Source: Pseudomonas sp. PDM18 (GTDB taxonomy: Bacteria; Pseudomonadota; Gammaproteobacteria; Pseudomonadales; Pseudomonadaceae). Taken from it: 64,000 nt of DNA. Below, piece by piece: positions 1 through 64,000 of this stretch (positions are counted from its first letter, which is position 1; each line of letters starts with the position of its first letter). Location of the stretch: NCBI RefSeq assembly GCF_014852585.1, contig NZ_JACVBX010000002.1, forward strand, positions 620,001 through 684,000, given 5' to 3'. The notes below the pieces were generated by a model. It had not been told where the DNA came from. It made no database searches and saw only the letters and a program-made list of their open reading frames with translations. The translations under genes were made by a program, and so were the position numbers.

Positions 1-581
1 TGCAGCGCTACGCGAAGATGCCGAGCATGGCCCTGCGCCAGGAGTACCGCCTGGGCATCCAGCAGGTGCCGCTGGCGCTGTTCAACCTGGAAGTGCCGGT
101 GATTGCCGCGATCAACGGCCACGCCATCGGCGCCGGGCTGGACCTGGCCTGCATGTGCGATATCCGCGTGGCCGCCGAGCAGGCCAAGTTCGCCGAGAGC
201 TTCGTCAAGCTGGGGATCATTCCCGGTGACGGCGGCGCCTGGCTGCTGCCGCGGATCATCGGCCTGTCGCGGGCCAGCGAGCTGACCCTGACGGGGCAGA
301 CCATCGACGCCCGCCAGGCACTTGACTGGAACCTGGTGTCGCGCGTGGTGCCGGCCGAGGAACTGCTGCCCTGCGCCCGCGAGATCGCCGAGGCGATCGC
401 CGCCAATCCTCCGCATGCGGTGCGCCTGGCCAAGCGCCTGATGCGCGAGGCCCTGCACACGCGCCTGGACACTCTGCTGGAAATGTCCGCCGCCTATCAG
501 GTGCTGGCACACCAGACTGCCGATCACCAGGAAGCGGTGGCGGCCTTCATCGATAAACGCACGCCGGTGTTCACCGGTTGA
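1..581 (+). CDS. Enoyl-CoA hydratase/isomerase family protein (5' end outside window)
   Basis: C-terminal part of a crotonase-superfamily protein; the reading frame is open to the window edge, so the true start lies upstream. It shows the family oxyanion-hole segment GHAIGAGLDLACMCD and the GIIPGDGGAWLLPR turn, followed by the usual C-terminal helices. Family members hydrate or isomerise acyl-CoA thioesters in the cytoplasm. By alignment from memory, the positions of the two hydratase glutamates carry Asp (in GLDLA) and a non-acidic residue, so isomerase or another crotonase activity is as likely as plain hydration. It lies 59 bp before an SDR on the same strand and probably belongs to the same catabolic operon. 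Confidence 0.85.
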   Translation, partial: QRYAKMPSMALRQEYRLGIQQVPLALFNLEVPVIAAINGHAIGAGLDLACMCDIRVAAEQAKFAESFVKLGIIPGDGGAWLLPRIIGLSRASELTLTGQTIDARQALDWNLVSRVVPAEELLPCAREIAEAIAANPPHAVRLAKRLMREALHTRLDTLLEMSAAYQVLAHQTADHQEAVAAFIDKRTPVFTG

Positions 582-640
582 ACCCACCCCGCGCGCCGGG
601 CCGTGCGGCCTGGCTGCGCCCAGTACTGAGGAGAAGAACC

Positions 641-1474
641 ATGAAGAAACTCGAAGGCAAAGTGGCCCTGGTGACCGGTTCCGGTCGTGGCATCGGCCGC
701 TGCGTGGCCCTGCAACTGGCGGAAGAGGGCGCCCGCCTGGTGATCAACGACCTCGACCAGGCGCCGGCCGACGAAGTGGTTGCGGAAATCCGCGCCGCCG
801 GCGGTGAGGCCGTGGCCTGCGTCGGCAGCGTGACCGCGCCGGACTTCGCCGAGCGTTTCGTGCAGACCGCGGTGAAGCACTTCGGCGGCATCGACATCAT
901 CGTCAACAACGCCGGCTTCACCTGGGACAACGTGATCCAGAAGATGAGCGACGAGCAGTGGTACGCGATCATCGACTGCCACCTGACCGCGCCGTTCCGC
1001 ATCCTCCGCGCCGCCCAGCCGATCATCAGCGCCTTGGCCAAGAAGGAAGCCGCCGAAGGCCGCGAAGTGCTGCGCAAGGTGGTCAACATTTCCTCCGGAG
1101 CCGCCGGCGGCAACGCCGGGCAGAGCAACTATTCCGCGGCCAAGGCCGGCATCCTCGGCATGACCAAGACCCTGGCCAAGGAATGGGGCCGGCTGAAGGT
1201 CAACGTCAACGCCGTGGCCTTCGGCTTCATCGAGACGCGCCTGACCCAGGCGCTGGCCGGCGACGAGAGCAAGACCGTGAACATCGAGGGCCGCGAAATC
1301 AAGGTCGGCATCCAGCAGGCCTACATCGACAACGCCAGTCGCGCCATCGCCCTGGGCCGCCCGGGCAAGCCCGAGGAAGCCGCCGGTGCCGTGGTACTGC
1401 TGTGCCTGCCGGGCTCGGACTTCGTTTCCGGGCAAACCCTGTACTGCGGTGGCGGCCCCGGTGGAAACTTCTGA
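641..1474 (+). CDS. SDR family oxidoreductase (paralogue 1)
   Basis: Short-chain dehydrogenase/reductase of 277 aa, usual length for classical SDRs. The Rossmann motif TGSGRGIG is near residue 12, NNAG follows around residue 88, and the catalytic set is Ser151, Tyr164 and Lys168 (NYSAAK). The ATG at 641 is chosen because GAGGAG lies just upstream and the protein then begins MKKLEGKVALVTG; a longer reading frame from 578 has no ribosome site. It is likely a 3-hydroxyacyl-CoA or alcohol dehydrogenase. It is strikingly similar to the SDR at 3212-4036, sharing long blocks such as NNAG(F/Y)TWDNVIQKM, which implies tandem duplication around the ligase gene. Confidence 0.9.
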   Translation: MKKLEGKVALVTGSGRGIGRCVALQLAEEGARLVINDLDQAPADEVVAEIRAAGGEAVACVGSVTAPDFAERFVQTAVKHFGGIDIIVNNAGFTWDNVIQKMSDEQWYAIIDCHLTAPFRILRAAQPIISALAKKEAAEGREVLRKVVNISSGAAGGNAGQSNYSAAKAGILGMTKTLAKEWGRLKVNVNAVAFGFIETRLTQALAGDESKTVNIEGREIKVGIQQAYIDNASRAIALGRPGKPEEAAGAVVLLCLPGSDFVSGQTLYCGGGPGGNF

Positions 1475-1486
1475 ATCCTGGCTGAT

Positions 1487-1508
1487 GGTCCGACGTTAGC
1501 GTCGGGCC
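1487..1508 (+). terminator. Hairpin after SDR, weak terminator candidate
   Basis: GGTCCGACG and CGTCGGGCC form a 9-bp stem (one G-U pair) around the loop TTAG, 13 bases after the SDR stop. No T-tract follows, so it may only attenuate readthrough into the ligase gene. Confidence 0.35.
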
Positions 1509-1611
1509 ACTGACGGCAAGCGTATCGATTGTCCGGAGTCTTTTGCCGCTGCCTTGTTCCGGCGCTCCGCAAGCGAAGCACCATCGGTGATACCCACGAG
1601 GTAAAACAACA

Positions 1612-3171
1612 ATGAATATGACGCAACCTCTGCATCGCGCCCTGTCGCTTCATCCTGACGCCGTAGTCACCATCTTCCGTGACCGTCGGCGCAGCTACCG
1701 GCAACTGGTCGAGCGGGTCGCACGTCTCGCCGGTGCTCTGCAGCAACTGGGCATGCAGCCCGGCGACCGGGTCGGCATGCTCGGCCTGAACTCCGACTGG
1801 TACTTCGAATACATCCTCGGCACCTGGTGGGGCGGTGGCGTGGTCAATGGCGTCAATACCCGCTGGAGCGTCCCGGAGATCGTCTACTCGCTGGACGACT
1901 GCGACACCCGCATCCTGCTGGTCGACGATAACTTCCTGAGCATGGCCGAGGATATCCGGCGCACCGCCAAGCACCCACCGCTGCTGATCCACGTCGGCGA
2001 CGGCGCGGCGCCAGAGGGCATGCTCTGCTACGAGCAACTGCTGCGCGACACCGCGCCGGTGGCGGACGCCGAACGGCGCGGCGACGACCTTGCCAACATC
2101 ATGTACACCGGCGGCACCACCGGACACCCGAAAGGAGTGATGCAGTCGCACCACAATCTCTGGTCCTTGCTGATGTCGCGCCTGGCCGGTCGCGCCCCGG
2201 CCGAAGGCTATGCGCCGGCCCTGCATGTGGCGCCGATGTTCCATGGCGCGGCCTTGGGCGGGGTGATGGTGCAGTTGGTGCTGGACCAGCCGCACGTGTT
2301 CGTTCCGACCTTCGAACCGTTGGAACTGATGCAGACCATCGAGCGCGAGAAGGTCCACGAGACCCTGCTGGTGCCGACCATGCTGCAGGTGATCCTGATG
2401 CACCCGCAGTTCCCGCGTTACGACCTCAGCAGCCTGAAAATGATGGTCTATGGCGCCGCGCCGATCTCCCCGGCGCTGATGGAGCTGGCCCTGGAGCACC
2501 TGCCGGAGCTGGAGTTCACCCAGGGCTACGGGATGACCGAAACCACCAGCGGGGTGGTGTTCAACGGCCCGGCCAACCACAGTGCCGTGGGCGTCGCCAA
2601 CGGCCGCATCCGCGCGGCGGGGCAGCCGGCGGTGGGCGTCCTGGCGCGCATCGTCGACGAGCAGGACAACGAGGTACCGCGCGGTGTCGTCGGCGAGATT
2701 CTCCTGCGCGGCGATTCGGTGATGCTCGGCTACTGGAACCGCCCGGAAGATACTGCCCAGGCCAAACGCGGCGGCTGGATGCACACCGGCGACGCCGGCT
2801 ACATGGACGACGAGGGCTACATCTACATCGTCGACCGGGTCAAGGACATGATCGTCAGCGGCGGCGAAAACGTGTACTCGGCGGAAGTCGAGGGCGCCCT
2901 CGCCAGCCACCCGGCGGTAGCGCTCAGCGCGGTGATCGGCATTCCCCATGCGAAGTGGGGCGAGGCGGTGCACGCGGTGATTGTGCTCAAGCCCGGCAGC
3001 AGCGCCGAGGGCGAGGAAATCATCGAGCACTGCCGGCGCTTCATCGCCGGCTACAAGTGCCCGAAGACCGTCGAGTTCCGCGAAGCGCTGCCGTTGTCGG
3101 CGGCCGGCAAGATCCTCAAGCGCGACCTGCGCAGCCCGTATTGGAAAGACCAGCAGCGCGCGGTCAATTGA
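1612..3171 (+). CDS. Acyl-CoA synthetase (long-chain fatty acid-CoA ligase type)
   Basis: AMP-forming ligase of 519 aa that would activate a carboxylic acid to its CoA thioester through an acyl-adenylate. Visible motifs in order: the phosphate-binding loop YTGGTTGHPKGV (about 165-176), the adenine motif YGMTETTSG (about 306), the HTGDAGYMDDEGYI and VKDMIVSGGENV hinge region (about 390-420), and the C-terminal catalytic Lys500 in AAGKILKRDL. ATG at 1612 follows GAGG. It sits between two paralogous SDRs and upstream of a thioesterase and two acyl-CoA dehydrogenases, which fits the activation step of a catabolic pathway. The substrate cannot be read from sequence. Confidence 0.92.
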   Translation: MNMTQPLHRALSLHPDAVVTIFRDRRRSYRQLVERVARLAGALQQLGMQPGDRVGMLGLNSDWYFEYILGTWWGGGVVNGVNTRWSVPEIVYSLDDCDTRILLVDDNFLSMAEDIRRTAKHPPLLIHVGDGAAPEGMLCYEQLLRDTAPVADAERRGDDLANIMYTGGTTGHPKGVMQSHHNLWSLLMSRLAGRAPAEGYAPALHVAPMFHGAALGGVMVQLVLDQPHVFVPTFEPLELMQTIEREKVHETLLVPTMLQVILMHPQFPRYDLSSLKMMVYGAAPISPALMELALEHLPELEFTQGYGMTETTSGVVFNGPANHSAVGVANGRIRAAGQPAVGVLARIVDEQDNEVPRGVVGEILLRGDSVMLGYWNRPEDTAQAKRGGWMHTGDAGYMDDEGYIYIVDRVKDMIVSGGENVYSAEVEGALASHPAVALSAVIGIPHAKWGEAVHAVIVLKPGSSAEGEEIIEHCRRFIAGYKCPKTVEFREALPLSAAGKILKRDLRSPYWKDQQRAVN

Positions 3172-3211
3172 CCGCGCGGCAGGCGAACCCGTGACCAACA
3201 AGGAGACAAAC

Positions 3212-4036
3212 GTGAGCAAGAACCTCGAAGGCAAAGTCGCCATCGTATCCGGCTCCGGCCGTGGCATCGGCCGTGAGATCGCCCTGAAGCTGCACCGCGA
3301 AGGCGCCGCCGTGGTGATCAACGACCTCGACGCCGCGCCAGCCGAAGAGCTGGTCGCGCAGATCGTCAGCGAAGGCGGCAAGGCCGTGGCCTGCGTCGGC
3401 AGCGTCACCGATGGCGACTTCGCCGAGCGCTTCGTCGGCACCGCGCTGAGCGCCTTCGGCGGCCTCGACATCATCGTCAACAACGCAGGCTACACCTGGG
3501 ACAATGTGATCCAGAAAATGACCGACGAGCAGTGGGATGCGATCCTCGACGTGCACGTCAAGGCGCCGTTCCGCATTCTCCGCGCCGCGTCCGCGCACTT
3601 CCGCGAGTGCGCGAAAAAGGAGGCCGAGGAGGGCAGAGAAGTCTTCCGCAAGGTGGTCAACATTTCCTCGGTGTCCGGCGTGCGCGGCGGTGCCGGCCAG
3701 GCCAACTACTCCTCGGCGAAATCCGCGGTCAACGGCCTGACCAAGGCCCTGGCCCGCGAGTGGGGCCGCTACAAGGTCAACGTCAACGCGGTGGCGTTCG
3801 GCTTCATCAAGACCCGCCTGACCGAAGTCTCCGCCGAGGACAACACGGTGCTGACCATCGACGGCCATGACATCAAGGTCGGCATCCGTCCGGAGATGGC
3901 CAAGAACGCCGCTTCGATCATCCCCCTGGGCCGCGCGGGCACCCCGGAAGAGGCCGCCGGCAGCGTCTACCTGCTGTGCGCGCCGGAGTCCAACTACATC
4001 TCCGGCCAGGTGCTGATCGTCGACGGCGGTCGCTGA
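3212..4036 (+). CDS. SDR family oxidoreductase (paralogue 2)
   Basis: Classical SDR of 274 aa beginning at GTG 3212, chosen because AAGGAG lies 6 bp upstream and because the product then aligns end to end with the SDR at 641. SGSGRGIG gives the NAD(P) loop; NNAGYTWDN and the NYSSAK motif (Tyr166, Lys170) give the active site. Unlike paralogue 1 it keeps the common SDR ending GQVLIVDGG. Many identical blocks between the two copies point to a duplication followed by divergence, perhaps for stereochemically different hydroxyacyl-CoA substrates. It starts 40 bp after the ligase stop and is probably cotranscribed with it. Confidence 0.9.
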   Translation: MSKNLEGKVAIVSGSGRGIGREIALKLHREGAAVVINDLDAAPAEELVAQIVSEGGKAVACVGSVTDGDFAERFVGTALSAFGGLDIIVNNAGYTWDNVIQKMTDEQWDAILDVHVKAPFRILRAASAHFRECAKKEAEEGREVFRKVVNISSVSGVRGGAGQANYSSAKSAVNGLTKALAREWGRYKVNVNAVAFGFIKTRLTEVSAEDNTVLTIDGHDIKVGIRPEMAKNAASIIPLGRAGTPEEAAGSVYLLCAPESNYISGQVLIVDGGR

Positions 4037-4043
4037 CCGCAAC

Positions 4044-4065
4044 CGGGCCACCCTCGGGTGGCCCG
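4044..4065 (+). terminator. GC-rich hairpin after SDR
   Basis: CGGGCCACCC and GGGTGGCCCG are perfect inverted repeats separated by two bases (effective loop of six), directly after the SDR stop and followed by ATTCCT. It is a plausible intrinsic terminator, although the T-tract is poor. Confidence 0.5.
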
Positions 4066-4177
4066 ATTCCTCCCTAACCCCGCGCAATACCGCCACTACC
4101 CCAGCCTCGCGGCGACAGCCGTAGCACCCCGCCATCGACTGTTCCCGCGCTGGTCCGCCCCCCCAAGGAACACTCCG

Positions 4178-4660
4178 ATGAGCGCCTGCGATGCACCCTC
4201 CGATCTGTCTGCATTTTCCATCCCTGAAGGCTTCGAACCGATGCGCCGGCCCGATGGTCAGCAAGGTTTCGTCCAGCATTGCCAGGGGATCTACCTGAAC
4301 AGCGAGCGCCGGATCGTCGCGGCGCGCGTGCTGCCGGTGCATCTCAATGCGCTGCGCATCGCCCACGGCGGCTTTCTCGCCACCCTGGCCGACACCGCCT
4401 TCGGTGCGCTGCTGCGCCTGGCCGGCGATTTTCCGCAGCCGCCGGTGACCATCGAGTTGAGCGTCGACTACCTCAGGCCGGCCCGGCTGGATAGCTGGAT
4501 CGAAGCGCACATCGAGGTCCACAAGCTCGGCCGCAACCTCTGCCGCGCCAGCCTCAGCCTGATGGATGGAGAGCGGCAGGTGGTACGCGCCAAGGGAACC
4601 TTCATGGCCAATCCGCCGGGCTTGCGTGATACCTCGCGCACCGATGTGGGCGCGGTGTAA
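4178..4660 (+). CDS. PaaI-like hotdog thioesterase
   Basis: Hotdog-fold acyl-CoA thioesterase of 160 aa. The ATG at 4178 has AAGGA ten bases upstream; in-frame codons further 5' encode low-complexity, unconserved sequence. The diagnostic motif is the helix RIAHGGFLATLADTAFG, where HGG and the following Asp correspond to the substrate-binding and catalytic helix of the PaaI/YdiI group. Such enzymes release CoA from stalled acyl-CoA intermediates. It shares strand and theme with the acyl-CoA genes around it, though hairpins separate it from the preceding SDR. Confidence 0.85.
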   Translation: MSACDAPSDLSAFSIPEGFEPMRRPDGQQGFVQHCQGIYLNSERRIVAARVLPVHLNALRIAHGGFLATLADTAFGALLRLAGDFPQPPVTIELSVDYLRPARLDSWIEAHIEVHKLGRNLCRASLSLMDGERQVVRAKGTFMANPPGLRDTSRTDVGAV

Positions 4661-4732
4661 CGCACGGTAACGCCATTTTCCCACGCTGGATTGCGAATCA
4701 TCGAGGCGCCATGCAGTGCGGTAATTAGAATT

Positions 4733-4744
4733 ACCCGATCGGGT
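4733..4744. promoter_or_regulatory. 12-bp palindrome upstream of DUF1302 gene
   Basis: ACCCGATCGGGT is a perfect palindrome 69 bp before the DUF1302 start, in the only sizeable gap of this block. Its position suits an operator, possibly for the LuxR-type regulator encoded at 8255. That link is inferred. Confidence 0.3.
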
Positions 4745-4813
4745 GAATAGGAGAACAGGGAGCCTGGATAGCATGAGCGCTCCAACACCGTTCACCCTTC
4801 TTTGGAGCGCCGC

Positions 4814-6649
4814 ATGACAACAACAACAAAGCGCGGAGTCTTTCAGCCGCAACTGCTGGCTGCAGCCGTCGCCTTGGGCATCAGTGCAAACGCCGATGCC
4901 GTGGATTTCAATTTCGGGGAGATCGAGGGCAAGTTCGACTCATCGTTGACCTTCGGCAGCAGCTGGGCCACCAGCTCCCCCGACAAGCAGTTCATCTCCA
5001 ACTTCAACTCGATGGGCGTGCGCGGCGGCAAATCGTCGTCGCGCACGGTCGATGACAACCGCCTGAACTTCAAGAGCGGTGAAAACATCTCGACCATCGT
5101 CAAGGGGTTGCATGACCTGGAACTGCGCTACGGCGACAGCGGCGCGTTCGTGCGCGGCAAATACTGGTACGACTTCGAGCTCAAGGATGGTCACCAGCAT
5201 TTCTATGACATCGACGACGCCGGGCGCGACCAGGCGGCCAAGTCGTCCGGGGCGATGTTCCTCGACAGCTTCGTCTACCACAACTACAACCTCGGCGACC
5301 TGCCGGGCAACGTGCGCCTGGGCAAGCAGGTGGTGAGCTGGGGTGAGAGCACCTTCATCCAGAACGGCATCAACGTGATCAATCCGATCGACGTCGCCGC
5401 CGTGCGCCGTCCTGGTTCCGAAGTCAAGGAAGGGCTGATCCCGGAGAACATGCTTTATGTCTCCCAGGGCCTGGCCGACAACCTCACAGCCGAGGCCTTC
5501 TACCAGATCACCTGGGAGAAGACCATCGTCGACAACTGCGGCACCTTCTTCGGCAGCGACGGCGTACCCCAGGGCTGCGACGACCGTCTGGTGGTCAGCG
5601 GCCCCGACCTGGCCCCCGGGGTGGCGACCAACAAGGGCGGCGCCGCGGCCATCGCCGCTGGTCTCGACGATGTCTACATCCCCCGCGCCAAGGACAACGA
5701 TCCGCGTAACAGCGGGCAGTTCGGTATTGCCTTGCGCTGGTTCGTGCCGGAGTTGAACGACACCGAGTTCGGCGCCTATGCGATGAACTACCACAGCCGC
5801 AACCCGTACCTGAGCACCATCCGCACCACCGGAGCGGGCACCCCACCCAGCGCGCTGAACGTGCCGCGCAATGCCCAGTACTTCATCGACTATCCGGAAG
5901 ATATCCGCCTCTACGGTCTCAGCTTCGCCGCCAACGTGGCTGGTACCTCGCTGGGCGGGGAACTGAGCTACCGGCCGAACATGCCGCTGCAACTGAGCAC
6001 CCCCGATCTGCTCAGCGCCACGGTCGGCACCGCCAACTCGCCGCTGCTCACCAGCGGTTTCGCGACCACCACGCCGGGTGGGGTGATCAATGGCTACGAG
6101 CGCATGCCGGTGCTGCAGGCGCAGTTGACCGCGACCAAGCTGTTCAACCAGGTCTGGGGGTCGGACCGCCTGACCCTGGTCGGCGAGGTCGGCTACAACC
6201 GCATCAACGGCCTGGGCGATTCCGATGGTACCGACCTGCGCTTCGGCCGCAGCCCGGCCTATGGTTCCGGCATCCTCCCCGGCGCCGCCGGGCTGGCCTC
6301 TTGCAAGGGCAGCGCGGTGGGCCAGCCCAACGCCAGCAATCCGGCGCAGCAGTGCAACAGCCACGGTTTCTACACCACCAGTTCCTGGGGCTATCGGGTC
6401 CGCGCGCAACTGGATTATCCCAACGTCTTCGCCGGGGTGAACCTGGCGCCGAACCTGGCCTGGTCCCACGACGTCGATGGCTGGGGGCCGAACTTCGAGG
6501 AAGGCGCCAAGGCCGTCAGCCTCGGCCTCAACGCCGACTACCAGAACACCTACACCGCCGCGTTGAACTACACGAATTTCTTCGACGGCAAATACAACAC
6601 CATGACCGACCGCGACTACGTCTCGCTGAGTCTGGGCGTGAACTTCTAA
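4814..6649 (+). CDS. DUF1302 family outer-membrane protein
   Basis: Exported protein of 611 aa, usual for DUF1302. ATG at 4814 is preceded by GGAG at good spacing. An N-terminal signal runs to about residue 34 (AVALGISANADA), followed by aromatic, alternating beta-rich sequence ending in a terminal Phe (SLSLGVNF), as in outer-membrane barrels. The family is regularly paired with DUF1329 proteins, as here 22 bp downstream, and occurs in hydrophobic-compound and alkyl/steroid catabolic loci. Its likely role is outer-membrane passage or handling of a lipophilic substrate; this comes from family context, not a visible active site. Confidence 0.88.
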   Translation: MTTTTKRGVFQPQLLAAAVALGISANADAVDFNFGEIEGKFDSSLTFGSSWATSSPDKQFISNFNSMGVRGGKSSSRTVDDNRLNFKSGENISTIVKGLHDLELRYGDSGAFVRGKYWYDFELKDGHQHFYDIDDAGRDQAAKSSGAMFLDSFVYHNYNLGDLPGNVRLGKQVVSWGESTFIQNGINVINPIDVAAVRRPGSEVKEGLIPENMLYVSQGLADNLTAEAFYQITWEKTIVDNCGTFFGSDGVPQGCDDRLVVSGPDLAPGVATNKGGAAAIAAGLDDVYIPRAKDNDPRNSGQFGIALRWFVPELNDTEFGAYAMNYHSRNPYLSTIRTTGAGTPPSALNVPRNAQYFIDYPEDIRLYGLSFAANVAGTSLGGELSYRPNMPLQLSTPDLLSATVGTANSPLLTSGFATTTPGGVINGYERMPVLQAQLTATKLFNQVWGSDRLTLVGEVGYNRINGLGDSDGTDLRFGRSPAYGSGILPGAAGLASCKGSAVGQPNASNPAQQCNSHGFYTTSSWGYRVRAQLDYPNVFAGVNLAPNLAWSHDVDGWGPNFEEGAKAVSLGLNADYQNTYTAALNYTNFFDGKYNTMTDRDYVSLSLGVNF

Positions 6650-6671
6650 CCAGTAACAGCGGAGAATCGAC

Positions 6672-8036
6672 ATGATCAGAAGTACTATGCTGCGCGCTGG
6701 CGCGATGGCGCTGTCGTTGCTGGCCACCAGCGTGATGGCTGCCGTCACCCCCCAGGAAGCCGAGCAACTGGGCACCACCCTGACCCCGCTGGGTGGCGAG
6801 AAGGCCGGCAACGCCGATGGCAGCATTCCGGCCTGGACCGGTGGGCTCAAGCCCGGCGCCGCGCCGGTGCAGAATGGCTTCCTGGGCAACCCGTTCGCCG
6901 ATGAGAAGCCCTTGTTCACCATCACCGCGGCCAACGCCGAGCAGTACAAGGACAAGCTCACCCCTGGCCAGCTCGCGCTGTTCAAGCGTTACCCGAACAG
7001 CTACAAGATCCCGGTGTATCCGACCCATCGCACGGCCGCCGCTCCCCAGGCGGTCTACGACGCGGTGAAGAAGGGCGCTACCGTGGTCAAGCTGATCAAC
7101 GATGGCAACGGCCTGGCCGACTTCAACACCCACTACTACCCGTTCCCGATCCCCAAGAGTGGCGTGGAAGTGGTGTGGAACCACGAGACCCGCTATCGCG
7201 GCACCAACATGGAACGCTTCAGCGCCCAGGCGGTGCCGCAGACCAACGGTGACTTCACCGTGGTCGGCTTCAAGGAGAACCTCGGTTTCCCGCAGTACAT
7301 CGCCGACAACGACCCGAGCAAGACCGGCAACATCATGTACTACTACAAGCAGGAGATCGTTGCCCCGTCGCGCCTGACCGGCACCGTCAACCTGGCCTAC
7401 GAGACCATCGACCAGCTCAAGGAGCCGCGCCAGGCCTGGACCTACAACGCCGGCCAGCGCCGCGTGCGGCGCGCCCCCGAGGTAGCCTACGACGGCCCCG
7501 GCAGCGCCGCCGACGGCATGCGCACCGCCGACAACTCCGACCTCTACAACGGCTCGCCGGACCGCTACACCTGGAAGCTGATCGGCAAGAAGGAGCTGTA
7601 CATCCCGTACAACAGCTACAAGCTGTGGTCGCCCACCTTGAAGTACGCCGACATCATCAAGCCGGGGCATATCAACCAGGACCTGACGCGCTACGAGCTG
7701 CACCGCGTCTGGGAAGTCGAAGGCACCCTCAAGCCGGGCGAGCGGCATATCTACGCCAAGCGCCACATGTACTTCGACGAAGACACCTGGGCATTGGTCG
7801 AGATCGACCACTACGACAGCCGTGGCCAGCTCTGGCGCGTCGCCGAGGGCCATCAGGTCAACGACTACGAGCACGGCCAGGCAGCCTACGCGGTACAGAC
7901 TCTTTATGACCTGATCGCCGGACGCTACATGGCGATGAACATGATCAACGAGTCCAAGCGCGGTCCGCAGTTCGATCAGCAGTACAAGAACAACGACTTC
8001 ACCCCGGCGGCCCTGCGCAACGCCGGCATCCGCTGA
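6672..8036 (+). CDS. DUF1329 family exported protein
   Basis: Protein of 454 aa with a clear Sec signal (MLRAGAMALSLLATSVMA, cleavage about residue 23). The mature part matches DUF1329, a periplasmic or outer-membrane-associated family with a LolB/LolA-like fold, including the WNHETRYRG and YAKRHMYFDEDTW segments. It follows the DUF1302 gene by 22 bp with GGAGA as its ribosome site, so the two are almost certainly co-expressed. The fold suggests carriage of lipophilic molecules between barrel and membrane; this is inference. Confidence 0.88.
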   Translation: MIRSTMLRAGAMALSLLATSVMAAVTPQEAEQLGTTLTPLGGEKAGNADGSIPAWTGGLKPGAAPVQNGFLGNPFADEKPLFTITAANAEQYKDKLTPGQLALFKRYPNSYKIPVYPTHRTAAAPQAVYDAVKKGATVVKLINDGNGLADFNTHYYPFPIPKSGVEVVWNHETRYRGTNMERFSAQAVPQTNGDFTVVGFKENLGFPQYIADNDPSKTGNIMYYYKQEIVAPSRLTGTVNLAYETIDQLKEPRQAWTYNAGQRRVRRAPEVAYDGPGSAADGMRTADNSDLYNGSPDRYTWKLIGKKELYIPYNSYKLWSPTLKYADIIKPGHINQDLTRYELHRVWEVEGTLKPGERHIYAKRHMYFDEDTWALVEIDHYDSRGQLWRVAEGHQVNDYEHGQAAYAVQTLYDLIAGRYMAMNMINESKRGPQFDQQYKNNDFTPAALRNAGIR

Positions 8037-8040
8037 GCCA

Positions 8041-8070
8041 GTGCGGCGGCCGCCGCGCGCGCCGCCGCAC
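8041..8070 (+). terminator. Rho-independent terminator after the DUF1302/DUF1329 pair
   Basis: GTGCGGCGGC and GCCGCCGCAC form a perfect 10-bp stem with a 10-base GC loop, four bases after the stop codon, followed by TTTCC. It most likely ends the DUF1302/DUF1329 transcript before the regulator gene. Confidence 0.6.
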
Positions 8071-8254
8071 TTTCCGAACGCTCAGAACCTTGCTCTGCAT
8101 CAAAGGGCGGCGGGGACTTCCCGCGGCCACCTGATACGGGGGGCGTCCGCGCCTCCCGGCACTTCCAAGATGCTTGCCAATGCAGCACAGGAGCGCGATT
8201 GCGTTCCTTGGCTGGAGTGATCGCTTCGTCTAACGCCATAGATCGAGGTATGTC

Positions 8255-10714
8255 ATGCAAGGTCTGGGTGCCACTCTTCCGCACGCCAATGGGCGCTGGG
8301 CTTGCCTGCCGGCCCTGCCGTCAGGGCACGTTCCCCGGCAACAGTTGCAGGCGCGTTTACGTGGCAGCCGCCAGCGTCTGTGCCTGCTCTGCGCACCGGC
8401 CGGCTACGGCAAGAGCGTTCTGCTCGGCGAGAGCCTGGCGCAGCTTGCAGCGGGTGAGCAGGTGGTCTGGCTGAGCCTGGGCGGACAGGTCGAATCGCTG
8501 CAGGCGTTGTCCGCGCGTATCGCCCTGGAGCTCGATCTGAACCTGCCTCAGGGCGCCGGGCCGGCCACTTTGCTGAGGTATTTCGCCACCCATCCGGCAC
8601 CGCTCAAGCTGGTGCTGGACGATCTGCCCGGTGAGCTGTCGATAGAATTGAACAACTGGTTCGACCACCTGCTGGCGTTGCCCAGCAGCCACCTGCAGTT
8701 GTGGGTCAGCAGCCGCCAGCGGCCGAACTGGAACCTGCCGCGGCTGATGCTGCGCAATGAGTTGCTGGAGCTGGATGCCGCCGAATTGGCGATGACCCGC
8801 GCAGAGTTCGAGCGCTTGCTCGAGGTTTCTTCCAGCCCCTTGCCGGCGCCCGCGCGCGAGCACCTCTGGCAGCGTGCCGAAGGTTGGTGGGCGGGTATCC
8901 GACTGCTGCTCAGCGGCGGCGCGGACAGCGATCCCGGCAAAGGCCTCGGGCTGATCCGGGACTACCTGGAGCATGAACTGCTGGCCCGCCTGGGCGATGC
9001 CGAACGCAATATTCTCTACGGGCTGACCCACCTGCCGAGGTTCTCCACCGATCTCTGCGCGCAATTGTGGGAGGAGCACGGCGGCCGCCAGGTGTTGCGG
9101 CGGCTGCTGCAATGCCAGGCCTTCATCTTCCCGCTGGAGGCGCGCGGCGCCTGGTTCCGCGTGCTGCCGGTGGTGGCCGAAGCGCTGCAGGAGCGGGTCG
9201 AGGCGGCCGAGCTGTCGCGTTTGCGCCTGCACTCGTGCCGGATGCTGAGCATCGCCGGTCACCTGAACGAAGCCATCGAGCAGGCGCTGCAAGCCGAGCA
9301 GCCGGAAGTGGCCGCCAATTACATGCAGAAGCTGCTGCCGAGCTGGCAGTTGGCCGAGCACAACCTGCACCGCCTGCTGGAGTGGCGCGAGCAGTTGCCC
9401 GGCTATCTGCTCGAAAGCACCCCGCGGCTGATCTATCTGTGCTCCCTGGCCTTGTACGGCAGCGGGCGCCTGAGCGAGGCCGATCAGTGCCTGGCGAAAC
9501 TGGAACGCTTCCTGCCTTGCGCCGACCCGCAACTGGACGTGCGACTGCGTGCCAACTGGCAGGCGCTGCGGGGGCTCGGCCTGGCCTCACGGGGGCAGGC
9601 CGAGGAGGCGTGCCAGGCCTGTCAGGAAGCCTTGCGCCATCTGCCGTCGGGAGACTGGATCTCCATCGTCGTGTGTTATTCGACACTGGCCCGGCTGGCC
9701 ATGGCCGGCGGCCGACTCGCCGAGGCCCGCGAGCTGCTGGACGAAGCCGTGGAACTGGCGCGCCGCGAGGGCTGCCTGGACAGCGAAGTACTGATCAACA
9801 CCGATCGCCTGCGCCTGCTGATACTGCTCGATGAAGTCTCGATCGCCGAGGCGTTGCTGGCGGAAACCCTGGAGTGGCGAACGTCGGCGCATATCCCGCG
9901 CGATCCGCTGCTGGCTCGCCTGTTGTTCCTGCAGGGCGAACTGCACCTGCTCCGTGGCCGCGTCGGGGCGGCGGAGGATTCATTGCGCGCGGGGCTGGCT
10001 CACGCGCAGCACAGTTCGGCGCCGTACATCCAGTTCGGCCACCTGCTGCTGGCGGAAGCGGCCAGCCGCACCGGCCAGCATGAGCAGGCGCTGCTGCATC
10101 TGCATGAGACCGAGCGGCGCATGCATTGCGGCCGTATCGACAGCCAGTGCTACGGCGGATCGGTGCTGCTGCACTCGCTGCGCGTGCTCGCCCGCCGTGG
10201 CGAGTGGCGCACGCTGCTGCGCCGCGCCGGCAGTGCCGAGGCATGCCAGCCGTCGCTGCTGCATCCCAGCCTGCCGCAGGAAATAGAGCTGATCGTGGCG
10301 CAAGCGGAAATCGCCCTGGGCCTGCCGCAACAGGCGCGCCTGCGCCTGAATGCCCTGGCCGGGGACTGTGCCAGCCGTCGCTTGCGCCTGCTTGAGCGCG
10401 AGGCGCGGGCGCTGCTCAGGCAGTTGCCCGAGGTTGCCGAGAAGACTGTCGCCGCATCGTTCGATAGCCCCCTCAAGGCCAGCCCGGACGTGGCGGAAGA
10501 GGCGAGCTTCTGCGCCCGCCTGGAAGACCTGACCCCGCGTGAGTCCGCGGTGCTGACGCTGCTGGCGCGCGGCATGTCGAACCAGGAGATCGCCGACAGC
10601 CTGTTCCTCTCGGTGAACACCGTGAAGTACCACGCCAAGAACATCAACGCCAAGCTGGGCAGCACCCGGCGCACCCAGGCGATTGTCTTCGCCAAGGCGA
10701 TGGGGCTGATCTGA
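8255..10714 (+). CDS. MalT-like LuxR family transcriptional regulator
   Basis: Large ATP-dependent LuxR regulator (LAL/MalT type) of 819 aa. It has an N-terminal P-loop CAPAGYGKS (Lys53), a STAND-type NTPase region, a long helical TPR-like middle rich in Leu/Ala/Arg, and a C-terminal LuxR helix-turn-helix (about 757-819) with the signature LTPRESAVLTLLARGMSNQEIADSLFLS. ATG 8255 is chosen because GAGG lies 6 bp upstream. Family members bind an inducer and ATP, multimerise and activate catabolic operons, so it is the obvious candidate activator of the surrounding acyl-CoA genes. Confidence 0.9.
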   Translation: MQGLGATLPHANGRWACLPALPSGHVPRQQLQARLRGSRQRLCLLCAPAGYGKSVLLGESLAQLAAGEQVVWLSLGGQVESLQALSARIALELDLNLPQGAGPATLLRYFATHPAPLKLVLDDLPGELSIELNNWFDHLLALPSSHLQLWVSSRQRPNWNLPRLMLRNELLELDAAELAMTRAEFERLLEVSSSPLPAPAREHLWQRAEGWWAGIRLLLSGGADSDPGKGLGLIRDYLEHELLARLGDAERNILYGLTHLPRFSTDLCAQLWEEHGGRQVLRRLLQCQAFIFPLEARGAWFRVLPVVAEALQERVEAAELSRLRLHSCRMLSIAGHLNEAIEQALQAEQPEVAANYMQKLLPSWQLAEHNLHRLLEWREQLPGYLLESTPRLIYLCSLALYGSGRLSEADQCLAKLERFLPCADPQLDVRLRANWQALRGLGLASRGQAEEACQACQEALRHLPSGDWISIVVCYSTLARLAMAGGRLAEARELLDEAVELARREGCLDSEVLINTDRLRLLILLDEVSIAEALLAETLEWRTSAHIPRDPLLARLLFLQGELHLLRGRVGAAEDSLRAGLAHAQHSSAPYIQFGHLLLAEAASRTGQHEQALLHLHETERRMHCGRIDSQCYGGSVLLHSLRVLARRGEWRTLLRRAGSAEACQPSLLHPSLPQEIELIVAQAEIALGLPQQARLRLNALAGDCASRRLRLLEREARALLRQLPEVAEKTVAASFDSPLKASPDVAEEASFCARLEDLTPRESAVLTLLARGMSNQEIADSLFLSVNTVKYHAKNINAKLGSTRRTQAIVFAKAMGLI

Positions 10715-10887
10715 GGCGCGGGTGCAGCGACCCTCCTTACCACCTGAGGCGGGTGGGGCCCTCCTGCAAAAAAGGTTCAAAGATGGCGAAAACCCGCTGC
10801 GGGGCCAGCCATCTACCTTTCGCTCCCCCAGGACGGACCACGGATGGCTGCGCCATGCCCGATGACATCAGAACAATAGGAGCCGTT

Positions 10888-12228
10888 GTGACCAGCGCCA
10901 TTGACTCTTCGCCCCACGCCGCCATTCGCGCCATTCTCGATAAGCAACGCGCCGCCAGTCGCGCCGCCGGCGCCTGGAGCGCCGAACAGCGCATCGAACT
11001 GCTGGATCGAGCGATCGACCTGCTGGTCCGCAACGAACAGGCGATCATCGATGCGCTGACCGCCGATTTCGGCCAGCGCAGCCCGATGTTCTCGCGCTTC
11101 AGCGAAGTGTTGGGGCCGCTGGCGACACTGAAACAGACCCGTGACGAACTGGCCGAGTGGATGCAGCCGCAACCGCGCAAGGTGCCCCGCGGCGAGGCTT
11201 GGGTGCAGTACCAGGCGCTGGGCGTGGTCGGCATCGTCACCGCCTGGAACGTGCCTGGGAACATGTTCTTCAACGGCCTAGCCGGCGCCCTGGCGGCGGG
11301 CAACCGGGTCATGCTCAAGCCCTCGGAATACACCCCGCAGACCTCCGAGTTGTTCGCCCGGCTGATCGCCGAGGCTTACGCCCAGGACGAAGTCGCCGTC
11401 ATCACCGGTGGCGCCGAGGTTGGCCAGGCCTTCTGCAGCCAGCCGTTCGACCACCTGCTGTTCACCGGCGCCAGCAGCATCGGCAAGCACGTGCTGCGCG
11501 CCGCCGCCGAGAATCTGGTGCCGGTGACCCTGGAGCTGGGTGGCAAGTCGCCGACGGTGATTTCCCGCTCCGCCGATTTCAAGAAAGCGGTGGCCAAGAT
11601 CGTCGTCGGCAAGGTGCTCAATGCCGGGCAACTGTGTGTGGCCCCCGACTACGTGTTCGTCCCGGAGGAATCGCTGGATGCCTTCGTCGCGGTGGCCAAG
11701 GCGACCATCGCCGGCTTCCTGCCGAAGCTTGCGGACAACCCCGAGTACACCGCGATCATCAATGCGCGCCACTACCAGCGGCTGCAAGGCTACCTCGACG
11801 AAGCCCGCGCCGCCGGCGTCGAGCTGGTCGAACTGAACCCGGCCGCCGAAGTGCTCGATGCCGCGTTGCGCAAGATCGCGCCGACCCTGTTGCTGAACCC
11901 CGGCGACGAGTTGCGGATCATGCAGGACGAGATCTTCGGTCCGCTGCTGCCGATCAAGCCCTACCAATCCCTCGACGAGGTGGTCGCCTACATCAACGCG
12001 CGGCCGCGCCCGCTGGCCCTCTACTACTTCGGCCAGGACGCCGGCGAAGAGGCGCTGCTGCTCAACGCCACCTGCTCCGGCGGCGTGACCCTCAACGAGG
12101 TGATGCAGCACGCCGCGATGGAAAGCCTGCCGTTCGGTGGCGTCGGCGCCAGTGGCATGGGTGCCTACCACGGCATCGACGGCTTCCGCACCTTCAGCCA
12201 CGCCAAGGCCGTGCTGCGCGCGGGCTGA
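10888..12228 (+). CDS. Aldehyde dehydrogenase (coniferyl-aldehyde-dehydrogenase-like)
   Basis: NAD(P)-dependent aldehyde dehydrogenase of 446 aa oxidising an aldehyde to the acid. GTG 10888 is preferred because ATAGGAG lies immediately upstream; an in-frame ATG at 10855 is possible but lacks a ribosome site. WNVPGN (cofactor pocket), FTGASSIGKHV, LELGGKSP (general base Glu) and GQLC (nucleophile Cys250) are all present. Sequence and short length resemble coniferyl aldehyde dehydrogenases, but the substrate is unproven. With the downstream alcohol dehydrogenase it would convert an alcohol to the acid used by the acyl-CoA synthetase at 1612. Confidence 0.88.
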   Translation: MTSAIDSSPHAAIRAILDKQRAASRAAGAWSAEQRIELLDRAIDLLVRNEQAIIDALTADFGQRSPMFSRFSEVLGPLATLKQTRDELAEWMQPQPRKVPRGEAWVQYQALGVVGIVTAWNVPGNMFFNGLAGALAAGNRVMLKPSEYTPQTSELFARLIAEAYAQDEVAVITGGAEVGQAFCSQPFDHLLFTGASSIGKHVLRAAAENLVPVTLELGGKSPTVISRSADFKKAVAKIVVGKVLNAGQLCVAPDYVFVPEESLDAFVAVAKATIAGFLPKLADNPEYTAIINARHYQRLQGYLDEARAAGVELVELNPAAEVLDAALRKIAPTLLLNPGDELRIMQDEIFGPLLPIKPYQSLDEVVAYINARPRPLALYYFGQDAGEEALLLNATCSGGVTLNEVMQHAAMESLPFGGVGASGMGAYHGIDGFRTFSHAKAVLRAG

Positions 12229-12305
12229 GGTTCGCCCTGCGTATCTCCACGAGCGCGGTGGCGGTGGTCCGCCGCGCCTTCCTGTCCTGTTGCGAGAGAA
12301 AACTC

Positions 12306-13391
12306 ATGAAAGCTGCGGTATTCCATCAAGTCGGCGCCCCCCTGAGCATCGAGGAAGTCGGCATCAGCAAGCCCGGCCCGCGTGAAGTGCTGATCCGCAC
12401 CCATGCCGTGGGCGTCTGCCATTCCGACCTGCACGTCATCGAAGGGGCCTTCCCGTATCCCGGCCCGATGGTGCTGGGCCATGAGGCGGCGGGGGTGGTC
12501 GAGCAGGTGGGTTCGGAAGTGCGCACGGTGAAGCCCGGCGACCACGTGGTCACCTGCCTGACCGTCTACTGCGGCCACTGCCCGCACTGCGTCACCGGAC
12601 ACATGGCGCTGTGCGTGTCGCCGGAAACCCGTCGCGGCAAGGGCGAAGAGCCGCGCATGACCTATGCGCACAAGCCGATGCCGCAGTTCGTCAATCTTTC
12701 CGGCTTCGCCGAGCAGATGCTGGTGCACGAGCACGCCTGCGTCGCCATCCGCCGCGACATGCCGCTGGACCGCGCGGCATTGCTGGGCTGCGCCGTCACC
12801 ACCGGCACCGGCGCGGTGTTCAACACCGCCAAGGTGCGCCCGGGTGAAACCGTGGCGGTGCTCGGCTGCGGCGGCATCGGCCTGGCGGCGATCAACGGTG
12901 CGGCGCTGGCCGGGGCAGGGCGGATCATCGCGGTCGACATGCTCGATTCGAAGTTGGAACTGGCCCGCCAGTTTGGCGCCACCGACGTGGTCAATGCCTC
13001 GGGCGGCGACGCAGTGAAGCAAGTCATCGAACTGACCCGTGGCGGCGTCGACCACTCCTTCGAGTGCATCGGGCTCAAGCAGACCGCCGAACAGGCCTTC
13101 GCCATGCTCGCGCGCGGTGGCTCGGCAACAGTGATCGGCATGATCAAGCCGGGCCTGAAGATAGAGGTCGACCCCTTCCAACTGCTCAACGAGCGCCGCC
13201 TGCAAGGCTCGCTGATGGGCTCCAACCGCTTCCCGGTGGACCTGCCGCGGCTGGTGGATTTCTACCTGCAGGGGCGCCTCAAACTCGACGAAATGATCTC
13301 CCAGCGCATCCGCCTGGAGCAGATCAACGAGGCCTTCGACGAACTGCGCCGCGGCGAGCTGGCGCGTTCGGTGATCGTTTTCGACCAGTGA
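12306..13391 (+). CDS. Zinc-dependent alcohol dehydrogenase (class III-like MDR)
   Basis: Medium-chain dehydrogenase of 361 aa. Catalytic zinc ligands are seen at Cys38 (GVCHSD) and His59-Glu60 (GHEAAG); the structural zinc site is CGHCPHC plus a later Cys. The Rossmann loop is VLGCGGIGLAAI, followed by an acidic residue (AVD), which favours NAD. The start at ATG 12306 gives a standard N-terminus (MKAAVFHQVGAP) with GAGAGAAA upstream. It lies 77 bp after the aldehyde dehydrogenase, making a likely alcohol-to-aldehyde-to-acid pair. Confidence 0.9.
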   Translation: MKAAVFHQVGAPLSIEEVGISKPGPREVLIRTHAVGVCHSDLHVIEGAFPYPGPMVLGHEAAGVVEQVGSEVRTVKPGDHVVTCLTVYCGHCPHCVTGHMALCVSPETRRGKGEEPRMTYAHKPMPQFVNLSGFAEQMLVHEHACVAIRRDMPLDRAALLGCAVTTGTGAVFNTAKVRPGETVAVLGCGGIGLAAINGAALAGAGRIIAVDMLDSKLELARQFGATDVVNASGGDAVKQVIELTRGGVDHSFECIGLKQTAEQAFAMLARGGSATVIGMIKPGLKIEVDPFQLLNERRLQGSLMGSNRFPVDLPRLVDFYLQGRLKLDEMISQRIRLEQINEAFDELRRGELARSVIVFDQ

Positions 13392-13397
13392 GCCATC

Positions 13398-13424
13398 GCC
13401 CTCGCGGCCCGGTGCCGCGAGGGC
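13398..13424 (+). terminator. Perfect 11-bp hairpin after alcohol dehydrogenase
   Basis: GCCCTCGCGGC and GCCGCGAGGGC form a perfect stem around CCGGT, seven bases after the stop. There is no T-run, so termination may be partial before the acyl-CoA dehydrogenase genes. Confidence 0.5.
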
Positions 13425-13476
13425 TGCCCAGCCGATACCCGGCCTCGCCGCCGACGGATACCCAAGGAACTACCCG

Positions 13477-14673
13477 ATGGACATACATTTCACGCCCGAG
13501 GAAATCGTCTTCCGCGAGGAGGTTCGGGCCTTCCTGCGCAGCGAGCTGCCGGCCGAGATATCCACGCGCATCCTCCAGGGCAAGCGCCTGAGCAAGGAGC
13601 ACCAGGTGGCCTGGATGCGCACCCTGAACCAGCGCGGCTGGCTGGCCCCGGGCTGGCCGGTGGAATATGGCGGCACCGGCTGGAGCCTGGTGCAGAAGCA
13701 CATCTTCGAGGAGGAGTGCTTTGTCGCCGGGGCGCCGAAAGTGGTGTCCTTTGGCGCCAAGATGGTCGCGCCGGTATTGATCAAGTTCGGTACGCCGGAG
13801 CAGAAGGCGCGCTTCCTGCCGCGCATCCTCGACAGCAGCGAATGGTGGTGCCAGGGCTACTCCGAGCCGGGCGCCGGCTCCGACCTGGCTTCGCTGAAGA
13901 CCCGCGCCGTGCGGGATGGCGAGCACTACGTGGTGAATGGCCAGAAGATCTGGACCACCCTGGCGCACTACGCCGACTGGATGTTCTGCCTGGTCCGCAC
14001 CGACCCGGAAGCGCAGCAGCAACGCGGTATCTCGTTCCTGCTGATCGACATGAAAACCCCCGGCATCACCATTCGCCCGATCATCACCCTGGATGGCGAG
14101 CACGAAGTCAACGAGGTGTTCTTCGACAACGTGCGGGTGCCGCTGCAGAACCTGGTCGGCCGCGAGAACGAAGGTTGGACCTGCGCCAAGTACCTGCTCA
14201 CCCACGAGCGCACCACCATCGCCGCCATCGGCATGACCAAAATCATGCTGCAACGCCTGAAGCGGGTGGCCGCCCGTGAACTGCGCAATGGCCGCCCGTT
14301 GCTCGAGGACCCGCTGTTCCGCGCGCAGATCGCCGACGTCGAGATGCAGGCGATGGCCACCGAGATGAGCAATCTGCGCACCCTGGCTGCCGCCCGCGAT
14401 GGCGGTGCGCCCGGCGCCGAGAGTTCGATCCTGAAGATCAAGAGCACCGAGCTGCGCCAGCAGATCGCCTACCTGATCAGCAAGGCGGTGGGCGCCTATG
14501 CCTTGCCCTTCCTCGACGAGGAAATCGGTTACGGCGATGGCCAGGCATTGCTGCACAACGCCGACAGCAGTGCCGCCACCTACCAGTACCTGGATACCCG
14601 CAAGGCCTCGATCTACGGCGGCGCCAACGAAATCCAGAAGAACATCATCGCCAAGATGATCCTCGAGCTGTAA
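13477..14673 (+). CDS. Acyl-CoA dehydrogenase family protein (large subunit-like)
   Basis: FAD-dependent acyl-CoA dehydrogenase fold, 398 aa. It has an N-terminal helical domain, GYSEPGAGSDLASL (FAD/substrate loop, about 128-140), the WTTLAHYADWMF strand, and a C-terminal segment YGGANEIQKNIIAKMIL typical of the family. AAGGAA precedes ATG 13477. It is followed after 12 bp by a second, shorter and divergent acyl-CoA dehydrogenase, the arrangement seen for heteromeric enzymes such as those of steroid side-chain degradation. The pair would introduce the double bond hydrated by the crotonase at the window start. Confidence 0.9.
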   Translation: MDIHFTPEEIVFREEVRAFLRSELPAEISTRILQGKRLSKEHQVAWMRTLNQRGWLAPGWPVEYGGTGWSLVQKHIFEEECFVAGAPKVVSFGAKMVAPVLIKFGTPEQKARFLPRILDSSEWWCQGYSEPGAGSDLASLKTRAVRDGEHYVVNGQKIWTTLAHYADWMFCLVRTDPEAQQQRGISFLLIDMKTPGITIRPIITLDGEHEVNEVFFDNVRVPLQNLVGRENEGWTCAKYLLTHERTTIAAIGMTKIMLQRLKRVAARELRNGRPLLEDPLFRAQIADVEMQAMATEMSNLRTLAAARDGGAPGAESSILKIKSTELRQQIAYLISKAVGAYALPFLDEEIGYGDGQALLHNADSSAATYQYLDTRKASIYGGANEIQKNIIAKMILEL

Positions 14674-14685
14674 GGGGCCCCGAAC

Positions 14686-15828
14686 ATGGACTTCAAACTC
14701 ACAGAAGAGCAGCAGATGCTGCAGGACACCGCGGCCCGCCTGGTTCGCGACACCTATAGCTTCGAGCAGCGCGAGACTTTCCTGCGCAGCCCATTGGGCT
14801 TCAGCGCCGATGCCTGGCAGCAACTGGGTGCGCTCGGCCTGACCGCCGCGCCCTTCGCCGAGGCATATGGCGGTTTCGCCGGGAGCGGGGTGGACATCCT
14901 GCTGATCGCCAAGGAACTGGGCCGTGGCCTGTGTCTGGAACCCTTCCTGCATTCGGTGGTGTTCGGCGGCGGCCTGCTGGCCCAACTGGGCAGCGCGGCG
15001 CAACGCGAAGCGTTGCTGCCGCGAGTGGCCGACGCCAGCCTGCAACTTGCGGTGGCCCTGGAGGAGCCGCAAAGCCATTACCAGTTGCATGACTTGCGCA
15101 CCCGCGCGCAGAAGGTCGACGGCGGCTGGCGCCTGAACGGCCACAAGGCCGCGGTGTTCGGTGGGCATAGCGCCGGGCTGATCCTGGTTTCCGCCCGTAC
15201 GGGCGGCGCCGAACGCGACGCGGCGGGCGTCAGCCTGTTTCTGCTCGACCCGCAGAGTACCGGCGTGCGCCGACGCGAGTACCCGACCACGGACGGGCGC
15301 AAGGCCTGCGACCTGTACCTGGAGGACGTGTTCGTCGCCAATACGACCTTGCTGGGCGGAGAGGGCAAGGTTTTGCCGGCGCTGTACTACCAACAGGGGC
15401 GGGCCATCGCGGCGCAGTGCGGCGAAGCGTTGGGCAGCATGGAGGCGGCCTGCCAATTGACCCTCGACTACCTGAAGGTGCGCCAGCAGTTCGGTCAGCC
15501 GATCGGCAAGTTCCAGGCCCTGCAGCACCGCATGGTCGACATGCGCATCGAGTTGGAACAGGCCACTTCCATGGCGTTGCTGGCGGCATGCGTGGCCGAT
15601 GAGGCGGACAGCGACGACCGCAGCCGGACCCTGGCCGCCGCCAAGTACATCATTAGTCGCGCCGGGCGCTTCATCGCCGACCAGGGTATCCAGTTGCACG
15701 GCGGTATCGGCCTGACCTGGGAGTATGCGTTCTCCCACCACGCCAAACATCTGCTGATGATCGCCCGCCAGTTCGGTGACGACGATTATCACTTACAGGC
15801 CTACAGCACGCTGATGCAGGACGCCTGA
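14686..15828 (+). CDS. Acyl-CoA dehydrogenase family protein (partner subunit)
   Basis: Second acyl-CoA dehydrogenase, 380 aa, 12 bp after the first. It keeps the fold landmarks (EAYGGFAGSGVDILLIAKELGRG, QLHGGIGLTWEY near 330) but its middle region is degenerate: the usual GSD-type FAD loop is replaced by EEPQSHYQLHDL. That pattern is common in the non-catalytic or half-site partner of heterotetrameric dehydrogenases. The assignment as a partner rather than an independent enzyme is inferred from adjacency and degeneracy. Confidence 0.86.
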   Translation: MDFKLTEEQQMLQDTAARLVRDTYSFEQRETFLRSPLGFSADAWQQLGALGLTAAPFAEAYGGFAGSGVDILLIAKELGRGLCLEPFLHSVVFGGGLLAQLGSAAQREALLPRVADASLQLAVALEEPQSHYQLHDLRTRAQKVDGGWRLNGHKAAVFGGHSAGLILVSARTGGAERDAAGVSLFLLDPQSTGVRRREYPTTDGRKACDLYLEDVFVANTTLLGGEGKVLPALYYQQGRAIAAQCGEALGSMEAACQLTLDYLKVRQQFGQPIGKFQALQHRMVDMRIELEQATSMALLAACVADEADSDDRSRTLAAAKYIISRAGRFIADQGIQLHGGIGLTWEYAFSHHAKHLLMIARQFGDDDYHLQAYSTLMQDA

Positions 15829-15882
15829 GGCAACGTTGCACATATCGCTCGACACACAACAAGACCAAACCGGAGAGCTGTC

Positions 15883-17463
15883 ATGAACCTTCTGCGTAAG
15901 CTGCTGCCAGGCGTGGCCCTGGCGACGACCCTGCTGGGCGCGTCGCTGGCGGCGATGGCTGCCGACAAGCCGAATATCCTGGTGATCTTCGGTGACGATA
16001 TCGGCTACTTCAATCTCAGTGCCTACAACCAGGGCATGATGGGCTACGAGACGCCCAGCATCGACCGGATCGCCAAGGAGGGCGCGCTGTTCACCCATGC
16101 CTACGGCGAGCAGTCCTGCACCGCCGGCCGCGCCGCTTTCGCCCTGGGCGAGCATCCGTTCCGCACCGGCCTGCTGACCATCGGCATGCCTGGCTCCGAG
16201 CACGGCATTCCCGACTGGGCGCCGACCATCGGCGATGTGATGAAGCAGCAGGGCTACGCCACCGGGCAGTTCGGCAAGAACCACCTGGGCGACCGTGACA
16301 ACCACCTGCCGACAAAACATGGCTTCGACGAATTCTTCGGCAACCTCTATCACATGAACGCCGAGGAGGAGCCCGAGACCTACTACTACCCCAAGGACCC
16401 GGAGTTCCGTAAGAAGTACGGCCCGCGCGGGGTGATCCACTCCTACGCCGACGGCAAGATCGAGGACACCGGCCCGCTGACCCGCAAGCGCATGGAAACC
16501 ATCGATGATGAACTGGTGCAGGCCACCGAGAACTTCATCGACAAGGCGCACAAGGCCGACAAACCCTTCTTCGTCTGGTTCAACTCCACGCGCATGCACG
16601 TCTGGACCCATTTGAAGAAGGAATCCGAAGGCAAGACCGGCATCGGCCTGTACCCCGACGGCATGGTCGAGCACGACGGGCAGATCGGCGAGCTGCTGAA
16701 GAAACTCGACGACCTCGGCATCGCCGACAACACCATCGTCATCTACACCACCGACAACGGCGCCGAGAAAGTCAGTTGGCCGGACGGTGGCACCACGCCG
16801 TTCTACGGCGAGAAGGGCACCACCTACGAGGGCGGCCACCGTGTGCCGTTGCTGGTGAAATGGCCGGGAGTGATCAAGCCGGGCAGCCGCTTAAACAACA
16901 TGATCGCCCACAACGACTGGATGCCGACCCTGGCCGCCGCGGCCGGCGACCCCAATCTGGTGGCGGAGATGGCCAAGGGCTCCAGCCTCAATGGCAAGCC
17001 ATTCAAGGTGCACCTGGACGGCTACAACTTCCTGCCGTTCTTCAAGGGCGAGGCGAAGGACAGCCCGCGTGAGGAGTACTTCTACTTCGGCATGGGCGGC
17101 GAGTTGAACGCCATCCGCTGGAAGGACTGGAAGGTCAGCTTCGCCAGCGTCGACGGCGATATCGGCTCGGGCACGCGCAAGGTGACCAACTTCCCGCGCA
17201 TCACCAACCTCAAAGCCGACCCCTTCGAGACCGCCAACAACGACTCGCAGATGGCCATGCGCTGGCGCGCCGACCAGCTCTGGCTGTTCGTGCCGATCCG
17301 GGCGGAGATCCAGAAGTTCATGGCGACCATCCCTCAGTACCCGTTCCAGGAAGGGGAGAATCTCAACCCGGCGAACATCAACTACCAGAGCCTGGCGGCC
17401 AAGCAGGCGATGATGCGCCTGCAAAATCTGACCGCGCCGCCGGCACCGCCGGCCGCCCAGTAA
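15883..17463 (+). CDS. Exported type I sulfatase (arylsulfatase family)
   Basis: Sulfate-ester hydrolase of 526 aa with a Sec signal peptide (residues about 1-26, ending AAMA), so periplasmic. Metal ligands appear in IFGDDIGY near the N-terminus and YTTDNGAE (about 288). The formylglycine motif is Cys79 in SCTAGRAAF, a C-x-A-x-R form rather than C-x-P-x-R; formylglycine-generating enzymes accept this variant in some sulfatase subfamilies. No maturase gene is seen in the window. Its place at the end of the catabolic cluster suggests it desulfates the substrate before import, and it may also supply sulfate. Confidence 0.88.
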
Positions 17464-17513
17464 ACCCGCCAGCGCCTTTCCTTGGTCCGGGCCGCACGTG
17501 GCCCGTTTCCCCG

Positions 17514-17897
17514 ATGAATATCCTCGTCGCAGTCGAGCGCGTGGTCGATTTCAACGTCAAGGTTCGCGTCAAGGCGGACGACAGCGGCGTCGACCTCGCC
17601 AACGTGAAGATGGCCCTCAATCCGTTCTGTGCAATCGCCGTGGAAGAAGCGGTGCGCCTGAAAGAGTAGGGCGTCGCCAGCGAAGTGGTGGTGGTTTCGG
17701 TCGGCCCGAATACCGCTCAGGAGCAACATATAGCGGTGGGCATCTCCGGCGCCATCCAGCACCTGGCGGGCATGAAAGACTCCAAGGTCATCGTGGCCAT
17801 CAACAAGGACGAAGAGGCGCCGATCTTCCAGGTGGCCAACTACGGCCTGGTGGGCGATCTGTTCGAGCTCGTGCCGGAGCTGGAAAAGGCCATCTGA
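17514..17897 (+). pseudogene. Collapsed etfB-etfA electron-transfer flavoprotein remnant
   Basis: The frame opens with the N-terminus of ETF beta ([20 protein letters not shown], then [24 protein letters not shown]). A TAG at 17667 stands where the family has Lys, and the same frame continues [19 protein letters not shown]. It then switches abruptly near 17730 to the C-terminus of ETF alpha ([36 protein letters not shown]). Roughly the last three quarters of EtfB and most of EtfA, including the FAD site start, are gone. It reads as a duplicate etfBA operon reduced by one internal deletion plus a nonsense change. It lies next to acyl-CoA dehydrogenase genes, whose electrons ETF would accept. 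Confidence 0.85.
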
Positions 17898-18004
17898 GCC
17901 CAATAGCCCGCGGATACCGTTTTACGCAGGAGCAGATGAGCGGCTGGCACGTTCAAGCGCAAGCCGAGCGTGCCGGTGCTGCTCCTGTCTTTTTGAAGGG
18001 TTGC

Positions 18005-18196
18005 ATGAGTCACTCTGGCGTGGCCGTGCGGCAGGAGCCCAAAGCAGAAGGAGCGGTACGCAATATCTCAGTGAACGATCCAGGGCGGCCTAAAGGTGCA
18101 AAAGCTAATTGGAGGTCTGATCTCGCGAAATATCCAACAAAGCCATGGAAGTTGCACCTGCACGAGTCAACTGAATGTCTCGGATGGATAGACTAA
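18005..18196 (+). CDS. Small hypothetical protein beside integrase
   Basis: 63-codon frame starting [16 protein letters not shown], basic and with a [13 protein letters not shown] stretch resembling AT-hook-like GRPKG motifs. Base composition is less GC-rich than the left-hand cluster, in keeping with the neighbouring recombinase. There is no clear ribosome site and I do not recognise the family. It could be a remnant of the integrating element or non-coding. Confidence 0.25.
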
Positions 18197-18219
18197 GCAC
18201 CCAGAGTGCGCCACTAGCG

Positions 18220-19506
18220 CTATACCTTTAATCCCTTGATTGAGTGAGCCCGCTGCTCGTCGAGCGAGTTGTAGTAGGTGTTCTGCGTGGTGCTGAGGCT
18301 GTTGTGGCGGAGATCAGCCTGTAAGTCCTTCATATCTCGGTGGGGGGCATCGAAGGTTGCAGCGGTGTGGCGCAGCCAGTGCAACGAGGCGGAGCGTAGC
18401 TGGTCGATTTCATCGTCACTCCAACCTTCGGCGGCCATGCGCCTCAGCGATCGATCGAAGACTTCCTGCAGGAGTAGCCGGATGTGGCGATCAGAGAGGC
18501 CGGCGCGTCCTCTCAGGGTGGTGAGCAATGGAAATTTATCCTGGGGCGAGGGCAGGGGAGGCAGTCGCAGGTGACGGCGGTAGCGCACCAGGTAGTCCTG
18601 CACGTAGTCGTCACGCACGCTGATCTTGGCGGCCTTATTGCCCTTACCGACCACGTGGAACCACCAGTTACCGGTGCTATCGCGGCGGAAATCACCCATG
18701 GTCGGTTCCCAGTTATCGCGACCGACGAGATCGGAGATACGCAGGTACATGGAGAACAGCGTGGCAATGACGAACAGCGTGCGTTCGTGCTGCGGATCTT
18801 CCGCGGCCATCAGTTCGGCTGTCTCGATGACGAAGTTCCATTGCAACTGGGTCAGCGAGCGGGAGGCGACGTCGAGGGTATTGCGCTGCTTATAAATGGA
18901 CTTCTGTTTGACCGCGCGGAACGGATTCACCTCGGTCAGGCCTTCGTCCATAGCGTGTTGGAAGAAGCTGCCGCACACTGCGAAAACCTGCGCCACCGAC
19001 CCCTGGGACATGCGATAAGGACGCTCGGGCAACTCGCTCAGCATCTCGGCAGCAAGCTTGCGTTCGCGCTTGGCCAGGGTGCTGGAGAAGGGGCGCCAGT
19101 CTGGATTGACGACACAGCTGTCGGACTCCAGCTTCTTGCGACCGCCGACCCGCACGAAGCGCGACTTGATCACAGGGCCGATCCAGTCGGCAGGAGGATT
19201 GAGGCAGAATTCCATGAAGGCCTCGGCATCTTTTCGACGCAGATCAATCAATGGTTTTTCAGCCACCAGAGCTGACCAGAGAAGCAGGCGTTCAACGTGG
19301 GTGCGGTACGAGTTGTAAGTAGCCTCATTGCCTGCGTAGGACTTCAGAAATCCGCGCACGGCCAGGTAGCTGTCAATTGCCATGGTTTGGTCAGGCAAAT
19401 TCCGCAGGAAGCCGAGAACGACAGGAAGCTCTGAGTTAAGCCCCAGGAAACTGAGTTCATGAAAGCGGGCAAAGGTGTCGAACAGTGGCTGGGGATTTTG
19501 AGGCAT
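18220..19506 (-). CDS. Site-specific tyrosine recombinase (integrase)
   Basis: 428-aa phage-type integrase read leftward. An N-terminal SAM-like core-binding domain (IDSYLAVRGFLKSYAGNEATY) is followed by the catalytic domain. The catalytic set is visible: Arg in MYLRISDLVG, Lys in VVGKGNKAAKI, HWLRHTAAT (His-x-x-Arg), a late His in LRHNSLSTT, and the nucleophile Tyr in QNTYYNS. No excisionase or phage structural genes accompany it. It lies about 0.7 kb from dif, between the etf remnant and a 5'-truncated gene, so it is probably the survivor of an element inserted at the terminus. Confidence 0.9.
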   Translation of the reverse strand: MPQNPQPLFDTFARFHELSFLGLNSELPVVLGFLRNLPDQTMAIDSYLAVRGFLKSYAGNEATYNSYRTHVERLLLWSALVAEKPLIDLRRKDAEAFMEFCLNPPADWIGPVIKSRFVRVGGRKKLESDSCVVNPDWRPFSSTLAKRERKLAAEMLSELPERPYRMSQGSVAQVFAVCGSFFQHAMDEGLTEVNPFRAVKQKSIYKQRNTLDVASRSLTQLQWNFVIETAELMAAEDPQHERTLFVIATLFSMYLRISDLVGRDNWEPTMGDFRRDSTGNWWFHVVGKGNKAAKISVRDDYVQDYLVRYRRHLRLPPLPSPQDKFPLLTTLRGRAGLSDRHIRLLLQEVFDRSLRRMAAEGWSDDEIDQLRSASLHWLRHTAATFDAPHRDMKDLQADLRHNSLSTTQNTYYNSLDEQRAHSIKGLKV

Positions 19507-19539
19507 GGAAATCGAGACGTGGCTGCGAGGCTATAAGGC

Positions 19540-19956
19540 TTGCAGCTTCGCGGCGAGGGCCAACTGTTCATGTGGACCCCTTTTTTGATGCGGGCTCTGG
19601 CGGACCAGCCGCAGGTTAGTATTGTTCTAAGCACTAGCTGGGTTCGCCAGTTTGGCTTCCATCGCACACGGGGATATCTCCCAGAAGCCATTCGGGACCG
19701 AGTAATCAGTGCCACATGGCACAGCACAATGGCTCGCAACTCAGCAGATCAAAGCTGGTGGGATGGAGCGTCACGATACGAACAGATTTGCCGTCACGCA
19801 GCACGAGCGAGACTGAGCGGTTGGCTTGCTATTGATGACGACACTGCAGGCTGGCCAGTTGAGGCCAGACACCATTTACTGCCGTGTGACGGAAGGTTTG
19901 GACTCTCACAGCAAGGATGCATTGATTCACTACGGGTATGGGCAAGCGGGGAGTGA
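19540..19956 (+). pseudogene. HAD-domain protein lacking its N-terminus
   Basis: Open frame of about 138 codons whose sequence (LRGEGQLFMWTPFLMRALAD, IVLSTSWVRQFGF, ISATWHS, WLAIDDDTAGWP) resembles the HAD-like domain proteins of Pseudomonas. The expected N-terminal motif with the two catalytic aspartates (hhhDhDGVL) is missing: a stop lies at 19534 and only a TTG could start the frame. The 5' end abuts the start of the divergent integrase gene, so truncation by recombination is the simplest reading. The second half, including the IDDD acidic motif, is intact. Confidence 0.6.
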
Positions 19957-20067
19957 GAGCCATAACTCGCGCATTTCGCACTGCGAAATCATTTGCACCC
20001 GTTTGCCTGCCGATTTCTGCATTTAGAGATTCGGCGCGCAGGTTCCTAGGTCAGTGGCACTGATAAG

Positions 20068-20102
20068 GTTTCAGTCTCGTTTTTTAAAAACGAGACTGAA
20101 AC
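20068..20102. repeat. 35-bp palindrome near dif
   Basis: GTTTCAGTCTCG (20068-20079) is the exact reverse complement of CGAGACTGAAAC (20091-20102); the centre is six T then five A, so pairing extends through almost the whole element. It could act as a bidirectional terminator or cruciform, or be a recombination-site remnant. It lies 144 bp from dif. Confidence 0.75.
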
Positions 20103-20154
20103 AGACACGGCTCTGCGGCGGCGAAAGTACGCATAAGTCTCTGAAATCAAAGAG

Positions 20155-20194
20155 TCCATTTTTCAAAAAACGAAAATCCATTTTTTAAAAAGCG
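20155..20194 (+). repeat. Two direct repeats TCCATTTTT(C/T)AAAAA
   Basis: Copies at 20155-20172 and 20177-20194 are 22 bp apart start to start, about two helical turns, and share the T-run/A-run core with the palindrome at 20068. The spacing suggests paired protein sites; function unknown. Confidence 0.5.
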
Positions 20195-20245
20195 GCGACA
20201 CCAGCTTCTGGTTGCCGGTGTTGGTGGCCGTTGGGATTACCCTAG

Positions 20246-20273
20246 GCTTCGCATAATGTATATTATGTTAAAT
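20246..20273. other. dif: dif site (XerCD recombination site, replication terminus)
   Basis: A 28-bp site: XerC arm GCTTCGCATAA, central region TGTATA, XerD arm TTATGTTAAAT. The centre and XerD arm equal the Escherichia coli dif sequence exactly and the XerC arm differs at only two positions, giving 26 of 28 matches. dif is where XerC/XerD, activated by FtsK, resolve chromosome dimers at division. It therefore places the window at the replication terminus. It is non-coding and lies among element remnants, as expected for a locus also used by Xer-exploiting elements. Confidence 0.95.
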
Positions 20274-20329
20274 AACATATGGCCGATCTGGCAGCTATCC
20301 AGGGTTATCTGTAGTTCTGCAAGACTCTC

Positions 20330-20506
20330 ATGTCCTTGCGCCCCGCCTATCGTTGCAGTTGGAGCAAGACCCTGCGTAATGCGCTGACGCTCCATCACTC
20401 CGTTCAGATTGCTGCAATTCAAAGCGCCGAGTGGCTACGGCAGATACGGGCCGTGTATCCCGAAAGCCGCGAGACCTCGCCGCAATTGCGCAAGCCGATC
20501 GACTGA
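20330..20506 (+). CDS. Possible 58-aa ORF next to dif
   Basis: ATG 20330 opens a 58-codon frame (MSLRPAYRCSWSKTLRNAL...) ending at TGA 20504-20506. No convincing ribosome site and no recognised domain. It may be a decayed gene fragment. Confidence 0.2.
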   Translation: MSLRPAYRCSWSKTLRNALTLHHSVQIAAIQSAEWLRQIRAVYPESRETSPQLRKPID

Positions 20507-20900
20507 CTTTTGCGGCAGGCGACCAGGCCAGCGGAGCCGGCTTACCTTTTGAGGCCGATAGTTGATGTCCCGCAGGTCGCCAGACACCCGCGGCGACGAT
20601 GCGACCGCGCCATGGGCTGGCTATCGATGGCGCGAGTATCCCGTCCTTACAGGGAGATTTACTTTAGAAAAGCCTGAAGTAATTATTTGCGTCGGACTAT
20701 TTTTTCCAGCGCATCAAGCTGCGACAACTGCATCCACGCCAAGCCGCAGAGGTCTTGGTCTACGCGGACCGGAGCGCCCGAAAAGCTCCGGCCGTGCTGT
20801 TGTTCCTTACTGCCAAAGCCCGGCGGCAACACGCCCGGCATACAACAACAATCGGCGAGTACAGACCCGCGAAGCAGAGGTCTGTCAGAGGAATACCACC
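20507..20900. other. Intergenic stretch between dif and the 21061 operon
   Basis: No gene that I can support. An AT-rich patch near 20650-20705 could hold a promoter for the downstream operon. CAGACC/GGTCTG at 20862-20867 and 20879-20884 form a small hairpin just before a candidate leader peptide. Confidence 0.4.
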
Positions 20901-20999
20901 ATGTCCATGCGTGTGCAGTTCTCCCCTTCGACACCCTCCCCCACGTCCGCCGATTCGTTTCGTCGCCTGACGCCTTCAGTCGCCGCGCCCGTGCGCTGA
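20901..20999 (+). CDS. Possible leader peptide
   Basis: A 32-codon frame beginning MSMRVQFSPSTPSPTS, preceded by AGAGGA and a small hairpin and ending 61 bp before the isomerase-like gene. Ser/Thr/Pro-rich and unconserved to my knowledge; it might be a translated leader or chance. Confidence 0.25.
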   Translation: MSMRVQFSPSTPSPTSADSFRRLTPSVAAPVR

Positions 21000-21060
21000 A
21001 CCTCCTGCCGAATCCTTCGCCGTGCCCGACGGCGCGGTTCACTCTGTCCGGAGTTCGTTC

Positions 21061-21903
21061 ATGCGACTCGAGATCTTCCGCACCCTGTGGGGCTATACCC
21101 GTGGCTGGCCGCAGGCCATTTCCGAACTGCGGGAGGCCGGCTTCGACGGCCTGGAAGCGCGCCTGCCCCTCGATCCTGCCCAGCGCGCCGAGTATGCACA
21201 GCTGCTGGCCGCAGAGGATGTGCCTTACATCGCCACCCTGTTCACCGCCCATGATGTGCTGCCCGACCAGTCGGCCAGCCCGCAGGTGCACTTGAACGAC
21301 CTGCGGTGCAAGCTTGGCTATGCCGCTGAGCTGTCGCCCCGGCTGGTCAACACCCTGGCCGGCAACGACCGCTGGCCACTGGCCGCGCAGGTCGACTTCT
21401 TCGGCAGCGCCCTCGAGCTCGCCGCCGCGCAGGAACTGACCTGCCTCTTCGAAATCCACCGCGCCCGCTCGCTGTACAGCCCCTGGGTGACCCTGGAGCT
21501 AATTCGCCAGGTCCCCGAGCTGCGCTTCACCACCGACATCAGCCATTGGGTGGTGGTCTGCGAGCGTCTGCTCGACGACCCCGCCGACGACCTCACGCCT
21601 TTCGTCGAGCGCGTGCAGCACATCCAGGCCCGCGTCGGCTACGACCAGGGACCGCAAGTGCCGCATCCCGGCGCGCCGGAATACGCCAACGCACTGGCCT
21701 TCCACCAGAAGCACTGGGAAGCCGTCTGGCGCGCCCAGCAGGCTCGCGGCCAGCAGATCACCACGCTGACTCCGGAATTCGGCCCGGACGGCTACTTGCA
21801 CCACCTGCCCTTCACCAATGCCCCGATCGCCGATCTGTGGGCGCTGAACCGCTGGATAGCCGAAGAAGAACGGCGTCACTTCCAGCGCTTCCTCCAATCC
21901 TGA
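21061..21903 (+). CDS. TIM-barrel sugar phosphate isomerase/epimerase-like protein
   Basis: Protein of 280 aa of the xylose isomerase-like/AP endonuclease 2 superfamily. ATG 21061 is chosen because GGAG lies 7 bp upstream. Barrel strands carry the expected acidic and His metal ligands: [29 protein letters not shown] and [11 protein letters not shown]. Family members are divalent-metal isomerases or epimerases of small hydroxy compounds. It heads an apparent operon with a 2OG-Fe(II) oxygenase (22 bp later) and an amino-acid-type ABC importer, so it may process the imported compound; substrate unknown. Confidence 0.82.
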
Positions 21904-21925
21904 ATCCGAACTGGAGCCATCGAAC

Positions 21926-22969
21926 ATGCAGGAGCAAGCGAGCAGGGCCTTCACCTCCATTCCCGTCATCGACATCGGCGGACTGTTCAGCGAACGCCTG
22001 GACGAGCGCCAGGCGGTGGCGGTCGAACTGGGTAAGGCAGCCCGTGAAGTGGGCTTCCTCTACATCCGCAACCACGGTCTGGACCCGAAGCTGATCGAGG
22101 GCCTGCAAGCCGCCGCACGGGCCTACTTCGCCCAGCCGCTGGACGCCAAGATGCGCCACTACATCGGCGTCTCTGAAAGCCACAAGGGCTTCGTCCCGGA
22201 AGGTGAAGAGGTCTATGCCAAGGGCAAGCCGGACCACAAGGAGGCCTTCGACGTCGGCTTCGAAGTAGCCGCCGACGATCCGCTGGTGCTAGCCGGCACG
22301 CCGCTACTGGGGCCCAACCGCTGGCCGGAGGTGGCCGGTTTCCAGCAACAGGTGAGCGCCTACTACCAGGCGGTGTTCGCCCTCGGCCGCAAGCTGTTCG
22401 ATGGCTTCGCCCTGGCGCTGGGCCTGGAGGAAGGCTACTTCGACCCGCTGGTGAGCCGGCCGCCGTCGAAACTGCGCCTGATCCACTACCCCTTCGATGG
22501 CGCTGCGCAGGATGCACCAGGCATCGGGGCTCACACCGACTACGAGTGCTTCACCATCCTGCACGCCACGCAGCCTGGCCTGGAAGTGATGAACGAGGAC
22601 GGCGAGTGGATCGACGCGCCGCCGGTGCCCGATGCCTTCGTGGTGAACATCGGCGACATGCTGGAGGTGATGACCAACGGTGCCTTCGTGGCCACCGCGC
22701 ACCGCGTCCGCACGGTGCGCGAGGAGCGCTACTCGTTCCCGCTGTTCTACGCCTGCGACTACCACACGCAGATCCGCCCGCTGCCGCAGTTCGACAACGG
22801 CAGCCAGGACTACGAAACCATCGCCATCGGCGAGCACATGTGGAGCCAGGCGCTGCAGACTTACAGCTACCTGCGCCGCAAGGTCGCCGACGGTGAGCTG
22901 GCACTGCCGGAGCGGGCGCGCAAGCCGTCCAGCTTCGGCCACCTGAAAAAACAGACGCAGCCTTCCTGA
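21926..22969 (+). CDS. 2-oxoglutarate/Fe(II)-dependent dioxygenase (isopenicillin N synthase family)
   Basis: Protein of 347 aa. An N-terminal DIOX_N-type region ([22 protein letters not shown]) precedes a 2OG-Fe(II) jelly roll with iron ligands His203 and Asp205 ([11 protein letters not shown]) and His259 (TAHRV). 2-oxoglutarate is anchored by Arg268 in RYSFP. Such enzymes hydroxylate, desaturate or cyclise small molecules with O2. Its place between an isomerase-like protein and an importer suggests oxidation of the transported substrate. Some 2OG enzymes release sulfur from sulfonates, but those are mostly of the TauD family, not this one. Confidence 0.9.
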
Positions 22970-23002
22970 AGCCGCGCGCAACCCTAGACTGGAGCAATCA
23001 CG

Positions 23003-23812
23003 ATGCTGAAAACCACCCGCACCCTCCTGGCTGCCGCCCTCGCCGGCGCAGCCCTCCTGGGCACCCTGCAGACCGCCAGCGCCGCCCTGACCGCCACGCC
23101 GGGGCAGTTCAAGGTCGGCATGGAAATCACCTACCCGCCCTTCGAGTCCTATGACGGCGACAAGGTGGTCGGCTCGGACCCCGAACTGGCAGAGCTGCTG
23201 GCCAAGCACATGGGCCTCACGACGAGTTTCGTGAACACCAAGTTCTCCGGGCTGATTCTGGGCCTGAACGCCGGTCATTTCGACGCGGTGATCTCAGGCA
23301 TGTACGTCACCCCCGAGCGCGCCGCCCAGGCCCTGGCGATCCCCTACGCGCAGACGGGCGCAGCCATCATGGTCCCGGCCGACAGCGCGGAGCGCCCGGC
23401 AAAGCCCGAAGACCTCTGCGGCAAGAAGATCGGCCTGGAGAAAGGTACCACCTGGGTACCGAAGTTCGAGGAGCTGTCCAAGACCTACTGCGTTCCTAAT
23501 GGCAAGGGTGCGATCAGCGTGAGCGAGTACCCGTCCGCACCGGAAGTGACCCAGGCGCTGCTGTCGAAGAACGTCCAGGCCCAGGTGGAGATTTCCGGCG
23601 CTGCGCACATGATCGCCGAGCGTTCAAAGGGCCGCGTGGTCGTCAGCTCCAGCGAGCTGATCTACAAGCAAACCCTGGGCATGTATGTGAAGAAGGGCAA
23701 TCAGGAGCTGTACGACGCACTCAAGACCGCCTTCCAGAAGACCAAGGACAGCGGCGAATTCGCTGCCCTGTTGAAGAAGTACGCTCTCGAAGAAGCTCCG
23801 GCGACCGAGTGA
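23003..23812 (+). CDS. ABC transporter substrate-binding protein, family 3 (amino-acid type)
   Basis: Periplasmic solute-binding protein of 269 aa. The signal peptide runs to about residue 27 (LQTASA). The mature part follows the HisJ/GlnH pattern: FKVGMEITYPPFESYDGDKVVGSDPELAELLAKHMGL is the family opening, cut here only for description, and ISGMYVTPERAAQ and KKIGLEKGTTW follow. It likely binds a polar amino-acid-like ligand and feeds the fused permease-ATPase that starts 65 bp downstream. Confidence 0.9.
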   Translation: MLKTTRTLLAAALAGAALLGTLQTASAALTATPGQFKVGMEITYPPFESYDGDKVVGSDPELAELLAKHMGLTTSFVNTKFSGLILGLNAGHFDAVISGMYVTPERAAQALAIPYAQTGAAIMVPADSAERPAKPEDLCGKKIGLEKGTTWVPKFEELSKTYCVPNGKGAISVSEYPSAPEVTQALLSKNVQAQVEISGAAHMIAERSKGRVVVSSSELIYKQTLGMYVKKGNQELYDALKTAFQKTKDSGEFAALLKKYALEEAPATE

Positions 23813-23877
23813 TCCGCTTTAACGCAACATGAAAGACGGGGCTGGCCTCGCGCCTGACCCCGCTCGCCGAGGTGCCC

Positions 23878-25434
23878 ATGCAGTTCGACTGGTCCTATTT
23901 CTTCTCCCTCTTCTCCTTGCCGGATTTCTGGAAGGCCTGCGTCACGGTGATCGAGCTGAGCGCCCTGACCTGGCTGATCGGCATGGTCCTGGGCTTCTTC
24001 CTCGCCTGTGCCAAGCTCTCCGGCTCGCGCTGGCTGCGCGTGCCGACAGGGCTTTACATCTGGTTCTTCCGCAGCGTGCCGCTGCTGGTGCTGGTGGTGT
24101 TCGTCTACAACCTGCCGCAGCTGTTCCCGGCCAGCGGCGCCCTGCTGTCCAACCCGTTCATTTCCGGCCTGCTCGCCCTGGTGCTGACAGAGGCGGCTTA
24201 CATGGCCGAGATCCATCGCGGCGGCCTGATCTCCGTGGCCAAGGGCCAGAAGGAAGCCGGCCGCGCCCTGGCCATGGGCAGCATCGGCATCCAGCGCCTG
24301 ATCGTCATTCCGCAGGCCTTCCGCATCTCGCTGCCGACGCTGATCAACGAGTACGTCACCGTGGTCAAGCTGACCTCGCTGGTCTCGGTGATCTCCCTCA
24401 CCGAACTGCTGCAGGTCGGCGAGCGCCTCTATGCGCAGAACTTCCTGGTGATGGAAACCCTCTCGGCGGTGGCCATCTACTACGTGCTGATCGTGACCCT
24501 GTTCGGCTGGGGCCTGCAGTACCTGGAGCACCGTCTGGACCTCAACGCGCGCAAACCGGACACCCTGGCGGACGAGCGCCTGGACAGCTTGCGCAAGACC
24601 CTCCCGGCAACTCCCGTGGCCAGCCGCGAGGCCGCCCCCGCCGGTGCCCCGCCCGCGCTGCAGCTCAAGGGCATCCGTAAGAGCTACGGCACCCACGAAG
24701 TCCTCAAGGGCGTCGACCTGAGCGTCGGCAACGGCGAAGTGGTGTCGATCATCGGCCCGTCCGGCTCCGGCAAGACCTCGCTGATTCGCACCGTCAACGG
24801 CCTGGAAGGCATCGACGGCGGCGCCACCGCGCTGTTCGGCAAGCCCTATATAGAAGCCGGCAAGCCCGACCCGGCGCGCCTGCGCGACGGCGTGCAGCAC
24901 ATCGGCATGGTGTTCCAGAACTTCAACCTGTTCCCGCACCGCACCATCCTCGACAACGTCACCCTGGCGCCGCGCTTCCACGGCCTGGCCGGGCGCGACC
25001 TCTGCGAGCAGAAGGCCCTCGCGCTGCTGGACAAGGTCGGCCTGCTGGCCCATGCCAACAAGTACCCGCACCAGCTCTCCGGCGGCCAGCAACAGCGCGT
25101 GGCCATCGCTCGCGCGCTGGCCATGGCGCCGGCGATCATGCTGTTCGACGAACCGACCTCGGCGCTGGACCCGGAGCTGGTGGGCGATGTGCTCAACGTG
25201 ATCCGCGATCTGGCGAAGGAAGGCATGACCATGGTGATCGTCACCCATGAGATGGACTTTGCCCTGTCGATCTCCGACCGGGTGATCTTCATGGAGCACG
25301 GTCAGGTGCAGGTCGACGCGGCGCCGGCGCGCATTCGCAACGGCGACTGCGGCGAGCGGATAATGCGCTTCATCGGCCTGGAGCGTCAGGCCGAGCAGGA
25401 CGAGGCGCAGCAGCGCGCCTTCCTCGCCAGCTGA
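23878..25434 (+). CDS. Fused ABC permease-ATPase, polar amino acid type
   Basis: Single protein of 518 aa joining a HisM/GlnP-like permease (about 1-225, several hydrophobic helices, [12 protein letters not shown] coupling loop) to a GlnQ-like ATPase (from about 265). The ATPase has [10 protein letters not shown] (Lys299), [15 protein letters not shown] and [12 protein letters not shown]. The linker is rich in Ala/Pro. One polypeptide thus supplies both halves; a homodimer would form the complete importer with the binding protein at 23003. ATG 23878 is used, although GTG 23872 in frame is also possible. Such fusions occur in pseudomonads, but most relatives encode the domains separately. Confidence 0.9.
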
Positions 25435-25440
25435 CGGCGA

Positions 25441-25478
25441 AATATCCAGGCGGCACACGGGCGTGTCGTCTGGATATT
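25441..25478. terminator. Bidirectional terminator between convergent genes
   Basis: AATATCCAG (25441-25449) and CTGGATATT (25470-25478) are perfect inverted repeats enclosing a second imperfect stem (ACACG/CGTGT). It sits between the ends of the transporter gene and the leftward MocR gene. Confidence 0.5.
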
Positions 25479-25502
25479 CCCAGGTCGAGCGCCCGTGTGT
25501 CG

Positions 25503-26861
25503 TCACATGGCCGAGCGCTGACTGTCCTGCAGGATTCTTCCCAGAAGCGCCAGCCCTCCCCTCACCTCCTCCAGCGATGGACCGCCGAGACAAAGGCGAA
25601 TACCTGATGCCGGGTCGCACGGGTCAACCATGACCGATTCAGGCGGCGTCACTCGGATGCCCACCGAAGCAGCCGCTGCGGCAAGCTGATCGGCAGCCTC
25701 GAGGGGCATCGGCAACCAGAGGTGATAGGCGTCTGGATGCGCGACGAGTTCGGTCGCGCCGAGCAGCGAAACCGCCAGGCTCGACCGCCGGCTTGCTTCA
25801 TGGCGTAAGTCCTGCGGGATGGAGGCGATGACACCGCTGGACAACCACTCCTCGACGACGGCACAGGACAGCGGCGATGGGGCCATCGGGATGTCCTGCA
25901 GCACGTCGTGGGCCACGCCGGTCATTGCCGCTGGCAACGCTAGCACGCCGATGCGCAAGCCGGGACCGATCGACTTAGACAGTCCATTGACGTGCAGCAC
26001 ACGCTCGGGCGCCAGCGTCACCAGCGCCGGCAGTGCAGGCGGCCCCAGCGCGTAGACGCCGTCCTCGATGATCCAGGCTCCGGCCTGCCGGCATACCTCG
26101 ACAATCGCCTGCCGGCGCGCCGCGCCCATGGTGGCGGTGGTCGGGTTGTGCAGTGTCGGTGTGAGGTAGACCGCCGTGTTGGTGCCGGAAGCAACACCGT
26201 CCAGTGCCTGCGCGAGCGACTCCGGCACCATGCCTTCGGCATCGATAGCGACGCCCCGCATCCGATAACCCTTGCGTCGTGCCAGCGCGATGGCGCCGGG
26301 ATAGGTGAGCCTTTCGGTCAGAATCACTCCTTGAGGCCCGCAGGCGAGATCGAACGCCAGTGAAATCGCCTGGCGGGCATTGCTGGTCAGCGCCAGATTC
26401 GCCGCGTCCACCTCGATCCCCAGCGACTCGAGCCAGCGGGCCAACAGGCGCCGGTGTTCCAGATGGCCGGCGGGAGGCGAGTAGAGATTCAGATGATCGG
26501 CATCGATCTTCCGTGCGACGCCGGCCAGGGTGCGCGCCAGCAGACGCGCCGAGAGCATCGCCGGCGGCACGTTGGAAGATAGATCGATCACCCGGTCCTC
26601 ATGGGCCTGTCGGATCGCCACGAACATGCCGCGGCCCTTGACGCTGCGCACCAGCCCCCGCCGCTCCAAAGCCGCATAGGCCTTTGTCACCGTGCCCAGG
26701 CCGATTTCCAGCTGCCAGGCGAGATCGCGATGGGCCGGCAGGCGGTCGCCGCCCCGCAGGCGTCCCTCGATGATGTCATCGGCCAGCGCCATTACCAGTC
26801 GCTCGGCGGCGCTTGCGTCAATCTGAGCAAGGCGCGGCGTCCAGGGCGATCGAAGAAGCAT
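25503..26861 (-). CDS. MocR-type GntR/aminotransferase transcriptional regulator
   Basis: 452-aa regulator: an N-terminal GntR winged helix (GDRLPAHRDLAWQLEIGLGTVTKAYAAL, read in parts) and a C-terminal class I aminotransferase fold with the PLP lysine at Lys296 (NGLSKSIGPGLR) and the WIIEDGVYAL Asp that contacts the pyridine nitrogen. MocR proteins sense PLP adducts of amino compounds. It is divergent from a LysE exporter and a PhzF protein, with symmetric repeats in the shared promoter region, so it probably controls those genes and itself. Confidence 0.92.
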   Translation of the reverse strand: MLLRSPWTPRLAQIDASAAERLVMALADDIIEGRLRGGDRLPAHRDLAWQLEIGLGTVTKAYAALERRGLVRSVKGRGMFVAIRQAHEDRVIDLSSNVPPAMLSARLLARTLAGVARKIDADHLNLYSPPAGHLEHRRLLARWLESLGIEVDAANLALTSNARQAISLAFDLACGPQGVILTERLTYPGAIALARRKGYRMRGVAIDAEGMVPESLAQALDGVASGTNTAVYLTPTLHNPTTATMGAARRQAIVEVCRQAGAWIIEDGVYALGPPALPALVTLAPERVLHVNGLSKSIGPGLRIGVLALPAAMTGVAHDVLQDIPMAPSPLSCAVVEEWLSSGVIASIPQDLRHEASRRSSLAVSLLGATELVAHPDAYHLWLPMPLEAADQLAAAAASVGIRVTPPESVMVDPCDPASGIRLCLGGPSLEEVRGGLALLGRILQDSQRSAM

Positions 26862-26881
26862 GTTGGGTGTCCCGAGTGATT

Positions 26882-26924
26882 AATAGTGTTGCGTGACACT
26901 ATTTAAATAGATCAAAAGTGTAAC
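26882..26924. promoter_or_regulatory. Candidate MocR operator in divergent promoter region
   Basis: AATAGTGT (26882-26889) and ACACTATT (26896-26903) form a perfect inverted repeat, and a further direct half-site AGTGTAAC (26917-26924) resembles AGTGTTGC at 26885-26892. Mixed direct and inverted repeats are typical of MocR targets. Confidence 0.55.
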
Positions 26925-26998
26925 GTGCATTAGGGTGATTGGCGACATTCAACCGTTCCACCACAGCCTCGCTGGCACGGCGAGGCAACGGAGGCCAG

Positions 26999-27628
26999 AT
27001 GATCAGCAGCACCATCGCCCTCGCCTTCTGCTCCTACTTCCTGGCCGCGGCCAGTCCGGGGCCGAGCAACATGGCGATCATGGCCACGGCAATGCGCGAC
27101 GGCCGCCTTCCCGCCCTCGTCCTCGCGTGCGGGGTGATGACGGGCTCGCTCACCTGGGCAGGGCTGGCGGCGACCGGTCTCTCCACCTTGCTGGCCACCT
27201 TTGCCGAGGCGCTCATCGTCATCAAGGTGCTGGGCGGCCTTTACCTGCTCTACCTGGCGGTACGCGCCGGCAGGTCAGCCCTCCGGCCGATCGAAGCTTT
27301 CACCCGCGCCGATGCGCCACGAACGCCTCCGCGCTATGTACCTCTGTACCGCCAGGGCGTGCTGATGCACATCAGCAACCCCAAGGCGATCATGTCCTGG
27401 CTGGCAATCATGTCGCTGGGACTTCAGCAAGGCGCTCCCAGCGGCACCTTGCCGACGATCATCGGCGGCTGTGCCGTGCTCGGGATCTGCATATTCGGTG
27501 GCTACGCCCTCCTGTTTTCGACCGCCCGGATGATCGCTGTCTATTCCAGGCTCGGCCGCTGGATTCAGGGGCTCTTCTCGACGCTGTTCGCCGTCGCGGG
27601 CGTGAAGCTTCTGGTCGCGCCCAACTGA
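26999..27628 (+). CDS. LysE/RhtB family amino-acid exporter
   Basis: Inner-membrane protein of 209 aa with about six hydrophobic helices and the family motif SPGPSNMAIMATAMRDGR near the N-terminus. ATG 26999 is used, with GGAGG immediately upstream; the frame extends further 5' without a ribosome site. LysE-type carriers export amino acids or related small molecules by proton exchange. Divergence from a MocR regulator and a downstream PhzF gene suggest an efflux/detoxification unit for an amino compound. Confidence 0.9.
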   Translation: MISSTIALAFCSYFLAAASPGPSNMAIMATAMRDGRLPALVLACGVMTGSLTWAGLAATGLSTLLATFAEALIVIKVLGGLYLLYLAVRAGRSALRPIEAFTRADAPRTPPRYVPLYRQGVLMHISNPKAIMSWLAIMSLGLQQGAPSGTLPTIIGGCAVLGICIFGGYALLFSTARMIAVYSRLGRWIQGLFSTLFAVAGVKLLVAPN

Positions 27629-27677
27629 GGCTCCTAATCGATCCCCATCCAACCGTACCCAGGCAAGGAGCGGTGTC

Positions 27678-28523
27678 GTGACCCATGAATTTCAGATGAT
27701 CGATGTGTTTGGCACCCGGGCTCTGTCCGGCAACCCCTTGGCGGTCGTGCTGGGCGCCGATGAGCTTACGACCGGGGAGATGCAGCGCCTGACGCGCTGG
27801 CTCAACCTATCGGAGACCACCTTCCTGATGCGGCCCACCCGCCCGGCGGCGGACTACCGGGTGAGGATATTTTCGCTCGACAGGGAGTTGCCGTTTGCAG
27901 GGCACCCTACCCTCGGCAGTTGCCATGCCTGGCTGTCCACCGGGCGCGCCGCGAGGAAAGCGACGGAGATCGTCCAGGAGTGCGGCGTTGGCCTGGTGAC
28001 GATTCGCCGTGAGCCCGAGCTTCTCTCCTTTGCCGCGCCACCGCTCATGCGCAGCGGCTGCCCCACGCAGGAAGAGTTGAGTGAAGCGATTGCATTCCTG
28101 CGGATAGAATCAGGCGAGATTGTCGATGCCGCGTGGGTCGACAACGGTCCGGGCTGGCTGGGAATCCGCTTGGCTTCGGCGGAAAAAGTGCTGGCGCTGG
28201 CCCCGCAACGCAGTTGGCCGCGCAGGATCGACATCGGCGTGGTCGGGCCGCACTTCCAGGGCGATGCCGCCGTCGAGGTCCGCGCGTTCTTCAACAATCA
28301 CCTGGGCACCATCGTCGAAGACCCCGTCACGGGAAGCCTCAACGCTTCCCTGGCGCAGTGGCTGTTCTCCACCGGCGTGATCGATGGGGCCTATGTCGCC
28401 GCGCAGGGAACCCGACTCGGCCTGCACGGGCGGGTCCACGTATCACGCGATAGCGCGGGCCATATCTGGATCGGCGGCAAGACCCACACCCAGGTCACCG
28501 GCCGCCTTCAAGGCCTTCCCTAA
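27678..28523 (+). CDS. PhzF family isomerase/epimerase-like protein
   Basis: 281-aa protein with the two-lobed PhzF/diaminopimelate epimerase-like fold. Start at GTG 27678, with AAGGAG 7 bp upstream. Signature segments are DVFGTRALSGNPLAVVL, catalytic Glu46 in LNLSETTF, ELPFAGHPTLGS and EDPVTGSLNASLAQWL. PhzF in phenazine synthesis isomerises a cyclohexadiene acid; most relatives have unknown substrates. It lies 49 bp after the LysE gene and is probably in the same MocR-controlled operon. Confidence 0.9.
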   Translation: MTHEFQMIDVFGTRALSGNPLAVVLGADELTTGEMQRLTRWLNLSETTFLMRPTRPAADYRVRIFSLDRELPFAGHPTLGSCHAWLSTGRAARKATEIVQECGVGLVTIRREPELLSFAAPPLMRSGCPTQEELSEAIAFLRIESGEIVDAAWVDNGPGWLGIRLASAEKVLALAPQRSWPRRIDIGVVGPHFQGDAAVEVRAFFNNHLGTIVEDPVTGSLNASLAQWLFSTGVIDGAYVAAQGTRLGLHGRVHVSRDSAGHIWIGGKTHTQVTGRLQGLP

Positions 28524-28555
28524 CGTCTTCCCCTGGGCCGCCTGTGCATCTCCAA

Positions 28556-29314
28556 CTACCCGCGCCGCCGGTACAGGCTGCGCGCCAGCGCATCCAGGGC
28601 GAAGCCCAGTACGCCGATCAGCAGCACCATGGCCATCAGCTCCGAGTAGGCCAGGCGATCCCGCGTGTCGAGGATGTAGTAGCCGAGCCCGGCGCTGACG
28701 CCGAGCATCTCGCAGGGCACCAGGACGATCCAGAGGATACCGATGGCCAGGCGCACGCCAGTCAGCACGTGGCCGAGCACGCCGGGAAGGATGACCTTGC
28801 GCAGCGTCTCGAACGGCGTGGCGCTCAGGCTCTTCGACAGCTGCAGCCAGCGTGGGTCGAGCTGACGCACGCCGGCGGCGGTGTTGAGCAGGATCGGCCA
28901 GACGGCGGCGAAGGCCAGGAGGAAATAGATCGGCGAGTCACCCACACCCATCAGCATTACTGCAATGGGCATCCAGGATAACGGCGAGATCATCCGCAGG
29001 AACTGGAACGCCGGCGTGGTGGCCGCCTCCAACTGGCGGGACGCCCCCACCAGTAACCCCAGCGGAACGCCCACGGCCAACGCCAGGAGCAGGCCGATCA
29101 GCACCCGTTTCAGGCTCACCAACACGTGTTCGTACAGCTCAGGGCGAGCCAGCAGCTCGCCCAGGCTGGTGAAGGTGGTCCGGGGCGAAAACAGCTGCCC
29201 CAGGCCGTCGCCGCCGAACATCCGTACGCCGAGCCACCACAGGCCGAGCAGCGCGAGCAGCCCGGCCAGGCCCAGCGCCCAGTGGCTGCGCGTGGAAAGC
29301 ACGACCGGTGTCAC
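28556..29314 (-). CDS. ABC transporter permease (nitrate/sulfonate/taurine type)
   Basis: Inner-membrane permease of 252 aa with about six helices and the coupling motif LRKVILPGVLGHVLTGVRLAIG, typical of SsuC/TauC. The GTG start at 29314 overlaps the stop of the binding-protein gene (GTGA), which implies translational coupling. It lies last in a leftward operon with an ATPase, a Tat-exported binding protein, a flavoprotein and an AhpD-like protein. Confidence 0.88.
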   Translation of the reverse strand: MTPVVLSTRSHWALGLAGLLALLGLWWLGVRMFGGDGLGQLFSPRTTFTSLGELLARPELYEHVLVSLKRVLIGLLLALAVGVPLGLLVGASRQLEAATTPAFQFLRMISPLSWMPIAVMLMGVGDSPIYFLLAFAAVWPILLNTAAGVRQLDPRWLQLSKSLSATPFETLRKVILPGVLGHVLTGVRLAIGILWIVLVPCEMLGVSAGLGYYILDTRDRLAYSELMAMVLLIGVLGFALDALARSLYRRRG

Positions 29315-30510
29315 GTGGTGATCTCCTCGCGGCGTTCGAAATTGTCCGGGTAGCCGAAGGCGCCCAGTCCGCCGACGCCGGCCAGCGCCTGGCGTACGAA
29401 GCGGTCGTCCACCAGGTCCTTCGCCACCTGCGTGGGTTCCAGCGCGGCGAGGAAGCTCTTGTCGCCCTGGATCAGCGTGTCCTTCAGGCGGCGCACCAGT
29501 TCCTCGGTGTAGCTGGGGAATGGATACGGCTGGAAGTCGATGCGTTCCTCGTGCCAGTCGGCATGGCGGATCGCCCCGTCTGCCAGGTACTGCTGGCGTT
29601 CGCTGACCGCCGGGGCCAGCACGCGGCCGAGCACTTCGGGGGCATGGGGCGTATAACGATTCTCCCCGTCCTTGGACAGCAGCCTGGCCGCTTCGGCGCG
29701 ATTGTCGCGCGTCCACAGCTGCGCCTTGACGATGGCGTTGACCACCTTCTGCGACCACTCTGGCCGGTTGTTCAGGTCGTGCTCGTGCATGAACACCACG
29801 CAGCACGCATGGTTGCGCCAGACGTCGCCGGTGAAGCGCTGGATGCGCCCGACCTTGAGGTTTTCCGCCAGGGCATTGAAGGGCTCGGCGACGATGTACC
29901 CGGCGATGCGTTTGGACGCCAGCGCTGGCGGCATGTCCGACGGCGGTAGCACCACCAGATTGACCTCATTGGCGGCCAGTGCGGCGTTGGCCGGTTTGCT
30001 CACCGCCTGCAGGCCGTTGTCGCGAAGCAGCGATTGCAATACCACGTTGTGGATCGAGTACCAGAACGGGATCGCCAGGGTCTTGCCGCCCAGTTGCTTC
30101 ACGTCACTGATGTCCGGAGCCACGGTCAGGCCCGAGCCGCCGACGTGGTTCCAGGCGACGACCTTGGCCGGCACCTTGCTGCCGTAGCGCGCCCAGACGG
30201 TCATTGGCGACAGCAGGTGGATGACGTTGACCTGGCCGGAGATGAACGCCTCGATCACCTGTGCCCAGCTGCGCAGCAGCACCGGGCGTTCGGCCTTGAT
30301 GCCTTCGGCGTCGAACAGGCCATTGGCGTGGGCTACCAGCAGCGGCGTAGCGTCGGTGATCGGCAGGTAACCGATGCGCACCGGCGCATCCGGCTCGCTG
30401 GCGGCGCGCGCCTGCAGGCTGGTCAGCAGTGGCAAAGCACCGGCGGCGGAAAGCAGCGCGCCGAGTTTGAGGATGTCACGTCGGGAGTGTGTGGGGTCGT
30501 CCAGGCACAT
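29311..30510 (-). CDS. Tat-exported ABC substrate-binding protein, SsuA/NrtA-like
   Basis: Binding protein of 399 aa with a twin-arginine signal (HSRRDILKLGALLSAAG), unusual for this transporter class, where Sec signals dominate. The mature region (RIGYLPITDATPLLVAHANGLF) matches the NMT1/THI5-like and NrtA-like fold that binds sulfonates, nitrate or pyrimidines. AGGAG lies upstream of ATG 30510. It overlaps the ATPase gene by 35 bp. A Tat signal suggests the protein folds, perhaps with a cofactor or disulfide, before export. Confidence 0.87.
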   Translation of the reverse strand: MCLDDPTHSRRDILKLGALLSAAGALPLLTSLQARAASEPDAPVRIGYLPITDATPLLVAHANGLFDAEGIKAERPVLLRSWAQVIEAFISGQVNVIHLLSPMTVWARYGSKVPAKVVAWNHVGGSGLTVAPDISDVKQLGGKTLAIPFWYSIHNVVLQSLLRDNGLQAVSKPANAALAANEVNLVVLPPSDMPPALASKRIAGYIVAEPFNALAENLKVGRIQRFTGDVWRNHACCVVFMHEHDLNNRPEWSQKVVNAIVKAQLWTRDNRAEAARLLSKDGENRYTPHAPEVLGRVLAPAVSERQQYLADGAIRHADWHEERIDFQPYPFPSYTEELVRRLKDTLIQGDKSFLAALEPTQVAKDLVDDRFVRQALAGVGGLGAFGYPDNFERREEITT

Positions 30511-31312
30511 GGGCAGGCTCCTGCGCAGAAGGGATATTTGCGTGGGTGCGGCTTGCCCGCCGTAGGGTTAGGAGTATCTCGACCCGCAGCGCGCCCAGTT
30601 CCTCGACCAGGTCCGCACGGGGTTGCGGAAGGTCAATGCGCCACTCGCCCAACGTCCGCGCCGGGGTGTCGCCCAGTAGCAGGATACGGTCGGAAAGCAG
30701 CAGGGCTTCGTCGATGTCGTGGGTGATGAGCACGGCGGCGGTGCGCCGTTGGTGGATCACGCCGAGCAGCAGTTGCTGCATGTCGGCGCGGGTGACTTCG
30801 TCCAGCGCGCCGAAGGGTTCGTCGAGCAACAGCACTTGCGGTTGCCGCGCCAGGCAGCGAGCCAGTGCGGTGCGCTGGGCCATGCCGCCGGACAGCTGCG
30901 CGGGCATGAAGTCGCGGGCGTGGCTCAGGCCGACCGCGGCGATGGCGTCGTCCACGCGCTGTTGCAGCGTGGCCTTGTCGAGTTTCGGCTGGCGAGTAAA
31001 GTCGAGGCCGAAGGCGACGTTCTTCACCAGGCTCAGCCAAGGCAGCAGGCTCGGGTCCTGGAAGGCCACGGCGACGCGCGGGTGCGGGCCATCGATGGGC
31101 TGGCCGAGCAACCGCACGCTGCCGGCGGCAGGTTTCTGCAATCCGGCGAGCACGCGCAGCAGGCTGGACTTGCCGACGCCGCTGGGGCCGAGGATGGACA
31201 CCACCTCCCCCGGCGCCAGCTCCAGCGCGAAGCCTTCGAGCACACTGCGCCAGCCGTTGTTGCCGGGGTAGCCCAGGGCAACGTCGCTGGCCTGCAGGAT
31301 CACCTCGCTCAT
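30476..31312 (-). CDS. ABC transporter ATP-binding protein, SsuB/TauB type
   Basis: 278-aa ATPase with Walker A LGPSGVGKSS, Q-loop AFQDPSLLPW, signature LSGGMAQRTALARCLA and Walker B VLLLDEPFGALDE. The ATG at 31312 overlaps the previous stop (ATGA), and its 3' end overlaps the binding-protein gene. It powers the importer formed with the permease at 28556. Gene order and similarity suggest a sulfonate, sulfate-ester or related organosulfur compound as substrate. Confidence 0.9.
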   Translation of the reverse strand: MSEVILQASDVALGYPGNNGWRSVLEGFALELAPGEVVSILGPSGVGKSSLLRVLAGLQKPAAGSVRLLGQPIDGPHPRVAVAFQDPSLLPWLSLVKNVAFGLDFTRQPKLDKATLQQRVDDAIAAVGLSHARDFMPAQLSGGMAQRTALARCLARQPQVLLLDEPFGALDEVTRADMQQLLLGVIHQRRTAAVLITHDIDEALLLSDRILLLGDTPARTLGEWRIDLPQPRADLVEELGALRVEILLTLRRASRTHANIPSAQEPAHVPGRPHTLPT

Positions 31313-32367
31313 GCCCGTCCCTGCCTCTGCAGTTCGGCTCGCAGCTGCACCAGGCTGGGCGTGACGATCGGTACGAAGGCCGACTCGCGCCAGCGACGGG
31401 CGAACGCCGCACCGTACTCGCTGAGATAGGCCTTGCCGCCGCTGGCCTGCAGCTCCAGCTGTACGGCCGCTGCCGCGCCTTCAGCCAGGCCGATGCGGAT
31501 GCGGAACAGCTTCGCCGGCTCGCCGAGAAAGACGCCTTTCAGCAGCCCGTCGCGCAGCTGCGCAATGAGCTCGTCGAGCTCCTCGCTCAAACGCTGTTCT
31601 TCCTCGCGCAGCACTGAACGCCGGTCGCTCAAGTGGCTGCGCACGGTTTCCAGGGCCTTGCGGGTGAGGCCGATGGTCATCGCGCATTGCAGGCCGAGGA
31701 AGGCTGGGCGCACGGTCGGCAGGTACTGGCGGGCATCGTCGTGCAGCAGCCACTCGCGAGGCAGCTCGACGGCGGAGAAATCCAGCGCCGCGGTGTTGCT
31801 CGATTGCAGACCGAGCAGTTGCAGATCGTCCGAACGGGTCAGGCCGTCGCTATCGGAGGCGATGGCTGCCACCAGCGGCGCCGCGCCCGGCCGCTCGATG
31901 GCGGCGGCCACCACGAAGCGGCCCTTGCGCAGGTTGGTGACCCAGTGCAGGCGGCCGTCCAGCGTCCAGCCATCGCCGGCGGGCGTGGCGGCCACCTGCA
32001 GGTTCTCGATGCCGGAGAGGAACTTCATGGCGTTGGAAAGCCCGGTGGCGCCGGCCAGGCTGCCATCGAGCAATTCGCCCAGCAGGCGGTCGCCCAGTTC
32101 GCGATTGGGGCTCTGCAGCAGGTATTCGATGAAGGCGCGCTGGCCCCAGAAGACGAAAGCGGCGGTCAGGGAATGGCTGGCGACCTCGGCGATGGCGTCG
32201 ATCGCATCAAGCACAGTGCCGCCGCTGCCGCCGCGTTCTGTCGGCACACCGATGGCGAACAGGCCGGCAGCGGCGAGTTGCGGCAGTACACTCTGCGGAT
32301 CGGAATGGCCGAGGTCGAGGCCCTCGGCGTGCTCGTCGAGCCAGCGGCTCAGGATCGGGTCGAGCAT
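31309..32367 (-). CDS. Acyl-CoA dehydrogenase-fold flavoprotein (SfnB/DszC-like monooxygenase)
   Basis: 352-aa protein with the acyl-CoA dehydrogenase fold. ATG 32367 has AAGGAG upstream. It shows GVPTERGGSGGTVLDAIDAIAEVA and WTLDGRLHWVTNLRKGRF, but the middle and C-terminal catalytic-base regions are unlike true dehydrogenases. Embedded in a sulfonate-type importer operon, it fits the DszC/SfnB group, flavin-dependent oxygenases of the same fold that act on sulfur compounds. It would need a flavin reductase, which is not seen in this operon. Substrate unknown. Confidence 0.75.
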   Translation of the reverse strand: MLDPILSRWLDEHAEGLDLGHSDPQSVLPQLAAAGLFAIGVPTERGGSGGTVLDAIDAIAEVASHSLTAAFVFWGQRAFIEYLLQSPNRELGDRLLGELLDGSLAGATGLSNAMKFLSGIENLQVAATPAGDGWTLDGRLHWVTNLRKGRFVVAAAIERPGAAPLVAAIASDSDGLTRSDDLQLLGLQSSNTAALDFSAVELPREWLLHDDARQYLPTVRPAFLGLQCAMTIGLTRKALETVRSHLSDRRSVLREEEQRLSEELDELIAQLRDGLLKGVFLGEPAKLFRIRIGLAEGAAAAVQLELQASGGKAYLSEYGAAFARRWRESAFVPIVTPSLVQLRAELQRQGRA

Positions 32368-32412
32368 GGTGCTCTCCTTGCAGGGGCGGCGCGGGCCGCC
32401 GGTCACACGAAA

Positions 32413-32973
32413 TCAGACGGCGGCCTGTTCCCAGCGATAGCGGCCCAGCTCCGGGTTCAGCGGGGTCTGCGCGAGCACATTGGCGAAGTTGCACAGGGTC
32501 GCCAGGCTGATGCCCAGCAGCACTTCCAGAGCGTTGCCGTCGCTGAAGCCGGCGGCGCGGAAAGCCGCGAGGCTCGCATCGCTGACTGCGCCCCGGGTGG
32601 CGATGGACTCGCGAGCGAAAGCGGCCAGGGCTTCCAGGCGGGCATCGGGAAGTTCGCGCTGTTCGCGCAGGGCGGCTATGACTTCCTCAGGCAGCTTGGC
32701 CTTGTTGTAGGCCACCGCAGTATGCCCGGCGACGCAGAAGTCGCAGCCGTGGGTGGTGGCGGCAATCAACTGGACCACCTCGCGTTCCGGCAGGCCCAGG
32801 TCGGACTTGCCGTTGAGGCCGGAAACGGTCACATAGGTTTCCAGGGCGGCCGGTGCGTTGGCCAGAACTCCCAGCAGATTGGGGATGAAACCGGAGCCCT
32901 TGAGGGCGTTCTCAAGGAAGGGCCTGGCGGCTTCCGGGGCGCTGTCGAGGGTCTGGATGGGCAGGCGGGACAT
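32413..32973 (-). CDS. AhpD-like/carboxymuconolactone decarboxylase family protein
   Basis: 186-aa alkylhydroperoxidase D-like protein. ATG 32973 is used (GGAG 7 bp upstream); upstream codons are unconserved. The redox motif CDFC followed by AGHT is complete, so thiol peroxidase activity is plausible. It is first gene of the leftward operon with the DszC-like flavoprotein and importer, where it may clear peroxide made by flavin oxygenation. Confidence 0.85.
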   Translation of the reverse strand: MSRLPIQTLDSAPEAARPFLENALKGSGFIPNLLGVLANAPAALETYVTVSGLNGKSDLGLPEREVVQLIAATTHGCDFCVAGHTAVAYNKAKLPEEVIAALREQRELPDARLEALAAFARESIATRGAVSDASLAAFRAAGFSDGNALEVLLGISLATLCNFANVLAQTPLNPELGRYRWEQAAV

Positions 32974-33077
32974 GGTTCGACTCCGGGGAAATGGGGTGTC
33001 GAAAAAGTCTGTTGGTAATAAGAAATCCATTCAATATTCTAAAGTCGCTATCACTTGCTCATGAGTCTTTCCATTAG

Positions 33078-33980
33078 ATGATTTCGTCCAGCCCCCTGGT
33101 AGATTGGTTATTAGACAGCCTTGAACTGAGCGCGAGCCTGTTCCATGTGGGGCGCTATTGCGGCGGCTGGCACGCCTCTACCCACGGTCTGGCACGGGCG
33201 AGCTTCCACCTGGTGGTGCAGGGACATTGCTGGTTGCATCTGGAGAACGAGCCGCCCTGCCGCCTGGACAGCGGTGACGCAGTGTTCATCCTGCGCGACG
33301 TTCCTTACCGGTTGTCCAGCGAGGCCAGCGCCGAAGACGCTGCCTGCCAGCCGCGCCAGAGCATGACTGCGCTGGAGTGGCAGGCCGAGGACGGCGTTGG
33401 TCTGGTCTGTGGCTTCTTCCACTTCGACTCCGGCCTGTCGGCGTTGATCATCGACGCCCTGCCTGCCTTCCTCGTGCTGCGTGCCGGGGAACCGTCCCAG
33501 CGCGCAGCGCGCAGCCTGTTCGAACTGATCCTGGAAGAGTGCCAGCGACAGCCTGCGCCGTCCCAGCAGATGCTCGAACGCCTGAGCCACCTGCTGTTCC
33601 TCTACGTCCTGCGCCAGCAGGTGGTGGCAAACCCATCCCTGGGCGGACTGGTCGCCCTCGCCCGCCAGCCGCAGTTCGCCGGCCTGCTGGAGCAGATGAT
33701 CCAGCAGCCGCAATTGCCCTGGACCCTGGAGGACATGGCGGCCTGTGCCGGGCAGTCGCGCTCGGCCTTCTTCAAACGCTTCAACGAAACCTCCGGGCAG
33801 TCGCCTGGCCAGGTGTTGCTGGCCCTGCGCATGGGCCAGGCGTGCCGGCTACTGAAAGCCGACCAGAGAGTGGCGGAAGTTGCCGCGGCTGTCGGCTACC
33901 AGTCCATCGCCGCCTTCACCCGTGCCTTCCGTAAGGCAACTGGGCAGCAGCCCGGAGCCTTCCGTCGAGCGGCCAACTGA
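33078..33980 (+). CDS. AraC family transcriptional regulator
   Basis: 300-aa regulator with an N-terminal cupin-like sensing domain (FHLVVQGHCWLHLE) and two C-terminal helix-turn-helix motifs (MAACAGQSRSAFFKRF; VAEVAAAVGYQSIAAFTRAF). It is divergent from the AhpD/flavoprotein/ABC operon across a short AT-rich gap (32974-33077) and is the likely regulator of that operon. Confidence 0.9.
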   Translation: MISSSPLVDWLLDSLELSASLFHVGRYCGGWHASTHGLARASFHLVVQGHCWLHLENEPPCRLDSGDAVFILRDVPYRLSSEASAEDAACQPRQSMTALEWQAEDGVGLVCGFFHFDSGLSALIIDALPAFLVLRAGEPSQRAARSLFELILEECQRQPAPSQQMLERLSHLLFLYVLRQQVVANPSLGGLVALARQPQFAGLLEQMIQQPQLPWTLEDMAACAGQSRSAFFKRFNETSGQSPGQVLLALRMGQACRLLKADQRVAEVAAAVGYQSIAAFTRAFRKATGQQPGAFRRAAN

Positions 33981-34061
33981 GTACGCGGCTTCGGCAAGCG
34001 GCTCGCCAGTTTCCCGGTCCGTGCCACAGCCGATGAATGATGGGCACTCGCCGCCCTCGCT

Positions 34062-34907
34062 TTAGAGTGCCAGCAACTCGCGCAGGTGCTGATTGATGGC
34101 CTGCGGCTTTTCCAGCATCAACTGGTGGCCGCAGTTCTCCAGCACTTCGAAGTGCGAATTGGGCAGCCGCTGGTGCAGGGACCGGGCACGCTCGGCGGGT
34201 GTCAGGCCGTCGCTGTCGCCCGAGACGATCCGTACCGGCAGCAGCAGGCGATCCAGTTCCGCTTCCGGTAGCCAGGAAGCCTGGCTCACCAGCGCCTTGA
34301 ACACATCGAGGCGGTTGCTGCGGGTCAACCGCTCTTCGTAATCGACCAACTCCGGGTCGGCGTCAGCGTGCCAAGCGCGCTCACGAAAGCCCTTCGACAG
34401 GACAGGCCGCAACCACTCCAGCAGCCACGCCGGCAACGACAGCAGACCGCCGCGCCCCAATGGCCGCGCAAGCTGGGTACCCAACAGCAGCGACGCGTCG
34501 ATCAACGCGCCCTGCCCTTCGGCCTGAAGCTTGAGCAGGCTGCTGACGCTCAGGCCGGTGCCGAAGGAGTGAGCAGCGAGGATGTTGCGCTCACCGGCGT
34601 AACGCCGCAGTACCGCGACTTGATCGGCCACCAGCTCGTCCCAGGCGTAGTCCGTCTTGCGCCGGGGCTTGTCGCTGGCGCCGTGGCCCAGCAGGTCCCA
34701 GGCCACCAGGCTGTAGCCTTCGTTCTCCAGCTCGCGCCACTGTTCGCGCCATTGGTCCTTGTTGCCGCCGCCTCCGTGGGCGAAGAACACCACGGTCTGC
34801 GGGTGACTATGCCCCCTGCTGTGGGCCAGGCTGATGTGTCGGCCGGGGCGGATTTCCACGCGCGCGCCGCGTACCAGCGGCAGGGCTTGCGTCCAGTGTT
34901 CAGCCAT
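34062..34907 (-). CDS. Alpha/beta hydrolase
   Basis: 281-aa alpha/beta hydrolase. Oxyanion region FFAHGGGGNKDQW, nucleophile Ser114 in AHSFG, acid in VSGDSDG and His in CGHQLML. The start at ATG 34907 overlaps the stop of the monooxygenase gene by eight bases, so the two are coupled. In this context it could hydrolyse an ester or thioester product of that monooxygenase. Confidence 0.88.
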   Translation of the reverse strand: MAEHWTQALPLVRGARVEIRPGRHISLAHSRGHSHPQTVVFFAHGGGGNKDQWREQWRELENEGYSLVAWDLLGHGASDKPRRKTDYAWDELVADQVAVLRRYAGERNILAAHSFGTGLSVSSLLKLQAEGQGALIDASLLLGTQLARPLGRGGLLSLPAWLLEWLRPVLSKGFRERAWHADADPELVDYEERLTRSNRLDVFKALVSQASWLPEAELDRLLLPVRIVSGDSDGLTPAERARSLHQRLPNSHFEVLENCGHQLMLEKPQAINQHLRELLAL

Positions 34908-36108
34908 GTTCGGCAGTCTCCATGCTGTGGGCCAGGCCCAGGTGATCGCGCAGGGTCCGGCCACTGTAGCGCCGGCGGAACAGGCCGCGGTGCTGCAATT
35001 GCGGTACTACCTGTGCGACGAAATCGTCGAGGCCGCCGGGCAGGTACGGCGGCATGATGTTGAAACCGTCCGCTGCGCCGGACTCGAACCATTCCTGCAA
35101 CTGGTCGGCGATGTCCACGGCGGTGCCGGCGACCACGCGGTGGCCACGGGCGTCGGCGATGCGCTGGTAGAGCTGGCGGATGCTCAGGCCCTCGCGCCGC
35201 GCCAGCTCCAGCAGCAGGTGCTGGCGACTCACACCGGATTCGGTCGGCGGCAGCTCCGGCAATGGGCCATCCAGCGGCAACCGCGACAGGTCGAAGCCGC
35301 CGGCCACATCCGAGAGCAGGGACAATCCCACCACCGGCTGTACAAGCTCCTGCAGCTGTGCGCGGCGCTCGTCGGCCTCGGCGCGGCTGGCGCCGAGGAT
35401 CGGCAGAACGCCGGGCATTACCTTCAGCGCATCCGGGTCACGCCCGTGGCGTGCCGCCCGCTGCTTGATGTCACGGAAGAAAGCCTGGGCGCCGGCCAGT
35501 TCTGGCTGCGCGGTGAACAGCACCTCAGCCCGCTGAGCAGCCAGCTCCCGACCGGCTTCCGAAGCGCCGGCCAGAACCTGCACCGGTGCCACGCCGCGGG
35601 CCGCCCAGCGCTCGCGCACGCGCTGGAGGAACTCCTCAGCCATGCGGTAGCGGCAGGCGTGGTCGAAGTGTCGGTCGCGGCCGAAGTTGCCGGCTTCTTC
35701 GGCGTTGCTCGAGGTCACCAGGTTCCAGCCGCTGCGCCCGCCACTGAGGGATTCGAGGGTTGCGAAGGTGTCGGCCACGTTCGCCGCGTCGTTGTACGAG
35801 GAGGTGACGGTCGCCACCAGCCCGATGTGCCGGGTGCTGACGGCAAGATGCGCCAGCAGCGTCAGCGGCTCGAAGTGCTCGGTGCGCGCCATGCGGCTCA
35901 GCGCATCCAGCTTGCCAGGCAGCATGGCCAGCGTGTCGGAGAGGAATATCGCATCGAAGCAGCCACGCTCGGCGGTGCGTGCCAGTGCCTGGTAGTGCGC
36001 CACATCCAGCCCGCCAGCAGCGTGCGCGCGGGGATGCCGCCAGCCTGCCAGGTGATGTCCGGTGGCCATGAGAAACGCGCCGAGCGCCATCTGTCGCGGC
36101 GCCGTCAT
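34900..36108 (-). CDS. LLM class flavin-dependent monooxygenase (NtaA/SnaA/DszA family)
   Basis: 402-aa luciferase-like monooxygenase. The opening GAFLMATGHHLAGWRHP and the TAERGCFDAIFLSDTL segment identify the NtaA/SnaA/DszA branch, which uses reduced FMN to oxidise aromatic, sulfone or aminopolycarboxylate substrates. Its ATG overlaps the stop of the ABC ATPase gene (ATGA), so it belongs to the peptide-type importer operon. It probably breaks C-S or C-N bonds of the imported compound. It is a paralogue of the protein at 46861. Confidence 0.9.
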   Translation of the reverse strand: MTAPRQMALGAFLMATGHHLAGWRHPRAHAAGGLDVAHYQALARTAERGCFDAIFLSDTLAMLPGKLDALSRMARTEHFEPLTLLAHLAVSTRHIGLVATVTSSYNDAANVADTFATLESLSGGRSGWNLVTSSNAEEAGNFGRDRHFDHACRYRMAEEFLQRVRERWAARGVAPVQVLAGASEAGRELAAQRAEVLFTAQPELAGAQAFFRDIKQRAARHGRDPDALKVMPGVLPILGASRAEADERRAQLQELVQPVVGLSLLSDVAGGFDLSRLPLDGPLPELPPTESGVSRQHLLLELARREGLSIRQLYQRIADARGHRVVAGTAVDIADQLQEWFESGAADGFNIMPPYLPGGLDDFVAQVVPQLQHRGLFRRRYSGRTLRDHLGLAHSMETAEHG

Positions 36109-37715
36109 GCAGGCTCCTCCACGTCGCGCAGCGGATGCGAGGCCAGCAGCCGGCGTGTGTAGTCATGTCGCGGGGCGCGCAATACCTGCTGCGCCTCCCC
36201 CAGCTCGACGATGTGCCCGCCCTGCATGACCGCGATGCGATCGCACAGGCGCGCGGCCACCTGCAGGTCATGGGTGATGAAGACCAGGCTCAGGCCCAGT
36301 TCGCGCTGGAGTTTTTCCAGCAGCTCCAGCACCTGCTGCTGCACCAGTGCATCCAGCGCCGACACGCATTCGTCGGCCACCAGCACCTTGGGCTGCAGGG
36401 CCAGCGCACGGGCGATGCCGATACGCTGCCGCTGGCCGCCAGAGAAGTCCCGTGGGTAGCGCTCAAAGGCAGCTTCCGGCAGACCGACCTGCTGCAGCAA
36501 CTCGCGCGCTCGGCGTTCCGCCTCGGCGGCGGAAACACCGTGGGCCAACGGTCCGGCCATGATCTGCCGACCGACACGCTGGCGCGGATTGAGCGAGGCG
36601 AACGGGTCCTGGAAGACCATCTGCACCTCTTGGCGCAGCGGGCGCAGTCGGCGCTGAGACACCGACGCGAGGTCCTGGCCGTGCAGCAGAATCTGCCCGC
36701 CGTCTGGGCGCAGCAGACGGACCAGCGCGCGGCCCAGGGTGGTCTTGCCAGAGCCGGACTCGCCGACTATGCCCAAGCACTCGCCCGGACGCAGGCTGAA
36801 CGAGGCGTCGGCCAAGGCGGTAACGCGGCGCCGGCGCCAGAAACTCTGGCGGCTGTCGTAGTGCTTGTGCAGGCCGCTCACTTCCAGCAAAGGCGCGGCG
36901 TCCGCCTCGAAACGGCGCGGGGCGCGTTGGCCGTGATTGAGCGCCGCCAGCAGTTGGCAAGTATAGGGATGTTGCGGGGCATCCAGTACCTGGCGCAGTG
37001 GGCCCTGCTCGACGGCGCGGCCCTTCTCCATTACCAGCACGCGGTCGGCGATGGCCTCCACCACAGCGAAGTCGTGGGTGATCAGCAGTACCGCCATGCC
37101 CTTCTCGCGGCGGATGCGCCGCAGCAATTCGAGGACCTGCGCCTGGGTGCTGACGTCCAGCGCCGAGGTCGGTTCGTCGGCGATCAGCAGCGCCGGCTCC
37201 AGCGCCAGGGCGATGGCGATCACCACCCGCTGGCGCTGGCCGCCGGAGAGCTGGAAGGGATAGCTGTGATAGAGGCTTTGCGGCTCCGGCAGGCCGACGT
37301 ATCCGAGCAGGTCGAGCACCCGCTCGCGGCGCTTCGCCGCTGAGGTCACCCCGTGGGCACGCAGGCTTTCATCGATCTGCCGGCCAATGCTCATAAGCGG
37401 GTTGAGCGCGCTCATGGGTTCCTGGAAGATCATCGCAATGTCCTTGCCGCGCAGCTCGCGCATGCCCGCTTCACTGCGCCGGGCAAGGTCTTCGCCGCGA
37501 TAACGGATGCTGCCTTCCACCGGGTTCAGGTGCCCCGGCAGCAGGCGCAGGATGGCATTGGCGAGCATCGACTTGCCCGAGCCGGACTCACCGACCACGC
37601 AAAGCACTTCACCGGCCGCCAGGTCGACGGACAGGTCGCTGACCGCACTGGCACGGTCGCCGCCCGGCGGCAGGTCGATGCGCAGGTCACGCACCTCCAG
37701 CAGTTTCTCGCTCAT
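36105..37715 (-). CDS. Tandem ABC ATPase for peptide-type importer (DppD-DppF fusion)
   Basis: 536-aa protein with two complete ATPase domains. The first has VGESGSGKSM, LSGGQRQRVVIAIAL and [12 protein letters not shown]; the second has VGESGSGKTT, FSGGQRQRIGIARAL and VLVADECVSALD. One polypeptide replaces the usual DppD/DppF pair. The second Walker B carries Cys where Pro is usual (DECVSALD), a common variation in DppF-type domains. ATG 37715 with start/stop overlaps on both sides shows tight operon coupling. Confidence 0.9.
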   Translation of the reverse strand: MSEKLLEVRDLRIDLPPGGDRASAVSDLSVDLAAGEVLCVVGESGSGKSMLANAILRLLPGHLNPVEGSIRYRGEDLARRSEAGMRELRGKDIAMIFQEPMSALNPLMSIGRQIDESLRAHGVTSAAKRRERVLDLLGYVGLPEPQSLYHSYPFQLSGGQRQRVVIAIALALEPALLIADEPTSALDVSTQAQVLELLRRIRREKGMAVLLITHDFAVVEAIADRVLVMEKGRAVEQGPLRQVLDAPQHPYTCQLLAALNHGQRAPRRFEADAAPLLEVSGLHKHYDSRQSFWRRRRVTALADASFSLRPGECLGIVGESGSGKTTLGRALVRLLRPDGGQILLHGQDLASVSQRRLRPLRQEVQMVFQDPFASLNPRQRVGRQIMAGPLAHGVSAAEAERRARELLQQVGLPEAAFERYPRDFSGGQRQRIGIARALALQPKVLVADECVSALDALVQQQVLELLEKLQRELGLSLVFITHDLQVAARLCDRIAVMQGGHIVELGEAQQVLRAPRHDYTRRLLASHPLRDVEEPA

Positions 37716-38548
37716 GGGCGTCCTCCCTGGTTTCCAGGCGCCTGCACGGCTTCGCGCAGGGCTTCGCCGACACGCTGCACGGACAGCACCGTGAGCAGGA
37801 TCGCCACGCCCGGCAGCAGGCTCATCGAGGGTGCTTCGCGCAGCAGGTTGCGCGAGGCGTTGATCATGTAGCCCCAGCTCATCACCTCGGGATCGCCCAG
37901 GCCGAGGAAGGCCAGCGCGGCTTCGGTAAGGATCGCGGCGGCGAGAATGAAGGTCAGGCTCACCAGCAGTGGCGACAGCGCGTTGGGCAGGATCTGCACG
38001 AAGACGATGCGTGCCGGCCGCTGGCCAAGTACCAGCGCCGCCTGGACGAATTCGCGCTGACGCAGGCTCATGAATTCGCTGCGCACCAGCCGCGCCACCG
38101 GCGGCCAGGCTACGAGCGCCAGGGCCAGCACCACCGAGCCCACCGAAGGTTCCAGCAGCGCCACCAGCACCACCGCCAGAACGAGCTGCGGGATGATCTG
38201 GAAGCACTCGGCGACGCGCATCAGCAATTCGTCGATCCAACCGCCGAAATAGCCGGCGGTTGCGCCGATCAATAGTGCCGGCAACAGGGTCGCCAGCGTC
38301 GCCAGCAGCCCGACGGTCAGCGAGGTGCGGGCGCCGTAGAGGAGCCCGGTGGCGATGTCGCGGCCAAGCATGTCGGTGCCCAGCCAGTGGCTGGCATCGC
38401 TGAAGGGCGGGATCAGCGGCCGCGCCAGCATTTCCCAAGGAGAGGCCGAGCACAGCCAGGGCGCCAGGATGGCTGCCGCCGCCAGCAGGATCAGAAAACC
38501 GGCAGCGAGCAACGCCCCGGGGCGGTTAAACGCGCGGCGCAGGCTCAT
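37712..38548 (-). CDS. ABC transporter permease (DppC-like)
   Basis: 278-aa inner-membrane permease of the oligopeptide/nickel type: DppC-like N-terminal region with ASHWLGTDMLGRD, then the permease core with EFMSLRQREFVQAALVLG coupling loop. ATG 38548 overlaps the upstream stop (ATGA). It pairs with the DppB-like permease at 38545. Confidence 0.9.
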   Translation of the reverse strand: MSLRRAFNRPGALLAAGFLILLAAAAILAPWLCSASPWEMLARPLIPPFSDASHWLGTDMLGRDIATGLLYGARTSLTVGLLATLATLLPALLIGATAGYFGGWIDELLMRVAECFQIIPQLVLAVVLVALLEPSVGSVVLALALVAWPPVARLVRSEFMSLRQREFVQAALVLGQRPARIVFVQILPNALSPLLVSLTFILAAAILTEAALAFLGLGDPEVMSWGYMINASRNLLREAPSMSLLPGVAILLTVLSVQRVGEALREAVQAPGNQGGRP

Positions 38549-39537
38549 CGCGCCTCCCCCGCCGCGCCAATGCGCGGGTCCAGCAGGCGGCACAGCAGGT
38601 CAGTGAGGAAGTTGAACGCCACCACCAGGCAGGAGATCACCAGGAATACCCCCAGCAGCAACGCATAGTCGCGCTGGCTGAGCGCGTCGTAGAGCAGCCG
38701 GCCAATGCCCGGCCAGGCGTAGACCACCTCGATCAGCAGTGCGCCGCTGGCGAGCTGGCCCAGTTGCAGGCCGGCGAAGGTCACCACCGGCACCAGCGCA
38801 TTACGCAGCACGTGGGCGAGCAGGATGCGCCCTTCGCCCAGCCCCTTGGCGCGGGCCAGGCGCACGTGTTCCTGGGGCAGGATGTCGAGCATGGCGCTGC
38901 GGGTCAGGTGCACGTACATCGCCAGCGACAGGAAGCTCAGCGACAGGCATGGCAGCAGCAGGTGGCCGAGGCGATCCGCCCACCAGTCCCAGCCGCTCAG
39001 GTCCGCGCCAATGCTCTGCATGCCGAAGGCCGGTAGCCAGCCCAGCTGCACCGAGAACAGCAGCACCAGCAACAGAGCCAGCCAGAACGGCGGCGTGGCG
39101 AACAGCACCCAGACGGCGCGGCCAATGAAGCGGTCGAGGCGGCCACTGCCCTGCTGGCTGCGTGCAGCCAACACACCAAGAGCGACGCCCAAGGTCAGTG
39201 ACACGGCGAAGGCCGAACCCATCAGCAGCAACGTCGCCGGCAGACGCTCGGCGATCAGGTGCCAGACGCTTTCCTGGTTGCGGTAGGAGTAGCCCAGGTC
39301 GAGGTGGGCAATCTGCGCAAGGTAGCGCCACAGTTGCACGGGCAGCGGCAGATCGAGGCCCATCTCGCCGCGCAGCCGGGCGATGTAGTCGGCGTCATCG
39401 CTGCCCGCCTCGCCCGCCATCAGCAGCGCGGGGTCGCCCGGTGCAAGGCGCAGCAGCAGGAAGGCGCCGACCAGCACCGCGACTATCAGGGCCAGTGCGC
39501 GCCCCAGGCGCGCACTGGCGTACAGCAGCACATTCAT
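38545..39537 (-). CDS. ABC transporter permease (DppB-like)
   Basis: 330-aa permease of the oligopeptide importer class. The N-terminal RLGRALALIVAVLVGAFLLLRLAPGDP opening and DILPQEHVRLARAKGL coupling loop are family hallmarks. The start overlaps the stop of the binding-protein gene (ATGA at 39534-39537). Confidence 0.9.
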   Translation of the reverse strand: MNVLLYASARLGRALALIVAVLVGAFLLLRLAPGDPALLMAGEAGSDDADYIARLRGEMGLDLPLPVQLWRYLAQIAHLDLGYSYRNQESVWHLIAERLPATLLLMGSAFAVSLTLGVALGVLAARSQQGSGRLDRFIGRAVWVLFATPPFWLALLLVLLFSVQLGWLPAFGMQSIGADLSGWDWWADRLGHLLLPCLSLSFLSLAMYVHLTRSAMLDILPQEHVRLARAKGLGEGRILLAHVLRNALVPVVTFAGLQLGQLASGALLIEVVYAWPGIGRLLYDALSQRDYALLLGVFLVISCLVVAFNFLTDLLCRLLDPRIGAAGEAR

Positions 39538-41138
39538 TGCTTGGCGGGCTCCAGGTAGACCTCGGCGTAGCTGTCGTTGAGGCTGGTGGCACTGCGGATC
39601 AGGTTGTGCACGCGCTGCTGGTAAAGGGTGGGGAAGCGCATCTCGGAGATCGGCGCGATCGGCAGGTCATCGTTGAGCTTGCGCTCCAACTCGCCATACA
39701 CGGCCTGGCGCTCCGGGCCCTCCGGTGTGTTGGCTACGCGTTGCCAGAGCGCGTCTGCGGCGGCGTCGCTGTAGCCGGTGATATTGGCGAAGGGCGAGGT
39801 CTTGAGGATGTAGTCGGTGCGATAGAGGTAGGCGGTGGTCAGATAGGGATCGCCGATCTGGAAGATGAAGTTGTAGGTCAGGTCGAAATCCCAGTCGCTG
39901 GCGCGCTGGTACCAGGTGGCGGCGTCCGAGGTCGCCACCTGCACCTTGATGCCCAGCGGCTGCAACGCCTGCTTGGTGTACTCGGCCAGGCGCTCCCAGG
40001 CGCCGCCCTTCTCGCCATTGAGCAGACGCACGCGCAGCTTGCTCACGTCCACGCCGGATTCGGCGACCAGCGCCTTGGCCCTGGCCGGGTCATAGCCGTA
40101 CTGCGGCAACTTCGGGTCATGGAAGGCGCCAAGGAACGGCCCGGTGGCCACGCGGCCGGTGCCGAAGAAGATGTTGTCGACGATGAACTGGCGGTTCAGC
40201 GAATAGAGGATCGCCTGGCGCACCCTGGGGTTGTCCAGGCCCGGCTTGCGGGTGTTGATCTGCAGGAAGGCCAGCCCTGGATACAGCTCGTATCCCTTCT
40301 CCGACGCCTCGACGCCCGGCAACTGAGAAAGGCGTTTGAGGTCGGCGAAATCGGCATCGCCGCTGCGCAGCACCTGCACCTCCCCGCGCTCGAAGGCAGC
40401 CGCGCGGGCTGCGGCGTCAGGAATGACGTGGTAGACGATGCCGTCCAGGTATGGCAGACCCTTGTGCCAGTAATCCGGGTTACGCGTCAGGCGGATGTAA
40501 GCGCCGCGTTTCCATTCCTGAAACACGAATGGCCCGGTGCCCACGGGCTTCAGGTTGTAGGGATTGCTGCGGTAGTCGGTACCGGCATACAGGTGTTTGG
40601 GCACGATGGGCCGCAGGCCGCTGCCCAGCGCCGAAAGCAGCGGCGAGAAGGGCTTCTTCAGCTGGAACACCACCTGGTCGGCGCCCTTGACCTGCACGCT
40701 TTGCACGTACTCTCCGAAGATGCTCGCCATGCGCTTGTCCACTTCCGGGTAGAAGTCCTGGAAGCTGAAAACCACGTCGTCGGCGCTGAAGGGCTGGCCG
40801 TCATGCCATTTCACGCCGGGCTGCAGAGCGAAGGTGTAGGTCAGGCCGTCCTGCGACACCGTCCAGCTGCGGGCCAGCACCGGCCGCGGCTTGAGGTCGG
40901 TGTCAAAGGTGATCAGCCCTTCGAGGATCTTGCCGCCGACATACTGGGTGGCGACGTGGCTGACCACCGCGTGGGACAGCGATGGCGGCTCGGGCTGCGC
41001 CACCAGGTCGAGCTGGCCGCCGCGGGTCGGCTCCGCCACGGCGGCGCCGGCCATGGCCAGGCCGGCCGCCAGCAGGCCGGCGAGCAGCCGGGCGTGTCGA
41101 GGACGTCGGGGCGCAAGGCGGAAGGTGGGACTGGACAT
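39534..41138 (-). CDS. ABC substrate-binding protein, family 5 (peptide/nickel/opine type)
   Basis: 534-aa periplasmic binding protein. Starting at ATG 41138 (AGGAG upstream) gives an arginine-rich signal ending AAVA near residue 35. The mature part carries family-5 landmarks: YTFALQPGVKWHDGQPFSADDV, GTGPFVFQEWKRG and NYTFN-like C-terminal strands. Family 5 binds oligopeptides, glutathione, opines or metals. It is the first gene of the leftward operon 41138-34062, reading from a near-consensus sigma-54 promoter 48 bp upstream. Substrate unknown, though downstream oxygenase and regulation point to an organosulfur compound. Confidence 0.9.
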   Translation of the reverse strand: MSSPTFRLAPRRPRHARLLAGLLAAGLAMAGAAVAEPTRGGQLDLVAQPEPPSLSHAVVSHVATQYVGGKILEGLITFDTDLKPRPVLARSWTVSQDGLTYTFALQPGVKWHDGQPFSADDVVFSFQDFYPEVDKRMASIFGEYVQSVQVKGADQVVFQLKKPFSPLLSALGSGLRPIVPKHLYAGTDYRSNPYNLKPVGTGPFVFQEWKRGAYIRLTRNPDYWHKGLPYLDGIVYHVIPDAAARAAAFERGEVQVLRSGDADFADLKRLSQLPGVEASEKGYELYPGLAFLQINTRKPGLDNPRVRQAILYSLNRQFIVDNIFFGTGRVATGPFLGAFHDPKLPQYGYDPARAKALVAESGVDVSKLRVRLLNGEKGGAWERLAEYTKQALQPLGIKVQVATSDAATWYQRASDWDFDLTYNFIFQIGDPYLTTAYLYRTDYILKTSPFANITGYSDAAADALWQRVANTPEGPERQAVYGELERKLNDDLPIAPISEMRFPTLYQQRVHNLIRSATSLNDSYAEVYLEPAKQ

Positions 41139-41185
41139 GGAGGCTCCTGCTGGATCACGCCGCGAATCGGCTTTGCAGGGACTTG

Positions 41186-41201
41186 AGCAAGCGCTGTGCC
41201 A
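41186..41201 (-). promoter_or_regulatory. Sigma-54 promoter for the peptide-type ABC operon
   Basis: On the minus strand TGGCACAGCGCTTGCT matches TGGCAC-N5-TTGCW fully, with invariant GG and GC ten bases apart. It lies 48 bp before the binding-protein start. Confidence 0.8.
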
Positions 41202-41384
41202 TGGCCCCGCAGCCCCGCCGCTGTGGGGTTCGCGGCGTTCGGGTGCAAGGCCGCTGGTGCAAATCACACAGTGAGGGCGGCGCATTGCCTGAAAAGCAGC
41301 ACTTCCTCCGTTGCGAGTGTTCATTCGCAGCGGAAGCGCGCGACGCCGGTCCTCCATGACGGAGCTGAAGGAGCGCAGGACGGC

Positions 41385-41409
41385 GGTTCGCGAGCAAGCT
41401 CGCTCCTAC
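41385..41409. repeat. REP element (Pseudomonas type)
   Basis: GCGAGCAAGCTCGC stem followed by TCCTAC, the usual form of Pseudomonas REPs, in the 41139-41527 intergenic region. Confidence 0.75.
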
Positions 41410-41477
41410 GCAGAGCGGGCGCTGCGGCGTATTGCGGCGAACGGGCGCAGGCCTTGGGCAAACCGAGCCTGCGCGAC

Positions 41478-41493
41478 TGGCACAGGCTTTGCG
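41478..41493 (+). promoter_or_regulatory. Sigma-54 promoter for the TPR gene
   Basis: TGGCACAGGCTTTGCG matches TGGCAC-N5-TTGC with correct -24/-12 spacing; it lies 35 bp before the ATG at 41528. Confidence 0.8.
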
Positions 41494-41527
41494 ACTAGGC
41501 TGAATCTTCTACTTGGAGCAGTAACGC

Positions 41528-42913
41528 ATGAGCCAGGACTATCTCGGCAACCCCATCGACAGCGAGCGCGAAGACACCCGCCAGGCCATCGATGACTTCA
41601 CCGGCGGCGTGCTCGCCTACCAGACCCGCGCGGAAAACATCCTCGCCGGCGCCGAAGCGGACCCGGCCTCGGTGCTGGCCAACGCCTTCGCCGGCCTGCT
41701 GATGATGTTCGCCGAATCGCCGCAGGCGCCCAGCCTGGCCGCGCGTTACCTGCAGCGGGCCTGGGCAGCGGGCCCCGGAATTCCCCGCGCCGAACGCTAC
41801 ACCGCGCTGCTCGCCGCCTGGAGCGCCGACGACCTGCCCGAGGCGTTGCGCCTGAGCGAACTGCTGCTCGATGAGCACCCGCGCGACCTGCTGGCGGCCA
41901 AGCTCAACCAGTACTTCGAGTTCAACCGCGGCAACTCGCCGGCCATGCTGCGCATCGCCTTGAAGGCCGTGAAAGGCGCGGAGGAAGTACCCCAGGCATA
42001 CGGCATGCTGGCCTTCGCCTACGAGCAGTGCCACCTACTGGAGGAAGCCGAAGCGGCAGCGCGCTATGCCCTGCACTTGCTGCCCGGCGAGCCCTGGGCG
42101 CAACACGCCCTCGCCCACGTGCTGCTGACACGCGGCCGCATTGAGGAAGGCACCCAGTTCCTCGAAGAAGCCAGCGCCGGCTGGCAGGGGCTCAACTCCT
42201 TCATGTACACCCACAACTGGTGGCACCTGGCGCTCTTCCACCTGGCGCGTGGCAATCAGCAGCGCGTGCTGGAAATCTACGACCGGCACGTATGGGGCAT
42301 CTTTCCCGAGTATTCCCAGGACCAGATCGGCGCCGTCTCGCTGCTGGCCCGCCTGGAGTTCGCCGGCATCGACGTCGGCCCGCGCTGGGAGGCGCTCTTG
42401 CCCTACCTGCGCGAACGCCGGGCAGATGTCGTGCAGCCGTTCCTCAGCCTGCAGTACCTTTACGGCTTGGCCCGCGCCGGTCAGGAAGAAGCCGGCGAGC
42501 TACTGGAGGCGCTGCGACAGCAGGCACGCCAGGCACCGGACTTCAGCCGCGCAGCTTGGGCAGAGGTGACCCTGCCCGCCGCCGAAGGCCTGTACGCCCA
42601 TGCCCGTGGCGAGTACGCACTGGCGGTGCGACGACTGGGCCAGGCTTTGCCGCGCCTGGGCGAGATCGGCGGCAGCCATGCCCAGCGCGACCTGTTCGCA
42701 CTGATCGAACTGGATGCGCAACTGCGCGCCGGGGAATGGCTGGCGGCGCAACAGGCGCTGGAACTGCGGCGCCGCTACGACGCCCAGGATGTGCCTGGCA
42801 ACCGCCATCTCGAGCGGGTCTATAGCGCCCTCGGCCTCCCCCAGGAAGCCGCTCGCGCGGCCCGCCGGGTGGCGCGAGTACTGGGCGAGAATCCGTACTT
42901 GCCCAGTCACTGA
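41528..42913 (+). CDS. TTC38-like tetratricopeptide repeat protein
   Basis: 461-aa soluble, Ala/Leu-rich helical protein with repeated TPR-type pairs (AQHALAHVLLTRGRIEEGTQFL) and the SFMYTHNWWHLALFHL segment characteristic of the TTC38 family, where a conserved His-Trp cluster lies in the middle of the protein. No signal peptide, so cytoplasmic. Its molecular role is unknown in any organism that I know. Transcription from its own sigma-54 promoter, divergent from the peptide-type importer, ties it to that system. Confidence 0.8.
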   Translation: MSQDYLGNPIDSEREDTRQAIDDFTGGVLAYQTRAENILAGAEADPASVLANAFAGLLMMFAESPQAPSLAARYLQRAWAAGPGIPRAERYTALLAAWSADDLPEALRLSELLLDEHPRDLLAAKLNQYFEFNRGNSPAMLRIALKAVKGAEEVPQAYGMLAFAYEQCHLLEEAEAAARYALHLLPGEPWAQHALAHVLLTRGRIEEGTQFLEEASAGWQGLNSFMYTHNWWHLALFHLARGNQQRVLEIYDRHVWGIFPEYSQDQIGAVSLLARLEFAGIDVGPRWEALLPYLRERRADVVQPFLSLQYLYGLARAGQEEAGELLEALRQQARQAPDFSRAAWAEVTLPAAEGLYAHARGEYALAVRRLGQALPRLGEIGGSHAQRDLFALIELDAQLRAGEWLAAQQALELRRRYDAQDVPGNRHLERVYSALGLPQEAARAARRVARVLGENPYLPSH

Positions 42914-42925
42914 GCGCCCGTGGGC

Positions 42926-42955
42926 GCGATCGCGGGCATTGCCCGTTCCTACAGG
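42926..42955. repeat. REP-like element
   Basis: CGGGCATTGCCCG stem followed by TTCCTACAGG, a typical Pseudomonas REP arm, between the convergent TPR and peptidase genes. It overlaps the last codons of the peptidase. Confidence 0.6.
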
Positions 42956-43944
42956 GAACGGGCCAGGTACACGCCACGGGCAATGGCCCGCGCCACGCAG
43001 TCGGCAGCCGCCGAGCCGATGCGCGACAGCTCCACCTGACGGCGCTGGCCATCCACCAGCTCGACATCGCCTGACGCCATGGCAAACAGGCTGTCGCCAT
43101 CGAATGGCAGGTGCGCCGGGCGCACCGCGCGGGCGATGCCATCCTGGGCCATGATCGCCAGGCGCTTGCACTCGGCGGTGGTCAGCCGTGCATTGCACGC
43201 CACCACCGCCAGCGTGGTGTTGGCCCCGGCCTGCAGGCGTCCCATGGAATCCAGCCGCGACAGCTCCGGCATTGGCTCGCTGCAATCCATCCGCTGCGCC
43301 GGCGCACGCCCGCCGAACTCGCCGCCCTGCTCCCAGGGCCAGGCCCAGAACGTCTCTCCGTCAGGCATGTAGACACTGCCGATGGGATTGGCCACCACCA
43401 GCGCGCCAACCACCAGGCCATCGCCCAGGTCCAGCGAGGCCGACCCCAGACCGCCAGGCAGCACGCCGGCCATGGCACCGCGCCCGGCGCCGACCGCGCC
43501 GAGGGCGAACTCCACATCCAGGTTGGCCAGCGCCTCACGGCCCAGTTCGCGGTACGGCGGGTCGATTCCCCATACCTTGTCGCCGCCATTGGCGAGGTCG
43601 TGCAGCACGGCCGCCGGCACGATGGGAATGGCCGGTGCGCCGGCCTTCAGGTGCAGGCCGATATCGCGTGCGGACAGCTCCGCGCTCACGCCATCCGCCG
43701 CGCCCAGGCCGAACACCGAGCCACCGGAAAACACCAGCGCATGCAGCTGCCCCACCATATTCTCCGGCTCCAGCGCGGCAGACTCCCGTCCGCCCGGGCC
43801 GCCGCCGCGAATATCAACGCTGGCGGTCCACACGCCATTCGGGCGCAGCACGGTGACGCCGGTGCGCACACGTTCATCGGTGGCGTGGCCGACCAACAGG
43901 CCGGGGATATCGGTGATCAGGTTGCGCGGGCCGGGTCTGGGCAT
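42949..43944 (-). CDS. P1 family peptidase (DmpA/BapA, S58)
   Basis: 331-aa N-terminal-nucleophile aminopeptidase of the DmpA/ornithine acetyltransferase fold. Opening NLITDIPGLLVGHATDE and SGGSVFGLGAADGV are typical; the self-cleavage/nucleophile region is AGANTTLAVVACNA, with Thr rather than the Ser of DmpA. Members cleave N-terminal beta- or D-amino acids from small peptides. No signal peptide, so cytoplasmic. Its own sigma-54 promoter and closeness to a peptide-type importer suggest that it trims an imported amide or peptide conjugate. Confidence 0.88.
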   Translation of the reverse strand: MPRPGPRNLITDIPGLLVGHATDERVRTGVTVLRPNGVWTASVDIRGGGPGGRESAALEPENMVGQLHALVFSGGSVFGLGAADGVSAELSARDIGLHLKAGAPAIPIVPAAVLHDLANGGDKVWGIDPPYRELGREALANLDVEFALGAVGAGRGAMAGVLPGGLGSASLDLGDGLVVGALVVANPIGSVYMPDGETFWAWPWEQGGEFGGRAPAQRMDCSEPMPELSRLDSMGRLQAGANTTLAVVACNARLTTAECKRLAIMAQDGIARAVRPAHLPFDGDSLFAMASGDVELVDGQRRQVELSRIGSAAADCVARAIARGVYLARSL

Positions 43945-43980
43945 GCGTCTCTCCAGGCAGATAAGGGAAAGCAGCGCCGG

Positions 43981-43996
43981 AGCAAGGCCTGTGCCA
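43981..43996 (-). promoter_or_regulatory. Sigma-54 promoter for the P1 peptidase
   Basis: On the minus strand TGGCACAGGCCTTGCT fits TGGCAC-N5-TTGCW exactly, 37 bp before the peptidase start. Confidence 0.8.
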
Positions 43997-44034
43997 GCGG
44001 ACTGCCAGACCTCCGGGACAGCCTGTATGCCTTG

Positions 44035-44050
44035 TGCTGCAAATGCAGCA
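44035..44050. promoter_or_regulatory. Candidate enhancer site 1 for sigma-54 activator
   Basis: TGCTGCAAATGCAGCA is an inverted repeat (TGCTGC/GCAGCA) between the two divergent sigma-54 promoters. It matches the site at 44115 at 14 of 16 positions. Confidence 0.55.
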
Positions 44051-44114
44051 TCGCGTCATCGTCCAATCCCGCCTCGCCCGTGGCTGGGAGAAAAGCAACA
44101 GCCTGGATCGGCGC

Positions 44115-44130
44115 TGCTGCAAACCCAGCA
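44115..44130. promoter_or_regulatory. Candidate enhancer site 2 for sigma-54 activator
   Basis: TGCTGCAAACCCAGCA, 80 bp from site 1 (near eight helical turns) and 53 bp before the sigma-54 promoter at 44183. Paired upstream sites are typical of sigma-54 activators such as SfnR. Confidence 0.55.
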
Positions 44131-44182
44131 GGGAATTTTCAGCGCCCCGTGCAAGCCCATGAAAAACAAGGCCTTTGCAGAC

Positions 44183-44198
44183 TGGCACAGCGCTTGCC
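44183..44198 (+). promoter_or_regulatory. Sigma-54 promoter for TonB receptor/monooxygenase operon
   Basis: TGGCACAGCGCTTGCC matches TGGCAC-N5-TTGC exactly. It lies 160 bp before the receptor start, leaving a long untranslated leader. Confidence 0.8.
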
Positions 44199-44357
44199 TT
44201 GTCAGCACCATGAGCTTGAGCCTGCCTTCCGACTGAACGCGACCAGTCCCTCCCAGCAACAAGCCGTTCGCCAACGCGGCCCCGATGCCGTCGACACGAT
44301 AACCCGCAGCGGCCACCCAGACGGGCGCCAGCCGGGAGCAAACCTTGGAGCGTAACC

Positions 44358-46805
44358 ATGACCGCAGTCACCCGTGCCCGGAGCGCATCGAGCGCCCGCA
44401 CGCTGTTCACCCACAGCCTTCTGTTCCTCGCCGTTACCCAGGCGTTGCCGGCGCGCGCCGCCGATGCCGATGCCAGCGCCAACGGCAGCACCACCGACAA
44501 CCGCCTGAGCACCGTGGTGGTGGTCGGCAACCGTGGCCAGGCGCGCACCCTGGCCGACAGCCCGGCGCCAGTGGACGTCATCTCCAGCAAGCAGCTGGAG
44601 GCCACCGGCCAGGGCGACCTGACCCGCGCCCTGAGCCGCGTGCTGCCCTCGCTGAACCTGCCGGCGTCGTCCGGCTTCGGCTCCACCTCGGTGGTGCGCC
44701 CGATCAGCCTGCGCGGCCTCAACGGCGACCAGGTGCTGGTGCTGGTCAACGGCAAGCGCCGGCACAACAGCGCCCTGCTCAACAACGGCACCTACCTGAA
44801 CTCCGGCTCGCAGCCGGTGGACCTGGACATGATTCCCACCGCCCTGGTGGACCACGTCGAAGTGCTGCGTGACGGCGCCTCCGCGCAGTACGGCTCCGAC
44901 GCCATCGGCGGGGTGATCAACGTGGTGCTCAAGCAGACCGACCACGGCGGCCGGCTGGCCACCACCTACGGGCAGAACTACGAGAATGGCGATGGCGAGA
45001 CCGCCCGCCAGAGCGGCAACATCGGCTTCGAACTGGGCAACGAGGGCTTCGTCAACTTCGCCCTGGACTACAAGCACCAGAACGTCTCCGACCGCTCCGA
45101 CAACGCGCCCTATACCGACTCCGCCGGCAACACCAGCCTGCAGCACACCTACTACGGCACCGGCCTGCCGAAGGTGGAGAACTTCAGCCTGGGCTACAAC
45201 GCCGAGCTGCCGGTGAACGACGCGCTGACCCTGTACTCCTTCTCCACCTACACCAACCGCGAATCCTCCAAGCCGCTGGCGTTCCATCAGCCGGCGAGCT
45301 TCAACGGCATCCCGACCCCTTACCCCGAGGGCATCGAGGACAACCTGCGGTTCATCGAGAACGACTTCCAGTTCGCCTTCGGCGGCAAGGGCGAGGCGGC
45401 CGGCTGGGACTACGACCTGTCCACCACCTACGGCCAGGACCACGCCCGTGCCACGCTGACCGACACCTACAACCTCAGCTACGGCGCGGACTCGCCGACC
45501 AACGTCGACACCGGCGTGAAGACCTTCAGTCAGTGGACCAGCAACCTCGACCTGACCCGCGCCTTCGACCTCGGCCTGGCCAAGCCCACGCAGATCTCCT
45601 GGGGCCTGGAGCATCGCTACGAGAACTACAAGATCGGCAAGGGCGAGTACGCCTCCTACGGCTACGGCGACTACCAGTACGGCGCCAACGGCGCGCTGAT
45701 CGCCCCCGGCACCATCTCCGGCGCCGGCACCACGCCGGCTGACGCTGCCTCCAAGGGTCGCACCAGCTACGCCGGCTACGGCGAGATCGGCCAGGACTTC
45801 ACCGACAAATGGCATGTCGACCTCGCCGGGCGCTACGAGCACTACAACGACGGCTCGGGCGTGACCACCAACGGCAAGCTTTCCACGCGCTACCAGCTGA
45901 CCCCGATCCTGGCTGTGCGCGGCACCGCCAGCACCGGCTTCCGCGCGCCCTCGCTGGCCCAGCAGATCTACAGCTCGACGTCGCAGAGCAGCGTCAACGG
46001 CAACCTGATCGACTACCGCAACGTCGCGGTGAATTCCGACGTGGCCAAAGCCCTGGGCGCGTCCACGCTCAAGCCGGAGAAATCCACCAACTACAGCGTC
46101 GGTCTGACTCTGCAGCCGACCCCCGCCAGCAGCCTGACCATCGACGCGTACCAGATCAAGATCCGCGACCGCATCGCACAGACCGGCTACCTGGGCGGCA
46201 CCGACTACATACGCGGAATCCTCGTCGATGCCGGACTCAACCCCAATCAGTCCGTCACCTACTTCACCAACGCCCTGGACACCACCACCCGCGGCGTCGA
46301 CATCGTCGGTGACTTCCGCCAGCAGCTGGGCGCCTACGGCAGCATCCGCTACAACGCCGGCTTCAACTGGAACACTACCGAGATCGACAAGATCCACGCC
46401 TCCTCCGTAGCCCAGTCCGCCCTCGGCCCGGACGGCGGCTACGACCGCCAGCGCCAGGGCAACCTCAAGCACGGCCAGCCCGAATCGCGTCTGCTGCTGG
46501 GCGCCGACTGGAGCATCGGCCAGTTCGACGTGAGCCTGAACCTGACCCGCTACGGCGAGTACACCCAGTACGGCACGGCCGAGGTCTACGACCGCACCTT
46601 CGACCCGCAGTGGATCACCGACCTCAACGTCGACTACCACCTGACCCGCAACCTGACCCTCACCGCCGGGGCGAACAACCTGTTCAACGTCTACCCCGAC
46701 CGCACCAACCTGCCCAGCACCTCCGGGGCCTTCCCGTACGGCAACTTCTCGCCCTACGGCACCACCGGCGGCTACTGGTACACGGGCTTGGCCTACAACT
46801 TCTGA
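44358..46805 (+). CDS. TonB-dependent outer-membrane receptor
   Basis: 815-aa receptor. Signal peptide to about residue 35 (ALPARAA), a TonB-box-like stretch STVVVVGN, a plug domain (DVISSKQLEATGQGDLTRAL; ISLRGLNGDQVLVLVNGKRR; HVEVLRDGASAQYGSDAIGGVIN) and a 22-strand barrel ending in aromatic LAYNF. It imports a scarce ligand across the outer membrane using TonB energy. It leads a sigma-54-driven operon of luciferase-like monooxygenases, so an organosulfur ligand is more likely than a siderophore. Confidence 0.92.
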   Translation: MTAVTRARSASSARTLFTHSLLFLAVTQALPARAADADASANGSTTDNRLSTVVVVGNRGQARTLADSPAPVDVISSKQLEATGQGDLTRALSRVLPSLNLPASSGFGSTSVVRPISLRGLNGDQVLVLVNGKRRHNSALLNNGTYLNSGSQPVDLDMIPTALVDHVEVLRDGASAQYGSDAIGGVINVVLKQTDHGGRLATTYGQNYENGDGETARQSGNIGFELGNEGFVNFALDYKHQNVSDRSDNAPYTDSAGNTSLQHTYYGTGLPKVENFSLGYNAELPVNDALTLYSFSTYTNRESSKPLAFHQPASFNGIPTPYPEGIEDNLRFIENDFQFAFGGKGEAAGWDYDLSTTYGQDHARATLTDTYNLSYGADSPTNVDTGVKTFSQWTSNLDLTRAFDLGLAKPTQISWGLEHRYENYKIGKGEYASYGYGDYQYGANGALIAPGTISGAGTTPADAASKGRTSYAGYGEIGQDFTDKWHVDLAGRYEHYNDGSGVTTNGKLSTRYQLTPILAVRGTASTGFRAPSLAQQIYSSTSQSSVNGNLIDYRNVAVNSDVAKALGASTLKPEKSTNYSVGLTLQPTPASSLTIDAYQIKIRDRIAQTGYLGGTDYIRGILVDAGLNPNQSVTYFTNALDTTTRGVDIVGDFRQQLGAYGSIRYNAGFNWNTTEIDKIHASSVAQSALGPDGGYDRQRQGNLKHGQPESRLLLGADWSIGQFDVSLNLTRYGEYTQYGTAEVYDRTFDPQWITDLNVDYHLTRNLTLTAGANNLFNVYPDRTNLPSTSGAFPYGNFSPYGTTGGYWYTGLAYNF

Positions 46806-46819
46806 CCTGGCGCAAGCCA

Positions 46820-46842
46820 GCGGGCGCCCACGCGGCGCCCGC
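46820..46842 (+). terminator. Hairpin between receptor and monooxygenase genes
   Basis: GCGGGCGCC and GGCGCCCGC form a perfect 9-bp stem with a 5-base loop, no T-tract. It more likely attenuates or stabilises mRNA 3' ends, lowering downstream expression relative to the receptor. Confidence 0.4.
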
Positions 46843-46860
46843 CCGAACGGGAGACAAGAC

Positions 46861-48195
46861 ATGACCCGCCGCACCGACCAGCTCAAGCTCGGCGCCTTCC
46901 TCGCCAACAGCGGCCACCACGTCGCCGCCTGGCGCCACCCCAAGGCCCAGGCCGATGCCAGCCTGGATTTCGACTACTTCAAGCAGATTGCGCAGACCGC
47001 CGAGCGCGGCCGCTTCGACGCGCTGTTCGTCGCCGACGTGGTCGCCCTCTGGGGCCATCACCTCGACGCGCTGAGCCGCACCGCGCGCGGCGAGCACTTC
47101 GAGCCGTTGACCCTGATGGCCGCGCTGGCCGCCGTCACCAGCCGCATCGGTCTGATCGCCACCGCCACCACCAGCTACAACGAGCCGTACCACATCGCTC
47201 GCAAGTTCGCCTCGCTCGACTACCTGTCCAAGGGCCGCGCCGCGTGGAACCTGGTGACCTCGGTGGTCTCCGACGAAGCCTGGAACTTCGGCCGCGAAGC
47301 CCACATTGACCACGCTGAACGCTACCGCCGCGCCGAGGAATTCCACGACGTGGTCAAGGGCCTGTGGGACAGCTGGGAAGACGACGCCTTCCTGCGCGAC
47401 AAGGCCAGTGGACAGTACTTCGACCCGGCCAAGCTGCACGTGCTCGATCACAAGGGTGAGTACTTCTCGGTGCGTGGGCCGCTCAACGTGGCGCGCCCGC
47501 CGCAGGGCCACCCGGTGCTGGTGCAGGCCGGCGCCTCGGATGCCGGCAAGGCGCTGGCCGCGCGTGTGGCGGAAGTCATCTTCGCCATGGCCGAGACAGT
47601 TCCCGCCGCCCAGGCCTTCTACAGCGACGTGAAGCAACGCGCCGCCGCGCTGGGCCGCGACCCGGACGGCATCAAGATCCTCCCCGGCGTCACCCCCTTC
47701 ATCGGCCGCACCCGCGAAGAGGCCCGCGAGCTGTTCGAGGAATTCCAGAGCCTGGTGGACCCGGTGCTCGGCCTGCGCCTGCTGGCCGATACCCTCGGCG
47801 AAGACATCGACCTCTCCGTCCATGACCTCGACGGCCCGCTGCCGGAAACCCCGGTCGGCCAGCGCGGCAGCCGCCGCGACAAGGTGCTGGAACTGGCGCG
47901 CAACGAGGGTCTGACGATCCGCCAGTTGTACCTGCGCCTGGCCGGCGGCAACCCGGTGATCGGCACTGCCGAGGACATCGCCGACACCTTCGACGCCTGG
48001 TTCCAGGCCCGCGCCTGCGACGGCTTCAACGTGTTCTTCCCGTACCTGCCGGGCGGCATCGAGGTGTTCGTCGACGAGGTGGTGCCGCTGCTGCAGGAGC
48101 GCGGCCTGCTGCGCCGCGAGTACGAGGGCGCGACCCTGCGCGAGAACCTCGGCCTGGCGCGCCCGGCCAACCGCTTCGCCGGGAGCGCGGCATGA
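46861..48195 (+). CDS. LLM class flavin-dependent monooxygenase (NtaA/SnaA/DszA family)
   Basis: 444-aa FMN-dependent monooxygenase opening LKLGAFLANSGHHVAAWRHP, with TAERGRFDALFVADVVALW and the AWNLVTSVVSDEAWNFG segment typical of DszA/NtaA. It oxidises sulfones, aromatic or chelate substrates with reduced flavin from a separate reductase. It is the first enzyme after the TonB receptor and overlaps the SurE-like gene by ATGA. It is a paralogue of the protein at 34900. Confidence 0.9.
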   Translation: MTRRTDQLKLGAFLANSGHHVAAWRHPKAQADASLDFDYFKQIAQTAERGRFDALFVADVVALWGHHLDALSRTARGEHFEPLTLMAALAAVTSRIGLIATATTSYNEPYHIARKFASLDYLSKGRAAWNLVTSVVSDEAWNFGREAHIDHAERYRRAEEFHDVVKGLWDSWEDDAFLRDKASGQYFDPAKLHVLDHKGEYFSVRGPLNVARPPQGHPVLVQAGASDAGKALAARVAEVIFAMAETVPAAQAFYSDVKQRAAALGRDPDGIKILPGVTPFIGRTREEARELFEEFQSLVDPVLGLRLLADTLGEDIDLSVHDLDGPLPETPVGQRGSRRDKVLELARNEGLTIRQLYLRLAGGNPVIGTAEDIADTFDAWFQARACDGFNVFFPYLPGGIEVFVDEVVPLLQERGLLRREYEGATLRENLGLARPANRFAGSAA

Positions 48196-49118
48196 GGCTC
48201 GCCGTCCTGCTGCTGGCCGCCGGCTGCGCCCTTGCGCAGCCGGCGTTCGCGCTGAACATCCTGCTCAGCAACGACGACGGCTACCGCCACCCGAACATCC
48301 GCGCGCTGTACACCGCACTGAAGGCCGACGGGCACACCGTACGCATCGCCGCGCCCTACAGCGACCAGAGCGCGCGCGGCGGCGCCTTCTTCTTCGGCCG
48401 CGAGACGCAGGTGGGGCGCGACGATGACCCGGCCTATCCGGACAGCTACTACCTGACCACCACCGAAAAGGGCCAGTGCGAAAGCACTAATTGCGCGGGC
48501 CAGCAGGTGGACATCCGCATCAGCGGCACGCCGGTGATGGCGGTGCTGCTGGGGCTGGAGAAAGTGGTGCCGCATCCGGACCTGGTCATAGTCGGCCCCA
48601 ACCCCGGCAACAACCTCGGCGCTCTCAACAGCGCCTCGGGAACCTTCAACGCCGCCAGCGTCGCGGTGCTCTCTGGAGTGCCCGCCCTGGCCGTCAGCGC
48701 CGACCTAAAGGAACAGGACAGCGCGCGCATCGCCGCCATCGTCACCCGTCTGGTGGACGCGCTGGATAAGCACCGACAAGCCGGCGGTGCGCTGTTACCC
48801 AAAGGCGTAGGCCTGAACCTCAACCTGCCGCCGCTGGAAAAACTCCAGGGCGCGCGGCTGACCCGCATCGGCAGCTACGTGCCCTTCCACGCCCTCTACA
48901 CCGAGGATCTCGGCAAGCTCGACGCGAAGCTGGCCGGCAAGCCGGGCATCGGCTTCGCCTGGTCGCCACCACCGGACGCCAGCAACGCCGAGGACGAAGC
49001 GGTGTGGGTCGCCAAGGGCTACCTCACCCTCAGCCCGTTCAACGCCCTGCCCGGCGCGCCAGCCGCGAGCGAAGGCCTCGGCGTCGCGCTGGCGCCATTG
49101 CTCGGGCAGATCGACTAG
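48192..49118 (+). CDS. Exported SurE-like 5'/3'-nucleotidase
   Basis: 308-aa SurE-fold phosphatase with metal-site motif ILLSNDDGY and the GPNPGNNLGAL loop. It starts with a Sec-type signal (MRLAVLLLAAGCALAQPAFA), so unlike housekeeping cytoplasmic SurE it should work in the periplasm. An additional Cys pair (CESTNC) could form a disulfide there. It is embedded between two monooxygenase genes with overlapping start, which is unexpected; it may dephosphorylate the compound before uptake. Confidence 0.85.
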   Translation: MRLAVLLLAAGCALAQPAFALNILLSNDDGYRHPNIRALYTALKADGHTVRIAAPYSDQSARGGAFFFGRETQVGRDDDPAYPDSYYLTTTEKGQCESTNCAGQQVDIRISGTPVMAVLLGLEKVVPHPDLVIVGPNPGNNLGALNSASGTFNAASVAVLSGVPALAVSADLKEQDSARIAAIVTRLVDALDKHRQAGGALLPKGVGLNLNLPPLEKLQGARLTRIGSYVPFHALYTEDLGKLDAKLAGKPGIGFAWSPPPDASNAEDEAVWVAKGYLTLSPFNALPGAPAASEGLGVALAPLLGQID

Positions 49119-49129
49119 GAGCGCCAACC

Positions 49130-50161
49130 ATGAGCCCCCCCACTCACCACCGCACCTTCCGCCTGGGCTTCCTCAACCGCGTGTATGCCCCGCAGTTCGA
49201 GCCGCGCCTGTACCAGCAGACCCTGGAGCTGTTCGAAGCCGCCGAGGAGCTGGGCTTCGACAGCGGCTGGCTGGCCCAGCACCACTTCGCCAGCGAGAAC
49301 GGCCGCCTGCCCTCGCCGCTGGTACTGCTCAGCGCGGCGGCCGAGCGCACGCGGCATATCCAGCTGGGCACCGGCATCGTCGTGCTCAACCAGGAGAACG
49401 CCCTGCGCCTGGCCGAGGACGCCTCGGTGCTCGACCTGCTCAGCCAGGGCCGCCTGCAACTGGGCCTGGGCGCCGGCTTCGACCCGGACAGCTTCGCCGC
49501 CTTCGGCCAGCGCCTGGAGGGCCGCCACACGCAGTACGACCAGCGCCTGGAGCGCTTGCGCCAGGCGCTGGCCGGCGAGCCGCTGAATGCCGAAGGGCGC
49601 GTGCTGCGCCCCGCCGCCAATGGCCTTGAACAACGCTTGTGGGAGGCGACGTCCCGCGTCGAACAGGTCGCCACGCGCGGCAACGGACTGATCCTCGCGC
49701 CCAACCCCAACGCCGGTGCCGAGCCGCGCTCGCAGGTGATCGAACGCTACCGCCAGGCGTGGAATCCCACCCACGCCGGAGCGCCCCGCGTTGCCCTGGT
49801 GCGCGCAGTCTTCCCCGGTGCCGACGCTGCCGCAGCCGGCTCGACCCTGCGCCAGGACATCCTCACCTACGTCGAGCGCCAGCGCCGAATCGGCATCGGC
49901 CACGCCGACCCGGCACAGGGCTTCGAAGCGGTGCTCGACGCCCTCGGCGTGCTGCACGGTGACCCGGCGAAGATCGCCGAACAGCTGCGCGCGGATGCAC
50001 CGCTGGGTGCCAATGACCAGTTGATCGTCCAGGTGCAGACCACTTCGACCGGCTTCGGCGAAGCCTTGCGCCACCTGGAAACCGTCGCCCGCGACATCGC
50101 CCCCGCGTTGGGCTGGCAACCGCGCCAGCAGCGTGCCACCGCACAGGAGATCCCGGCATGA
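49130..50161 (+). CDS. LLM class flavin-dependent oxidoreductase (A)
   Basis: 343-aa bacterial luciferase-like protein; ATG 49130 follows TAGGAG. Fold landmarks are ELGFDSGWLAQHHFASENG, HIQLGTGIVVLNQENALRLAEDASVLDLLSQGRLQLGLG (in pieces) and a DIAPALGW C-terminus. It is a close paralogue of the next gene, and the two differ mainly in the loops lining the active site. Role inferred: flavin-dependent oxidation of an organosulfur compound. Confidence 0.88.
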   Translation: MSPPTHHRTFRLGFLNRVYAPQFEPRLYQQTLELFEAAEELGFDSGWLAQHHFASENGRLPSPLVLLSAAAERTRHIQLGTGIVVLNQENALRLAEDASVLDLLSQGRLQLGLGAGFDPDSFAAFGQRLEGRHTQYDQRLERLRQALAGEPLNAEGRVLRPAANGLEQRLWEATSRVEQVATRGNGLILAPNPNAGAEPRSQVIERYRQAWNPTHAGAPRVALVRAVFPGADAAAAGSTLRQDILTYVERQRRIGIGHADPAQGFEAVLDALGVLHGDPAKIAEQLRADAPLGANDQLIVQVQTTSTGFGEALRHLETVARDIAPALGWQPRQQRATAQEIPA

Positions 50162-51186
50162 GCGCAGTGAAACCGCAGAAGCCGTTCAAGCTCGGCTTCC
50201 TCACCCACGCCTTCGGCAGCGACCCACGCCAGGTCTACCGCGACCTGCAGGAGCAGTTCGAGTTCGCCGAGGCGCTGGGCTTCGACGGCGGCTGGATCGC
50301 CCAGCACCACCTGAGCGGCGGCTTCGGCCAACTGCCTTCGCCGCTGCTGCTGTTCGCCAACATCGCCGCGCGCACCCGGCGCATCGAACTGGGCACGGCA
50401 GTGGTCACCCTGCCGCTGGAAGACTCGCTGCGCCTGGCTGAAGACGCCGCCGTACTCGACGCACTGTCCGCTGGCCGCCTGCAACTGGGCCTGGGCAGCG
50501 GGGGCGCCAACCTGGACATGTTCAGCGCCTTCAACCGCGACGCCCAGCGCCGCCAGGAGGACTTCCAGCGGTCCCAGCGCGCCCTGCAGGCCGCCCTGCT
50601 CGGCGCGCCGCTGCCGGGTGAGGCGCAACTGCGCCTGCATCCGCCGGCAGCCGGGCTGCGGGAACGGCTCTGGCATTCCCACGGCAGCGCGGCCGGCGCG
50701 GTGTACGCCGCCGAACAAGGCAACGGACTGTTGCTGGGCACCGCTACCCACGATCCGCTGACGGTGCAGAAGCCGCTGGCCGACGCCTACCTTAGCGCCT
50801 GGCAGGACGAAACCCGGCGGCCGCGTATCGGCGTGGTCCGCGCGGTGTTCCCGGCGCAGGACAAGAACCAGTCCCGCGCGGAGCTCGCACCGGACATCGA
50901 ACTGCACGTGCCGCGGTTGATCCGCGAGGGACTGATCGACGAGGCCGCCGACCTGGAAAGCCACCTGCGACTGCTCAACGTGCACCACGGCCATCCTGAG
51001 GAAGTGATCGCCAGCGTGCGCAACGACCCGTCGCTGCTGCCCTACGCGGATTACTTCATTGCCGTGGTGCAGTCGGAAAGCTCCACCCAGGTCCAGGTAC
51101 TGCGGCGCCTGGAACAGCTTGCCCGGGACATCGCCCCGGCGCTGGGCTGGACGCCCGCCGGCCAAGCGCTCGCGGTGGCCGGATGA
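50158..51186 (+). CDS. LLM class flavin-dependent oxidoreductase (B)
   Basis: 342-aa paralogue of the preceding protein (FKLGFLTHAFGSDPRQVYRDL; GFDGGWIAQHHLSGGFGQLPSP; QLGLGSGGANLDMF). ATG overlaps the upstream stop (ATGA). The same DIAPALGW tail and similar length suggest recent duplication, maybe giving a heteromer or two substrate specificities. Confidence 0.88.
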   Translation: MSAVKPQKPFKLGFLTHAFGSDPRQVYRDLQEQFEFAEALGFDGGWIAQHHLSGGFGQLPSPLLLFANIAARTRRIELGTAVVTLPLEDSLRLAEDAAVLDALSAGRLQLGLGSGGANLDMFSAFNRDAQRRQEDFQRSQRALQAALLGAPLPGEAQLRLHPPAAGLRERLWHSHGSAAGAVYAAEQGNGLLLGTATHDPLTVQKPLADAYLSAWQDETRRPRIGVVRAVFPAQDKNQSRAELAPDIELHVPRLIREGLIDEAADLESHLRLLNVHHGHPEEVIASVRNDPSLLPYADYFIAVVQSESSTQVQVLRRLEQLARDIAPALGWTPAGQALAVAG

Positions 51187-52223
51187 GCCTGCGCTTCGCC
51201 TGGAAGCTCTGCGCGAGCGGTGCAAGGGGTGGGCTGGACTGGCAGGCGCAGCCGGCGGAATGGGTGCAGCTGGCCCAGGCCGTGGAATACGCAGGCTTCG
51301 ACGACCTCTACCTGCCCGGAGGCCCCAGCCAGCCGGATAGCCTGATGGTCGCTGCCGCCCTGTGCGCACATACCCGACTGCTCGGTCTGACCCTGAGCCT
51401 GCCGGCGGAAGCCATGCTCCCGGCGGCACTGGCGGCTACCCTGCAAAGCCTGCAATCGCTGTCCGCCGGACGGGTACGCCTGCACCTGCCCGACAGTGAT
51501 CGCGGCAGCCTGCGCCGGGCCTTCGGCGAAGTGCTCAATCGCGATCAGCGCCACGAACGCATCGACGAGTTCCTCGACATCCTGCAACGCCTGCTGCACG
51601 CCCCCGCCACACCGCTGGACCACAACGGCCGCTACTTCCACCTGGAGAACGCCGGCCTGGGCCTGCGCGACCTGCCGCCCGCGCTCCTGCTGCTGGACGA
51701 AAGCCTGGGCGCCGAACGCGTCGCCAACCGCGCCGATTTTTGCTTTGTTCCAGCCACCGACGTCGCGCAGCTGGGCCAAACCATCACGCGCCTGAACCGA
51801 GCCGCCCAGGCTGCCGGGCGCACGCTGGGCCATGTCGCCAGCTTCGGAATCATCGCCCGCGACAGCGAGGAGGAGGCCTGGGATGAGGCCGCAAGGCAGG
51901 CGCAGGCCTTCGCCGCACCGGCCAGGAGCAAGCGCCGCCGCGCCGAGGCGAGCGTGGTCGAGCTGCTCGCCGAACGCGCCGAGCACCCCGCCAGACGCCG
52001 CGAGATCCATCCGAACCTGTGGCTGCCCGCCCCCGGCGAGTCGCCCGTGCTGGTGGGCACCTACAACCAGGTCGCCAGCCGCCTGCGTGAGCTACACGGT
52101 GCCGGCCTCGACCAGATAATCCTGCATGCGCCCAACTCGGTGCGCGAGGTCCTGCGCTTCGGCGAACGGGTCCTGCCGCTGCTGCGCCAACAAGCTGAAA
52201 AGGACACCCGGATTGGCCGCTGA
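51183..52223 (+). CDS. LLM class flavin-dependent oxidoreductase (C)
   Basis: 346-aa protein with the luciferase-like pattern in more divergent form (FAWKLCASGARGGLDW; QAVEYAGFDDLYLPGG; NLWLPAPGESPVLVGTYNQVASRL). It overlaps its upstream neighbour by ATGA and the next gene by eleven bases. It resembles SsuD more than genes A and B do, especially in the C-terminal GTYNQVASRLRELHGAGLDQIILHAPNSV region. Confidence 0.85.
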   Translation: MSLRFAWKLCASGARGGLDWQAQPAEWVQLAQAVEYAGFDDLYLPGGPSQPDSLMVAAALCAHTRLLGLTLSLPAEAMLPAALAATLQSLQSLSAGRVRLHLPDSDRGSLRRAFGEVLNRDQRHERIDEFLDILQRLLHAPATPLDHNGRYFHLENAGLGLRDLPPALLLLDESLGAERVANRADFCFVPATDVAQLGQTITRLNRAAQAAGRTLGHVASFGIIARDSEEEAWDEAARQAQAFAAPARSKRRRAEASVVELLAERAEHPARRREIHPNLWLPAPGESPVLVGTYNQVASRLRELHGAGLDQIILHAPNSVREVLRFGERVLPLLRQQAEKDTRIGR

Positions 52224-53352
52224 ACCCAAACGCCGACCCCTCGAGATCGACTGGTTCCTGCCCACCAACGGCGACGGCCACCACCTCACCAGCAGCGGCC
52301 TGCCCAAGGTCGGGCTGTTCCAGCAGGGCGAGCGCGCGCCGACCCTCGATTACCTGCGCCAGGTTGTGCGCGCGGCCGAGCAGGCGGCGTTCGACGGCAT
52401 CATGGTGCCCACCGCCAGCGGCTTCGAAGACCCCTGGCTGATCGTCGCGCTGATGGTCCAGGAAGTGCGCCGACTGAAGTTCCTGCTGACCCTGCGCCCA
52501 GGTGTCGAACTGCCCGCCTACACCGCGCACAAGGCCGCCACCCTGCAACAGCTCAGCGACAACCGCCTGTTGCTGCACCTGGTCAACGGCTCCAGCCGTT
52601 TCGAACAACGCGCCCTGGGCGACTTCCTCGAACACGACGAGCGTTACGCCCGCAGTGCCGAATTTCTCGACGTATTCCGCGCCACCTGGGCCGGGCGCGA
52701 GCACCACGGGCGGCACTACCGCACCGGCAGTCCCGTGCCGATTCCCCGGGAGGCGGCGTTGCCGCCGATTTGTTTCGGCGGCGCTTCGGACGTCGCCGAG
52801 CGCATCGCCGCCAGTCACGCGCAGACCTACCTGATGTGGGGCGAACCACCGGCGATGATCCGCGAGCGCATTCTGCGCATGCGCGAACTGGCCGCCGCCC
52901 ACGGCCGCGAGCTGCGCTTCGGCCTGCGCCTGCACGTGTTCGCCGCCGCCGATTCGCGGCAGGCCTGGGCGCACGTTGGGCGCCTGCTGGACGAGATTCC
53001 CCGCGACGCCATCGAGCGCGCCCAGCAGCAACTGGCGGCTTACGAATCGGTGGGGCAATCACGTCAGATCAGCCTGACTCAGGGCCGCGCGCATCGCGTG
53101 CGCGACCTGGAAGTCTCACCGAATCTGTGGGCAGGCGTCGGCCTCGTGCGCGGCGGCGCTGGCACGGCGCTGGTGGGCAGTTACGCAGAAGTCGCCGAGC
53201 GAATCGAGGAGTATCACCAACTGGGCGTGGATACCTTCATTCTCTCCGGCTACCCGCACCTGGAAGAGGCGATCCACCTCGGCGAGGAGCTGCTGCCCCT
53301 GCTGCGCCGCGACGCCGCCGCTGCCAAGGCCCGCCAGCGCAGCCGCGACTGA
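52213..53352 (+). CDS. SsuD-like alkanesulfonate monooxygenase
   Basis: 379-aa FMNH2-dependent alkanesulfonate monooxygenase relative. SsuD landmarks are clear: IDWFLPTNGDGHHL at the N-terminus, KFLLTLRPGVELP, CFGGASDVAERIA, YLMWGEPPAMIRERI, and the near-identical SPNLWAGVGLVRGGAGTALVG and LSGYPHLEEAI. SsuD releases sulfite and an aldehyde from alkanesulfonates. TTG 52213 is chosen because AAGGA lies about nine bases upstream and the product then begins at the conserved N-terminus; it overlaps the preceding gene. Confidence 0.87.
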   Translation: MAAEPKRRPLEIDWFLPTNGDGHHLTSSGLPKVGLFQQGERAPTLDYLRQVVRAAEQAAFDGIMVPTASGFEDPWLIVALMVQEVRRLKFLLTLRPGVELPAYTAHKAATLQQLSDNRLLLHLVNGSSRFEQRALGDFLEHDERYARSAEFLDVFRATWAGREHHGRHYRTGSPVPIPREAALPPICFGGASDVAERIAASHAQTYLMWGEPPAMIRERILRMRELAAAHGRELRFGLRLHVFAAADSRQAWAHVGRLLDEIPRDAIERAQQQLAAYESVGQSRQISLTQGRAHRVRDLEVSPNLWAGVGLVRGGAGTALVGSYAEVAERIEEYHQLGVDTFILSGYPHLEEAIHLGEELLPLLRRDAAAAKARQRSRD

Positions 53353-54429
<1,077 letters not shown>

Positions 54430-54499
54430 GGGTCCTGCTTGCAACCTGCCTTAGATGAAGCCGTTACTTTATCTTCTACTTCTTATAACCATAAATATC

Positions 54500-54547
54500 C
54501 AAATCGCATGAGTTCATAACCCGTAACGCCCGTGCCAGAGCGATTTG
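54500..54547. promoter_or_regulatory. Inverted repeat in sfnR-like/THI5-like divergent region
   Basis: CAAATCGC (54500-54507) and GCGATTTG (54540-54547) are perfect inverted repeats 32 bases apart in an AT-rich gap between divergent genes, positioned as an operator or looping site. Confidence 0.35.
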
Positions 54548-54575
54548 AGTGAATTTCCCCGTTCTCGCCTCCTGC

Positions 54576-54591
54576 TGGCGTGACTCCAGCT
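54576..54591 (+). promoter_or_regulatory. Weak sigma-54 promoter candidate before THI5-like gene
   Basis: TGGCGTGACTCCAGCT keeps the invariant GG and GC ten bases apart and the -24 TGGC, but lacks the AC and TT of the consensus. It lies 131 bp before the start. Confidence 0.35.
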
Positions 54592-54721
54592 TGCCGACGG
54601 GTCTTTTATTCCATGCGATTATAAAAACCAGTGAAATTCATATTGGTATATACCAAATACTCTCCCCTTCAATACGCTCCATCGCAGTCGCCGGCCGCTG
54701 GCCGTATCGGAGAAAGGTTTC

Positions 54722-55642
54722 ATGTTTGCCTTGCGGGTCATGCTCGAATACTTCCATCCCTGGCCCAATTCGGCCGGTTTCTACCTCGCCCGTGAACGCG
54801 GCTGGTACCGCGACGCGGAGCTGGACGTGGAGCTGGTGGTGCACGATCCCTATCACGGCGACACCCTGGAGCACCTGGCGCGCGGTGCCGCCGCGTTCGG
54901 CGTGTTCCCCAGCAACCGTCTGCTGGTGCGCCGCGAGCTGGGCCAGCCTCTGATCGGTGTGGCCGCGATCAACCATCGCGGCCTGGAGTCGATCCAGACG
55001 CTCACCGACAGCGGCATCCGCCGACCCCGTGATCTGCAGGGCAAGCGCCTCGCGCTGAACCCGACGCCGCGCGGCCTGGCTATGGTGCGCCACCTGGTGT
55101 CCCGCGATGGCGGCGATCCGGATGCGGTGGAGCTGGTCGATGCCGGCTTCCGCGAACTGCGCCCGGAAGACCTGGCCGCCGGCCTCGCCGATGCCAGCTT
55201 CGGCGGCTACTGGGCCTGGGAAGCGCTGCTGCCCAGCCCCATCGCCGAAGATCGCCGCGTGGTGCTGCCGGTCGACGAGATCGGCGCACCGCCCTACCAC
55301 AGCTACCTGCTGGGCGCTCGCGAGGACTGGCTCGACGCAAATGCGGACGTGGCGCGGCGTTTTCTCGCCGTCACCGCACGCGGCTTCCTCGCCGCCGCGG
55401 CCGAGCCGGAAGCCGCTCTGCCGGTCTACGAGCGCACCATTCCCTACTTTCCCCGCGAGATGCTGGCAGAATCCCTGCGGCGCATCGCGCCCAGCTGGCT
55501 GCATCAGGGCTGCTGGGGCGAACAGCGCGAAGAACTGCTGCAGCCCTACGCCCAGTGGCTGCATGAATATGGTGTGCTGCGCGACCCGGAAATCTGGCGC
55601 GGCGCCACCAGCAATGCCTGGCAAGTGGAGAACCCAGCATGA
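54722..55642 (+). CDS. THI5/NMT1-like substrate-binding-fold protein without signal peptide
   Basis: 306-aa protein of the NMT1/THI5-like (SsuA-related) fold: VMLEYFHPWPNSAGFYLARERGWYRD, AAFGVFPSNRLLVRRELGQPL and RPRDLQGKRLALNPTPRG. Its N-terminus is the conserved first strand; no signal peptide is visible, so it should be cytoplasmic. That differs from ABC binding proteins and resembles thiamine-pyrimidine proteins (ThiY-like relatives, eukaryotic THI5). It overlaps a kinase gene by ATGA and shares its operon with a rhodanese, so a role in pyrimidine or thiazole handling is possible but unproven. Confidence 0.75.
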   Translation: MFALRVMLEYFHPWPNSAGFYLARERGWYRDAELDVELVVHDPYHGDTLEHLARGAAAFGVFPSNRLLVRRELGQPLIGVAAINHRGLESIQTLTDSGIRRPRDLQGKRLALNPTPRGLAMVRHLVSRDGGDPDAVELVDAGFRELRPEDLAAGLADASFGGYWAWEALLPSPIAEDRRVVLPVDEIGAPPYHSYLLGAREDWLDANADVARRFLAVTARGFLAAAAEPEAALPVYERTIPYFPREMLAESLRRIAPSWLHQGCWGEQREELLQPYAQWLHEYGVLRDPEIWRGATSNAWQVENPA

Positions 55643-56781
55643 CCAAACGCCTGAGCCACGGCATGGGCCTGGAAGCGGTGGAAGCCGACTGGCCGGCGCT
55701 GACCGAAGCGGAGGTCGCTGCTCTGCTGGCTGACTTCCCGCAGGGCGCGGAGGCCCGTCTGAGCTGGCACAGCCCCCGGCCATTCTCCGCCGCCGCACTG
55801 GTGGAGAACGCCAGCGGCACGCTGTTCGTCAAGCGCCACCACCCCAGCGTACGCAACGCTGGCTGGCTGGCAGAAGAACACGCCTTCCTCGATCACCTGG
55901 CCCGACGAGGTGCGCCAGTTGCCCGGGTTCTGCGCGATGACCAGGGCCGCAGCGCCATCGAACGGGACGGCTGGACCTACGAAGTCCACGAGAAGGCTGA
56001 AGGCCTGGACCTGTACCGCGACGCGCTATCCTGGACGCCCTTCCAGCACAACGCCCACGCCTTCGCCGCCGGCGCCGCGCTGGCCAAACTGCACCGCGCC
56101 GCCGAAGGCTTCGACGCCCCCTCGCGCAGCGCGGGCGTGCTGCTCAGCAACCTGAACCTGTTCGGCGCGGCGGACCCGCTCGCCGCCATCGAGGCGACCT
56201 TCCCCCTGGCGCCCGCCCTCGCCGACTATCTGCAGGCGCGCCCGTGGAAGGAAACTCTGAGCGAGCTGCACCTGCCGCTGCAGCGCACGCTGTTGCCCTA
56301 CCTGCAGCGCCAGCCCGCACTATGGACCCACAACGACTGGCACGCCTCGAACCTCCTGTGGAGCGAGAGCGGCCCGCGGGCACAGGTGGTCTCGGTGCTG
56401 GACTTCGGCCTGAGCGACCGCAGTTTCGCGCTGTTCGACCTGGCCACTGCCATCGAACGCAACCTCGTGCCCTGGCTGGAGCTGGACCAGGGTCGCGCCG
56501 CCGAGGCCGATCTCGATGCCCTCGACGCACTGCTCGCTGGCTACGCGAGCGTTCGCTCGCTGAGCCGCGACGATCTGCTCGCTCTGGCGGCTCTGCTGCC
56601 GCTGGTGCATGCGGATTTCGCCTTGTCAGAGGTCATCTATTTCCACGGCATCCTTGGCTCGGCCGAGAGCGCCTCGCTGGCCTACGACAACTACCTGATC
56701 GGCCACACCCGCTGGTTCCTCGGCAGCGAAGGCCAGCGCTTGCTGAACCATGTGCGCCAACTGGCGGCGAAGGTGGATTGA
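55639..56781 (+). CDS. APH-fold phosphotransferase (small-molecule kinase)
   Basis: 380-aa aminoglycoside/choline-kinase-fold protein. The catalytic loop is THNDWHASNLLW (His231, Asp233) and the metal-binding Asp255 follows in VLDFGLSDRSFALFDLATAIERN. ATP-binding Lys appears in TLFVKRHH. Members phosphorylate hydroxyls of small metabolites, including thiamine (ThiK-type), choline and homoserine. Translational overlap with the THI5-like gene suggests that both act on the same ligand; a thiamine-like alcohol is the guess best supported by the neighbours. Confidence 0.85.
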   Translation: MTKRLSHGMGLEAVEADWPALTEAEVAALLADFPQGAEARLSWHSPRPFSAAALVENASGTLFVKRHHPSVRNAGWLAEEHAFLDHLARRGAPVARVLRDDQGRSAIERDGWTYEVHEKAEGLDLYRDALSWTPFQHNAHAFAAGAALAKLHRAAEGFDAPSRSAGVLLSNLNLFGAADPLAAIEATFPLAPALADYLQARPWKETLSELHLPLQRTLLPYLQRQPALWTHNDWHASNLLWSESGPRAQVVSVLDFGLSDRSFALFDLATAIERNLVPWLELDQGRAAEADLDALDALLAGYASVRSLSRDDLLALAALLPLVHADFALSEVIYFHGILGSAESASLAYDNYLIGHTRWFLGSEGQRLLNHVRQLAAKVD

Positions 56782-56782
56782 G

Positions 56783-57658
56783 ATGAGCGCCCCCCTGATC
56801 AGCGCCAATGGGCTCGCCGCCTTGCTGGACGACCCACGCCTGTGCCTGCTCGACGCCAGCGTCGAACTGGCCGCCCCGCAGTTCGACGGCGACTACCGCG
56901 TGCAGAGCGGCCACACCGGTTGGCGCGCCGGGCACATTCGCGGCGCGCGGCATGCCGACCTGCTGGGCGATCTGGCGGATGCCAGCGCGCCCTTCAGCTT
57001 CGCCCTGCCGGAGGCACAAGCGGCACTGGATGCATTGCGGAAGCTGGGCATCCATGACGATGCGCTGATCGTGATCTACGACCGCAGCGACGGCTTCTGG
57101 GCCGCGCGTCTGTGGTGGATGCTGCGCAGCCTGGGCATCGATGCGGCGGTACTCGATGGTGGCCTGCGTGCCTGGATCGCCGCCGGTTATCCACTCGACG
57201 AAGGCGCGCCGCCCGCGATCAGCAGCGCGGCTCTGTCGGCCCCGGCGCAGTATCGCGACGGCTTCTGGATCGACCGTCACGACGTCGAGAAGGTCGTGGC
57301 CGGCAAAGCGGACGGCACGCTGGTCTGCGCCCTGTCCGCCGTCTTGTTCGACGGCAGCGCCGTCACCCGTTACGCACGTCGCGGGCACATCCCCGGCAGC
57401 AGCAACCTGCCGGCGCGCAGCCTGTTTGACGACGACGGCTGCTACCGGCGTGGCGCGGCGCTGGACGAAACCCTCGCCGGGCTGCGCCAGGCCGAACCGC
57501 CCTTGCTGCTGTACTGCGGCGGCGGCATCTCCGCCGCCGCCCTCGCCCTGGCGCTGACAATGACCGGGGAAACACGGGTCGCGATCTACGACGGCTCGCT
57601 GCAGGAGTGGGCCGCAGAGCCTTCGCTGCCATTGACCACCGGAGCAGCTCCGGTCTGA
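56783..57658 (+). CDS. Two-domain rhodanese-like sulfurtransferase
   Basis: 291-aa thiosulfate/3-mercaptopyruvate sulfurtransferase type protein: an inactive N-terminal rhodanese domain (WRAGHIRGARHADL; VIYDRSDGFWAARLWWML) and a catalytic C-terminal one with persulfide Cys245 in YCGGGISAAALALAL. The loop CGGGIS differs from CGSGVT of mercaptopyruvate enzymes and CRKGVT of rhodanese, so the donor is uncertain. It moves sulfane sulfur in the cytoplasm and is in the same operon as the THI5-like and kinase genes, with a start one base after the kinase stop. Confidence 0.87.
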   Translation: MSAPLISANGLAALLDDPRLCLLDASVELAAPQFDGDYRVQSGHTGWRAGHIRGARHADLLGDLADASAPFSFALPEAQAALDALRKLGIHDDALIVIYDRSDGFWAARLWWMLRSLGIDAAVLDGGLRAWIAAGYPLDEGAPPAISSAALSAPAQYRDGFWIDRHDVEKVVAGKADGTLVCALSAVLFDGSAVTRYARRGHIPGSSNLPARSLFDDDGCYRRGAALDETLAGLRQAEPPLLLYCGGGISAAALALALTMTGETRVAIYDGSLQEWAAEPSLPLTTGAAPV

Positions 57659-57770
57659 CAGCCCGCCCGCGGGCAATCACGTCTTACATCCACGGCCATC
57701 CGTTTCGCGCGGGAGGGGCTATGCCCCGCACATTCCCGGCGCACGCCCCGGCAATATTCAGGAGCGTTCC

Positions 57771-59942
57771 ATGCAGTACCTGCCGCGCCAAGCGCGCACG
57801 CGATTTCCCCTCAGCCTGTTGACCCTGGCCGTGCTGCTGGCCAGCGGCCCCGGTCACGCCGAGGAAGCCACCACCCTGGATACCGTCACGGTGATCGGCC
57901 AGGACACAGGAAGCTACGCCAGCGACCGCGCCTCGGTCGGCGGCTTCGGCGAGGCGCCGCTACTGGACACGCCCGCCTCCATCTCGGTGTTCAACCAGGC
58001 GCTGCTCAAGGACCAGCAGGCGCGCCTGCTCAGCGACGTGCTGAAGAACGACGCCTCCACCGGCGAGGCCTACGCGCCGGTGGGCTACTACGAGAACTTC
58101 GAGATCCGCGGCTACTCGCTCAACGCAGCCAGCAGCTACAAGATCAACGGCCGCACCATCACCGGCGAGCAGAACGTGGCGCTGGAGAACAAGGAACAGG
58201 TCGAGGTGCTCAAGGGACTGTCCGGCCTGCAGAGCGGCGTGTCCGAACCCGGCGGGGTGATCAACTACGTCACCAAGCGGCCGCAGGACGTGCGCTCGGT
58301 GACCCTGGGCACCGACGATGAAGGCGGTCGCTACCTGGCCACCGACGTCGGCGCCTGGCTCGACTCCGAGCAAACCGTCGGCGTGCGGGTGAACCTCGCC
58401 CATGAGGACCTGCGCTCCTACATCGACCATACCGATGGCAAGCGTGACTTCGCTTCCCTGGCGCTGGACTGGAACCTCTCGCCCAACGCCCTCTGGCAGT
58501 TCGACGCCGAATACCAGAACCGTCGCCAGCCCTCGGCGCCGGGCTACCAACTGCTTGGCGGCAGCAAACTGCCCCACGGCATCGACCCGCGCGACCGCCT
58601 CGGCTACCAGAGCTGGGCCGACCCGGTGCGCATCGAATCGCTCAATCTCAATACGCGCTTCGAGTACCGCTTCGACGACGCCTGGACCGGCACCCTCAGC
58701 GCCTCGCGCAGCAAGGTGGTGATCGACGACTACAGCGCCTTCCCCTGGGGCTGCTACGGCGCCGCCAGTTGTGCCGACTCGGCCGTACCGAACTACTTCA
58801 GCCCCGAAGGCGACTACGACCTCTACGACTTCCGCAGCCCGGACGACACCCGCCGCAACGACGAACTGGAGGCCGCGCTGCACGGCCAGTTCGCCACTGG
58901 CTGGCTGCGCCACGAGCTGACCGTCGGCACCTCGGCCTTCCGCCGCGTGCTGGACAGCCGCCCGGAGCTCAATGAATGGGTCGGCACCGGCAACATCTAC
59001 ACCGGCATCGGCCCCGTGGAGCCCTTCGACGGCGAGCCCGGTCACAGCTACCGCCACCTCGACAGCCGCCAGTACGGCCTGTTCGCCAGCGACCGCATCA
59101 GCCTGAGCGAACAGTGGCAGCTGGTGCTCGGCGGCCGCCAGGTGCGCCTGGACGAACGCACCTTCGACAGCGACGGCGACACCACCCGCCATACCCAGCG
59201 CTCGGAGTTCCTGCCCAATGGCGCGCTGATCTTCAAGCCGCGCGCGGACATCTCGATCTACGGCAGCTACAGCAAGGGCCTGTCGCTGGGCGGCGAGGCG
59301 CCCTGGTTCGCCAGCAACGCCGGCGATACCCTGGCGCCCACTTCCTCGCGCCAGGTCGAGTTCGGCATCAAGCAGGAGCTGCCCGGCTTCGACTGGAGCG
59401 CCGCGCTGTTCCAGATCCACCAGGCCTACCAGTTCGCCCGGCCCAACGGCGACGGCACCTTCACCTACGTGCAGCAGGGCCAGCAGAAGAACAGCGGGCT
59501 GGAGTTGTCCGCCAGTGGCCGGGTAACCTCCGCGCTGCAATTGAGCGGCAGCGTCGCGGCCATCCGCTCGCGGGTGGTGGGCAGCGACACGGACGACTAC
59601 GAAGGCCACCAGGCAATCAACGTCCCGCGCCTGCGCGCCAGCCTGCAGGCCGACTACGCGCTGGCCGCGGTGCCGGGACTGTCGCTACTTGGCGCGGCGC
59701 GCTACAGCGGCGCCAAGTACGCCGACCGCGACGGCGCGGTGGAGGTCGGCGGCTACACCGTCTACGACGCCGGCGCACGCTTCAGCACACGGATCGGGAA
59801 CTACCCGACCACGCTGCGGCTGAGTGTCGACAACCTGTTCGACAAGCGCTACTGGCGCGATGTCGGTGAATATTTCGGCGACGGCTACCTGTTCCAGGGT
59901 GCGCCGCGCACGGCTCGCCTGACGGCGAGCGTCAACTTCTGA
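57771..59942 (+). CDS. TonB-dependent receptor (siderophore-receptor subtype)
   Basis: 723-aa outer-membrane receptor. Signal peptide ends near residue 28 (GPGHAEE), TonB box LDTVTVIGQD, plug with LDTPASISVFNQALLKDQQ, FEIRGYSLN, VEVLKGLSGLQSGVSEPGGVINYVTKRP, and a barrel ending LTASVNF. CAGGAG precedes ATG 57771. Sequence places it with ferric-siderophore receptors, but it leads straight into a PnuC-family transporter and follows a sulfur/THI5-like operon, which argues for a vitamin-like or organosulfur ligand instead. Confidence 0.9.
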   Translation: MQYLPRQARTRFPLSLLTLAVLLASGPGHAEEATTLDTVTVIGQDTGSYASDRASVGGFGEAPLLDTPASISVFNQALLKDQQARLLSDVLKNDASTGEAYAPVGYYENFEIRGYSLNAASSYKINGRTITGEQNVALENKEQVEVLKGLSGLQSGVSEPGGVINYVTKRPQDVRSVTLGTDDEGGRYLATDVGAWLDSEQTVGVRVNLAHEDLRSYIDHTDGKRDFASLALDWNLSPNALWQFDAEYQNRRQPSAPGYQLLGGSKLPHGIDPRDRLGYQSWADPVRIESLNLNTRFEYRFDDAWTGTLSASRSKVVIDDYSAFPWGCYGAASCADSAVPNYFSPEGDYDLYDFRSPDDTRRNDELEAALHGQFATGWLRHELTVGTSAFRRVLDSRPELNEWVGTGNIYTGIGPVEPFDGEPGHSYRHLDSRQYGLFASDRISLSEQWQLVLGGRQVRLDERTFDSDGDTTRHTQRSEFLPNGALIFKPRADISIYGSYSKGLSLGGEAPWFASNAGDTLAPTSSRQVEFGIKQELPGFDWSAALFQIHQAYQFARPNGDGTFTYVQQGQQKNSGLELSASGRVTSALQLSGSVAAIRSRVVGSDTDDYEGHQAINVPRLRASLQADYALAAVPGLSLLGAARYSGAKYADRDGAVEVGGYTVYDAGARFSTRIGNYPTTLRLSVDNLFDKRYWRDVGEYFGDGYLFQGAPRTARLTASVNF

Positions 59943-59953
59943 GGTAAGCGCGT

Positions 59954-60541
59954 ATGTCTACTCTGGAAATCATCGCGGTGATCGTCAACGTGCTCGGCGT
60001 CTGGCTCACCGCCCGGCGCATCCGCTGGTGCTGGCCGGTGAACGTGGTGGCGGTGCTGCTCTACGCGTGGATCTTCTTCAGCGTGAAGCTCTATTCCGAC
60101 ATGCTCCTGCAACTGGTCTTCGTGGTGCTGCAGTTCTACGGCTGGTGGCAATGGAGCCAGGGCGGCAGCGACCACGGCAAGGTGCGCGTCGAACGCCTGC
60201 CCTCCTCCACCGCCATTTCCAGTTGCCTAGCCGGCGCAGTCGGCGCCTTGGCCCTGGGCTGGGCGATGCACACCCACACCGACGCGGCCCTGCCCTGGCT
60301 GGACGCCGCGCTCACCGCCTTCAGCCTGGTGGCGAGCTTCTGGGCCGCACGCAAGTACGTCGCCAGCTGGTGGCTGTGGATCATCCTCGACGTGGTCTAC
60401 ACCGGGGTGTTCCTCTACAAGTCGCTGTACCTCACCGCCGGGCTCTACGCCGGCTTCGTGGTGCTGGCGATCTACGGCCTGCTGGCGTGGCGGCGTGAGC
60501 TGCATGACGAACCTCCGGCACTCGCGGCCGGCCATTCCTGA
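59954..60541 (+). CDS. PnuC-family vitamin-precursor transporter
   Basis: 195-aa inner-membrane protein with about seven helices and the family segments YGWWQW (helix 3) and SFWAARKYVASWWLWIILDVVYTGVFLYK. Pnu transporters move nicotinamide riboside (PnuC), riboflavin (PnuX) or thiamine (PnuT) by facilitated diffusion, with trapping by a kinase. A kinase gene lies 3.2 kb upstream in the same direction, and a TonB receptor immediately before, so outer-membrane receptor, PnuT-like carrier and kinase could form a salvage route. The exact ligand is not determinable here. Confidence 0.85.
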   Translation: MSTLEIIAVIVNVLGVWLTARRIRWCWPVNVVAVLLYAWIFFSVKLYSDMLLQLVFVVLQFYGWWQWSQGGSDHGKVRVERLPSSTAISSCLAGAVGALALGWAMHTHTDAALPWLDAALTAFSLVASFWAARKYVASWWLWIILDVVYTGVFLYKSLYLTAGLYAGFVVLAIYGLLAWRRELHDEPPALAAGHS

Positions 60542-60549
60542 GGATCGCC

Positions 60550-61287
60550 ATGCTCTACCAGGCCATCCCGCCGCACTACGCGCGCATCCGCGACCAGCTG
60601 GCCGCGGACATCGCCCAGGGCCGCTTCCTCGCCGGCCAGAAACTGCCGCCCGAGCGCGACCTCGCCGAGCGCTTCGAGTGCACCCGCGTGACCTTGCGCC
60701 AGGCCCTGCAGCAACTGGAAACCGAGGGGCTGATCTACCGCGAGAACCGCCGCGGCTGGTACCTCAGCCCGCCGCGCATCGACTACGACCCGACACGGCT
60801 GGTCAGCTTCATGGACTACGTGCGCCTGCAGGGCCGCGAGCCCCTCACCGAGTGCCTGAGCGCCGAACGCCGCCGCGCCGGCGCCTGGCTGGCGGCGCGG
60901 ATGAACCTGCCATCACCGGACGAACCCGTCTTCCGCCTGCACCGCCGCCGGCTGATCGACGGCCGCCCGGTGCTGGTGGAGATCAACACCCTGCTCGCCA
61001 GCTGGTGCCCGGACCTGCTCGACGCGCGCCTGGATCGCTCACTGACGACCGTGCTGCGCGAACGCTTCGGCAAGGTGCAGACGCGCTGCACGCTCAACCT
61101 GCGCCTGGGCACGGTCAACGACGACCATGCCGAGTTGCTGCAACTGGCCTCTGGCGCCAGCAACCTGGTGCTGGAGCGGCTGAACTACGTCGAGGATGGC
61201 TTGCTGGTGGAGTTCGACCAGGAATTCTGGCGGCCGGATGCGGTGTCCGTGGCCGTGCAGGCGGACTTCCCGTCACGGCTGATGTAG
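60550..61287 (+). CDS. GntR/UTRA family transcriptional regulator
   Basis: 245-aa regulator: N-terminal GntR winged helix (LPPERDLAERFECTRVTLRQAL) and C-terminal UTRA ligand domain (EPVFRLHRRRLIDGRPVLVEINTL; LVLERLNYVEDGLLVEFDQEFWRPD). It starts eight bases after the PnuC stop, so it is likely in the same operon and a local repressor that responds to a small ligand. Confidence 0.9.
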   Translation: MLYQAIPPHYARIRDQLAADIAQGRFLAGQKLPPERDLAERFECTRVTLRQALQQLETEGLIYRENRRGWYLSPPRIDYDPTRLVSFMDYVRLQGREPLTECLSAERRRAGAWLAARMNLPSPDEPVFRLHRRRLIDGRPVLVEINTLLASWCPDLLDARLDRSLTTVLRERFGKVQTRCTLNLRLGTVNDDHAELLQLASGASNLVLERLNYVEDGLLVEFDQEFWRPDAVSVAVQADFPSRLM

Positions 61288-61650
61288 CAGGCTGGGCGTT
61301 TCTGCTTCTGACGGAATACCCGCAGATTTGAAGGCGCGCAGTTCTATCCAGGCGCGCGCCCTCTTGCGAGCGCAGCGTGCCTGAAGATTTTCGGCCGGTC
61401 GCGTCGAGTCGATGGCAGGTGAGGTTGCCGGCCAGCCTTCGAATACTGGAAATGCTGCCCCTGACCCGACGGGGCACACCACTTTGCTGCTTTGTCGCGC
61501 TGGCAATCCAGGCGTGATCCCGGCAACCCCGCCGTCGGCTGGACAGTCAGCGGCATGTCACCCTGCAGTTCACTGCGTCTAGCGGATGAAGATCTGGCCG
61601 CGCCTGGTCACAGCGAGGCTGTGCTCGCCCTTGCGAAAGCGACCCCGCAC
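61288..61650. other. Convergent intergenic region, 363 bp
   Basis: Between the ends of the GntR gene and the leftward SsuA-like gene. I see no gene, clear terminator stem or repeat in it. Confidence 0.5.
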
Positions 61651-62622
61651 TCAGTTGCTCGCTACGTCCGGCTGCCAGACCGGCACCGCGCGGGCGTCCA
61701 CCGGCTTGGGCAGCAGGCCCTCGGCGAAGAACGCGTCGGCGATGCGCTGTTGCTCGTCGAGGCCGTCGGCGCGCACCGGTTGCACGTCGTAGCTGCGGCG
61801 GGCGTTGGCCTGCTCAACAGTGGCGACATCCAGGTTGCCCCACAGCGGGCCGAGCACCTTGGCGGCATCGGTCGGGTGTTCCTTCACCCAGCGGCCGGTT
61901 TTCTGCAATTCGGCGAAGACCTGCTTGAGCACTTCCGGGTGCGCTTTGGCATAGGCGGTGGAAGCCAGATAGTAGCGCTGGTAGCTGGCCAGGCCCTTGC
62001 CATCCGCGAGTACGCGGGCGTTCTGCTGGCGCTGGGCGCTGGCGACGTACGGGTCCCAGGTCACCCAGGCATCGACTTTGTGGTTCTCGAAGGCGGCGCG
62101 GCCGTCGGCGGGAGTCAGGTACGCCGGCTGGATATCGGAGAATTTCAGCCCGGCCTTCTGCAGCGCAGCGATCAGCAGGTAGTGGCTGCCAGCCGCCTTG
62201 GTCACCGCCACGCGCTTGCCCTTGAGGTCGGCCAGCGACTTCAGCGGCGAGTCCTGCGGGACGAGGATCGATTGCGCGGTAGGCGACGGGGTTTCGCGGG
62301 CGAAGTAGGTCAGCTGCGCGCCGGCGGCCTGGGCGAACACCGGGACGGTATCGGCGACGTCGGCGGACAGGTCGACGTTGCCGACGTTGAGCGATTCGAG
62401 CAGCGGCAGGCCGCTGGGGAACTCATGCCAGGTGACCTTGATGCCCTGCTTGCCCAGCTCTCGCTCCAGGCTGCCCTGCGCCTTGACGATGGTGAGCAGC
62501 GTGGAAGACTTCTGGAAGCCGATGCGCAGGGTCTCTTCGGCGTGCGCGGTCAGGGCACCGAACAGGACGGCGGAGGCGCTCAGGCCTATGGCTAAACGGC
62601 GCAGGAAAAGCGGGCGGGACAT
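61651..62622 (-). CDS. SsuA-like aliphatic sulfonate ABC substrate-binding protein
   Basis: 323-aa periplasmic binding protein with a signal peptide to about residue 28 (FGALTAHA). Mature sequence LRIGFQKSSTLLTIVKAQGSLERELGKQG, the LNVGNVDLSADVADTVPVFAQAAGA strand pair and WVTWDPYVASAQRQ are SsuA hallmarks. It captures alkanesulfonates for an SsuBC importer, not seen in this window and probably encoded leftward-upstream beyond 64000. AT-rich DNA just upstream (62725-62775) suits an activator-dependent promoter. Confidence 0.9.
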   Translation of the reverse strand: MSRPLFLRRLAIGLSASAVLFGALTAHAEETLRIGFQKSSTLLTIVKAQGSLERELGKQGIKVTWHEFPSGLPLLESLNVGNVDLSADVADTVPVFAQAAGAQLTYFARETPSPTAQSILVPQDSPLKSLADLKGKRVAVTKAAGSHYLLIAALQKAGLKFSDIQPAYLTPADGRAAFENHKVDAWVTWDPYVASAQRQQNARVLADGKGLASYQRYYLASTAYAKAHPEVLKQVFAELQKTGRWVKEHPTDAAKVLGPLWGNLDVATVEQANARRSYDVQPVRADGLDEQQRIADAFFAEGLLPKPVDARAVPVWQPDVASN

Positions 62623-62868
62623 GGATACGGCTCCTCGGAAACGGCGTGGCCGCTCGCTGAGCGAGGGCGGACCACAGGACAGGTCGGATAAGACGGGATG
62701 ACTCCGGTGGTCCGGTCGCTCGAGATTACAGATATAAAAAACAACGAATAAAGAATTTCTGGTTCTTAACTAATGCCGGCGCCGGCACTGCCTGGCCAAT
62801 ACGCAACCCGCGCCAAACGGGACATGGCCCCCTGCACGCGGGTCGCTTTTGGGTGGTGAGCTCGTTGC
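62623..62868. promoter_or_regulatory. AT-rich promoter region before SsuA-like gene
   Basis: GC content drops sharply at 62725-62775 (runs such as GATATAAAAAACAACG). No sigma-54 consensus is visible, so a CysB/Cbl-like sigma-70 promoter is more likely; inferred. Confidence 0.3.
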
Positions 62869-63813
62869 TCAGTGGAAGGAGCCGGCGAACGAGGCGTCGA
62901 TCACGCTGGAGGTATCGAAGGCCTTGGGCAGTGCCCCGGTCTGCAGGAGGAAATCGGCGGTGCCCTGGTAATCGGCAGCCGCCTGCTGGTCAACCGGACC
63001 GACGCTCATCGCCGCCTGACCGATCCAGTGGCGCGAGACGGACTGGTCGAGGTTGGCCTTCTTCGCCCAGATGTCGGCGTATTGCTCCTTGTGCGCCTCG
63101 ACCCAGGCACGGGCCTTCTGCAGGCGAGCGAGGAAGTCGGCGATCTGCGCACGCTTGGGCTCGATGGAGTCGGCGTTGGCAGCGATGCTCGACAGCCCCG
63201 GCATCAGGTTACGAGCGGTGAGGATCGGGCGCGCGCCGGAGAACACGATCTGCTGCGAGATGTACGGCTCCCACACCGGGAAGGCGTCGATGCTGCCACG
63301 CGGCAACGCGGCGGCGGCGTCGATCGGCATCAGCTTGACGAACTCCACGTAGTCACTGGGCAGGCCGGCCTTTTCCAGCGCGCGCAGGGTCAGTTGCTGG
63401 CTCCAGGCGCCGGGCCAGTAGGCGACCTTCTTGCCCTTGAGGTCGGCGATGGTCTTCACCGGCGAGTCCTTGGGCACCAGCAGCGCGATGGTGTCGGGGT
63501 TCTGCCGGGAGATGCCGATCAGCTTCACCGGCGCGCCCTTGGCGGCGAGGAAGATGAAGCCCGAGTCGCCGAGGAAGCCAAGGTCCAGCGCACCGGCCTG
63601 CAGGCCTTCGGCAACCGGCGCGGCGGACTGGAAGTGCTTCCAGTCGACGGTATAGGGCGCACCTTCCAGCACCCCGGAAGCCTCCATCGAGGCGCGCACG
63701 TTGTAGTAGTTCTGGTCGCCTACCCGCAGGGTCGGCAGCTCCGCCGCATGGGCCAGCGGTGCCCCCAGGATCAGCGCGGCAAATGTGGCACGCAGACGTT
63801 GCTTCAGGTTCAT
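62869..63813 (-). CDS. ABC substrate-binding protein (sulfonate/taurine-type)
   Basis: 314-aa SsuA-related periplasmic protein with signal peptide ending APLAHA (about residue 23). LRVGDQNYYNVRASMEASGVLE, GALDLGFLGDSGFIFLAAKGAPVKLIG and AFPVWEPYISQQ match the family; it is clearly distinct from its neighbour at 61651. It starts 11 bp after an SsuD-like monooxygenase gene and is likely cotranscribed with it. Confidence 0.87.
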   Translation of the reverse strand: MNLKQRLRATFAALILGAPLAHAAELPTLRVGDQNYYNVRASMEASGVLEGAPYTVDWKHFQSAAPVAEGLQAGALDLGFLGDSGFIFLAAKGAPVKLIGISRQNPDTIALLVPKDSPVKTIADLKGKKVAYWPGAWSQQLTLRALEKAGLPSDYVEFVKLMPIDAAAALPRGSIDAFPVWEPYISQQIVFSGARPILTARNLMPGLSSIAANADSIEPKRAQIADFLARLQKARAWVEAHKEQYADIWAKKANLDQSVSRHWIGQAAMSVGPVDQQAAADYQGTADFLLQTGALPKAFDTSSVIDASFAGSFH

Positions 63814-63824
63814 CGAAAAGCTCC

Positions 63825-64000
63825 TCAGCCGGCGCGCCGCAGTTGCGGCAGGCGGGCGATCTGTTCATGGATGGCGGGAATCAGGCCCTGGCCGTAGCGC
63901 ACGGCATCGCCGAGCGGGTCGAAGCCACGGATCAGGAAGGTGGAAACGCCCAGGCGGTAGTACTCGCCCAGCGCAGCGGCAACCTGCTCGGGCGTGCCGA
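63825..64000 (-). CDS. SsuD-like LLM monooxygenase, C-terminal end only
   Basis: The minus-strand frame entering from the window edge reads GTPEQVAAALGEYYRLGVSTFLIRGFDP and stops at 63825. This is the C-terminal end of an alkanesulfonate-monooxygenase-like protein (compare LGVDTFILSGYP in the protein at 52213). The 5' part lies beyond the window. Confidence 0.8.
   Translation of the reverse strand, partial: GTPEQVAAALGEYYRLGVSTFLIRGFDPLGDAVRYGQGLIPAIHEQIARLPQLRRAG

Follow-up and report, generated by a model that had tools for sequence, protein, structure and literature searches.

A plasmid-type tyrosine recombinase gene beside dif in Pseudomonadaceae and the likely loss of XerCD/dif in some lineages

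XerCD/dif is regarded as nearly universal and as the fixed partner of FtsK. Single-recombinase systems are represented by XerS/difSL of streptococci and XerH/difH of epsilonproteobacteria, in which, according to passages of PMC5357621, the site adjoins the recombinase gene and lies near the terminus. In Legionellales, XerL stands where XerCD would, and xerL lies more than 400 kb from its dif (excerpt of PMC9765430). Plasmid R27 carries both a Y-recombinase and a dif-like site (excerpt of PMC11724359). Cre-loxP placed in ter substitutes for XerCD-dif without FtsK activation and in dependence on KOPS-guided translocation, as the relevant passages of PMC2680272 describe. In open-access papers searched for a recombinase beside dif in Pseudomonas, for dif or XerC loss in this genus and for its plasmid resolution systems, no report of the arrangement described here was found among the matches listed. 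The accessible portions of two dif-site surveys contain no mention of a recombinase beside dif.

The locus described here lies in a 64,000-nucleotide stretch from Pseudomonas sp. PDM18, referred to as the window; positions are those of the window unless a contig is named, and other genomes (G) and loci (L) carry working numbers. Compared with XerCD/dif of P. aeruginosa PAO1, the locus is alike in 27 of 28 dif positions (reference sequence as given in PMC2731167), in the single copy, in the convergence of KOPS and in the presence of XerC and XerD. It differs by a recombinase gene of another family, located 740 bp from dif. This recombinase family resembles XerS/difSL and XerH/difH, as far as the source text portrays them, in pairing a single recombinase gene with an adjacent site in the terminus region. 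Unlike XerS, it belongs to another sequence family by model score, mostly coexists with XerCD/dif and occurs also on plasmids. With XerL/dif, as described, it has in common the place that XerCD would take, and it differs in that its site and gene are adjacent. With Cre-loxP-type systems and other Y-recombinases of low-copy plasmids, in the form in which the excerpts present them, it shares an own recombinase and one site per replicon; it differs from plasmid resolution systems in occurring also on chromosomes next to dif, some of which have naturally lost XerC and dif.

The dif site occupies positions 20246 to 20273 on the plus strand. Its sequence is GCTTCGCATAATGTATATTATGTTAAAT, with XerC arm GCTTCGCATAA, centre TGTATA and XerD arm TTATGTTAAAT. 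The initial annotation had reported 26 of 28 positions equal to dif of Escherichia coli, and direct comparison with the E. coli sequence returned the same count, in addition to the match with PAO1. The best dif matches in three mononucleotide shuffles of the window had 11 to 12 mismatches. Within the 6.43-Mb assembly of 65 contigs, the site is the only copy at up to three mismatches, and there is one copy of the 13-base XerD half; a second or better dif was looked for across the assembly at the same limit and none was found. Exactly one dif at up to two mismatches is present in 24 of 25 genomes of the genus, among which the window's genome groups with G001 and G014. In this genome, XerC scores 357.7 bits against a cut-off of 335.15, and XerD 386.5 bits against 329.6.

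The orientation of the KOPS motif, GGGNAGGG, switches at this site. Over 272.7 kb of contig C22, 48 of 53 motifs are oriented toward dif, with 36 on the plus and 4 on the minus strand to its left, and 1 on the plus and 12 on the minus strand to its right. The switch falls between 638550 and 640934 of the contig, an interval that includes dif at 640246; the nearest motifs are GGGCAGGG on the left (18550 to 18557, plus strand) and GGGGAGGG on the right (20934 to 20941, minus strand). The signal is one of polarity and not of number, with 9 of the 10 motifs inside the window oriented toward dif at a frequency not above chance (10 found, 14.5 expected). The maximum of the cumulative GC skew is located about 25 kb from dif in the same 272.7-kb stretch of a genome that is in 65 contigs. 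Skew and KOPS likewise switch at dif in P. aeruginosa, according to an excerpt of PMC6199493. Given its 28-bp form, single copy, KOPS convergence, nearby skew switch, and the presence of XerC and XerD, the site is the chromosomal dif of the terminus, and its earlier designation as a marker of the replication terminus is upheld by its uniqueness and by KOPS orientation. By itself, this dif is ordinary.

The neighbouring gene (18220 to 19506, minus strand) is transcribed away from dif and encodes a tyrosine recombinase of 428 amino acids with conserved active-site residues. R256, K288, H376, R379, H401 and Y411/Y412 are kept and are invariant across 21 relatives; we take them to fill the catalytic roles of the R-K-H-x-x-R-H-Y active site of tyrosine recombinases. 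The protein matches integrase families (phrog_1, 9.2e-15) and stays under the cut-off of the Pfam Phage_integrase model (18.6 vs 27.1 bits). Its identification as XerC or XerD was rejected on the basis of the NCBIfam equivalog cut-offs, with 58.4 against 335.15 bits and 32.6 against 329.6 bits. XerS was rejected as well, as the window protein has no match to the NCBIfam model and the protein of G080 reaches 19.4 bits against a cut-off of 267. A 21-row profile found no solved structure related by sequence at E<=0.01, and no defence families were found.

Relatives of the recombinase are found on chromosomes and plasmids. All 30 loci from named genomes are titled Pseudomonas, Stutzerimonas or Serpens. 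Among plasmid records, 1504 of 72,556 include a relative, 16 of them at an identity of at least 60%; among 50,697 phage records a single one has a relative, at 25.6% identity, and none has the core site described below. Matches occur in 14 of the 25 genus genomes, and in 13 of these a copy or remnant is located beside dif; the fourteenth, G004, has no dif. In a wider sample of 248 genomes of the family, the gene is present in 56 at E<=1e-60 and dif in 231.

The distance between gene and dif was counted for 57 genomes of the Pseudomonadaceae sample, comprising these 56 and G003, which has a remnant, with dif positions read from fetched sequence stretches. The gap to dif is at most 5 kb in 43 of the 57 and at most 3 kb in 41, with a median of 784 bp. 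Dif faces the 5' end of the gene in 38 of the 43 (28 with the XerC-arm side, 10 with the XerD-arm side) and the 3' end in five. The remaining 14 consist of seven genomes without dif, G195 with a degenerate dif (two mismatches, about 190 bp from the gene), and six in which the gene lies away from an existing dif (G040, G076, G216, G224, G234 and G244). Blastn of positions 10001 to 32000 of the window against 60 loci revealed little in common besides the recombinase, with a longer left flank only in G015; the linkage to dif is therefore not simply conserved gene order. The gene is under purifying selection, with dN/dS of 0.02 to 0.20 in 18 of 19 pairs and an undefined value in one near-identical pair.

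Some loci show further features beside dif. A second recombinase, at 29–38% identity, is located between dif and the recombinase in L043, L044, L059, L117, L125 and L131, always on the XerD side, and two of these six have no NCBIfam model match. Changed dif centres or XerC arms occur beside the recombinase in L048, L049, L053, L054 and L122, with the centres TGCACA, TGAAGA, TTATGG and TGCACG. These altered copies are perhaps early stages of dif loss.

A dif-like inverted repeat of about 30 bp, the core site, precedes the gene in the main subfamily. It reads AATATCCGATAA-YNNYCA-GACCCGGATATT, and its layout of two arms of about 12 flanking a centre of 6 is much like that of dif. The core site is usually located 45–90 bp upstream of the start codon, and further off in L053 and L132. 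Genome-wide searches of the 25 genus genomes yielded 13 core sites in 11 genomes, each next to a gene copy or remnant and none elsewhere; the gene occurs without a core site in G000, G017 and G020. In G080, G087 and G039, where 400, 140 and 120 kb were fetched, the core site is single in the fetched stretch. Fifteen plasmid records have one core site each, 65–115 bp upstream of the gene match; together with MRCP2, which has a variant, they account for all 16 records whose relative reaches an identity of at least 60%. One of the plasmid loci, L114 (P. aeruginosa plasmid pF061_1), has an 83%-identical recombinase copy (8001–9293) with a core site and, 5 kb on, at 14626–15597, a gene whose annotation reads DNA replication terminus site-binding protein. 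A search for core-site strings in open-access papers returned two matches, both unrelated.

Among gene copies below 70% identity, divergent subfamilies have own repeats built in the same way. The repeat AATTTCCGATTA-CGTCCA-TAATCGGAAATT is found in G107 and G126 and, one base shorter per side, in G114; TATTCCGATTA-TGCCTA-TAATCGGAATA is shared by G040 and G065, and ATTTCCGATAT-TAGCCA-TTATCGGATAT by G131 and G201. Under the same repeat rule, a few further divergent copies have other repeats or none; none was found in G017, G028, G061, G076, G122, G141, G144, G159, pMPPla107 and pHN232.

In the window itself, the core site is missing. The stretch between recombinase start and dif (19507 to 20245) matches the core site of the relatives with 14 of 30 mismatches at best, and the assembly has no core site at up to three mismatches. 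A displaced or degenerate copy near the gene was also sought; the best candidates have 13 to 14 of 30 mismatches, no better than the shuffles, whose best matches average 11.5. Similarity between the window copy and its relatives ends at the start codon. The place of the core site is taken by a replaced stretch with a HAD_SAK_2 gene fragment (19540 to 19956, plus strand; profile positions 36–137 of 139) and a palindrome. The palindrome, GTTTCAGTCTCGTTTTTTAAAAACGAGACTGAAAC, spans 35 bases at 20068–20102; two T-run/A-run repeats come after it and reach to about 20195. L094, L096 and L101 have similar T/A-run motifs flanking their dif on the XerC side. The left flank at 17498–17898 is common to the window and G015 (L101), where it is on the XerD side, so that dif and flank are mutually inverted between the two. 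Despite the missing core site, the recombinase is well conserved, with 3 of 244 invariant positions changed. As the core site is gone, the module of the window is probably inactive; dif, XerC and XerD remain, and the host therefore presumably relies on XerCD/dif.

The initial annotation had ascribed the lone integrase to the attraction of dif for Xer-using elements. This part is not sustained, as the relatives have a core site of their own, one per gene, and neither a second dif nor an att copy was found; a remnant of an Xer-using element was rejected on these grounds. The arrangement also differs from an IMEX, which has two flanking dif-like sites and uses the XerCD of its host, since there is a single dif and an own recombinase.

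In the family sample, 17 of 248 genomes have no dif at up to two mismatches. Seven of them (G004, G032, G039, G047, G070, G080 and G087) have both the gene and the core site. A looser search, at up to three mismatches, found no dif in six of the seven, and in G070 one site without the XerC arm. The other ten comprise five genomes less than 90% complete, G195 with its degenerate dif, and G026, G098, G206 and G219, which have no dif at the limits used and no gene at E<=1e-60 and keep XerD; an unseen dif is therefore not always a sign of replacement. G219 is a single contig of 5.31 Mb, and its lack of dif extends to three mismatches. A quick tree built from 72 gene copies, for which long branches were noted by the program, requires three changes for the loss of dif, two of them forced by starred branches.

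The fate of XerC and XerD was followed with the XerC model in 14 genomes and the XerD model in 20. XerC exceeds its cut-off in none of the seven gene-bearing genomes without dif, vs all seven comparison genomes (G000, G005, G054, G094 with its pieces summed, G101, G108 and G195). The xerC locus has the order dapF-DUF484-xerC-HAD. The gap between DUF484 and HAD measures 48 bp in G004 and 24 bp in G039, vs 939 bp in the window's genome, indicating that xerC was removed from the operon. G070, G080 and G087 keep pieces of xerC that lack both the initial ~105 residues and the final part of the active site, and G047 has a piece of the same kind, cut by the contig end. In G032, an eroded xerC with a longer frame and a changed LGH motif scores 242 vs 335 bits. 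XerD is over its cut-off in five of the seven and absent in G004 and G039, where the best scores are 57.5 and 73.6 bits. Of these five, only G087 retains the XerD hairpin lysine, which G032, G047, G070 and G080 have lost. Two of the seven genomes, G080 and G087, are closed, and the other five are drafts.

KOPS are oriented to the recombinase locus in 30 of 31 cases in G087 (140 kb), 21 of 22 in G039 (120 kb), 33 of 39 in G004 (140 kb) and 67 of 77 in G080 (400 kb). This polarity may be no more than a legacy of the lost dif. The GC skew is less clear: G087 and G039 have its maximum at the locus, G080 has it at a distance of 70 kb, and in G004 it falls on the edge of the stretch. A core site beside the gene at the point of KOPS convergence is thus found in G004, G039, G080 and G087 and missing in the window. 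Lone XerD-type arms, ATTATGTTAAAC, at G080:C1:592170 and G087:C1:2667679 are perhaps dif relics. Their distance from the core site is about 20 kb and 9 kb, respectively; three KOPS lie between lone arm and core site in each genome, all oriented on to the core site.

Taken together, a plasmid-type module with a single recombinase quite probably settles beside dif as a second dimer-resolution system, with XerCD/dif lost in about three lineages; the function assigned to the module here is predicted from sequence. One tyrosine recombinase would act on one core site upstream of its own gene. A chromosomal core site would resolve dimers only where KOPS-guided FtsK joins the sister chromosomes, as for Cre-loxP replacing dif in E. 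coli, which would be why the module is kept beside dif. With such a second system for chromosome dimers in place, dif, XerC and finally XerD could become dispensable. The module may have arrived at dif by repeated insertion with selection, or by plasmid fusion at dif. On balance, the module would be plasmid-derived, would have settled by dif repeatedly in Pseudomonadaceae and would have taken the place of XerCD/dif in about three lineages. Present-day genomes would then show the successive stages: both systems present; dif altered; dif lost and XerC eroding; XerC in fragments and XerD without the hairpin lysine; and both gone.

Other readings of the same data differ in how they account for the gene at dif. 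It is unlikely, if conceivable, that the recombinase is a relic of mobile elements that integrated at or beside dif, be it an island with an integrase or a user of XerCD, whose other end and cargo have decayed. Dif is a known landing site, as for LME-1 in Legionella (excerpt of PMC9765430), the second recombinases between dif and recombinase in the six loci named above look like accretion, and dif arms or centres are altered in L048, L049, L054 and L059. However, genus genomes with a core site have one per gene instead of two flanking ends, and dif is single in 24 of 25 of them; a decaying relic also sits poorly with purifying selection on the genes and with the loss of XerC and dif in gene-bearing genomes. 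Purifying selection also speaks against the proposal that the terminus merely tolerates foreign genes and that the seven genomes lost dif, XerC and XerD through unrelated decay, in which nothing replaced them. Variable dif flanks fit this proposal, as do G026, G098, G206 and G219, which are without a visible dif and also without the gene. It is nevertheless improbable, since the gene lies much too close to dif, and too regularly so, for a position taken at random in a genome of 3–7 Mb, XerC over the cut-off is found in 0 of 7 vs 7 of 7 genomes, and two of the seven genomes are closed.

Very improbable is the reading that the upstream inverted repeat is an operator of the recombinase gene and that the enzyme acts on dif itself. 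The usual distance of 45–90 bp from the start codon would suit an operator, yet the repeat has the shape of a tyrosine-recombinase site, its arms being kept around a variable centre of 6. Moreover, the plasmid copies L114, L115 and L116 have no dif-like site in the surrounding 17–21 kb, and two of them have the repeat, while gene and repeat persist on chromosomes from which dif is gone.

If the replacement of XerCD/dif by the module beside dif is true, such a repeated natural takeover would illustrate a route by which the known single-recombinase systems could have come about. It would also raise the question of how an enzyme other than XerC and XerD is controlled by FtsK. Closed genomes are available for the direct study of chromosome-dimer resolution without XerC.
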